Source: Gemmatimonadota bacterium (GTDB lineage Bacteria; Gemmatimonadota; Gemmatimonadetes; Gemmatimonadales; GWC2-71-9). Taken from it: a DNA stretch of 38,487 bases. The position numbers and the translations under genes were made by a program. How positions within the stretch are numbered: position 1 is the first letter of the stretch; each line of letters opens with the position of its first letter. Below are positions 1 through 38,487 of this stretch, piece after piece. Where the stretch lies: contig PNAE01000007.1 in assembly GCA_003169895.1 (NCBI GenBank), positions 867,918 to 906,404 on the forward strand, read 5' to 3'. The notes beneath the pieces are model-generated. The model had not been told where the DNA came from. It did no database searches and was given only the letters and a program-made list of their open reading frames with translations.

Positions 1-1593
1 CTCGTCTCGCTTCTCTCCTTCTCGCTGCCATCGATCGCGGCTCCGCAGGCCATTCCACAGGACTCCGTGCCGCGGATCACCCGCATCACCCTGGACCGCC
101 AGAGCATTTTCGACCGCGGCGACTCGAGCTGGGTGTCGCGTCTGGTCAACTCGCTCCATGTCACGACCCGCGGGCCACTGATCCGCCGGGAATTTCTCTT
201 TCACGCCGGGGAACGCTACGACTCCGCGCGGGTAGCCGAGACCGGCCGCAACCTCCGCGCCCTGGGCGTCTTTCGTGACGTGCGAATCGACTCGACGCAA
301 GGCGACTCCGGTGTCGCGCTGCACGTCGTTACCCGCGACGGCTGGACCACGCGTCCGGACTTCCGGTTTCGTTCCACCGGCGGATCGGTTGCCTATACCG
401 TGGCGCTGATCGAAGACAACCTGCTTGGCACGCTCACCCAGACACAGTTGCTGTACCAGAAGGACCCCGATCGCACCACCACCGTGCTCGCCTTCAACCG
501 GGGCCGGCTCATCGCCGGCAAGATCGGTGGCACCTTCCAGTATGCGAACCGCTCCGATGGCGACCTGGTGTTCGCCCAGCTCGCGCTACCGTATTTCGAG
601 GCGGCGTCACCGCTGGGCGCCGCGCTGACATTTGATGATCGCCGTGATCGGATCTTTCGCTATCGTGACGGCGTCCAGACGCCCCGGGACACGCTGCAGA
701 ATCGCTACGTCCTGGCCCGTGCCGATTTCAGCCATGCATTGCGGGCGTCGCCGTTCGGTTACCTCCGCGCTGGCGTTGTGGCCCAGCTGCGCCGCGACGA
801 CTACATCACCGACTTCATCTATCGTGCGGCCGGGGTGTTCCCGCATACGGTGACCGGGGCGATCGGGGTGTACATCGAAGCCGAGCGGGTGCACAAGCCC
901 ACGGTCTACGGGTTCAAGGCATTCGGCCGCGCCGAGGACGTCGACCTCAGTCCGGCGATCCGCGTTTCGCTCGTTGCGGCTCCGAGCGCGTTCGGCTATT
1001 CCGACGGGCACGCCGCGCTCGCCCCCGGCATCGGAGCGCACACCGGGCTGCAGTTCCGCGGTGGCCTGGCATTCGCCGACCTGATCGCCAGCGGCGCGTA
1101 CACCGGGAGGGGGCTCGACTCGGGCCAGGTATTCCTCAGCGGTACGGTGGCGCTCCTGCCGGCCATCCGGCATCAGCTCATCGTGCACGGTGAAGTTGGC
1201 GCGCTCAAGAATCCGCTCGCCGGCACCGAGTTCGACCTGGGTCTCGGCGTCGGGCCGCGCGCCTTCAGTCAGCATTCGTTCACCGGCGACCGCGAGTTTT
1301 TCGCCACCGCCGAGTACCGGTACACCGTCACACCGGAGTTTCTCAAGGTGGTCGGCATCGGCCTCGCCGCCTTTGGCGATTACGGCGGTGCGTGGTGGTC
1401 TGGTGACCCCCATCGGTCGGGCTGGGATTACGGCGTCGGCCTTCGCCTCGGCGCATCGCGTGCTCCCGAGCTGGATGTCAACCGGATCGACCTGGCATGG
1501 CGCGCGGCGCAGCCCGGTTTGCCCGGTGGCTGGGTACTCGCCGTGGGCAAGGGCTTCTCGTTCGCCACCGGACCCCGAGGCACGTCGCGCTGA
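1..1593 (+). CDS. Omp85-like outer-membrane protein (POTRA plus beta-barrel), 5' end cut by the window
   Basis: The frame is open from base 1 and reads through a hydrophobic stretch ending in S-I-A-A-P-Q-A, which looks like the end of a Sec signal peptide, so the true start lies upstream of the window. The GTG at 67 is probably internal. About 530 residues are visible. The first roughly 120 resemble a POTRA domain (an R-R-E-F-L-F..G-E-R-Y-D segment, then L-R-A-L-G-V-F-R-D-V, then an alternating strand), as in BamA/TamA proteins. The remainder is rich in alternating hydrophobic and aromatic beta-strands ending near A-V-G-K-G-F-S-F, as expected for a surface-antigen-type barrel. It should sit in the outer membrane. 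With only one POTRA visible it is probably not the essential BamA but a relative of unknown cargo. The family assignment is by pattern, not by search. Confidence 0.75.
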   Translation, partial: LVSLLSFSLPSIAAPQAIPQDSVPRITRITLDRQSIFDRGDSSWVSRLVNSLHVTTRGPLIRREFLFHAGERYDSARVAETGRNLRALGVFRDVRIDSTQGDSGVALHVVTRDGWTTRPDFRFRSTGGSVAYTVALIEDNLLGTLTQTQLLYQKDPDRTTTVLAFNRGRLIAGKIGGTFQYANRSDGDLVFAQLALPYFEAASPLGAALTFDDRRDRIFRYRDGVQTPRDTLQNRYVLARADFSHALRASPFGYLRAGVVAQLRRDDYITDFIYRAAGVFPHTVTGAIGVYIEAERVHKPTVYGFKAFGRAEDVDLSPAIRVSLVAAPSAFGYSDGHAALAPGIGAHTGLQFRGGLAFADLIASGAYTGRGLDSGQVFLSGTVALLPAIRHQLIVHGEVGALKNPLAGTEFDLGLGVGPRAFSQHSFTGDREFFATAEYRYTVTPEFLKVVGIGLAAFGDYGGAWWSGDPHRSGWDYGVGLRLGASRAPELDVNRIDLAWRAAQPGLPGGWVLAVGKGFSFATGPRGTSR

Positions 1594-1647
1594 GAACGAT
1601 GCGGCTATGTTGAGCGTTGTTCCGCGACCTGAATTGGAGCTGCTTTC

Positions 1648-1992
1648 ATGAACTCGCTGCTCGCCATCGCCCTCGCAACGGCGTCATTCTTTCACACCAC
1701 GCTCAAGTCGTCGATCCCGGCGAAGGATGCCGTGGTCACCGCTCCGAGTGAGGTGTCCCTGACCTTCACGGAGAAGGTCAACGCATCATTGTCGAGCATC
1801 GTGATCCTCAAGGCGGATTCGTCACAGGTCGAGAAGCTGATCGTCACGGCCACCAGTGACCCAGCCCGGATTGAAGGGGCCGTGACGACCAGGCTGTCGC
1901 CCGCCAGGTACCTGATCCGGTGGAAGACGGTATCAGCGGACGGCCACGTCGTTCGCAGCGTGTTCGGCTTCACCGTCAAGCCATCGAGGTGA
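1648..1992 (+). CDS. copC: CopC-like periplasmic copper-binding protein
   Basis: A 114-residue protein with an N-terminal signal segment (L-L-A-I-A-L-A-T-A) followed by the CopC pattern: an early His (F-H-T-T-L-K-S-S-I-P), A-P-S-E-V-S-L-T-F-T-E in the first strands, and the hallmark V-S-A-D-G-H-V-V-R-S-V-F-G-F-T-V near the C terminus. CopC proteins bind copper in the periplasm. The early His and the His of S-A-D-G-H are the expected ligands. An AGCTG-containing leader precedes the ATG. The stop overlaps the GTG start of the SCO1-like gene by four bases (GTGA), so the two are translationally coupled. With SCO1 and CtaG downstream, the likely role is copper supply for cytochrome oxidase rather than resistance. 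Confidence 0.85.
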   Translation: MNSLLAIALATASFFHTTLKSSIPAKDAVVTAPSEVSLTFTEKVNASLSSIVILKADSSQVEKLIVTATSDPARIEGAVTTRLSPARYLIRWKTVSADGHVVRSVFGFTVKPSR

Positions 1993-2609
1993 GGCCGCTG
2001 GCGGCGATACTTCTCGTCGCCGGCGCGATGGCGTGCAGCGGACGCTCCGACGTCCGGCCGTCGCCGCACGGTCTTGCCGGGACCGAGCTTGCCCGACCGG
2101 TGTCCAAGCCGGACTTCCAGTTCAGCGACTCGCGCGGTCGGCCGTTCAGGATCGACTCGGCCACGGCCGGCAAGGTCACCCTGCTGCTGTTCGGGTACAC
2201 CAATTGTCCGGACGTCTGTCCCGTGCACCTCGCCAACCTCGCCGCGGTGCTCGACAGGATGCCCGATGAAATCCAGCGCCAGGTCACTGTGGTATTCGTT
2301 ACTACAGATCCCGCGCGTGATTCGCTGCCGGTGCTCGATGCCTGGGTCAAGGGCTTCGATCCGCACTTCATCGGGCTCCGCGCGTCCGACTCGGTGGTTG
2401 CGGCGGCGCAACGCGGCGTCGGGCTGCTGCCGGCTGGCAGGACCGCCGCCGACGCGAAGGGTGCCTACGTCGTGGGCCATTCGTCCGCGGTGATCGCCTA
2501 TACGCGCGACGGTTGGGGGAGGGTCGAGTATCCCTTCGGCACGCGCCAGAAGGAATGGGCGCATGACCTGCCGCTGCTGGTGGCGTATGGTGCAGGAGCC
2601 GGTCGCTAG
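1989..2609 (+). CDS. SCO1/SenC-family copper chaperone, probable lipoprotein
   Basis: I take the GTG at 1989, overlapping the previous stop. The upstream in-frame ATG at 1920 would add residues lying wholly inside copC. The 206-residue product starts with M-R-P-L-A-A-I-L-L-V and a lipobox-like A-M-A-C (Cys16). It then carries the thioredoxin-fold SCO core: the copper motif C-P-D-V-C (Cys73, Cys77) after F-G-Y-T-N, a T-T-D-P-A-R-D loop, and the distal His in V-V-G-H-S-S (His164). All three ligands are present. SCO proteins insert or reduce the CuA site of cytochrome c oxidase. The neighbours CopC-like and CtaG-like support that role. Confidence 0.9.
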   Translation: MRPLAAILLVAGAMACSGRSDVRPSPHGLAGTELARPVSKPDFQFSDSRGRPFRIDSATAGKVTLLLFGYTNCPDVCPVHLANLAAVLDRMPDEIQRQVTVVFVTTDPARDSLPVLDAWVKGFDPHFIGLRASDSVVAAAQRGVGLLPAGRTAADAKGAYVVGHSSAVIAYTRDGWGRVEYPFGTRQKEWAHDLPLLVAYGAGAGR

Positions 2610-2630
2610 CCTCAAGGAGCTGTCGTTCCG

Positions 2631-3425
2631 ATGCAATGGTGGTGCTCCGCAACCGGCCTGCCGTGGACCTGGACGTGGCAATGGTATCCCGGCGTTCATC
2701 TCCTCCTGATCCTGTTTGGCATCGGCTGGTGGCGACTCGGGCGCGCGCAGCGGTGGCCGCGCCGGCCGTGGCGCTGGTTTGCGGTGGCCTGGGTGACGCT
2801 GCTCCTGACGCTTGACTGGCCGATCGGCAAGCTCGGCGCCGGCTACCTCGCCAGCGTGCACACCGGCCAGTTCCTGCTGCTCACGCTTGCCGTTGCACCG
2901 GCGCTGATCAGGGGCATTCCGCCCGAGGGCTGGCGGGCGTTCGCCCCCGCCGGTTCGCGTCGCCACCGGCTGTTGCGCACGCTGGCGCGCCCGCTTCCCG
3001 GGCTGGTATGCTACAACGTTCTCGTGCTCGGCTCGCACTTTCCCGGCGTGGTTGATGCCGCGATGATCACGCAGCTCGGGTCCTTTGCCATCGACCTGGC
3101 GTGGCTGTTCGCCGGCCTGTTCCTGTGGTGGCCGATCCTGGCCGCACCCGGCTTCGTGTCGCTCGGCGTCATCGGCATGGTCTTCTATCTCTTCGGCGCG
3201 ACGGTGGGACCGACCATTCCGGCCATGCTGATCGCGTTCTCCGATTGGCCGATCTACCGGCTGTATGAGCTGGCGCCGCGCGTCTCGGTGCACTTCACGG
3301 CCAACGATGACCTCAAGCTCGCGGGCCTCAGCATGAAGCTGATCGGCGATGTGCCGTTGTGGATTGCCGCGATGGTCGTGTTCTTCCGGGGCGTTACGGC
3401 GCAAGGAGAGATGGTCGATGCCTGA
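2631..3425 (+). CDS. ctaG: CtaG-like cytochrome c oxidase assembly factor (caa3 type)
   Basis: A 264-residue polytopic protein opening with a Trp-rich segment (T-W-T-W-Q-W-Y-P-G-V) and about seven membrane spans, including L-L-L-T-L-D-W-P-I-G, H-T-G-Q-F-L-L-L-T-L-A and D-L-A-W-L-F-A-G-L-F-L-W-W-P. These are typical of the caa3_CtaG family, membrane proteins needed for maturation of the CuB centre of caa3/aa3 oxidases. The ATG at 2631 follows a CAAGGAG ribosome site. The gene ends eight bases inside the next one (the stop at 3423-3425 overlaps the ATG at 3418). Its place right after SCO1 supports a joint copper-delivery and oxidase assembly role. Confidence 0.87.
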   Translation: MQWWCSATGLPWTWTWQWYPGVHLLLILFGIGWWRLGRAQRWPRRPWRWFAVAWVTLLLTLDWPIGKLGAGYLASVHTGQFLLLTLAVAPALIRGIPPEGWRAFAPAGSRRHRLLRTLARPLPGLVCYNVLVLGSHFPGVVDAAMITQLGSFAIDLAWLFAGLFLWWPILAAPGFVSLGVIGMVFYLFGATVGPTIPAMLIAFSDWPIYRLYELAPRVSVHFTANDDLKLAGLSMKLIGDVPLWIAAMVVFFRGVTAQGEMVDA

Positions 3426-3804
3426 GCGCCCGGTAACCGTGGTTCTCGCGACGCACGGTCCGGAACCGGTGCGCGCCGAGGGCGTGTTCGACGAGTTCAC
3501 CGTGGGGCAGCGCGTCAAGCGCAGCGTCGTCATTCTGGGGGTCGCGATCCTGCTCGCCGCCACGCTGATTCCAATCCCGATCGTGCACCTCCTCGGTATC
3601 CCGCTGCTGCTGGTGGGCGGCGTGATCCTTTCGATCCGCCAGCTGGCGATGGTGGGCCGTTTGCAGCCCCTGCGAATTGCCTGTCCCAAGTGCGGCGAAC
3701 TCAACCGGGTCGGCGGTGGCCTCGGCTATTCGTCAATCACCCCGCGCGAGCGGATGTGCGACAGCTGCCGGCGCGGACTCACGCTCAGCATGGAGTGGCA
3801 ATGA
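3418..3804 (+). CDS. Small membrane protein with C-terminal zinc ribbon, function unknown
   Basis: Starts at the ATG at 3418, overlapping the CtaG stop and preceded by AAGGAGA; longer in-frame extensions lie inside ctaG. The 128-residue product has a cytoplasmic-looking N-terminal part, two adjacent hydrophobic segments at about residues 35-75 (V-V-I-L-G-V-A-I-L-L-A and L-G-I-P-L-L-L-V-G-G-V), then a four-Cys ribbon: C-P-K-C (Cys89, Cys92) and C-D-S-C (Cys114, Cys117). I do not recognise the family. The position between ctaG and an AI-2E-type transporter, with overlaps on both sides, implies co-expression. The ribbon could bind zinc, or possibly copper given the context, but that is speculation. 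Confidence 0.75.
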   Translation: MPERPVTVVLATHGPEPVRAEGVFDEFTVGQRVKRSVVILGVAILLAATLIPIPIVHLLGIPLLLVGGVILSIRQLAMVGRLQPLRIACPKCGELNRVGGGLGYSSITPRERMCDSCRRGLTLSMEWQ

Positions 3805-4892
3805 CGACACGGCCTGCGAGCCCTCATACATTGCGCGAGCGGACGCTGGCGCATCCGGAACGGTGGTTCGCCGCGGGAACGTTCTTCATCCTGCTGGTCG
3901 CCGCGCTCAAGCTCGCCAGCGCGTTCTTTCTTCCGGTGATCGCCTCGGCGCTGCTGGCGCTGCTGCTCGCACCGGCGGTGCGCTGGCAGAGCAAGCGCGG
4001 TATCCCAGCGGGCATCGCGGCCGGGCTCGTCATCATCGGCCTGGTCGTCGTCGTCGCCGCAGCGATGTTCTCCCTGGCACGGCCCGCGGCCGCCTGGCTC
4101 GCCGGCGCACCAGAGACAATCGCGCAAGCGCAGGACAAGATCCGGCGAATCGCCGCGCCGCTCTACAACCTGCAGCGCAACGTGGCGAAGGTGCAGGAAG
4201 CCACCGCAACTCCCGCAGTGGACGGGGGCAAGAAACCCACCAAGGTCGAGATGGCGCCTGCGGGCATGCTCTCCAAAGTTCCGGGAACGACCCTCGGTTT
4301 CTTCGGCGCGGTATCCACCGTCCTGTTTCTGACCTTCTTTCTGCTGGCAGGAGGCGAGCGCTTCGGTGAAAAACTCGGTGACATCATGCCGGAGCGTTAC
4401 CGACGGCAGATGATCGACGGCCTCCGCGACATGCAAGCACAGATGTCCCGATACTTGTCCACCAGCGCGATGATCCGCGCCGGACTCGGTCTCGCCACGT
4501 GGGGCGTGCTCACGCTCGTCGGACTGCCCAATCCGGCGCTCTTCGGCGTCGTCGCTGCCGTCCTCAACTTCATCCCCTATCTTGGCTCGCTCGCGATGCT
4601 ACTCATCATTGGCGTCGCATCGTTGGTGACGTTCGACACCACGCAGCAGGCGCTCGTTGCCATGGGCGCGTTCTTTGTCCTGTCCGTCGTGGAAGGCAAC
4701 GTCGTCACGCCACTGCTTCTCGGCCACCGTCTGCCCCTCAATGCCGTTGCAATCTTCGTTGGATTGCTTTTCTGGGGCTGGATTTGGGGCATTACCGGGG
4801 CGGTGCTTGCGGTGCCGCTCACTGTGCTGGTCAAGGTGATAGCCGACCGGGTCAAGCCGCTTGAGCCCCTGGGGGTCATCCTCGACAGTTGA
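3801..4892 (+). CDS. AI-2E/PerM-family membrane transporter
   Basis: The ATG at 3801 overlaps the previous stop (ATGA). The product has 363 residues with two N-terminal spans (F-F-I-L-L-V-A-A-L-K-L-A and F-L-P-V-I-A-S-A-L-L-A-L-L-L-A-P), a third, an extended helical region at about 100-160, and a C-terminal bundle with the family features P-N-P-A-L-F-G-V-V-A-A-V-L-N-F-I-P-Y-L-G and L-N-A-V-A-I-F-V-G-L-L-F-W-G-W-I-W-G. This matches the AI-2E transporter (UPF0118/PerM) family, whose members export autoinducer 2 or exchange Na+/H+. The substrate cannot be read here. It is the last gene of the 1648-4892 run; 245 bases without a gene follow. Confidence 0.88.
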   Translation: MTTRPASPHTLRERTLAHPERWFAAGTFFILLVAALKLASAFFLPVIASALLALLLAPAVRWQSKRGIPAGIAAGLVIIGLVVVVAAAMFSLARPAAAWLAGAPETIAQAQDKIRRIAAPLYNLQRNVAKVQEATATPAVDGGKKPTKVEMAPAGMLSKVPGTTLGFFGAVSTVLFLTFFLLAGGERFGEKLGDIMPERYRRQMIDGLRDMQAQMSRYLSTSAMIRAGLGLATWGVLTLVGLPNPALFGVVAAVLNFIPYLGSLAMLLIIGVASLVTFDTTQQALVAMGAFFVLSVVEGNVVTPLLLGHRLPLNAVAIFVGLLFWGWIWGITGAVLAVPLTVLVKVIADRVKPLEPLGVILDS

Positions 4893-5137
4893 CCAGTTCG
4901 TTCGATGGCCTCGGCTCGGTGCACCACAACGGTTCCCATCATTGTCGGGTGCAGCGCGCTGAATCAGGAAAAACCGTCCCGGCCGTAGGCCCCGTTTCAT
5001 CCGACTGCGCCATACGCCGGTCCGCCCGAACCGGCTGTTCGTCGCTCCGTGGTGGAATCTCGGGCCGGATATGGCGACCGTTATCGTGAGGCACCCCTCG
5101 ACCCAGCACCACAGCAACCACGCAGGAGGCACTCACG

Positions 5138-5578
5138 ATGACGCAGAATCCCTGGCATCGATTCTCCACCATGATCGCGATTAGCACCGTGTTGACTGGC
5201 TGCAGCAGCTACATGTCGACCAACCCACAGAACTCCGGCGACACCAAGATCCAGGCGCTGCCAAGCCTGGCGTTCGCACCGTCATCGGTGACGATAAGTT
5301 CGGGCGAGACCGTCACCTGGGTATTCGGCACGGTCGGCGAAACGGTCATTTTCGACCCGGTCGCCGGGGCGCCGAGCGACATCGGCAGCGTGAGCAGCCC
5401 GCAGTTGAACGTGTCCGTCGGCCGGACCTTCAGTTCGGCCGGTAGTTTCACGTTCCACTCCAGCATTCATCCCAGCATGACGGGCATGGTCATCGTTACG
5501 TCCAACAGCATCAGTCCGCCGCCCGCGCCGCCACCCCCACCGCCGCCGGGGTATGGATCGCGGCGTCCCTATCCCTAG
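5138..5578 (+). CDS. Lipoprotein with degenerate cupredoxin-like domain and proline-rich tail
   Basis: A 146-residue product with a clear AGGAGG ribosome site before the ATG. A signal sequence ends in the lipobox L-T-G-C (Cys22). Residues 42-121 follow the plastocyanin/azurin layout: F-A-P-S-S-V-T-I-S-S-G-E-T-V-T-W, a G-E-T-V-I-F-D strand, F-S-S-A-G-S-F-T-F, and H-S-S-I-H-P-S-M-T-G-M-V-I-V. In related copper proteins the second strand carries His and the last loop reads Y-H-C-x-I-H-P-x-M. Here the His position is Glu68 and the Cys position is Ser108, while His111 and Met114 remain. The C terminus is proline-rich. A normal type 1 copper site is unlikely. It has its own transcription unit, ended by strong hairpins. 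Confidence 0.8.
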   Translation: MTQNPWHRFSTMIAISTVLTGCSSYMSTNPQNSGDTKIQALPSLAFAPSSVTISSGETVTWVFGTVGETVIFDPVAGAPSDIGSVSSPQLNVSVGRTFSSAGSFTFHSSIHPSMTGMVIVTSNSISPPPAPPPPPPPGYGSRRPYP

Positions 5579-5587
5579 GTGCAGCAG

Positions 5588-5653
5588 CGGTCGTGCGATG
5601 GTGACGGCGAGGCTGAATCACGCGTGATAGGTAGCGTCACCATCGCACGACCG
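5588..5653. repeat. 19-bp perfect inverted repeat with an internal palindrome
   Basis: Bases 5588-5606 and 5635-5653 are exact reverse complements (19 pairs) around a 28-base loop, and the loop contains a perfect 12-bp palindrome at 5617-5628 (ATCACGCGTGAT). It begins ten bases after the lipoprotein stop. No T-run follows directly. It may act as a transcription terminator or mRNA-stabilising structure, or be the footprint of a small palindromic element. Confidence 0.85.
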
Positions 5654-5656
5654 ACG

Positions 5657-5671
5657 GCCCCCCTCGGGGGC
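5657..5671 (+). terminator. Short GC hairpin downstream of the inverted repeat
   Basis: GCCCCC at 5657-5662 pairs with GGGGGC at 5666-5671 around a three-base loop, immediately after the large inverted repeat. There is no U-tract, so it is a weak intrinsic terminator at best. It may work together with the preceding structure to separate the lipoprotein gene from the sensor kinase gene at 5710. Confidence 0.4.
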
Positions 5672-5709
5672 ACATCGCCTCTTGCCCTGTATCGGCTTCA
5701 GCGCCACAC

Positions 5710-6852
5710 TTGAACCCCCGTCGCATCGAGGCCCAAACGATTCACCGCCGGCTCCAGCTGATCGGCATCGCCGCGCTGCTCGCGACCGCAATCGGTGGCG
5801 TCTTTGCCGTGCAGTACCACGCGGTCATGTTCGCGGCCGGGCGTTCGGTGTCTTTCTGGTCGGCGTTCGCCACGCAAACCGTGCCGTGGTATCTCTGGGT
5901 GCTGTTTCTCCCGATAATTCTCGCCATCCCCGATCGGTGGCCCGTGTGTCCGGGTCTCGCTCGGCTCGCGGCGATCAACCTGACCCTCGGCCTGTCGATC
6001 ACTGGCCTGCATCTGTTCTTCAGCCATGCCATCATGACTGCGCTCGGCGTCGGCCCGTGGCCGGTAGCGCTGGGCTTCCCGCCGGGGCTCGGTCCCGTGG
6101 GTGTCGGACAGGTAGCCGGTGGCCTGATGATTTATGGCTTGCTCGTTGGCTTGACGTACATGGAGCACTATCGTCGTGCATTTCATGACTCGCAAGTACA
6201 GTCGGCGCAACTCAAGGCACAGGTGGTGACCGCCGAGCTCATTGCGCTGCGCGCCCAGCTCTGCCCGCACTTTCTGTTCAATACCCTCAATTCCGCATGT
6301 GGCCTGATTCCGGGCGACCCCGAACGGGCCGAGCTGATGATCGCCAAGCTCAGCCAGCTGCTGCGGCTCGCGCTGCAGACCGAGGGAATTGCCGAGGTGC
6401 CGCTGGCAAAGGAACTGGAGTTCGCACGCGCGTATCTTGACGTCGAGCGGATCCGGTTTCAGGAACGGTTGCACGTGATGTTTGACGTCGATTCCGACCT
6501 GCGCGATGCCCTCGTCCCCAACTTCCTCCTGCAACCGCTGGTCGAGAACGCAGTGCATCATGCGGTGGCGCCGTCGCGCGATCCGCGGACACTCGAGCTG
6601 ACGGTCCGCCGCCGCAGCGGATCGTTGGTGATCGAAGTGCGGGACGACGGCCCCGGCCTGCAACCCGGGGCGCTGGAACGCCGCCGTGACGCCATCGGGC
6701 TGAAGACGACCCGCGCCAGGCTGGAGCATCTGTACGGGCCGGCGGGCTTCACGTTCTCGGTGGGCAACCGGGACGGCGGCGGCGCCGTTGCCGAGGTGGT
6801 GTTGCCGCTGCGCTATCCGCGGACCCTCGAACTGGTGCCACAAGTCGCATGA
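5710..6852 (+). CDS. LytS-type sensor histidine kinase
   Basis: A 380-residue protein with four hydrophobic segments at about residues 16-35, 58-75, 88-112 and 130-150, then the His_kinase/HATPase pair of the LytS/YehU class. The phospho-acceptor motif is Q-L-C-P-H-F-L-F-N-T-L-N with His187. The N box is L-V-E-N-A-V-H-H (Asn280), and the G1 box is D-D-G-P-G-L (312-317), followed by I-G-L-K-T-T-R-A-R-L. The start is a TTG at 5710; no better in-frame start lies upstream before the hairpins. The end overlaps the response regulator (ATGA), the usual arrangement for a cognate pair. The sensed signal is unknown; the sensor is probably the membrane bundle itself. Confidence 0.92.
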   Translation: MNPRRIEAQTIHRRLQLIGIAALLATAIGGVFAVQYHAVMFAAGRSVSFWSAFATQTVPWYLWVLFLPIILAIPDRWPVCPGLARLAAINLTLGLSITGLHLFFSHAIMTALGVGPWPVALGFPPGLGPVGVGQVAGGLMIYGLLVGLTYMEHYRRAFHDSQVQSAQLKAQVVTAELIALRAQLCPHFLFNTLNSACGLIPGDPERAELMIAKLSQLLRLALQTEGIAEVPLAKELEFARAYLDVERIRFQERLHVMFDVDSDLRDALVPNFLLQPLVENAVHHAVAPSRDPRTLELTVRRRSGSLVIEVRDDGPGLQPGALERRRDAIGLKTTRARLEHLYGPAGFTFSVGNRDGGGAVAEVVLPLRYPRTLELVPQVA

Positions 6853-7598
6853 ACCGGATTCGCACCCTGATCGTCGACGACGAGGCGCTCGCTCGCCAGC
6901 GCATCCGTGAGCTCCTGCAGGGCGACGAGGATCTGGAGATCATCGGTGAGTGCGCCTTCGGCGAGGATGCTGTTGCCGCCGTGCAGCGTGACGCACCCGA
7001 CCTGATGTTCCTCGACGTGCGCCTCCCCGACCTGGACGGGTTCGGCGTGCTCGACCGGATCGCTGGCGACGTACAACCGCTGGTCATCTTCGTCACCGCC
7101 TACGACGAGCATGCCGTCAAGGCCTTCGATGTGCGTGCGACGGACTACCTGATCAAGCCCTTCGAGCGCGAGCGGCTCTACAGCGCGGTCGGTCGTGTCA
7201 AGCGTGCCTTGCGCAACCATGGCGCGCTCGAGCGGGGCCGCCCACCGGCAACCGCGTCGGCCAAGGCTCCCGGCGGGCGCCTCGCCATTCGCACGGACGG
7301 GCGCATCATGCGCGTGCGGCTCGACGAGATCGAGCGGATCGAGGCGGATCGCGACGTATCCCATTTCCACCTTCGCGGCGGGACCGTGCTGATCGCCCGC
7401 GAAAGCCTCACCAGCGTCGAACAACGGTTGCCCGCGAGCGGATTTCTCCGGGTGCACCGCTCCCATATCGTGAACATCGCGCGGGTGCGTGAGGTGCAAC
7501 CATGGTTCCAGGGCGAGTCGGTCCTCATGCTCGAGGACGGGAGCAGGGTCGTGACCGGAAGGACCTACCGGGACCGGATTCGCGTGTTGCTGCGGTGA
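6849..7598 (+). CDS. LytTR-family response regulator
   Basis: A 249-residue protein. The receiver domain occupies residues 4-120, with the acidic pair Asp10/Asp11, the phospho-acceptor Asp56 in F-L-D-V-R-L-P-D, Thr83 and Lys103 (L-I-K-P-F). A linker leads to a LytTR DNA-binding domain (about 145-249) with R-I-E-A-D-R-D-V-S-H-F-H-L and F-L-R-V-H-R-S-H-I-V-N-I. All catalytic residues are present. It is coupled to the sensor kinase gene and presumably phosphorylated by it. LytTR regulators bind imperfect direct repeats upstream of targets; I did not identify a target site in this window. Confidence 0.94.
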   Translation: MNRIRTLIVDDEALARQRIRELLQGDEDLEIIGECAFGEDAVAAVQRDAPDLMFLDVRLPDLDGFGVLDRIAGDVQPLVIFVTAYDEHAVKAFDVRATDYLIKPFERERLYSAVGRVKRALRNHGALERGRPPATASAKAPGGRLAIRTDGRIMRVRLDEIERIEADRDVSHFHLRGGTVLIARESLTSVEQRLPASGFLRVHRSHIVNIARVREVQPWFQGESVLMLEDGSRVVTGRTYRDRIRVLLR

Positions 7599-7602
7599 AT
7601 CC

Positions 7603-8154
7603 TCATTCTGTCGCTCTCTCATCCCTCGCTGCTTCGTGCAGTTCCAGCTGCTCCACCTGCCAACTCGTCGGGTGGTTCAGCCGCCAGATCAGGTAGACGA
7701 CAACGCCGATATTGAGCAGCAGCGCACTGGCGCGTGGATAGGTGAGTCGCCGCACCAGCTCGAACACTTCGAACGGGACGAACGACGCGGTCGCGATTAC
7801 GGTCAGGTATTCCGCCCACCGTCTCTGCTGCCACAATCCGACGCCTTCAGTCACGAACAGCGCCGCATACAGGAACGCGCCGCCGCCGATCAATCGCAGT
7901 CGCCATGGCGCAAGCGCACCGATCTGCCGCAGCACCTTGAGAATCGGCGCCACGTCGATGCTCGACCCGAGGGCCTCGAACATGTTGTTGGCCTGCTCGC
8001 GGATGTCCGAGCGGATCAGCTGCAGGGCACCCAGGCCCAGGGCAATCAGCAACAACGCCTTGCCGAACTTGAACAACGCGATCAACGTCAGGATGCGATC
8101 GCGCTGCCGCGCGTGGGCTGGGGAACGTGAATTGTCGGGCACGCCTGCAGTCAT
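7603..8154 (-). CDS. DUF2127-like integral membrane protein
   Basis: The chosen start (CAT at 8152-8154) gives 183 residues; the longer open frame upstream has no membrane-protein character and lies in the divergent spacer. There are four hydrophobic segments: I-L-T-L-I-A-L-F-K-F-G-K-A-L-L-L-I-A-L, the one containing R-L-I-G-G-G-A-F-L-Y-A-A-L-F, L-T-V-I-A-T-A-S-F-V-P-F-E-V-F-E-L, and L-L-L-N-I-G-V-V-V-Y-L-I-W-R-L. The pattern K-F-x-K-A, L-Y-A-A-x-x-x-x-E-G-x-G-L and P-F-E-x-x-E-L is that of the DUF2127 family, whose function is unknown. It converges with the response regulator gene, leaving only four bases between the stops. Confidence 0.82.
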   Translation of the reverse strand: MTAGVPDNSRSPAHARQRDRILTLIALFKFGKALLLIALGLGALQLIRSDIREQANNMFEALGSSIDVAPILKVLRQIGALAPWRLRLIGGGAFLYAALFVTEGVGLWQQRRWAEYLTVIATASFVPFEVFELVRRLTYPRASALLLNIGVVVYLIWRLNHPTSWQVEQLELHEAARDERATE

Positions 8155-8267
8155 CGCATCGTCACCAATCGCAACAGGGAAATTCGCGGTGCGTCTGCAT
8201 CCAGAGATCGAATTGCCCCAGGGGATCCAGGGGCCTGAAGCAGCCACGCTCGAGCGTGCCAAGGAAG

Positions 8268-10016
8268 ATGCACGGGAAGGGAGTGCCTCTGCTACGTCGG
8301 GGTGAAGGGCGAAAGGGCGTCGGCGCCAACGCCGCGCCGGCTGCCCGATCGGCCCGCGGAGCCTCGCTGCAGCAGCGGGCCCTGTCGCCAAAACCCTGGC
8401 TCGCATTTGCCGTCCTCGCTGCCCTGGTCGACGTCTGGGGCAACCGGTACAACCTCAATCCCGACGGCATCAGTTACGTGGAGATGGCGCAGCATGCCTT
8501 GGTGGACGGGCCCGGCGAGCTGATCAACGGGCTGTGGAGCCCCGGCTACCCGAGCCTGCTGATGTGGCCGCTGCGACTCGCGGGCTCGGCCTGGGACGTG
8601 GCTATCCCCGCGCTGCATGCCGTGAATCTGCTGCTGTACCTGATGGCGCTCGGCATTTTTCTGCAACTGTTGCGTGCGGTGGTACGGCCGGATCGGCCCA
8701 TGCTGGCACCAGCGCTCGCCCAGCACGTCGAGGCGTTCGGCGCGGCGGCATTCGCGTCGATCGCGCTGGTATCGATCGGCCTGGGATTGCTCACGCCGGA
8801 TGTCGCCGTCATGCTGGCGGTAGTGGCGACGGCGGCCTGCTGCGTTCAGCTCGAGCGTACCGCGCATGCCTGGTCGTGGGCAGTGGCGTTGGGCGTGGTT
8901 CTTGGCGGCGGCTACTGGGTCAAGGGGATCCTGCTGCCCCTGAACGCACTACTCCTGGTGCTGCTGCTGGTCGTTCCTCCTCGCGTCGATCGTGCGCGGA
9001 AGAAGATCGGCGTGGCCGCGCTGCTGTTTGTCGTGATGAGCCTGCCGCTGGTCGGGCTGGTGAGCGCCAAGGTGGGCCGGCCAACGGTCGGAGACGTTGG
9101 CCGCTTGAACTATGCGTGGGCGATCGATCACGTCACGCCATTCGTTGGATGGCTGGGCGATTCGACCGGGCGGTTCGGCACGCCGGTTCACCCGCCCCGC
9201 GTGCTGCAGCAGCAGCCGCTGACCCTCGAGTTTGCGACGCCGGTGCGGGCGACGTATCCACTCTGGTACGACCCTTCATACTGGTACGCGGGCCTCAAGG
9301 CGCGCATCGATATCGGTGGTCAGTGGCGAGCGCTGCGACAAGGCCTCGCCGACCTTGCCCGCGTAGTGTTCGGGCAGGTCGTGTTGGCAGCGAGCGTGAT
9401 CGCGCTCTGGCTCGCTACCGCACCGCAACCGGGATCCCGCCCGGACCGCCGCATGCCGTCGGTGCTCGCCGCCTGGTCGCTTGCCGCGGCGATGGTCCTT
9501 GCGCTGGTGCACGTGGAGTCGCGGTACCTGGCCGGCTTCATTGCGACCGGCGTGATCGCGATCTGGGCGTGGTTGTCGACCCGGAGGCCGCGACGTGCGC
9601 TGCGATGGGTGCTTCCAGCGGCGGTCGTGGCGCTGGCGCTTTCACTGGTTCGCGACCTGGATCGGAACACCGGCGGATTCGACCCCGGATATCGTCCCGA
9701 TTACCTGCTTGACGCGGCGCAGTTGCGGGGCGCGGGACTCCATTCCGGCGATCACGTCGGGACCGTCGGTGATGCCTTCGAGCAGTATGCCGCGTTCGTC
9801 GCGGGAACGCCGATCACGGCACAGGTCATGGATTCTGTCCAGTACTGGCAGCTGTCGCCCGGCGGCCGGCTGGAATTGCAGCGCCATCTGGCTGCGACCG
9901 GCGTCAAGGCGTTGCTGGCGAACAACGTTGCCGCTGGCATGCAGGTCGAGGGGTGGCGTGTGATCGTGCATGCGGATTCGTCGAATCTCGGCGTGCTGAT
10001 GCTGCGCGCACCCTAG
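8268..10016 (+). CDS. Polytopic glycosyltransferase-like membrane protein
   Basis: About 582 residues from the ATG at 8268. The start is uncertain: the purine-rich AAGGAAG abuts this ATG, and GTG at 8283 is an alternative. The earlier in-frame ATG at 8127 would run back over the divergent gene. After a basic N-terminal stretch come a first membrane helix, an extracytoplasmic N-P-D-G-I-S-Y-V-E-M-A loop and W-S-P-G-Y-P-S-L, typical of GT-C-type (family 39-like) lipid-sugar-dependent transferases, where the acidic residue in the first loop is catalytic. About ten further hydrophobic segments follow, then a soluble C-terminal domain (about 470-582). It probably transfers a sugar to a protein or envelope polymer; the substrate is unknown. 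Confidence 0.75.
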   Translation: MHGKGVPLLRRGEGRKGVGANAAPAARSARGASLQQRALSPKPWLAFAVLAALVDVWGNRYNLNPDGISYVEMAQHALVDGPGELINGLWSPGYPSLLMWPLRLAGSAWDVAIPALHAVNLLLYLMALGIFLQLLRAVVRPDRPMLAPALAQHVEAFGAAAFASIALVSIGLGLLTPDVAVMLAVVATAACCVQLERTAHAWSWAVALGVVLGGGYWVKGILLPLNALLLVLLLVVPPRVDRARKKIGVAALLFVVMSLPLVGLVSAKVGRPTVGDVGRLNYAWAIDHVTPFVGWLGDSTGRFGTPVHPPRVLQQQPLTLEFATPVRATYPLWYDPSYWYAGLKARIDIGGQWRALRQGLADLARVVFGQVVLAASVIALWLATAPQPGSRPDRRMPSVLAAWSLAAAMVLALVHVESRYLAGFIATGVIAIWAWLSTRRPRRALRWVLPAAVVALALSLVRDLDRNTGGFDPGYRPDYLLDAAQLRGAGLHSGDHVGTVGDAFEQYAAFVAGTPITAQVMDSVQYWQLSPGGRLELQRHLAATGVKALLANNVAAGMQVEGWRVIVHADSSNLGVLMLRAP

Positions 10017-10053
10017 CCGCATCGCTCGCTTCGGCATAGCTTTTCGGCGCTTC

Positions 10054-10124
<71 letters not shown>

Positions 10125-10230
10125 TTGGACGACCCCGCCTCGGCACGCGGCCCAGCACGACCGGCTGCGCTGATAGCGATCGGTCACCGGATCGTTCTGG
10201 TGCGGTAACCTGCCCCGCGTATCTTTCCCC

Positions 10231-11304
10231 ATGCGCAACCATCCACTGATGTTGCTCGTTTTGGCGATCACGGCCTGCTCGCCACCCAAGCCTCCCGCTC
10301 CAACCATCACCATCGCGGCCACGACCGATACCGTAGTTGTTCCGGTGGTCGAGGTGACTGCTGCCGCGCCGCGGTTCGACGGCAAGTGGACGCTGCTCGC
10401 CCTGCTCGAGGATCAGCTGTACCTCGCGGACTTTGCCACCAGGAGCGTCGAGCCGTTTCCCGGAATCACGAAGACCGAGGTTCCCCATCCGATCACGCTG
10501 ATCGGTGTTGGCGACACGATCATCGTGGGCGACTGGGGCCTGCGTCGATTCACGCAATGGTCACCGACGGGTCAGCGGCTCGCGGCGTGGCCGGCGCCTG
10601 ACACGCTGCACGGGGCACTGCCAAGGGCGCGCGATGCCGCAGGGCAATGGTACTTCGAGCTCTGGCCGGATCCCAAGCCGGACGGCAGCGGCCTGGTTGA
10701 CAGCGGGGCAGTGGTGCGCGCCGACGCGCAGCTCACCCGCTTCGATACGCTGGCACGCCTTGCGCCGCCGGAGCTGGTCAAGGTATTGGGTGTCAACGGT
10801 CAGCACTATCAGCGGCGTTCGATGGGCGGGGACGATGCCTGGGGCGTGCTTCCCGATGGCGCGCTTTGGGTCGCTCGGGTGTTCCAGAACCAGATCGAGT
10901 GGCATCACCCCGGTGTGAAGAAGGTCGAACGCTCGCCGCGATTGCCCGATCTGGTGCTCACCGTGTCGGACATGGACCGGGAGATTTACGTACGTCGCTT
11001 TCCCGAGGACCAGCGTCAGACGGCGCGAGAAGTACCGAATGCTCCGGTCAAGCCGCCGTTCGAGCACGTCTTCGCGGCGCCCGACGGGCGGCTGTGGCTG
11101 GCGAAGAGCGACACTGCACTCGCGCGGGTGCGACATTTTCATGTCGTCGACAAGACGGGAGTGCTCTTCAACGTCGCCGTGCCCAGCTACGGCTTCGCAC
11201 TCGGCGTCGACGGGAACTTCATCCTGATGGGGGAGGAGTTCCCGGGCGGGATTCGGCTCCTGCGGTATCCGATCCCGCCGGAAGCGCGCGGATCACCGCA
11301 GTAG
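10231..11304 (+). CDS. Probable beta-propeller lipoprotein, function unknown
   Basis: A 357-residue product with a short signal (M-L-L-V-L-A) ending in the lipobox I-T-A-C (Cys16), followed by a proline-rich linker and then repeated short strands of the type D-x-L-Y-L-A-D-F, D-T-I-I-V-G-D-W-G, G-A-L-W-V-A-R-V, G-R-L-W-L-A-K-S and G-N-F-I-L-M. These spaced aromatic and Gly/Asp strands suggest a six-bladed beta-propeller of the NHL/6-bladed type. It should sit in the periplasm, anchored in a membrane. No catalytic motif is visible. It follows the tRNA gene after a 106-base spacer and converges with the minus-strand channel gene. Confidence 0.72.
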   Translation: MRNHPLMLLVLAITACSPPKPPAPTITIAATTDTVVVPVVEVTAAAPRFDGKWTLLALLEDQLYLADFATRSVEPFPGITKTEVPHPITLIGVGDTIIVGDWGLRRFTQWSPTGQRLAAWPAPDTLHGALPRARDAAGQWYFELWPDPKPDGSGLVDSGAVVRADAQLTRFDTLARLAPPELVKVLGVNGQHYQRRSMGGDDAWGVLPDGALWVARVFQNQIEWHHPGVKKVERSPRLPDLVLTVSDMDREIYVRRFPEDQRQTAREVPNAPVKPPFEHVFAAPDGRLWLAKSDTALARVRHFHVVDKTGVLFNVAVPSYGFALGVDGNFILMGEEFPGGIRLLRYPIPPEARGSPQ

Positions 11305-11338
11305 CCCGTTGGCCCCGCTCGGGGGCGGTGGCTCCAGG

Positions 11339-12043
11339 CTATTCCTGCCTTTCTGCGGCTCGCCGTGCCTCATCCGCCTGGCGTTGCCGCTCGCGATACG
11401 CCTGATACCATCGCCGCGTCACTTCACCGGCCAACGTGGTGTTGCCCAGACCGAACGCCAGTCCAACGGCCAGCGCCACTGCACCCAGCACCAGGGTGAA
11501 CGCCGCCGTGATCAGCTCTGCGGCAACACCAAGCTGCTGTAGCGCCATGAACACCGCGATCACGACGACGGAGCCCTTGGCGACGTTGGCGAGAATCGGC
11601 ACGCCCTCCATCGTTCCGGCCGAAGCGAGGATGAGTCCGCGCACGAACTCACCGACTACGATGCCGAGAATCACGATCACGATCGCGGCGATGAGAGTCG
11701 GGATGAATCCGAGCATGATGCCGAACATGCGATTGATGCTGTCGAGGCCCAGTGCCGCCGACGCCAGCAGAATCACGATCAGCATGATCAGCCAGAACAA
11801 CAGCTTGCCGACGGCGTGAACCGGGTCGAGGCCGCCACCGGTGCGATCCACCGCTTCGCGCAGGCCGCCGGCCTCGGCAACCTTGTTGAAGTTGAGGCGC
11901 TTGAGGGTGCGATCGGTCCACTTCTCGATCTGGCGGGCCACGAAGTAGCCAACCAGCAGGATGAGTACGGCGACCAGCAGTGCCGGCAGCACCGCCCAGA
12001 GCTGCTGCAGGCCGGTGTTCAGGCGATCGACGAGTTCGTTCAC
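11339..12043 (-). CDS. Conserved TM-helix (MscS-associated) membrane protein
   Basis: A 234-residue protein reading from a GTG at 12043. It has a long N-terminal helix (L-W-A-V-L-P-A-L-L-V-A-V-L-I-L-L-V-G-Y-F-V-A-R), R-L-N-F-N-K-V-A-E-A-G-G-L, and three or four more spans, ending in a charged coiled tail (R-E-R-Q-R-Q-A-D-E-A-R-R). This matches the conserved TM_helix repeat found at the front of some mechanosensitive channel proteins (PF05552 type). The MscS beta-domain and C-terminal vestibule are absent, so it may be a helper or a channel of its own. The GTG start overlaps the stop of the upstream dehydrogenase gene (GTGA), so the two are co-translated. Confidence 0.85.
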   Translation of the reverse strand: MNELVDRLNTGLQQLWAVLPALLVAVLILLVGYFVARQIEKWTDRTLKRLNFNKVAEAGGLREAVDRTGGGLDPVHAVGKLLFWLIMLIVILLASAALGLDSINRMFGIMLGFIPTLIAAIVIVILGIVVGEFVRGLILASAGTMEGVPILANVAKGSVVVIAVFMALQQLGVAAELITAAFTLVLGAVALAVGLAFGLGNTTLAGEVTRRWYQAYRERQRQADEARRAAERQE

Positions 12044-13080
12044 GGGGCCACCTCGAGCACGAGTTTTCCAAACTGTTCACCGCCAGCGAGGCGGCGATAG
12101 GCGTCAGCCGCATCGGCCAGGGAGTAGACCGCGTCGACCGGCGGTCGCAGCTGGCCGGCGTCGCCGAGAGCTACAATCTGGGCGAACTCGCGGGACGTGC
12201 CCATGGTCGAGCCGAGCAGTGACCACTGGAACCAGAACAAGCGGCGCAGGTCCAATTCGGCCGCTGCGCCGCCGGTGGATCCGCAGGTCACCAGGCGTCC
12301 CCCTGGTCGCAACGCCTTGAGCGACCGCTGCCACGTCGGCGCGCCGACGGAGTCGACGACGACGTGGACGCCGGAGCCGAAATGTCGTTTGACCACGCCC
12401 GGGACATCAGCCGTGGCCTCATGGTTGACACCAAGCTCGGCGCCGAGTTCGCGGGCGCGGGCGAGCTTCCGGTCGGACGACGAAGTGACCGCCGCGCGCG
12501 CGCCGTGGTGTCGGGCAACCTGGAGCGCGGCTACCGCCACGCCGCCACCGATCCCCCAGATCAGGACCTGCTCACTCCGGGCGAGCCGGGCTCGGGTCGT
12601 GAGCATGCGCCAGGCGGTCAGTGTCGACAGGGTGAACGCAGCCGCCTCGGGCCACGACCACTCGCCGCGGATCGGTGCAACGTTGCTTCCGGGTACCACC
12701 ACCTCCAGCGCGGCCGTGCCAGGTCGGTGTTCGCCCAGGATACCAAAGCGACGGCAGAACACCTCCTCGCCAGCGGAGCAGGGCTCGCACGTCCCGCATG
12801 AGACGCCGGGGTTGATCAGCACGCGATCGCCCGGACGCACGTGGTTCACGGCGGCGCCGACTTCGAGGACGACCCCCGCGCCGTCACTGCCTACGATGTG
12901 CGGGAAGGCGGGCACTGGCACGCCCGGCGCAGCATGGGCCACCCAGAGATCGAGATGGTTCAGGGCGGCGGCGCGGATGCCGATCCGGACCTCGGTGGGT
13001 TCCCGAAGCACTGGTGGCGCCACATCCATCACGGCCAGATGTGGGGATCCACCGGTGGCGGTCAGGCAGAGCGCGCGCAT
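12040..13080 (-). CDS. Zinc-type alcohol dehydrogenase / quinone oxidoreductase family protein
   Basis: The start at 13080 (M-R-A-L-C-L) is the usual N terminus of the family and gives 346 residues. A GroES-like domain with H-I-V-G-S-D-G-A-G-V-V and G-D-R-V-L-I-N-P-G-V is followed by a structural zinc lobe with four Cys (C-G-T-C-x-x-C, then Cys seven residues on). The Rossmann fold shows W-G-I-G-G-G-V-A-V-A-A-L-Q. At the catalytic zinc position the sequence is A-A-L-N-H-L-D-L-W, Asn replacing Cys, as in the zinc-dependent oxidoreductase branch that often uses other ligands. The substrate is unknown. It heads a two-gene minus-strand operon with the TM-helix protein. Confidence 0.9.
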   Translation of the reverse strand: MRALCLTATGGSPHLAVMDVAPPVLREPTEVRIGIRAAALNHLDLWVAHAAPGVPVPAFPHIVGSDGAGVVLEVGAAVNHVRPGDRVLINPGVSCGTCEPCSAGEEVFCRRFGILGEHRPGTAALEVVVPGSNVAPIRGEWSWPEAAAFTLSTLTAWRMLTTRARLARSEQVLIWGIGGGVAVAALQVARHHGARAAVTSSSDRKLARARELGAELGVNHEATADVPGVVKRHFGSGVHVVVDSVGAPTWQRSLKALRPGGRLVTCGSTGGAAAELDLRRLFWFQWSLLGSTMGTSREFAQIVALGDAGQLRPPVDAVYSLADAADAYRRLAGGEQFGKLVLEVAP

Positions 13081-13124
13081 TCGTGTGAGCGGACACCTTG
13101 CAGAAGCGAGAGAGTGACGCGACA

Positions 13125-13130
13125 TATAAT
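13125..13130 (+). promoter_or_regulatory. Consensus -10 box (TATAAT) upstream of the histone-like gene
   Basis: A perfect TATAAT lies in the 133-base spacer between the divergent dehydrogenase and histone-like genes. I see no good -35 at 16-18 bases; TTGCAG at 13098-13103 is 21 bases away. The AT-rich patch can also serve the minus strand. An initiation point near 13137 would leave a leader of about 75 bases before the ATG at 13214. Confidence 0.5.
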
Positions 13131-13213
13131 AGCGATTCGCATCGCACGACACCGTGCCGTTCGGCGAAGGTCACTCAACAACCCTATTTACGCTCCGGAT
13201 CAGGAGAGCACCG

Positions 13214-13635
<422 letters not shown>

Positions 13636-13639
<4 letters not shown>

Positions 13640-14997
13640 TCGAGCGGCGTCGCCGCACGACGACGCGCCCCGGTGTTTCCGGGGCGCGTTGTGCTTTAGG
13701 GATCGCGCTGTTGCTGGTTGCTTGCGGTCCCGCACCCGGGGCCGGCATGGAAGCGCTCACTGGGGCCACCCTCATCGACGTCGTAACGGGCCGTCCGTTG
13801 TCGGACGCGGTGATTCTCGTCCGGGACGGGCACATCGTGGCAGTAGGCGCCGCCGACGCGGTGCCGGTGCCCCGCGGGGCCGATGTCAGCGACCTGCGCG
13901 GACGCTGGATCGTACCCGGGTTCATCGACGCCCACACGCACCTGCAACCGTGGGGCTTGGGCGTCGCACTACGCTACGGCGTCACCGCGGTTCGTGACCT
14001 TCACGAGGGCACGACGTTAGCCGACACGCTGCGGGCCGTGGCCGCGCGCGCGCCGGCGCCGCGCCTGTTTCTCGCCGTGGCCATGCTGGACGGTCTGCCC
14101 ACGACCTATCCCGACGCATGGCCCGTTTTATCCCCAGACTCCGCCGACGCGGCCGTCGGACGATTGGTGGAACGGGGCGCAGCGTGGGTCAAGGTGTACA
14201 CCAGAATCACGCCGGATGTGCTCGAAGCGATTGTCAATGCGGCGCGGGTGCGGCAGCTGCCGGTGGCCGCCCATCTCGGCCTCACCGACGCAATTACCGC
14301 GGCGGACCTGGGGGTGACTTCCGTCGAGCATCTCAGTGGCGTCCCAGAAGCCGCTGGCGACTCGACCATGCTGTTCGCGGCGCATGCCCAGGGCTTCTTT
14401 CCCGGTTGGACTGCATTCGAGCGGAGTTGGAGCACCCTGGACACGGCGGCGCTCGCCGTAGTCGCCCGGGAACTCGCGGCCCGGCGAGTCTTCCTCGTGC
14501 CAACGCTCGTCCTCCACGAGACTCTTTCCCGGCTCGACGATTCGAGCATCTACCACTCGGCCGATCTCAGGAGAGTCCCCGATTCGGCCCGGCGCGACTG
14601 GAACGTCGCCGGCATGATCAAGCGCGCCGGCTGGACCCGTGCCGATTTCGCGGCGTTCCGTGCGGCTCGGCCAAGTCAGGACTTCGTGCTGCGGACCTTC
14701 GTGGCGAGCGGCGGCCGAGTCGCAGCCGGGACCGACGCCTCCAATCAACTGCTGGTGCCGGGCGCGTCGCTGCACACCGAGATGGAGCTGCTGGTGCGCG
14801 CTGGCCTCAGCTCGCTGACCGCCCTGCGAGCCGCCACCTCCTGGGCGGCGGACCTGCTGCGGGCGGACTCGCTCGGACGACTGCGTCCTGGTGCGGCGGC
14901 AGATCTCGTCGTCCTTGGCGCCGACCCGCTGGCAGACATTCGCAATACGCGGCAGGTGGTGCGGGTGATGCTCGGTGGGAAGTGGGTCGGACCGTAG
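13636..14997 (+). CDS. Amidohydrolase-family metal-dependent hydrolase, lipoprotein
   Basis: A 453-residue product from the GTG at 13636, which overlaps the previous stop. This start gives an Arg-rich n-region (I-E-R-R-R-R) and a lipobox L-V-A-C (Cys30); the internal ATG at 13747 would lose the signal. Metal-site residues in order: His100 and His102 (D-A-H-T-H), Lys186 (W-V-K-V), His213 (A-A-H-L-G), His232 (V-E-H-L) and Asp367 (A-G-T-D), the imidazolonepropionase/prolidase-like amidohydrolase set. It should act in the periplasm, on a peptide-like or cyclic amide substrate that cannot be specified. A strong hairpin lies within its signal-peptide coding region. Confidence 0.9.
13663..13689 (+). 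terminator. Terminator-like hairpin inside the amidohydrolase signal-peptide region
   Basis: An 11-bp perfect stem (13663-13673 with 13679-13689) closes a five-base TGTTT loop and is followed by TTGTGCTTTA. It sits 24 bases after the histone-like stop and inside codons 10-18 of the amidohydrolase gene. It could terminate most histone-like transcripts, with read-through, or translation of the coupled GTG melting it, allowing the downstream gene. Confidence 0.65.
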
Positions 14998-15076
14998 CTG
15001 CTAGTGATGGAAATACTGCGGGAATTCGCATCGAGCAATGATAGGTCGCGTGCCGTCAGGTCGCTAATTTCCAGCC

Positions 15077-15304
15077 ATGGGCAGCTTTCGCTGGACTCCC
15101 GAGCGGATGGAGCAGCTGGAGCACGCAGTGCAGCGCCGCAAGCGCGTGACGCTCCGGCGGCGCGGCAGCGAGTATGTCGTGGTCGCTTCGGCTCTCAAGC
15201 AATCACGCGGACGCGATGCGCTGGCGGGTTACCTGGCCATGACTGGCGAAGAAATGCTGTTCGTTCTCGGCGACCTCGATCACTTCCAGGTGCTCGACTC
15301 CTGA
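15077..15304 (+). CDS. Small protein of unknown function upstream of the RNase H-like gene
   Basis: A 75-residue product starting M-G-S-F-R-W-T-P-E-R-M-E-Q-L, with a basic strand-like segment (R-R-K-R-V-T-L-R-R-R-G-S-E-Y-V-V-V-A) and an acidic end (M-T-G-E-E-M-L-F-V-L-G-D-L-D). No signal or membrane segment, and no strong ribosome site before the ATG. I do not recognise the family. The alternation of a basic hairpin and an acidic helix suggests a compact nucleic-acid-associated domain, but this is a guess. It ends about 23 bases before the likely RNase H start and probably shares its transcript. Confidence 0.6.
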   Translation: MGSFRWTPERMEQLEHAVQRRKRVTLRRRGSEYVVVASALKQSRGRDALAGYLAMTGEEMLFVLGDLDHFQVLDS

Positions 15305-15327
15305 CCATACAGCCGCTACCGGTAGCG

Positions 15328-15933
15328 TTGGTCCACCTGGACGAGAGTTGCCTCGGCAACGGCAAACCCGGCGACAATCCCGGCGGCGCGGGCGGGCTCG
15401 TGGAAACCCGGACGCCACGCGGCATTGAACGCCGGGACCTTTTCATCCATTCGCCTGCGACGACCAACAACCGCATGGCATTGAGCGGCGCGATCGCAGT
15501 GCTGCAGCTGCTGGGACAGAAAGGGAACCGCCTCAGAGTCCTCATCGTTTCCGATTCCGAGTATCTGGTCAAGGGCATTCGTGAGTGGGCCCCCGGCTGG
15601 GAGGCGCGGAACTGGACGCGGAAGGGCGGGGCCATCGAAAACCTGGAACTCTGGCGAACGCTCTCGCATTCGCTCACCAGGCACGATGCGCAGTTCACCT
15701 GGGTCCGCGGGCACGCCGGACATGCGAAGAATGAATACGCCAACGACCTGGCGGTACGCGCGGCATCGGAACAGGTCACGTCCGCGGGAGTTGTCGCGTC
15801 GGGTTTCCCGCAATGGCTGGCGGCGCGACAGGTCAAGGGCAAGTTTCCCGGATACGATCCGGACGTGAGCTTCAGCGCGCTCGAATCGCGGCTTGTCGGT
15901 GGAGAACGCATCGCGCTTGCGGAGGGGGCATGA
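15328..15933 (+). CDS. RNase H-like protein lacking the second catalytic acidic residue
   Basis: The RNase H fold begins directly at V-H-L-D-E-S-C-L-G-N, so the TTG at 15328 is the likeliest start (201 residues). CTG at 15301, overlapping the small gene's stop, is an alternative. Against E. coli RNase HI, the first Asp (Asp5), the third (Asp76 in V-S-D-S-E-Y), the loop His (His129 in R-G-H-A-G-H) and the last Asp (Asp140) are kept. The helix motif reads T-T-N-N-R-M-A-L, where the family has T-T-N-N-R-M-E-L: the essential Glu is Ala51. Glu6, next to Asp5, might compensate. A 50-residue C-terminal extension rich in aromatic and basic residues follows. The stop overlaps the next gene. Confidence 0.82.
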   Translation: MVHLDESCLGNGKPGDNPGGAGGLVETRTPRGIERRDLFIHSPATTNNRMALSGAIAVLQLLGQKGNRLRVLIVSDSEYLVKGIREWAPGWEARNWTRKGGAIENLELWRTLSHSLTRHDAQFTWVRGHAGHAKNEYANDLAVRAASEQVTSAGVVASGFPQWLAARQVKGKFPGYDPDVSFSALESRLVGGERIALAEGA

Positions 15934-16694
15934 CTGAGCTGGAAGGGTTCGCCGCCGCGCTGCTGGGGCAGTGGCGCGCTGGAGGCGGCAAGGGCGGTGG
16001 ACCGATCGCGGTGAGCGAGCTACTGGCGCGGGTGTTTCCGTACCGGGTCGCGCGACGGATTCTCGGCATCGATGTGAGCGAGGACTACGAGGCGTTGGTG
16101 CTGCGATTGCTGTCCGAAGAACAGGATCTCGTGCGCGTCGAGCCAGTGGACGCGGCGGACATGGCGCGCGTCACCATCACTTCCAGGCTGCCGGACCTGG
16201 AGGTGCTGCAACTGCTGCGCGCCGCCACGCTGACGCTGACCGACAGGGCGATCGCGCGACTCGACGGCGTGCTGCCGATGCCAGCCCCGAAAAGTGACTC
16301 GAAGTGGGCTGAACCGGACCTGTCGACGGGACCGGACCCAGAGGCATCGCCGCGATTGATCGACCCCCACGCGGGCGGAGCAGAACCACGTCCAGCAGCG
16401 ACCACGGATGATGACGACATCATCCCGCTCCGGGCTGAGCGCGAAGCGGAGCCCGCTCACCCTATGCCGATGGGCCCACCGCCGGCATTCCTCACCACCG
16501 TGTCGTTCACGCCTCCGACTACCGAGCACTGCTGGAGTTGCGCGGAATCGTTGCCGGCCGATCGACCGGTCACGTTCTGCCCGTTCTGCGGGGCGGATCA
16601 GCGGCAGCCGGCGTGCGCAGCCTGTGGGGCCGGTGTGGAGCGGAAATGGAAGCACTGCCCTGATTGCGGCGTGCAACTCTGGTCGCGGGCGTAG
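15930..16694 (+). CDS. Protein with C-terminal double zinc ribbon, function unknown
   Basis: The ATG at 15930 overlaps the RNase H-like stop and has a strong GGAGGGGG ribosome site. The product has 254 residues. The N-terminal 115 are helical (L-A-R-V-F-P-Y-R-V-A-R-R-I-L-G-I, L-P-D-L-E-V-L-Q-L-L-R-A-A) and have no family I recognise. A Pro/Asp/Glu-rich linker of about 80 residues follows. At the end are two zinc ribbons: Cys201/Cys204 with Cys217/Cys220 (C-P-F-C-G-A-D) and Cys229/Cys232 with Cys243/Cys246 (C-P-D-C-G). This is the double zinc ribbon arrangement of adaptor proteins. Coupling to the RNase H-like gene suggests a common role. Confidence 0.8.
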   Translation: MTELEGFAAALLGQWRAGGGKGGGPIAVSELLARVFPYRVARRILGIDVSEDYEALVLRLLSEEQDLVRVEPVDAADMARVTITSRLPDLEVLQLLRAATLTLTDRAIARLDGVLPMPAPKSDSKWAEPDLSTGPDPEASPRLIDPHAGGAEPRPAATTDDDDIIPLRAEREAEPAHPMPMGPPPAFLTTVSFTPPTTEHCWSCAESLPADRPVTFCPFCGADQRQPACAACGAGVERKWKHCPDCGVQLWSRA

Positions 16695-16750
16695 CGACTT
16701 ACCGACCTCAGGAAGTACGTCCTGCGGCGCCGTGCTGCCATATTTCAGCG

Positions 16751-17605
16751 ATGGATGAGAAGGTACCGTCCCGTCTCGACCGCGCGACGTTCGATCGCGT
16801 CCTGCAACGCGCCGCCGAGCTGCAAGCGGCGTCCCGGGACATCGGTGAGGGATTGAGCGAAGAGGAAATCCTCGCCCTTGGCACCGAGGTGGGGATTCCC
16901 GCGCAGCACCTGCAGCAGGCACTGATCGAGGAGCGGACGCACGTGATGTTGCCGGAGCCGGCCGGTGTCCTCGATCACTGGATCGGGCCGGCCGATATCG
17001 TGGCGCAGCGCGTGGTGCAGGGGGCCCCGGACGCGGTTGGAGCAGCGCTTACGAAGTGGCTGTCGCGGCAGGAGCATCTGGTCGTACAGCGTGCGGCGGG
17101 AACGCGGATCACGTTCGAACAGATGGAAACCTTCGCTGGTGCGATGCGGCGGCTCGGTGCGGCCTTCGATGCCTCGCGCGGGAAACCCTATCTCGGCAAA
17201 GCGGAACTGGTGACGGCGGTGATCACGTCGCTCGAAGCGGGTTTCTGCCATGTGACGCTGGCGGCAGCGTTGCACAAGGCACGCGCCAGCCTTGTGGCGG
17301 GGGGAAGTAGCCTCCCGATCACCGGTGTTGTGGCGGGTGGTGCGATCGTTCTCGCCGGAGCACCGCTTCTGGTCGGCATGCTGCCGATGCTTCCGATGAT
17401 GCTTGCCGGATGGGCCATCGCTCGCACATTCCGCGGGCACGCCCACCGTGCGCAACTCGGGCTGGAGCGTGCGCTCGACGAACTGGAGCGCCGGCCTGCG
17501 CTTCCCGGGGAGAGACTGAGTGTGTCGAAGGGGAGCATCGCGCGTGGAGTGGGGCAGGTCGTGCGCGACATTACGCAGGAAGTGCGGAAGGCCTTGGATG
17601 AATGA
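16751..17605 (+). CDS. Membrane protein with N-terminal helical motif, function unknown
   Basis: A 284-residue product from the ATG at 16751. The earlier ATG at 16664 lies inside the zinc-ribbon gene and adds nothing membrane-like. The N-terminal motif (L-Q-A-A-S-R-D-I-G-E-G-L-S-E-E-E-I-L-A-L-G-T-E-V-G-I, then H-L-Q-Q-A-L) is a short helical unit that recurs at the start of predicted envelope proteins in this kind of genome. A soluble alpha/beta domain follows (about 60-190), then two adjacent membrane helices (V-V-A-G-G-A-I-V-L-A-G-A-P-L-L and M-L-P-M-M-L-A-G-W-A-I) and a basic, helical C terminus. No enzyme motif is visible. The stop abuts the start of a heptad repeat element. Confidence 0.75.
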   Translation: MDEKVPSRLDRATFDRVLQRAAELQAASRDIGEGLSEEEILALGTEVGIPAQHLQQALIEERTHVMLPEPAGVLDHWIGPADIVAQRVVQGAPDAVGAALTKWLSRQEHLVVQRAAGTRITFEQMETFAGAMRRLGAAFDASRGKPYLGKAELVTAVITSLEAGFCHVTLAAALHKARASLVAGGSSLPITGVVAGGAIVLAGAPLLVGMLPMLPMMLAGWAIARTFRGHAHRAQLGLERALDELERRPALPGERLSVSKGSIARGVGQVVRDITQEVRKALDE

Positions 17606-17611
17606 GGGATA

Positions 17612-17728
17612 GCCCAGCGCCCAGAGCCCGGAGCCGAGAGCCAGGCCCAGAGGCGAGAGCCCAGGGCCGATGGCGGTCTGCGGTTCAGGCTTTGAGGTTT
17701 GGGCTCTGGGCTCCGGGCGCTGGGCTTC
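17612..17728. repeat. Inverted heptad-repeat element, unit GCCCAGN
   Basis: The left arm (17612-17665) is a run of seven-base units of the form GCCCAGN, with one five-base partial unit. The right arm (17701-17728) is the reverse complement in four units. Outer 24-base segments of the two arms pair with only two mismatches, and the units stay in register. The right arm overlaps the likely signal-peptide codons of the following lipoprotein gene. Confidence 0.85.
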
Positions 17729-18312
17729 TCCTGGCCTGCTATCCCACCACGACGCGTCCGGCGTTCCTTCCGATGCCGACCGCATCGATTGCGGAAGTGG
17801 AACTCGGCATCCCTCAGGCAACCCGTGCCGTCGCGGTGGCGTTCGACGCGGATTCAATCCCGATACGTCGCACCGAAGCGAAGGACGGCTGGCTGGAAAG
17901 TGACTGGTTTGACGCGATCACCCTGCGCCCGACTACGCGTCGCCGCCTCGGACCTGATGTCGTCAAGGTTCGCGTCTGGATCGATCCGTCGCGTCCCAAT
18001 TACAGCAACATCACGGCAGAAACGGTGTACCGTCCGCTCGCAGATCCGTCCCGCGCCGACCGTGAGCTCGAGCAGGAGGTGCCAGTGAACCACCCGGTCT
18101 CAGCAAGGGTCCTGATCATATTGGGGCAGTTGACGCGGCAGTATGGCGGCGCGGACGTCGATACGACCAAGACGGTCAAGCACGACATCACGACCAAGCC
18201 GGTCAAGCTCGACACCACGACCCAGCCGGTCAAGTCGGACACCACGACCAAGCCGGTCAAACCCGACACCGCGACGACGCAGCCGCTGAAGAGACCGGTC
18301 GCTAACCCTTGA
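17692..18312 (+). CDS. Lipoprotein with C-terminal nine-residue Thr/Lys/Pro repeats, function unknown
   Basis: The frame is open from an ATG at 17602, but the first 30 codons would be read through a heptad repeat. The TTG at 17692 gives a compact lipoprotein signal, M-R-F-G-L-W-A-P-G-A-G-L-L-L-A-C, so I prefer it (206 residues); 17602 remains possible. The mature part has an alpha/beta-like domain (E-V-E-L-G-I-P, A-V-A-V-A-F-D-A-D, V-V-K-V-R-V-W-I-D-P) and a disordered tail of about five D-T-T-T-K-P-V-K-x units. No family recognised. Its stop overlaps the convergent DUF116 gene by 11 bases. Confidence 0.65.
   Translation: MRFGLWAPGAGLLLACYPTTTRPAFLPMPTASIAEVELGIPQATRAVAVAFDADSIPIRRTEAKDGWLESDWFDAITLRPTTRRRLGPDVVKVRVWIDPSRPNYSNITAETVYRPLADPSRADRELEQEVPVNHPVSARVLIILGQLTRQYGGADVDTTKTVKHDITTKPVKLDTTTQPVKSDTTTKPVKPDTATTQPLKRPVANP
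18160..18294 (+). repeat. 27-base coding tandem repeat
   Basis: About five in-frame units, 24, 27, 27, 27 and 30 bases long, each encode a version of D-T-T-T-K-P-V-K-x at the C terminus of the lipoprotein. Units are well conserved at DNA level (for example ACGACCAAGCCGGTCAAG recurs), suggesting recent duplication. Confidence 0.9.
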
Positions 18313-19096
18313 CGAACGCTTGCAGGTACTTCTCCAGCGAGGCCAGGTCGAGCGCGGCGTCCTTGCATGGTCCGGCGGGGAGCGTCATGGTGAGGCCGAG
18401 GACTGGGACTTTTGCTGCCACGTCGTGCAGTCCGCTCACCATATCGCGTTCGCACGCGACGGCGACGACGGCCCGTGGCCGCCGTTCGCGAATGACCCGC
18501 CGTGCAAGCTGGCCGCGCGTAGCCACGAACACCGGCACGCCGTAGGCTCCGGCGAGTCCCAGGACGGCATCGAGCGTGGCACGCGACAGGCACCGCGGAA
18601 TCAGCAGCAGCAATTCGCCCGTCTCGACCTTGCGCGCCCGCCGGAGTGCCAGCGCGTTGTACACCTTCACTGCGGCATTCTCGACGCGATCTCGCCGGCC
18701 GAACCGATCGGCCACGCGCGACGTCAGTCGCATCAATGGCAGCAGAGCGCCGCTCTCGGCCAGGAATCCGGGCAGCAGGTTCACCCCGCCGGCGAAGCTG
18801 GCGGCGATCAGCGCCCACCAGACCATCGACCCCGCTGCACCGACGGCAAGGACCGACCACGCGAGATGCGGAATGTCCGGATGGAGCGTTGCCAGACGTG
18901 GTGCGAGCAGGAATAGCAGCAGTGACGCGGCGGTGAACGCCGCCAGCATCGTGGCCACCGTCCAGGCGAGAAACAGCCATGCCGGCGAGTCGAAGTTGCC
19001 CGCGTTCGGCAACGGCTGGCCGTCCCATTCGTCCCATTCGTGGCCGAGCCGGCGGTCGACTTCGATGTGGATGAGTTCGGCGCGAGGGACGGTCAT
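18302..19096 (-). CDS. DUF116-family membrane-anchored protein
   Basis: A 264-residue protein from the ATG at 19096. The N-terminal 45 residues are charged; two or three hydrophobic segments (W-L-F-L-A-W-T-V-A-T-M-L, L-A-W-S-V-L-A-V-G-A-A-G) precede a soluble domain with the DUF116 marks: L-L-L-I-P-R-C-L, V-P-V-F-V-A-T-R-G, A-V-A-C-E-R-D-M-V-S-G-L-H-D and P-A-G-P-C-K-D. Three conserved Cys remain in those motifs, suggesting a metal site. The family's function is unknown to me. It is divergent from the FAD oxidase gene across a 100-base spacer and converges with the repeat lipoprotein gene. Confidence 0.85.
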   Translation of the reverse strand: MTVPRAELIHIEVDRRLGHEWDEWDGQPLPNAGNFDSPAWLFLAWTVATMLAAFTAASLLLFLLAPRLATLHPDIPHLAWSVLAVGAAGSMVWWALIAASFAGGVNLLPGFLAESGALLPLMRLTSRVADRFGRRDRVENAAVKVYNALALRRARKVETGELLLLIPRCLSRATLDAVLGLAGAYGVPVFVATRGQLARRVIRERRPRAVVAVACERDMVSGLHDVAAKVPVLGLTMTLPAGPCKDAALDLASLEKYLQAFVKG

Positions 19097-19196
19097 GGCG
19101 GCTGGAATCTACTGTTGTGCGCGCCGGTCGGGGCGGCCGGCCCGGCGTCCGGGAGTGGCCTGAGCCTGGGCCGAGCCAACCGACGATCTTTCGAAG

Positions 19197-20798
19197 ATGG
19201 TCAAGTCCGTTCTCCGCACCGATCTGGCAATCCGTGCCCGCTACAGTCAGGGGGCCGGTATCTACCGTGTCGTTCCGGCGGCCGTCGCCCGGCCAACGAC
19301 GCCGGCGCAACTCGGTGCGACGTTGGCATCTGCCAGGGAGCGTGGCCTGAGTGTCACACCGCGCGGGGCCGGCAGCGCGATGGACGGCAGCAACGTGACC
19401 AGCGGCGTGGTGCTCGATCTCACGGCCTGGAACCCGGAGGGATGCGTGATCGATTCCGGCCAGCGTCGGGCCTTCGTATCGCCCGCACTGCCGCTGGCGC
19501 GGCTCAATCGCGAAGCATCAGCTTACGGCCTGCGCTTGCCGGTCGATCCGTCCAGCGGCGCGTGGGCGACGCTTGGCGGCATGATCTCCACGAACGCCTC
19601 GGGCCCACGCAGCGTCCGGGCCGGCAGCATCAGACGCTGGGTTCGCGGCGTCGGGATACAAACCGCCGACGGGTACCTCGAACTTTCCCGCGGCGTGCAC
19701 CCCGATTCGCGGCATCCCGTGGTGGCGCGCTGGTACCGCGACGTTGAACCGCTGCTGCAACGTCACGCGCAAGCCATTCGCGCACGGTTTCCGCGGGTCC
19801 GCAAGAACAGCGCAGGTTACGCGCTTGATCGGTATCTCGATCACGGCGACCTGCTCGACGTTGTCATCGGGTCGGAGGGCACGCTCGGTGTGCTCACCGA
19901 CGTCACGCTCGACCTTGAGCCGGTGCCGAAGTATCGCGCATCGGTACGGCTCGCCGTGCGTGCGCGGTCCGATCTCGTTGGCAGCATCGAGGCGCTCCGC
20001 TTGCTCGACCCAGCCACACTGGAGTTCCTCGATAGCTCCTTTCTTCGCGTCATCGCCGCGCAGCCGCTTACACCGGAGCGTCCGGGCCTGCTGCTGGAGG
20101 CCGGCGGTCTCCTGCTTGCCGATTTTGAAGGCGACGACAACACGGAAATGATCGCTCGCGCCACCGCGGCGGCCCGCTCCGCGCAGGCTGGCACGCTCGA
20201 CGTACGGGTCGCCACCGATCCCGGCGAAATCGACCGCCTGTGGGCGGTTCGTCACGGCGCGTCGCCGATTCTCGCGGGGCTCGCGGATGGACGCCGATCG
20301 CTGCAGGTGATCGAGGATGGTTGCGTCCCGGTCGGGCATCTGGCGGAATACCTCGACTTCGTCGACGCAACTGCCAGAGCCCAACGGATCGACGCCGTCA
20401 TGTTTGGTCACGCCGGTGACGGGCACGTCCATGTGAACCTGCTGCCCAATCTGCACGATCCCGATTGGAAAGATCGCGTTCGGGCCGTGTTCACCGCGGT
20501 GAGCGACGCGGTCATTCGCCTTGGTGGCACTCCGTCGGGCGAGCACGGTGCCGGGCGGCTCCGCGCGGGCCTCATGGAACAGCTCTATGGTGCGGAGGTC
20601 GGGGAATGTTTTCGGGCCGTCAAGCACGCGTTCGATCCCGGCGGACTGTTCAACCCGGGCGTGATCCTCGGCGATGGCCGCGACCCGTTGTCGCGGCTGA
20701 AAGTCGGAACGGACGCGGCGCGCCTACCCGACGGCGTTGACGAGTATCTGCTCCGCATCGAGGTCGATGCGAAGTGGGGCGAGAGCCGATGGACGTAG
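19197..20798 (+). CDS. FAD-binding oxidase, GlcD/D-lactate dehydrogenase type
   Basis: A 533-residue flavoprotein. The FAD_binding_4 domain (about 25-240) carries T-P-R-G-A-G-S-A-M-D-G-S and G-S-E-G-T-L-G-V-L-T-D-V. The C-terminal FAD-oxidase domain has G-H-A-G-D-G-H-V-H-V-N-L and S-G-E-H-G-A-G-R-L. These motifs define the glycolate oxidase/D-lactate dehydrogenase-like family, which oxidises 2-hydroxy acids. In larger homologues an iron-sulfur CCG domain is fused at the C terminus; here the protein ends about 60 residues after the FAD domain and no separate CCG protein is adjacent. The last codons run into a heptad repeat element. Confidence 0.92.
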   Translation: MVKSVLRTDLAIRARYSQGAGIYRVVPAAVARPTTPAQLGATLASARERGLSVTPRGAGSAMDGSNVTSGVVLDLTAWNPEGCVIDSGQRRAFVSPALPLARLNREASAYGLRLPVDPSSGAWATLGGMISTNASGPRSVRAGSIRRWVRGVGIQTADGYLELSRGVHPDSRHPVVARWYRDVEPLLQRHAQAIRARFPRVRKNSAGYALDRYLDHGDLLDVVIGSEGTLGVLTDVTLDLEPVPKYRASVRLAVRARSDLVGSIEALRLLDPATLEFLDSSFLRVIAAQPLTPERPGLLLEAGGLLLADFEGDDNTEMIARATAAARSAQAGTLDVRVATDPGEIDRLWAVRHGASPILAGLADGRRSLQVIEDGCVPVGHLAEYLDFVDATARAQRIDAVMFGHAGDGHVHVNLLPNLHDPDWKDRVRAVFTAVSDAVIRLGGTPSGEHGAGRLRAGLMEQLYGAEVGECFRAVKHAFDPGGLFNPGVILGDGRDPLSRLKVGTDAARLPDGVDEYLLRIEVDAKWGESRWT

Positions 20799-20896
20799 AG
20801 AGTAGAGAGAGGCAAGAGACGTGCGACGTGAACCCGGTCACCGGCATACCGCCGGCCAACCACGACAGCAGTCTCATCGCTCGTCTCTCGTCTCAC
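20795..20896. repeat. Heptad-repeat element between the FAD oxidase gene and thyX
   Basis: The left arm (about 20795-20830) reads in seven-base steps such as GTAGAGA, GTAGAGA, then GAGACGT and GCGACGT. The right arm (about 20871-20896) reads CTCGTCT twice with flanking variants, the reverse complement of the GAGAGAC-type unit. The arms face each other around about 40 bases. The arm pairing is weaker than at 17612 and 23449. Confidence 0.7.
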
Positions 20897-20920
20897 CCTC
20901 CAGTTGCTTACTTTTCACGG

Positions 20921-21673
20921 ATGCGCCTCTATCGCGAACCGCTCGTTACGCTGATCGGCCGGCCACAGTTCATTGAGCCGGCGCAGTTGCCGGTGCAGTG
21001 GCGCGAGCCCGGAAGTGACGGCGAGCGGCTGGCCGAATTCGCAGGCCGGCTGTGCTACATGAGTCAGCGTAATCCCGCCAATCGCACCACGGCCGAGTAT
21101 CTCATCAACATCCTGAAACAGGGTCATGGGTCGGTGTTCGAGCACGCCGTGTACGTGCTCCTGATCGAGGGCGTCTCGCGATCGCTCAGCCATGAGCTGG
21201 TGCGCCACCGCGCCGGATTCGGCTATTCACAGTTGTCGCAACGGTACGTCGACGAGTCCGACGCGGCGTTCGTGATGCCGCCGGCAATCCAGGGCGACGA
21301 GGCCGCGGAGGCCGAATGGCTGGAGCAGATGCAGGCGGCGCAGGCGAGTTACGTGCAGGCGGTCAACCGCCTGATGGAACGGTATGCCTGGATCGAGGAC
21401 AGGATGCATCGCCGCAAGCTGGCGCGCGAAGCCGCCCGCTCGGTGCTGCCCAACGGTACGGAAACCAAGATCGTGGTGAGCGGGAACATCCGCGCATGGC
21501 GCGGCATGCTGGAATTGCGGCTTGGCGAAGGGGCGGAACGCGAGATCCGCCGCCTCGCCGCCAAGGTCCTCGCAACCCTGCGGGCGGAAACGCCACGCTT
21601 CTTTGCGGATTTCGAACTGTATCCGGCGGAGGACGGCGAGCAGGCAGCCCGCGTCGTGTACCACAAAGTCTGA
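20921..21673 (+). CDS. thyX: FAD-dependent thymidylate synthase ThyX
   Basis: The ATG at 20921 gives 250 residues, starting M-R-L-Y-R-E-P-L; the upstream frame crosses a repeat element and is not coding. ThyX makes dTMP from dUMP using FAD, NADPH and methylene-tetrahydrofolate. The signature is R-H-R-A-G-F-G-Y-S-Q-L-S-Q-R-Y (95-109), with Q-G-H-G-S-V-F-E-H upstream and R-x-x-L-P-N-G-T-E downstream. Compared with the usual R-H-R-x7-S motif there is one extra residue and the first Ser is replaced. The core of the fold is intact. Followed after 16 bases by a ferredoxin-like gene. Confidence 0.95.
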   Translation: MRLYREPLVTLIGRPQFIEPAQLPVQWREPGSDGERLAEFAGRLCYMSQRNPANRTTAEYLINILKQGHGSVFEHAVYVLLIEGVSRSLSHELVRHRAGFGYSQLSQRYVDESDAAFVMPPAIQGDEAAEAEWLEQMQAAQASYVQAVNRLMERYAWIEDRMHRRKLAREAARSVLPNGTETKIVVSGNIRAWRGMLELRLGEGAEREIRRLAAKVLATLRAETPRFFADFELYPAEDGEQAARVVYHKV

Positions 21674-21689
21674 TTCTGGGAGGCGCCGG

Positions 21690-21905
21690 ATCATCATCGA
21701 CCGCTGCGTGTGCAAGCAGGTCCAGTTTGGGGCTCTCCTGCCGCAAGCCCGGGCTCACGGCTGGGGCCTGGCCCAACTCATCGCCGCGACCGGCTGCGGC
21801 GCGCAATGCCGGCTGTGCCGCCCCTACCTGCGTACCATGCTGCGCGACAATGTGATCGTGTTTCACGCCCTGCTTCCCGCCGACCCCGCCCTGGATAACA
21901 TGTGA
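21690..21905 (+). CDS. BFD-like [2Fe-2S]-binding protein with an apparent ATC start
   Basis: The frame encodes I-I-D-R-C-V-C-K-Q, then T-G-C-G-A-Q-C-R-L-C-R-P-Y-L, a bacterioferritin-associated ferredoxin-type cluster motif (C-x-C, about 27 residues, then C-x3-C-x2-C). No ATG, GTG or TTG precedes the first Cys in frame after the thyX stop; the first in-frame GTG (21708) lies within the C-x-C pair. A GGGAGG ribosome site at 21678-21683 is six bases from an ATC at 21690, so ATC is the best-placed start, giving 71 residues. It is sandwiched between thyX and a sensor kinase gene and overlaps the latter's GTG by four bases. The partner is unknown; Bfd-like proteins transfer electrons. Confidence 0.75.
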   Translation: MIIDRCVCKQVQFGALLPQARAHGWGLAQLIAATGCGAQCRLCRPYLRTMLRDNVIVFHALLPADPALDNM

Positions 21906-23425
21906 AGCCGGGCACACTGGTCTCGATCACGCTGGTGCTGTTCTGGTTGTCGGTCGGCCTCGTGGCGTCCGGTCATCGCGATCTCGGCCTCGCCGCCGCC
22001 GCGGCTTCCAGCTTCGTCACCCTGCTCATTCTCCGCCGCGAACGTGAATTCGCTCGCCGGCAAAAGGAGTCACTGGAGCTGGCGCTCGCGGCGTCGGGCC
22101 GCCGCAATCGTGAACTCGACCGGCTGCGCGATCTTTCTTCGGCGCTGCTCGGCGGCAACGACCTGGCGACGCTGAATCGCCAGGTGGCGCAGGCCGCCGC
22201 CGAGCTGCTCGACGCCGAAGGCGGAGCGATCATGCTGATGGTCGAGGAAGGCCGCTTCGTGCGGGTGGTGGCGGGATCCGGGCCACTCCTGGCGGCGGTT
22301 GGTGCACTCGTACCCGTCGACCGGTCGCTGGTCGGGCACGTGATCATCAACGACGAGGCGGTGCTGGTCGACGACATGGAGAGTGATGCGCGCAACCATC
22401 CGCACGAACAGCTCACCGGCCGGCTGCGCAGCGCCGCGATGGTGCCGATGCGATCGGCCGGGCTTGTCGTCGGCGCGGTCTGCGCCTACAACCGCAAGGA
22501 CGGCCGGCCGTTCACCGACCACGATCGCCAACTGCTGCAGACCCTCGGCGATCAGGTGGTGCTCGGCCTGGATCGTACTTCTTCACTGGAGGAGCTTCGC
22601 CGCAACGAGCGCATGCTCGCGGCCAAGAACAAGGAGCTGCAGCGCGTCACGCAGCTCAAGAGCGAATTTCTGGCGAACATGTCCCATGAATTGCGCACGC
22701 CGCTCAATGCGGTGATCGGCTTTTCCGATCTGCTGTTGACCGAAGGACTCGGGCCACTTGAAACCCAGCAGCGTGAGTTCCTCGAGGCGATCCTGCGCAA
22801 CGGCCAGCACCTGCTCGGACTGATCAACTCCGTGCTCGACCTCTCCAAGATCGAGGCAGGCCGGATGGCACTGTCGCTCACGCCGTGCGACGTCCGTGAG
22901 GCCATCACTGGGGCGGTCACCGACACGACGTCGCTGCGCGCGGCCAAGCGCCAGCAATGCATCGTCGACGTCGGCGAGAGCAACTCCCTGGACGTGGTTG
23001 CCGATGCCACCCGCATCCGGCAAGTGCTCTTCAACCTGCTGTCGAACGCATCCAAGTTCACCGGCGACGAAGGCCGCATCACGGTGTCCGCCGTGCGAAC
23101 GATCGCCCCGATGCCCACCGGTTCGGTCCTGCTGGGCGGCGATCCGTCGCGCCTGGCGACCCGCGACGTGGTCTGGGTGTCCGTGTCCGACTCGGGCATC
23201 GGCATCAAGCCGGAGGACGTGGCACGGCTGTTCCAGGAATTCTCGCAGGTCGACTCGTCGTCGTCGCGCGCGGCCCAGGGCACGGGGCTTGGTCTGGCAT
23301 TGTCGAAGCGATTCGTCGAGATGCACGGCGGGCAGATCGGCGTCGAATCGATCTACGGCAAGGGCAGCACGTTCTGGTTCATCCTGCCGGTCGACGGGCC
23401 GCCCAAGGAGCGTAGCGAACGGTGA
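21902..23425 (+). CDS. Hybrid-free sensor histidine kinase with GAF domain
   Basis: A 507-residue protein from the GTG at 21902. Two N-terminal hydrophobic segments (L-V-S-I-T-L-V-L-F-W-L-S-V-G-L, L-G-L-A-A-A-A-A-S-S-F-V) are followed by a basic stretch, a helical region, a GAF domain (about 80-215; A-E-L-L-D-A-E-G-G-A-I-M, V-P-M-R-S-A-G-L-V-V-G-A) and a coiled coil. The HisKA motif is M-S-H-E-L-R-T-P-L-N (His262) and the HATPase domain has N-L-L-S-N-A-S-K, D-S-G-I-G-I and G-T-G-L-G-L. No receiver domain is fused and no cognate regulator is adjacent, so its partner must lie elsewhere. Converges with the GAF protein gene. Confidence 0.93.
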   Translation: MKPGTLVSITLVLFWLSVGLVASGHRDLGLAAAAASSFVTLLILRREREFARRQKESLELALAASGRRNRELDRLRDLSSALLGGNDLATLNRQVAQAAAELLDAEGGAIMLMVEEGRFVRVVAGSGPLLAAVGALVPVDRSLVGHVIINDEAVLVDDMESDARNHPHEQLTGRLRSAAMVPMRSAGLVVGAVCAYNRKDGRPFTDHDRQLLQTLGDQVVLGLDRTSSLEELRRNERMLAAKNKELQRVTQLKSEFLANMSHELRTPLNAVIGFSDLLLTEGLGPLETQQREFLEAILRNGQHLLGLINSVLDLSKIEAGRMALSLTPCDVREAITGAVTDTTSLRAAKRQQCIVDVGESNSLDVVADATRIRQVLFNLLSNASKFTGDEGRITVSAVRTIAPMPTGSVLLGGDPSRLATRDVVWVSVSDSGIGIKPEDVARLFQEFSQVDSSSSRAAQGTGLGLALSKRFVEMHGGQIGVESIYGKGSTFWFILPVDGPPKERSER

Positions 23426-23448
23426 GCCAATGATTCTGAGGTGCACAC

Positions 23449-23524
23449 CGTAAGACGTAAGACGTGAAACGGAGGCTCCGCGCCAATCGGTGCGCCCGTT
23501 TCACGTCGCACGTTTCACGTTTTT
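23449..23524. terminator. Heptad-repeat hairpin terminator between convergent genes
   Basis: The left arm (23449-23472) and right arm (23496-23520) are both built of seven-base units of the form ACGTRAN. They pair as an inverted repeat, perfectly over 12 bp (23461-23472 with 23496-23507) and in register beyond, around a 23-base loop with an inner GCGCC/GGTGC hairpin. The right arm ends in five T. It fits an intrinsic terminator for the sensor kinase transcript. Confidence 0.8.
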
Positions 23525-23529
23525 GCCAT

Positions 23530-24540
23530 TCAGCCCCACGCGCCGGCCAGTTCCGCCCGCGCTTCCCATGCCGCTACGCGCGCGGCGAGGATCCGCGCAG
23601 CAAGGCGCGCCACGGGCTCGTCCTCGGCACGGAACCAATCGGGGGTCTCGCTCGCCAGGCTGAGCCAGCCGACGAACTCGCCGGCCACTTCGAGGCGCGC
23701 GGCCAGTACCGAGCGGACGCGTTCAGCGCCGCGAACATCCGCCGAGGCGGGCCAGGCCCGTTCAATGGTGCGCAAGTCCCCGATCCGGAGGAGTTCGCGC
23801 GCACCGAAATGATGCACCAGGCCGTCGATGGCGTCGCCCACATCGGTGTCGACGCGTAGCCGCGGCGCGCCGGTACGATCCAGGCCGAGCAGCGTCCAGC
23901 AGTCGGGCGCGGGCGCGGCGGCGAGCAACTCCAGGCGGTCATGAGGGAGCTGGTTTGACAGCGCATCCGAGCAGAGCTGGACCAGCTCGCTACCGTCCCG
24001 CGACCGCGCCATCGCGTCAAGCAGCCCTTCGGTCACCCCGGCGATGATCGCATTGCGATCCTCGCCGGCGGGATACGGGATGACCCACGGCTGGGCGGCG
24101 AGGCGCCGGCAGCTGCTGGCGATCTGCGCGGCAACACGGTGCAGCGCCCGCTGGGACATCAGTCCGTACGCGTCGGTCTTGAAGCTGCCCACCACAAGAA
24201 GACCCACATCCTGCACTTCGGCCCGGATCGGGATCGCCATCACCGATTGATACCCGCCCCGTACGATCCGGTCTTCGAGGGCGAACAGCGCTTCCTGTGC
24301 GACGAGCGGTTCGGCCGGCGGAGCCACCAGATGATCATCCGCCAACGCGGCGGGGCCTACGAGCACCGACCCGCCCCGCGCTGGATAGAGCCAGCAGGCG
24401 AACAGATCCACCGGCATCAGGTTCGCGACCGCAGCGCGCAGTGCTTCGTGCCAGGTCCGCAACTCGGCCAAGCTCGGCCGGCGCCCCGGCCAGGCGAGCA
24501 CCGGGACGAAGAGATCCTGCGGGGGTGGGTCGGTAGTCAT
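23530..24540 (-). CDS. GAF-domain protein without visible output domain
   Basis: The start at 24540 (M-T-T-D-P-P-P-Q-D-L-F) gives 336 residues; the longer upstream frame would run through the divergent copper promoter. Two GAF-like units can be seen: about residues 25-150 (L-A-D-D-H-L-V-A-P, M-A-I-P-I-R-A-E-V-Q-D-V-G-L-L-V-V-G) and about 180-320 (L-V-Q-L-C-S-D-A-L, V-R-S-V-L-A-A-R-L-E-V-A-G-E-F-V-G-W-L-S-L). No kinase, cyclase or DNA-binding domain follows, so it may bind a small molecule and signal through partners. Divergent from the copper efflux genes and convergent with the GAF kinase. Confidence 0.78.
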   Translation of the reverse strand: MTTDPPPQDLFVPVLAWPGRRPSLAELRTWHEALRAAVANLMPVDLFACWLYPARGGSVLVGPAALADDHLVAPPAEPLVAQEALFALEDRIVRGGYQSVMAIPIRAEVQDVGLLVVGSFKTDAYGLMSQRALHRVAAQIASSCRRLAAQPWVIPYPAGEDRNAIIAGVTEGLLDAMARSRDGSELVQLCSDALSNQLPHDRLELLAAAPAPDCWTLLGLDRTGAPRLRVDTDVGDAIDGLVHHFGARELLRIGDLRTIERAWPASADVRGAERVRSVLAARLEVAGEFVGWLSLASETPDWFRAEDEPVARLAARILAARVAAWEARAELAGAWG

Positions 24541-24651
24541 CGCACCGTAAGGTCGCACGGGCCGTGCCATCCGGCCGAAGACGGCGGGCGGCAGCCGTGT
24601 GGACCCATCCCCCGATGTGCCGGAGCGGTGCGAAGTGAGCAGGGGGGCAGT

Positions 24652-24681
24652 TTGCATACCCATGCCCCCTATATCTATATT
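24652..24681 (+). promoter_or_regulatory. Promoter of the copper efflux operon with G/C tract between -35 and -10
   Basis: TTGCAT (24652-24657) and TATATT (24676-24681) are 18 bases apart, ending 24 bases before the ATG of the HMA gene. Between them lies ATACCC followed by ATGCCCCCTAT, the kind of G/C tract with ATA ends bound by CsoR repressors. It is not a perfect palindrome like the Bacillus copZA operator. A second G tract (24642-24647) lies upstream and pairs with it. The AT-rich -10 stands out in this high-GC sequence. Confidence 0.6.
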
Positions 24682-24705
24682 ATGGCCATCAGTCAGGGGG
24701 CTCGG

Positions 24706-24921
24706 ATGCAAACGGTCGTCTTGCAGATCGAAGGGATGAGTTGCGGTCACTGCCTCAACGCGGTCAACCGGGCGTTGTCCGGCGTACCCGGCGCCGAGGT
24801 TACGAGCGTTCAAATGGGGCGGGCCGAGGTGGTGGTTTCGTCGAGCGGCGTGGCCGATGCACTCGTCGGCGCGATCGCCGCCGCAGGGTATCGCGCCACG
24901 GCAGCTGTGGCGCCGGAGTAG
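24706..24921 (+). CDS. HMA-domain copper chaperone (CopZ-like)
   Basis: A 71-residue single heavy-metal-associated domain, [16 protein letters not shown] with the metal-binding Cys13 and Cys16, then the usual beta-alpha-beta pattern ([28 protein letters not shown]). AGGGGG lies five bases before the ATG. The protein should carry Cu(I) in the cytoplasm to the ATPase encoded eight bases downstream. The longer in-frame extension upstream crosses the promoter and is rejected. Confidence 0.93.
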
Positions 24922-24929
24922 CAGCGCCA

Positions 24930-27257
24930 GTGCCTGCGTCGATCACGATTCCGGTGCGGGGAATGACCTGTGCCGCATGTCAGGCCCGGGTCCAGCGCGC
25001 GCTGCAGCGCGAACCGGGGGTGGACTCCGCGGCGGTCAACCTGATGTTGGCGAACGCCGCGATTCGCTACGACCCGGCGTCAACCACCCCGGAGCGCCTG
25101 GTTGCCGCGATCCGCGCCACCGGCTATGACGCCGAGGCGCCCTTGGTGGCCGTGTCGGCGCTGGACGAGCAGGCTGCACGCGACACGGAGCAGCAGCACG
25201 AGTTCGTCGTACTGCGCTCCAAGGCGATTTTCGCCCTGGTCGCGGGCCTGATCGCGATGGTCGGTTCGGTGCCGCTCATGGTGACCGCCGCGAACGCCCA
25301 CCGCACGACCATCGATCCGTTGATGCGCGCCATCATGGACCGGATTGCCCCGGCGTTGCGACGGGCCATCCCCCCGCTGTTTGCGGCACCGCGACAGGTG
25401 ATCGCGTGGAGCCTCCTCGCGTTGACGCTGACAGTTATGGCGTGGGCCGGCCGGCATTTCTATGTGCGCGCGTGGAAGGCCTGGCAGCACCGAGCTGCCG
25501 ACATGAATACCCTGATTGCAGTCGGGACCGGCGCGGCGTTGGTCTATTCGGTTGTCGCGACAGTGGTCCCGGGCGTGTTCATTGCCCGCGCGCTAGCACC
25601 CGATGTGTACTACGAGGCGGTCATCCTGATCATTGCGTTCATCCTGGTTGGGAACGCACTGGAGGCGCGGGCCAAGCGCCAGACCGCGACGGCACTGCGC
25701 GCGCTCGCTGGCCTGCAACCGCGCGTCGCTCGCGTCATGCGTGATGGCGCGGATCTCGACGTGCCGATCGAGGCCGTGCGTCGCGACGATGAGGTGCTCA
25801 TCCGTCCGGGTGAAAGGATCCCGGTGGACGGTGGGGTGATCGCCGGGGAGAGCGTCGTCGACGAATCGATGCTGACCGGCGAGGCACTGCCCGTGGCCAA
25901 GCGCGTCGGCGACCTGGTCGTTGGCGGCACCGTCAACGGCACCGGCGCGTTGCGCGTGCGGGCCACCCGAGTTGGCGCGGATTCGACGCTGGCCGCCATC
26001 GTCCGGTTGATGCGCGATGCCCAGAACTCCCGGGCACCACTCCAGCAGCTGGCCGACCGGATCAGCGCGGTCTTCGTCCCGGCGATCATTGGCCTCTCGA
26101 TCGTGACGTTCATCGTCTGGGCAAGCACGGCGCATGATGCTCCGGTAATGCGGGGGTTCTCCGCCGCCGTTGCGGTGCTGATCATCGCATGTCCGTGCGC
26201 CATGGGCCTGGCCGTTCCGACCGCGGTGATGGTCGCCACGGGCCGCGGCGCGGAGCAAGGCGTGTTGATCAAGGGTGGCGACTCGCTCCAGCGCGCAGGC
26301 GAAGTCGACACGGTGGTACTCGACAAGACCGGGACGGTGACCGAGGGAGCGCCCATCGTCTCAGGCGTCATCGTGGCGGCGTCCGGCCGCGTCACGGTGG
26401 ATGACCTGCTGGAATTCACCGCGGCGGTGGAATCACTGTCGCAGCACCCGCTGGCCGCCGCCATCGTCGCGGAGCGCGCACGGCGCGGGCTCGCCGTTCG
26501 CCAGGCCACGCATTTCAGCTCAACCAGCGGTCTCGGTGCAACAGCCAGCGTGGACGGTCACGCCGTGGTGATCGGCAACGCCGCGATGCTGCGGCACATG
26601 TCGATCGACCCCGAGCCGCTCGCCGCGGGTCTCGATGGAGTCGCTTCGCAACGCGAGACGTCGGTGCTGGTTGCCATCGACGGCGTGGCGGCCGGCCTCA
26701 TCTCGCTGGCCGATCCGATCCGCGTCACGGCGGCTCCGGCGATCGCACGCTTGCAGGCCGCTGGCCTCGACGTCGTGTTGCTCACCGGGGATCGGCACGA
26801 CGTGGCGGAATCGGTTGCGCACGAGGTCGGCGTGCGACGTGTTGTCGCCGGTGTGCTGCCCGAAGGCAAGGTTGCCGAGATCGCCCGGCTGCAGCGAGAA
26901 GGACATGTCGTCGCGATGGTCGGCGACGGAATCAATGACGCGCCGGCGCTGGCCCAGGCGGATGTCGGCATCGCCATGGGCGGCGGCACCGCTATCGCGC
27001 TCGAAGCGGCCGATGCCGCGTTGATGCGCGAGGACCTCGGCGCGGTCGCCGACGCGATCGACCTCTCCCGGCGGGCGGTGCGCGTGATCCGGCAGAACCT
27101 GTTCTGGGCCTTCGCGTACAACGTGATCGCGATTCCGATTGCGGCCGGCGCTCTCTATCCGAGCACGGGGCTGCTGCTGAGTCCGGTGCTCGCAAGCGCG
27201 GCAATGGCAATGAGCAGTGTCACCGTTGTCGGGAATTCCTTGCGATTGAAAAGATGA
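24930..27257 (+). CDS. copA: Cu(I)-translocating P-type ATPase (CopA)
   Basis: The GTG at 24930 gives 775 residues, so the HMA domain begins at residue 5; the open frame further upstream overlaps the chaperone gene. In order: HMA domain with G-M-T-C-A-A-C (Cys14, Cys17), membrane helices, actuator T-G-E-A-L-P, the C-P-C of transmembrane helix 6 (421-423), phosphorylation site D-K-T-G-T (Asp465), S-Q-H-P-L for nucleotide binding, G-D-G-I-N-D-A-P-A (665-673) and the C-terminal [10 protein letters not shown] of Cu(I) pumps. It exports copper from the cytoplasm. The C-terminal L-K-R and stop run into a heptad repeat array. Regulated most likely by the CsoR gene downstream. Confidence 0.96.
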
Positions 27258-27280
27258 GAGACGAGGGACGAGAGACGAGA
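27253..27280. repeat. Heptad-repeat array, unit GACGAGA
   Basis: Four tandem seven-base units (GATGAGA, GACGAGG, GACGAGA, GACGAGA) begin within the last codon and stop of copA. No inverted partner arm is seen before the csoR-like gene. A single GACGAGA also occurs at 27671-27677 just after the csoR-like stop. Confidence 0.85.
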
Positions 27281-27366
27281 GAACACGCATCCCGTCGCCT
27301 TGATGGACGGGGTCCGGTTCTTCGCGGACTTCTCATTCCTTGTGCTTTCGTTCAGGAGGTCAATCC

Positions 27367-27666
27367 ATGACCACTCCCCATCCGACCCACGCCATCCACG
27401 TCCCCGCAGAAACTCAGGTCGCCCTCACCAAGCGCCTCCGCCGCATCGAAGGCCAGGTGCGTGGGTTGCAGAGGATGGTCGACGAGCACCGCTATTGCGC
27501 CGATATTCTGGTCCAGATTGCGTCGGTGCAGGAGGCGTTGCGGAGCGTGGGCAAGCTGCTGCTGCAGAATCATCTGACGCACTGCGCCGCGACGGCGATC
27601 CGTTCAGGAGACGCCGCCGAGGCGGAGCGCGTCGTCAGCGAGCTGGTGGAGCTGTGGGGGAAATAG
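27367..27666 (+). CDS. csoR: CsoR-family copper-sensing repressor
   Basis: The ATG at 27367 has AGGAGG eight bases upstream and gives 99 residues. The all-helical fold of the family is evident: R-L-R-R-I-E-G-Q-V-R-G-L-Q-R-M-V, then Y-C-A-D-I-L-V-Q-I, then L-L-Q-N-H-L-T-H-C. The Cu(I) ligands are Cys44, His69 and Cys73, the exact C-H-C set of copper sensors (formaldehyde- and nickel-sensing relatives differ). It represses its target until copper binds. Position downstream of the chaperone and ATPase genes, with the G/C tract in their promoter, suggests autoregulated copper control. Confidence 0.95.
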   Translation: MTTPHPTHAIHVPAETQVALTKRLRRIEGQVRGLQRMVDEHRYCADILVQIASVQEALRSVGKLLLQNHLTHCAATAIRSGDAAEAERVVSELVELWGK

Positions 27667-27690
27667 GAAAGACGAGAGACGGCTTTCGTT

Positions 27691-28479
27691 CTATCTCGGC
27701 GCAGCCCAGTGTGTTGCCGTCGCCCAGGTCGCTGGATCAAACAGCTTGCGGTCGAGCTTCACGTTGGTCTTCCAGCCGGAGTATTCCTCAATCTGTTGCG
27801 GGACGCCCCCCGAGAGCATCGCGACCTTGGTGGCCAGCCAGCCGCCGCCCGTTGCCACGAAGTTGTCCAGATGAATGTCGAACAGTGGCCGGGTGGGTGC
27901 GAACCGCAGCAGCATGCGCACAAGTACCAGCCGGTCCTTGTCGATCCAGAATTGCGGTGAGGTGGTATCGCTCGCGGACATGGCGCCCACGGCCCACGCG
28001 GGACGGCCCTCCCAGCTGACATCCACTACCCGGCTCATGTCGACCTGCAGCGGTTCGAGTTGCTTGAGCGTCACCGCCATGGGCTGGAGATAGACATTCT
28101 CGATCAGCGGGATGAACGGATTGCCGGTGGTATCGGTGCGGGTGAGCTTCCCGGCCCGGACGATCCAGGTGGAGTCGGCCGTGGAAATGCTGCCATTGCC
28201 ATCGGCCAGGCTGCCGGTATCGATGCGTAACCGGGCACCGCCTGCCGGGTTCCATTGGAGGCTCTCGTACCAGGTCTGTTCGGTCATGGTCCCACTCGGC
28301 GTCCGCCGCGTGGTCTTCTGCGTGAATGTCAGCGTGGGGAACCATTTCCTGCCGTACTTGTCGTGCATACGTGCCAGTACGTCGGCGCCGGTGGCCAACC
28401 TGCGGTCCTGGCCATGCAGCGTTACAGCCATGGCGCAGGCGAGAACGCCGGCGAACCCCAGAGCATTGAGAGTCTTCAT
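27691..28479 (-). CDS. Exported protein, LolA/outer-membrane lipoprotein-sorting-like
   Basis: A 262-residue protein with a Sec signal (M-K-T-L-N-A-L-G-F-A-G-V-L-A-C-A-M-A-V-T-L-H-G-Q). The mature part begins A-T-G-A-D-V-L-A-R-M-H-D-K-Y-G-R-K-W-F, then F-T-Q-K-T-T-R, and continues as regular beta-strands (W-Y-E-S-L-Q-W, G-G-A-R-L-R-I-D-T, S-T-W-I-V-R-A-G-K-L), which is the shape of the LolA/LolB half-barrel. The family assignment is weak. It would act in the periplasm and bind a lipid or hydrophobic group. It converges with csoR, with only 24 bases between the stops. Confidence 0.65.
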   Translation of the reverse strand: MKTLNALGFAGVLACAMAVTLHGQDRRLATGADVLARMHDKYGRKWFPTLTFTQKTTRRTPSGTMTEQTWYESLQWNPAGGARLRIDTGSLADGNGSISTADSTWIVRAGKLTRTDTTGNPFIPLIENVYLQPMAVTLKQLEPLQVDMSRVVDVSWEGRPAWAVGAMSASDTTSPQFWIDKDRLVLVRMLLRFAPTRPLFDIHLDNFVATGGGWLATKVAMLSGGVPQQIEEYSGWKTNVKLDRKLFDPATWATATHWAAPR

Positions 28480-28537
28480 ATCGGCCTGGTTGGGGAAGGG
28501 ACGCCGTCGTAACGTGCCCGGGCGCGAAAAGTTTCCC

Positions 28538-30040
28538 CTAACGGTGAGTCCGGGTGGTCAGCCGCGTCATGTCCGCGGTGATCGTCGGTAACGCGCCCAG
28601 CGCCACCACGCCGCCGACGAGTGCCACGACCGGAAGCAGGAGAACCGCCCGCTCCAGCGTGAACCGGTCAGAGAGCGATCCGATCAGCGGAAACGCGACC
28701 GCGTCGCCCGCGAGATGAATGAAGAGCAGGTACGCACCCACCACGGTCGACCCGATGCGGGCCGGAACCACGTCAAAGATCACCGCGGACATCGGCCCGT
28801 TGTACCACGAGAGAAAGAAGAAGACGACCACGAATCCGGGGACGAACATCCCGAGATCGTGCAACGTCAGCACCCAGATCGCCAGCGGCCCACCGATGAT
28901 GAACCCGGCCGCGATCGTGATCACCCTTCCCTTGTCGGTCCACCGGCGCAGCCAGTCGGCGATCAGTCCACCGGCCAGCGTGCCCGCGATGCCCGCCACC
29001 AGGCCCCACGTACCCAGGAGTTGCGCGGCGGCCGCTGTGGTCAGGGCGAACTTGCGCGTCATGAACGACGGCCCCCACCCCACCAGTCCATTGGTGCCGA
29101 ACGAGATCATCGCCCCCGACAGGAAGATGAACACCAGTGTCGGTGTGCGCAGCACGGTCCTGCCCGCACGAAGCAGGTCCTCCATCGCATCTTCGAGTCC
29201 AGGCGTGAACGGCGTCTCCTCTCGTCGGTCGGTCTGCAGCAACCGCACCCACCGCCAGATGGTCAGCACCGCACCGAGCCCGATGGCGACCGCGAGCACG
29301 ATCGTGTCGCTCGGTGACTCCGTCCCAAAGCGCTGCGTCAGTACGAATGCGACCACCAATCCGATGCCGGTAAGCGCCAGCACCGGGAACAGCTGGTGCA
29401 CGAGGCCGACCGCGCCCAGGCCGAGCTTGCGCGCCATGCCGAGGATGTTGTGCGGCCGCTCCCGACGCGACGGATCGACCAGGCGCATCACCAGCGCGGC
29501 GCACGCGAAGCCGGGTATGCCGACTGCCATCAAGGCGACCCGCCAGCCGTACACGCCTTCGAGGTAGCCTCCGAGGAGAATGCCGAGCACGCCGCCGACC
29601 GGGATGCCGGCGTTGAGGACGCCCATCGCAAATGCGCGATGCCGCCCGGGGAAGTAATCCGCGATCATCGATGTGGAGGCTGGTGCATACGCCGCCTCAC
29701 CAATGCCCACCGCGGCGCGGCAGACGAACAACGCCGTGAACCCACGAACCAACCCGCCGAGCGAGGTAAACGCGCTGAACAACGCGGTGCCGGCAGCGAT
29801 CACGGTCTTGCGATTCTTGAGGTCGCCGATGATGCCGAACGGCAGCGCCGCGACCGAGAACACAAGAATGTATGCGGAGCCGAGCCAACCGAGCTGGGTG
29901 TCGTTGAGCACCAGTTCGCGCTTGATCGGCTCGAAGAGCGCGAAGATGATGTTGCGGTCGAGATAGTTGAGCAGGTTGATGAACGCCAGCAGCGCCAGCG
30001 TCCAGCTGGCGCGAAGCCGCTGCGGTCGCTCGGTGGCCAC
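28538..30040 (-). CDS. MFS transporter, Spinster-like
   Basis: A 500-residue protein from a GTG at 30040 with twelve predicted membrane spans. The first span carries I-N-L-L-N-Y-L-D-R-N-I-I-F-A-L-F, and loop 2-3 has G-D-L-K-N-R-K-T-V. R-A-A-V-G-I-G-E-A-A-Y-A-P-A-S-T and F-A-M-G-V-L-N-A-G-I-P-V-G-G-V-L-G follow. This is the pattern of the Spinster/Spns group of the major facilitator superfamily, which moves lysophospholipids or sphingolipids in animals; bacterial substrates are largely unknown. A long cytoplasmic loop splits the two halves. Only five bases separate it from the LOG gene upstream, so the two are co-transcribed. Confidence 0.9.
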   Translation of the reverse strand: MATERPQRLRASWTLALLAFINLLNYLDRNIIFALFEPIKRELVLNDTQLGWLGSAYILVFSVAALPFGIIGDLKNRKTVIAAGTALFSAFTSLGGLVRGFTALFVCRAAVGIGEAAYAPASTSMIADYFPGRHRAFAMGVLNAGIPVGGVLGILLGGYLEGVYGWRVALMAVGIPGFACAALVMRLVDPSRRERPHNILGMARKLGLGAVGLVHQLFPVLALTGIGLVVAFVLTQRFGTESPSDTIVLAVAIGLGAVLTIWRWVRLLQTDRREETPFTPGLEDAMEDLLRAGRTVLRTPTLVFIFLSGAMISFGTNGLVGWGPSFMTRKFALTTAAAAQLLGTWGLVAGIAGTLAGGLIADWLRRWTDKGRVITIAAGFIIGGPLAIWVLTLHDLGMFVPGFVVVFFFLSWYNGPMSAVIFDVVPARIGSTVVGAYLLFIHLAGDAVAFPLIGSLSDRFTLERAVLLLPVVALVGGVVALGALPTITADMTRLTTRTHR

Positions 30041-30045
30041 CAGGT

Positions 30046-30801
30046 TCAGAGGCCCACGGTGGCGATGCCGAGTCTCTTCCGGCTGTCCAGCAGCCGACGG
30101 ACCACCGCCCGCGGACTGTCGGTCACGGTAATCAGCTGTTCGTCGCCGGGTCCGATCATGCCTTCAGCCAGCATGGTATTCACGATCCAGTCCATCATCC
30201 CGGCCCAGTACCGCTTGCCGAAGAGCACGATCGGGAAATCGGTCAGCTTGTCGGTCTGCATCAGCGTCAGCGCCTCGAACAGTTCGTCGAGTGTGCCGTA
30301 GCCGCCGGGAAACACGGTGAAGCCGATGGCATACTTGACGAACATCGTCTTGCGGACGAAGAAGTACTTGAAATCGAGCGACCGCGACAGGTAGCGATTC
30401 GGCCGCTGCTCGTGCGGCAGCTCGATGTTGCACCCGATTGAGAGGCCGCCGGCCTCGTAGGCGCCCTTGTTGGCGGCCTCCATGATTCCCGGACCGCCGC
30501 CGGTGATGACCGGGATTCCCGCCTTGGCGAACAGGCGCGCCGTTTCCTCGGCGGCCTGGTACATCGGGTCGTCCGGCTTGGTGCGCGCCGATCCGAAGAA
30601 CGACACGCCGCCCGCCACATCCTGGAGATTGTCGAACCCCCAGACGAATTCGCCCTGAATGCTCAGCACGCGCCATGAATCCGACGTCCGCCGCAGGTGC
30701 CGTACATCCTCGCCCACCGGGACGTTCAGCAGCTGTTCATCTTCGGTGGGGTGCGACTTGCGCGAGGTCTTGGGGGGCGGCGCGGTCTTGCGGTCAGGCA
30801 T
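30046..30801 (-). CDS. LOG-family protein (nucleotide 5'-monophosphate phosphoribohydrolase-like)
   Basis: The start at 30801 overlaps the aminotransferase stop; the product has 251 residues. It has a charged N-terminal extension of about 60 residues (P-P-P-K-T-S-R-K, V-P-V-G-E-D-V-R-H-L-R-R), then the Rossmann-like LOG core: G-G-V-S-F-F-G-S-A-R, G-G-G-P-G-I-M-E-A-A-N-K-G-A (101-114) and the catalytic P-G-G-Y-G-T-L-D-E (165-173). Members hydrolyse AMP or cytokinin ribotides; bacterial roles are often in nucleotide clean-up. R-K in F-V-R-K-T-M-F is the expected substrate-binding pair. It is the middle gene of a three-gene minus-strand run. Confidence 0.92.
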   Translation of the reverse strand: MPDRKTAPPPKTSRKSHPTEDEQLLNVPVGEDVRHLRRTSDSWRVLSIQGEFVWGFDNLQDVAGGVSFFGSARTKPDDPMYQAAEETARLFAKAGIPVITGGGPGIMEAANKGAYEAGGLSIGCNIELPHEQRPNRYLSRSLDFKYFFVRKTMFVKYAIGFTVFPGGYGTLDELFEALTLMQTDKLTDFPIVLFGKRYWAGMMDWIVNTMLAEGMIGPGDEQLITVTDSPRAVVRRLLDSRKRLGIATVGL

Positions 30802-31942
30802 CCAGCAATACCTCGAGGAGAGCGCGGTGATCATCCGCGACGTTGTAGAAGTAGGGAGAGACGCGCACATGTCCGGGTCTCGCGTCGACGATGAATCCCG
30901 CCTCGGCCAGGCGTGCGACGTCGGCCCGTGGATCGATCCGCGGCAGCATCACGATGCCGGTCCGCTCCGCGGCGTTCGCGGCGACCTTGGCATGCACGCC
31001 ACGACTCTCCGCCGCGGCGATCAGGTCCTCGGTGAGCGCGCTCGTTGCGGCACGAATCGCCGCGACGCCCGCCGCCTCGATGACGTCGAGGCCGCCAAGT
31101 TGCGAGGAAACAGATAGCAGCGCCGGCGTGCCGGTTTCGAAACGGCGGGCGTCATCGTATGGCGTGAAATGCGCCGGATCGAACGCAAATTGCTCGCGGT
31201 GTGCGAACCATCCGGTCGCTTGCGGAACGACGTCGCCAGTGGTGCCGGCGCGAGCGTAGAGAAACGTGATGCCGCTGCCGCCGAGCAGCCACTTGAGGCC
31301 GCCGGACAGGTAGAAGTCGACGTCGAGCGCGCGCACGTCCACCGGGATCTGGCCGGCGGCCTGGTAGCCGTCAATGAGGCACAACGCCCCGGCACGGTGA
31401 GCCACGTCGGCAATCGCGTGCACATCCTGGATCGCACCCGACGTGAAACAGACGTGGCTCGTGGCGACCAGGGCGGTCTCCGCGTTGACGGCCCGAGCAA
31501 ACTGCTCGACGGGGACGGCGATGTCGTCCGGCGACTTCAGCACCACGACCTCGACATCTTTCGGCAGCCACTGGTACGGCACCGTCGGGAAATCGAGCTC
31601 GGTCGTGACGATGCGCCGGCGGTGGGTAGTGTCGAGCCCGCTGCCGATCACGCCCAGGATGCCGGAAATCGAGGCCTGCAGCGCAATCTCGCCGGTCGAT
31701 GCGTTGACGAGGCGCCCGTAGCGCGAGCGAAGCTCTTCAAGTGCGGCCCACCAGACGTCATACCAGTTTGCCGCGCCACGCTCGTCCCACTGGTCAAGAC
31801 AGCGCTCGACGCGCCGCCGCGCCGGCCGCGATAGCGCTCCGAGCGAGCACGAATTGAGATAAACGGCCCGGTCGAAAACCGGGAACTCGCCGCGCCAATG
31901 GGCGAGGGAGTTGATGACCGGGTGCGGCGCAACGGCGAGCAT
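30794..31942 (-). CDS. Class V aminotransferase-family PLP enzyme
   Basis: The ATG at 31942 gives 382 residues; 31984 is a possible but less likely start. The fold shows V-Y-L-N-S-C-S-L-G-A-L, A-S-T-G-E-I-A-L-Q-A-S, S-H-V-C-F-T-S-G-A-I-Q-D, the PLP-contacting Asp191 in L-I-D-G-Y-Q-A-A-G, and the Schiff-base Lys217 in S-G-G-L-K-W-L-L-G-G. The set resembles kynureninases and cysteine desulfurase-like members; the catalytic Cys loop of desulfurases is not obvious. The substrate is not predictable. It heads the minus-strand operon and is separated from the divergent NDH-2 operon by about 60 bases. Confidence 0.88.
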   Translation of the reverse strand: MLAVAPHPVINSLAHWRGEFPVFDRAVYLNSCSLGALSRPARRRVERCLDQWDERGAANWYDVWWAALEELRSRYGRLVNASTGEIALQASISGILGVIGSGLDTTHRRRIVTTELDFPTVPYQWLPKDVEVVVLKSPDDIAVPVEQFARAVNAETALVATSHVCFTSGAIQDVHAIADVAHRAGALCLIDGYQAAGQIPVDVRALDVDFYLSGGLKWLLGGSGITFLYARAGTTGDVVPQATGWFAHREQFAFDPAHFTPYDDARRFETGTPALLSVSSQLGGLDVIEAAGVAAIRAATSALTEDLIAAAESRGVHAKVAANAAERTGIVMLPRIDPRADVARLAEAGFIVDARPGHVRVSPYFYNVADDHRALLEVLLDA

Positions 31943-32004
31943 GGTGGCAAATATAGGGCGGGTGAGTGGTGACAGCGGGCGCATGCCCCTCTACGTTCCC
32001 CGGT

Positions 32005-32301
32005 GTGAACACGCCCATCGATCCCGCCGAAGCGCCTGAGTATCGTGGCTCGTGGACCGCGCTTGTCCTGAAGCTGACCGCGCGGGCGATCGTGTCCCCG
32101 CGGCTCGCCATCGATCTGCTTCGCACGGCGTGGGCGTTTCGTGGTCGTGACTGGTGGACTCGCCCGCCGTTCCTCCCGGTCCCCGACGGGCCCTACCTGC
32201 GGTGGCGCATGTACACCGCGTATGGCGACGAGCGTGCCGTGCCACCAATCGACGACGTGATCCGGTTTGCACGCTGGCGCCGCACCACGATGCGGGTCTG
32301 A
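32005..32301 (+). CDS. Small conserved-looking protein of unknown function
   Basis: A 98-residue product from the GTG at 32005 (a longer GTG at 31966 is possible). It is basic and Trp/Arg-rich, with R-T-A-W-A-F-R-G-R-D-W-W-T-R-P-P-F-L-P-V, Y-L-R-W-R-M-Y-T-A-Y-G-D and a C-terminal D-D-V-I-R-F-A-R-W-R-R. No signal or membrane span. The stop directly abuts the GTG of the NDH-2 gene, so it is probably co-translated with it. I do not recognise a function. Confidence 0.72.
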   Translation: MNTPIDPAEAPEYRGSWTALVLKLTARAIVSPRLAIDLLRTAWAFRGRDWWTRPPFLPVPDGPYLRWRMYTAYGDERAVPPIDDVIRFARWRRTTMRV

Positions 32302-33588
32302 GTGGCCCAACGACCGCATGTCGTGATTATCGGTGGCGGCTTTGCCGGCCTGTATCTCGCGAAGGGACTCCGGCGCGCGCCGGTGCGAGTCACGCTCGTC
32401 GACCGCCGCAACCACCATCTGTTCCAGCCGATGCTGTACCAGGTTGCGACCGCCGCGCTCAATCCGTCGGACATCGCGTCGCCCATCCGCTCGATCCTGC
32501 GCCATCAGCAGAACGTCGAGGTCCTCCTCGCTGATGCCGTCCGCATCGACGTCGCCGGGAAACGGGTGCACCTCGCCGATGGCGGCGTGCTTTCGTACGA
32601 CTACTGCGCCGTCGCAACCGGCGCGCGGCATTCGTATTTCGGGCATACCGAATGGGAGCCGCTGGCGCCTGGACTCAAGAGCCTGGAGGACGCGCTCGAG
32701 ATCCGGCGCCGGATCTTTCTCGCCTTTGAACGCGCCGAGCGCGAGCCGGACCTCCAGCGGCGGCAGCAGTTGCTCACCTTCGTCATCATTGGTGGTGGTC
32801 CCACTGGAGTTGAGGTGGCGGGCGCGCTCGCCGAAATCCGGCGCTTCGCCCTCGCCCGTGATTTCCGGCACATCGATCCGCGCGAAGCGACGGTGACGTT
32901 GCTCGAAGGTGGCCCGCGCATCCTTGCCGCGTATCCGCCCGCACTTTCTCACCGCGCCAAGACCGACCTGCGCGCGCTTGGTGTCGACGTGCGCGAGAAC
33001 ACCTTCGTCACCGCGGTTCGTTCCGACGCCGTGGAGGCCGGTGGATGGCGCATTCCGACGACGACGGTCGTATGGGCCGCCGGCAACGAGGCGAGCCCGC
33101 TGCTCAGGACGCTCGGCGCAGCGCTGGACCGCCAGGGGCGCGTACTGGTAGGTCCCGACTGCAGCCTCTCCGGGCATCCCGAGGTCCTGGTGATCGGCGA
33201 TGCCGCCGCGTTCACGGACCAGCAATCGGGCGGCCTGGTGCCGGCGGTGTGCCCGGCGGCGATTCAAATGGGACAGTACGCAGCGCACACCATTCGCGAC
33301 TCGGTGGCGGGGAAGCCGCGGGGCACCTTTCAGTATTGGAACAAGGGTGAGCTCGCGGTAATTGGTCGCGGCGATGCCGTGGCCAACCTGCCCAGTGTCC
33401 GGTTCGGCGGATTCTTTGCCTGGCTCATCTGGATCTTCCTGCACATCGCGTATCTCATCGGCTTCAGGAATCGCGTGCTGGTCCTGATCCAATGGGCGTG
33501 GTCCTACGTGACCTACGCTCGCGGTGCGCGCCTGATCACCGGCGAGGTGGGCCACGGTGCACCTGCGGAAGCGGCGGGTTCGGCATGA
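32302..33588 (+). CDS. NAD(P)/FAD-dependent oxidoreductase, NDH-2-like
   Basis: A 428-residue flavoprotein from a GTG immediately after the previous stop. The FAD motif I-I-G-G-G-F-A-G-L (9-17) is followed by N-H-H-L-F-Q-P-M-L-Y-Q-V-A-T (quinone-side loop), the NAD motif I-I-G-G-G-P-T-G-V-E (about 165-175) and V-I-G-D-A-A-A-F. The C-terminal region has a hydrophobic helix pair (F-F-A-W-L-I-W-I-F-L-H-I-A-Y, V-L-I-Q-W-A-W-S-Y) that would hold the protein at the membrane, typical of type II NADH dehydrogenases feeding quinones without proton pumping. This fits with aerobic respiration inferred from the oxidase-assembly genes. The next gene (queG) overlaps by four bases. Confidence 0.93.
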   Translation: MAQRPHVVIIGGGFAGLYLAKGLRRAPVRVTLVDRRNHHLFQPMLYQVATAALNPSDIASPIRSILRHQQNVEVLLADAVRIDVAGKRVHLADGGVLSYDYCAVATGARHSYFGHTEWEPLAPGLKSLEDALEIRRRIFLAFERAEREPDLQRRQQLLTFVIIGGGPTGVEVAGALAEIRRFALARDFRHIDPREATVTLLEGGPRILAAYPPALSHRAKTDLRALGVDVRENTFVTAVRSDAVEAGGWRIPTTTVVWAAGNEASPLLRTLGAALDRQGRVLVGPDCSLSGHPEVLVIGDAAAFTDQQSGGLVPAVCPAAIQMGQYAAHTIRDSVAGKPRGTFQYWNKGELAVIGRGDAVANLPSVRFGGFFAWLIWIFLHIAYLIGFRNRVLVLIQWAWSYVTYARGARLITGEVGHGAPAEAAGSA

Positions 33589-34535
33589 CGCCGCCCTCGG
33601 TGGACGAGGTGAAAGCGGAGGCGCTGCGGATCGGATTCGCGGCCTGCGGCATCGCGCGACTCGATCCGAGCGTTCGTGGCGACGCGCTCGATCGCTGGCT
33701 CGCCGCCGGCTATGGTGGCACGATGCGGTACATCCACCGTCAGGCCCGGAGGCGGAAACAGCCGGCGACCATCACGACAGGCGCGCGCAGCGCGGTCGTT
33801 GTGCTGGAGAACTACGCCGCTCCGCCCGACGAGCGGCCGCATCCCGGTGACGCGTTCAAGGTCGCTGCTTACGCCCGCGGGATGGATTACCACGTCGTCA
33901 CCCTGGGGCGGCTGCACATCCTCGCAGAGTGGCTCAAGGCGCGGGGCGCCGGATTGGCGCACGCCTGGGTTGATGACGGTCCGGTGCCGGACCGCGAGCT
34001 TGCCGAGCGCGCCGGGCTGGGTTGGATTGGCAAGAACACCATGCTGATCCATCCCCGTATTGGATCCTTTACGTTCATCGGCTCCGTGTTCACGGACCTC
34101 GACCTGCCGGCGGGACCGACGGTCCCGGCCGATCTCTGCGGTTCGTGCACTCGATGCCTGGATGCCTGCCCGACCGGCGCGTTCGTGGCCGACCGGGTGC
34201 TCGACGCGACGCGCTGCCTGTCGTACCTCACGATCGAGTACAAAGGCCAGCTCCCCGCCGACCTTCTGCCGCGATGGAACGGCTGGGCCTTTGGTTGCGA
34301 CGTCTGCAACGACGTCTGTCCATGGAATGCGAAGTTCGCCCGGCCGACGGATGTCGCGGACTTTGCCGCGCGGCCGGATCCTGACCGGCGCGATCCGGAG
34401 GCGTTCCACCGGATGGACGAGGCCGAGTTCCTCCGGCTGTTTGCCGACACACCACTCGCGCGTGCGGGCCTGGATCGGATGCGCCGTAACACCGTCGCCG
34501 CGCGCGCGAGTCGTACTGAAACCGTGAATCGATGA
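33585..34535 (+). CDS. queG: Epoxyqueuosine reductase QueG
   Basis: The ATG at 33585 overlaps the previous stop (ATGA). 316 residues, near the lower end of the family range, with no C-terminal HEAT-like extension. The N-terminal cobalamin-binding domain ends in W-V-D-D-G-P-V-P-D-R-E-L-A-E-R-A-G-L-G-W-I-G-K-N-T (the catalytic Asp is at 130 or 131). Two [4Fe-4S] clusters use C-G-S-C-T-R-C-L-D-A-C-P (185-196) plus Cys211, and C-D-V-C-N-D-V-C-P-W-N (238-247). QueG reduces epoxyqueuosine to queuosine in tRNA. Its operon neighbours are not queuosine genes. Confidence 0.95.
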   Translation: MTPPSVDEVKAEALRIGFAACGIARLDPSVRGDALDRWLAAGYGGTMRYIHRQARRRKQPATITTGARSAVVVLENYAAPPDERPHPGDAFKVAAYARGMDYHVVTLGRLHILAEWLKARGAGLAHAWVDDGPVPDRELAERAGLGWIGKNTMLIHPRIGSFTFIGSVFTDLDLPAGPTVPADLCGSCTRCLDACPTGAFVADRVLDATRCLSYLTIEYKGQLPADLLPRWNGWAFGCDVCNDVCPWNAKFARPTDVADFAARPDPDRRDPEAFHRMDEAEFLRLFADTPLARAGLDRMRRNTVAARASRTETVNR

Positions 34536-34909
34536 CACCCACGCTGCATTCCTTCGCCATCTTCGTGACGGATCTCGAGCGCGCCCGCGTCTTCTACGAG
34601 GACCAGCTCGGCCTGCCGGTCAACAAGGCAGGCTCGTTCGGATTCGAGCTGCTGGACGCCCCGCCGCATCTGGGCGTGCATCCGGCCAGGCATCCCGAGG
34701 CAATCGCGATGGTCGGCCGCCACACGGGCCTGACGTTCAACGTGTCGAACCTGCTCGACTTCTGTTCCCGGCTTGGGGAGCTTGGTGTTCCCTTCATCGC
34801 TGAGCCGACGCAGCAGGGGTTCGGCATCATGGCGATGGTGGCCGACCCCGATGGCAACGTGGTGGCCCTCTGGGAAGACAACCTGTCACCGGTGGGGGAC
34901 GCGACATGA
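34532..34909 (+). CDS. VOC/glyoxalase-like dioxygenase-superfamily protein
   Basis: A 125-residue single-domain protein, ATGA-coupled to queG. The fold shows H-S-F-A-I-F-V-T-D-L-E-R-A-R-V-F-Y-E-D-Q-L-G-L at the start and A-M-V-A-D-P-D-G-N-V-V-A-L-W-E-D at the end, the two beta-alpha-beta-beta-beta modules of the vicinal oxygen chelate superfamily. The likely metal ligands are His6 and the Glu of L-W-E-D. Function cannot be fixed: members include glyoxalases, ring dioxygenases and antibiotic-binding proteins. Co-translated with the threonine aldolase-like gene. Confidence 0.88.
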   Translation: MTPTLHSFAIFVTDLERARVFYEDQLGLPVNKAGSFGFELLDAPPHLGVHPARHPEAIAMVGRHTGLTFNVSNLLDFCSRLGELGVPFIAEPTQQGFGIMAMVADPDGNVVALWEDNLSPVGDAT

Positions 34910-35940
34910 GCCTGGCCCGCGCGTTCGCCAGCGACAACACTGCACCCGTCCACCCGGACGTCCTGGACATGCTGGGGCAAGTCAACCACGACCGCGCTGC
35001 ACCCTATGGTGACGACGACTATAGCGGCCAGGTACGCGACTGGTTTCGCGGCCAGTTCGGCGCAGGCACCGAGGCGTTCCTCGTCTGGAATGGCACCGGC
35101 GCAAACGTCGTGTCGCTGCGCGCCATGACTCGGCCATGGCACGCGATACTGTGCGCCGAGCAGGCACACATCAATGTGGATGAGTGCGGCGCCCCTGAAT
35201 TGCTGACGGGATGCAAGTTGATCGGGCTGCCGTCGGGCGACGCCAAACTTCACCCGGATCAGCTCCGCGGCGCTGTCGGGCGCATTGGCGATGAACATGC
35301 GGTGCAGCCGAGAGTGGTGGCACTGGCACAGTCGACGGAATACGGCACGGTTTACAGCCGCGACGACGTGGCCGCCCTCTGCGACACCGCCCACGAACTC
35401 GGCCTGCTGGTCTTCATGGATGGGGCGCGTATCGCCAACGCGGCAGCGGCGCTCGACTTGCCATTCCGTGCGTTCACGCGGGATGCCGGCGTCGACCTGC
35501 TGTCCTTTGGGGCGACCAAGAATGGCGCCATGGGTGCGGAGGCGGTCGTGGTGTTCGACGCGGCGCGCGCAGCCGAGCTCAAGTTTCTTCGCAAACAGTC
35601 CACGCAGCTCGCCTCGAAGGCACGCTATCTCGCGGCGCAGTTCCTGGCCCTGGCCAAGGACGATCTCTGGCTCCGCAACGCGCGCAACTCCAACGCGATG
35701 GCCCGGCGGCTGGCGGACGGCGTCCGCGACATCCCCGGCGTGCGGATTACGCAGCGGGTGGAGGCGAGTGCGGTGTTTGCGGTGCTGCCGCGGGCCGCCA
35801 TCGAGCGGCTGCAGCGGGACTTCCACTTCTCTGTCTGGAATGAAGCGACGGATGAAGTCCGCTGGATGACCAACTGGGCGACGGCACCGGAAGACGTGGA
35901 TGAGTTGATCGCGGCGACCCGGGCGGTCATGTCGGGCTGA
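34906..35940 (+). CDS. Threonine aldolase-like beta-eliminating lyase (PLP enzyme)
   Basis: A 344-residue enzyme coupled to the VOC gene (ATGA). It begins F-A-S-D-N-T-A-P-V-H-P-D-V, has A-A-P-Y-G-D-D-D, F-L-V-W-N-G-T-G-A-N, L-V-F-M-D-G-A-R-I-A-N-A and the PLP Lys205 in F-G-A-T-K-N-G-A-M-G-A-E. This is the low-specificity L-threonine aldolase pattern: it splits threonine or allo-threonine to glycine and acetaldehyde. It is the last gene of the plus-strand operon, followed by a weak hairpin and a T-run near 35980. Confidence 0.92.
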   Translation: MSLARAFASDNTAPVHPDVLDMLGQVNHDRAAPYGDDDYSGQVRDWFRGQFGAGTEAFLVWNGTGANVVSLRAMTRPWHAILCAEQAHINVDECGAPELLTGCKLIGLPSGDAKLHPDQLRGAVGRIGDEHAVQPRVVALAQSTEYGTVYSRDDVAALCDTAHELGLLVFMDGARIANAAAALDLPFRAFTRDAGVDLLSFGATKNGAMGAEAVVVFDAARAAELKFLRKQSTQLASKARYLAAQFLALAKDDLWLRNARNSNAMARRLADGVRDIPGVRITQRVEASAVFAVLPRAAIERLQRDFHFSVWNEATDEVRWMTNWATAPEDVDELIAATRAVMSG

Positions 35941-36524
35941 TCCCCTATCTCGGTCGCTCCCGGCAGCAGCGAGACGATTAGTTTTTCCGTCACGATGTTC
36001 CGATTCCGTCCTTCGCGATTGTCGCTGGCGTGTTTCTTCCTCTTCTCTGTCGTCTCGCTACTCGTCGTCTTCGGTCTGACGAAGCGCTGGGATCCGCATG
36101 AGCTGCAGGTCATTGCCGTGCTGCGCCGTCCGTGGTTGACGACGGTGATGCGACAGCTGTCGAGCCTTGGCAACTGGCAATACGAAGTACCGCTTGCGCT
36201 GGTGGTCGCAACGTTGCTCTGGTGGCGCAAACGCGGGACGTGGGCACGGCGGTACCTGGCGACCTGCCTCTCGGGCGAAGCGCTGTACGCCCTTACCAAG
36301 CTCGTCTTTCATCGGCCCAGGCCGACCATCGTGTCGCATCTCGGTGAAGCCGGGTGGTATTCGTACCCGTCGGGTCACACGATGCTGGCGCTGATGGTAT
36401 GGGGTGTCGGCCTGATGCTGGTAGCGCGATTGCTCAATGCTTACGTCGCGAAGCTGGCATTGTGGACGATCGGTCTCGTGTTGAGCCTCGCCATTGCGGT
36501 GTCGCGCCTCTATCTCGGCGTGCA

Positions 36525-38444
<1,920 letters not shown>

Positions 38445-38466
38445 GGCGATCGGGGTACGATACCAC

Positions 38467-38487
38467 GACGAGAGACGAGAGACGAGA
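38467..38487. repeat. Heptad-repeat array, unit GACGAGA, cut by the window end
   Basis: Three perfect GACGAGA units in tandem reach the last base of the window, 22 bases upstream of the minus-strand kinase start. The array probably continues beyond the window. The unit is identical to that at 27267-27280. Confidence 0.85.

Follow-up and report, generated by a model that had tools for sequence, protein, structure and literature searches.

LC9-type RNase H1, with a glutamate next to the first catalytic aspartate, is the usual RNase H1 of Gemmatimonadota

Can a protein of the RNase H family that carries an alanine in place of its second catalytic carboxylate still cleave RNA-DNA hybrids, and if so, which residue takes the place of the missing glutamate? 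The question is raised by a reading frame in a 38,487-nucleotide stretch of DNA from a Gemmatimonadales bacterium (hereafter the window), at 15328–15933 of the forward strand, which encodes 201 residues from a TTG codon and whose translation runs LVHLDESCLGNGKPGDNPGGAGGLVE...TTNNRMALSGAI...VSDSEYL...RGHAGHAKNEYANDLAV... We consider, with a probability of about 0.9, that the product of this gene is the only RNase H1 of the bacterium, that it belongs to the LC9-RNase H1 type, and that Glu6 serves as its second carboxylate, the metal geometry and the activity being those that we infer below.

Active site and fold

Translation and alignment with Escherichia coli RNase HI place D, E, A, D, H and N of the window protein at E. 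coli positions 10, 11, 48, 70, 124 and 134, respectively, all encoded on the forward strand. D5 and E6 (15340–15345) form a first motif that reads DES instead of DGS; Ala51 (codon GCA, 15478–15480) stands at the position of Glu48, so that NNRMAL replaces NNRMEL; D76 (15553–15555) and H129 (15712–15714) are the equivalents of Asp70 and His124. An earlier note on this DNA had pointed out the alanine and the D-E pair, both of which we find, and had added that the other catalytic aspartates and the loop histidine were kept. This last statement holds for Asp10 (D5), Asp70 (D76) and the histidine (H129) but not for Asp134, whose position is occupied by Asn139 (15742–15744) in the alignment, where KNEYAND of the window protein faces ENERCDE of E. 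coli. The motif of the window protein is thus D5-E6-(A51)-D76-N139.

The reading of the bases is sound. Glu6 and Ala51 are found in every same-genus homologue that covers the two sites, and the synonymous codons used by these relatives vary (GCA, GCG or GCC for Ala51; GAG or GAA for Glu6). Hence the view that an ordinary RNase H1 has here suffered a sequencing error or a private mutation finds no supporting point, and its probability is negligible. Homologues sharing both the D-E pair and RMAL, for which the earlier note had proposed a search, do exist: they comprise the same-genus relatives and Protein Data Bank (PDB) entry 4ibn.

The fold is that of a type 1 RNase H. The protein matches Pfam RNase_H (PF00075) with an E-value of 2.4e-25, and up to an E-value of 0.1 this is its sole Pfam match, without any match to RNase_HII. 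Among PDB entries, 4ibn (E-value 5.7e-54; the best E. coli entry reaches 1e-25) is closest to it in sequence; this entry, entitled "Crystal structure of LC9-RNase H1, a type 1 RNase H with the type 2 active-site motif", shares DES, RMAL, TDS and NEYAN with the window protein in the sequence alignment. An AlphaFold2 model, computed from 48 aligned relatives (mean pLDDT 94.4), also has 4ibn as its best structural match, with Z 24.0 and an rmsd of 2.7 across 188 residues that take in the C-terminal extension, the next best structure reaching Z 18.6 over 137 residues. The extension of about 50 residues, already seen in the earlier note, is present (15778–15930, forward strand); the model predicts two helices in it (residues 160–169 and 178–190), it aligns with 4ibn up to residue 197, and its Trp163 is invariant in 48 aligned sequences.

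Spread and linked residues in Gemmatimonadota

Homologues were identified in 367 of 394 Gemmatimonadota genomes, a few of them being canonical RNases H, and the best 80 of 374 genome-contig loci bear Gemmatimonadota titles, except for two labelled simply "bacterium". The window's own genome has one RNase_H match and one RNase HII (with the motif IDEVGRG), and we found no other gene of the RNase_H family in it. Three genomes (G198, G252 and G288) encode a canonical RNase H1 with DG, Glu48 and Asp134 (loci L056, L055 and L054, respectively), which lies on a long branch in the tree; we looked for an LC9-type gene in these genomes and found none, and the LC9-type gene has probably been replaced there by a canonical RNase H from elsewhere. 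In three other genomes (G211, G133 and G181) no RNase_H match was found. The LC9 variant, described from one metagenomic clone, is thus the usual RNase H1 of the whole phylum, and an annotation that expects DEDD could misjudge such an enzyme as inactive.

The two unusual residues go together. None of the 162 distinct complete sequences of the shifted type (163 rows, the window being counted twice) departs from Glu6 and Ala51, six more partial rows agree at the sites that they cover, and all 12 canonical rows have a glycine after the first Asp together with Glu48. Among the shifted and canonical rows, no intermediate was found with a glutamate at both sites or at neither; the sequences were gathered by similarity to the window protein, a sampling that favors the shifted form. 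All complete sequences of the shifted type keep D5, E6, D76 and H129, and the fourth site is Asn in 123 rows, Asp in 37 and His in three. In a quick maximum-likelihood tree from which the fourth-site column was excluded, shifted and canonical rows are separated with an SH-aLRT support of 99, and a single origin of the shifted form appears likely from these sequences. On the same tree the fourth site requires at least 19 changes and Glu6 and Ala51 require none. Weak support for many inner branches, and the meeting of long branches at the root, make this count an approximation and leave the single origin unproven.

These data suggest, with somewhat better than even odds, a scenario in which the glutamate left helix A for strand 1 on a single occasion, no later than in the common ancestor of the sampled Gemmatimonadota, and was then locked in place, while the fourth ligand was freed and switched many times between Asn, Asp and His. 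The E. coli mutants D134H and D134N reportedly both remain active, as would be in keeping with the variation seen in nature at this site; structures of the two mutants are available in the PDB (1kvb and 1kvc). If the single move and the freed fourth ligand are true, the clade represents a natural series in which the rebuilding of a two-metal active site can be tested. The natural variation of the fourth ligand (Asn, Asp, His) supplies proteins that could serve directly in experiments on the metal site.

Two scans of viral contigs, made to look for relatives bearing the shifted motif, revealed no phage source for it: every true RNase H encountered was canonical (DG, Glu48, Asp134). Matches to phage and plasmid records were all below 60% identity. 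Seven viral loci with TTNNRMAL (L179–L185) were rejected as relatives because they encode a different protein, in which an N-terminal part is joined to an RNase H-like part with EGS for DGS and SSC for TDS; its catalytic carboxylates therefore seem to be absent. The N-terminal part resembles YbiA-type proteins.

Function, gene start and neighboring reading frames

By the proposed mechanism, the second carboxylate would no longer sit in helix A, where E. coli has Glu48 and the window protein Ala51, but would be supplied by Glu6 of strand 1, beside the first Asp, as in RNase H2. Asn stands in for the fourth carboxylate. The metals would be held by D5, the relocated E6 and D76, and H129 and N139 would act as His124 and Asp134 do. 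The suggestion made in the earlier note that Glu6 may have taken over in a shifted metal site gains support from the linkage of Glu6 and Ala51 across the 162 sequences and from the title of 4ibn. Alternatively, the protein might be an active RNase H1 with fewer metal ligands (D5 and D76, perhaps with one metal or a dependence on Mn2+), Glu6 being merely structural. Crystals of the E. coli mutants E48A and E48A/D134N were obtained with Mn2+ (1wse and 1wsg), so that metal can bind in the absence of Glu48, and the fourth site is only loosely conserved across the family (N, D or H). Yet Glu6 is constant in the 162 complete sequences, no sequence lacks both Glu6 and Glu48, and the 4ibn title speaks of a type 2 active-site motif, which makes this alternative unlikely.

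The earlier note had also considered a binder of RNA-DNA hybrids, that is, a catalytically dead RNase H fold. Such a role could account for the Ala and Asn at the positions of Glu48 and Asp134, and active-site mutants of RNase H can indeed bind the hybrid, as seen in the structures of human D210N with hybrid (2qkb and others). It is nevertheless very improbable, and our data do not support it. D5, E6, D76 and H129 would hardly be kept in all complete sequences of the type by a dead protein; the gene is the sole RNase H1 of its genome, and the three genomes mentioned above have a canonical enzyme in its stead. Moreover, comparison with six same-genus genes gives dN/dS values of 0.08–0.10 (dS 1.1–2.4, near saturation in some), and a ratio of about 0.09 points to strong constraint on the protein. 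Finally, as summarized in PMC6411959, complementation yielded twelve RNase H genes from leaf and branch compost, and one of the enzymes obtained lacks the DEDD/E motif and still has RNase activity (Kanaya et al. 2010). This enzyme would be LC9 itself. Given purifying selection and an active homologue, the window protein likely cleaves hybrids such as those of R-loops and primers by the ordinary two-metal mechanism, in which Glu6 would supply the second carboxylate.

The start of the gene probably lies upstream of the TTG at 15328. The frame upstream of this codon is open and conserved across the same-genus loci, and one of these loci (L004) has no usual start codon at the equivalent position. 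Two others (L005 and L007) have a GTGA that overlaps the stop of the preceding reading frame, and the window equivalent is CTGA at 15301–15304. Because of this conservation and of the matching GTGA and CTGA, the gene would start at the CTG at 15301, with nine additional N-terminal codons (15301–15327, forward strand) and a product of 210 residues.

The preceding reading frame (15077–15304, forward strand) encodes 75 amino acids and lies directly upstream of the RNase H gene; a tblastn search found it in the same place at 24 of 29 other family loci, its stop and the RNase H start overlapping or nearly so. It has no match in Pfam or NCBIfam. The two genes likely belong to the same operon, and the small protein is possibly a functional partner of the RNase H. 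Elsewhere in the window, a reading frame at 13154–13639 (forward strand, 161 amino acids, PAKKAKKAKKAKKAAKKTARKAARKA...) is very rich in Lys, Ala and Pro and resembles the histone H1-type tails of bacterial DNA-binding proteins. Downstream, the reading frame at 15813–16694 (forward strand), whose start and hence whose overlap with the RNase H gene are putative, ends with a double zinc ribbon (Pfam DZR, 2.6e-6).

Comparison with known RNases H

Among the systems compared, RNase HII (RnhB) of the same genome (G000:C8:1341038-1341589) has, like the window protein, a glutamate directly after the first Asp (IDEVGRG), but it belongs to a separate family. The likeness to E. coli RNase HI (RnhA) extends to the fold, the first and third Asp, the histidine of the catalytic loop and the TTNNRM segment. 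On the other hand, the window protein has Ala for Glu48, Asn for Asp134 and Glu for Gly11, and it carries extra C-terminal helices. Ala51 and Asn139 set it apart from canonical RNase HI with its DEDD motif, and it scores 116 bits against the NCBIfam rnhA model PRK00203, below the cut-off of 160 bits.

The closest known relative is the metagenome-derived LC9-RNase H1, in which the glutamate has reportedly moved from helix A to strand 1, adjoining the first Asp, as in RNase H2. The window protein shares with it the D-E pair, the Ala at the Glu48 position, TDS, the histidine, the Asn at the Asp134 position, a loop insert after GNG and the C-terminal extension, with 46% identity over 188 residues; the two differ in sequence, and no difference was seen in their motifs. 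The glutamate after the first Asp, the lack of Glu at the Glu48 position and Asn139 are those of the LC9 type, whose active-site motif is called an "atypical DEDN active site motif" in the work of Nguyen et al. (2013, FEBS Lett 587:1418), as cited in PMC4423430. A limited search of the literature on Gemmatimonadota RNase H1 and on D134N in RNase HI returned nothing. The window gene is a further member of this published variant, crystallized in 2013, and the relocated glutamate is therefore not new; what is new here is only the spread of the LC9 type over the phylum and the drift of its fourth ligand.
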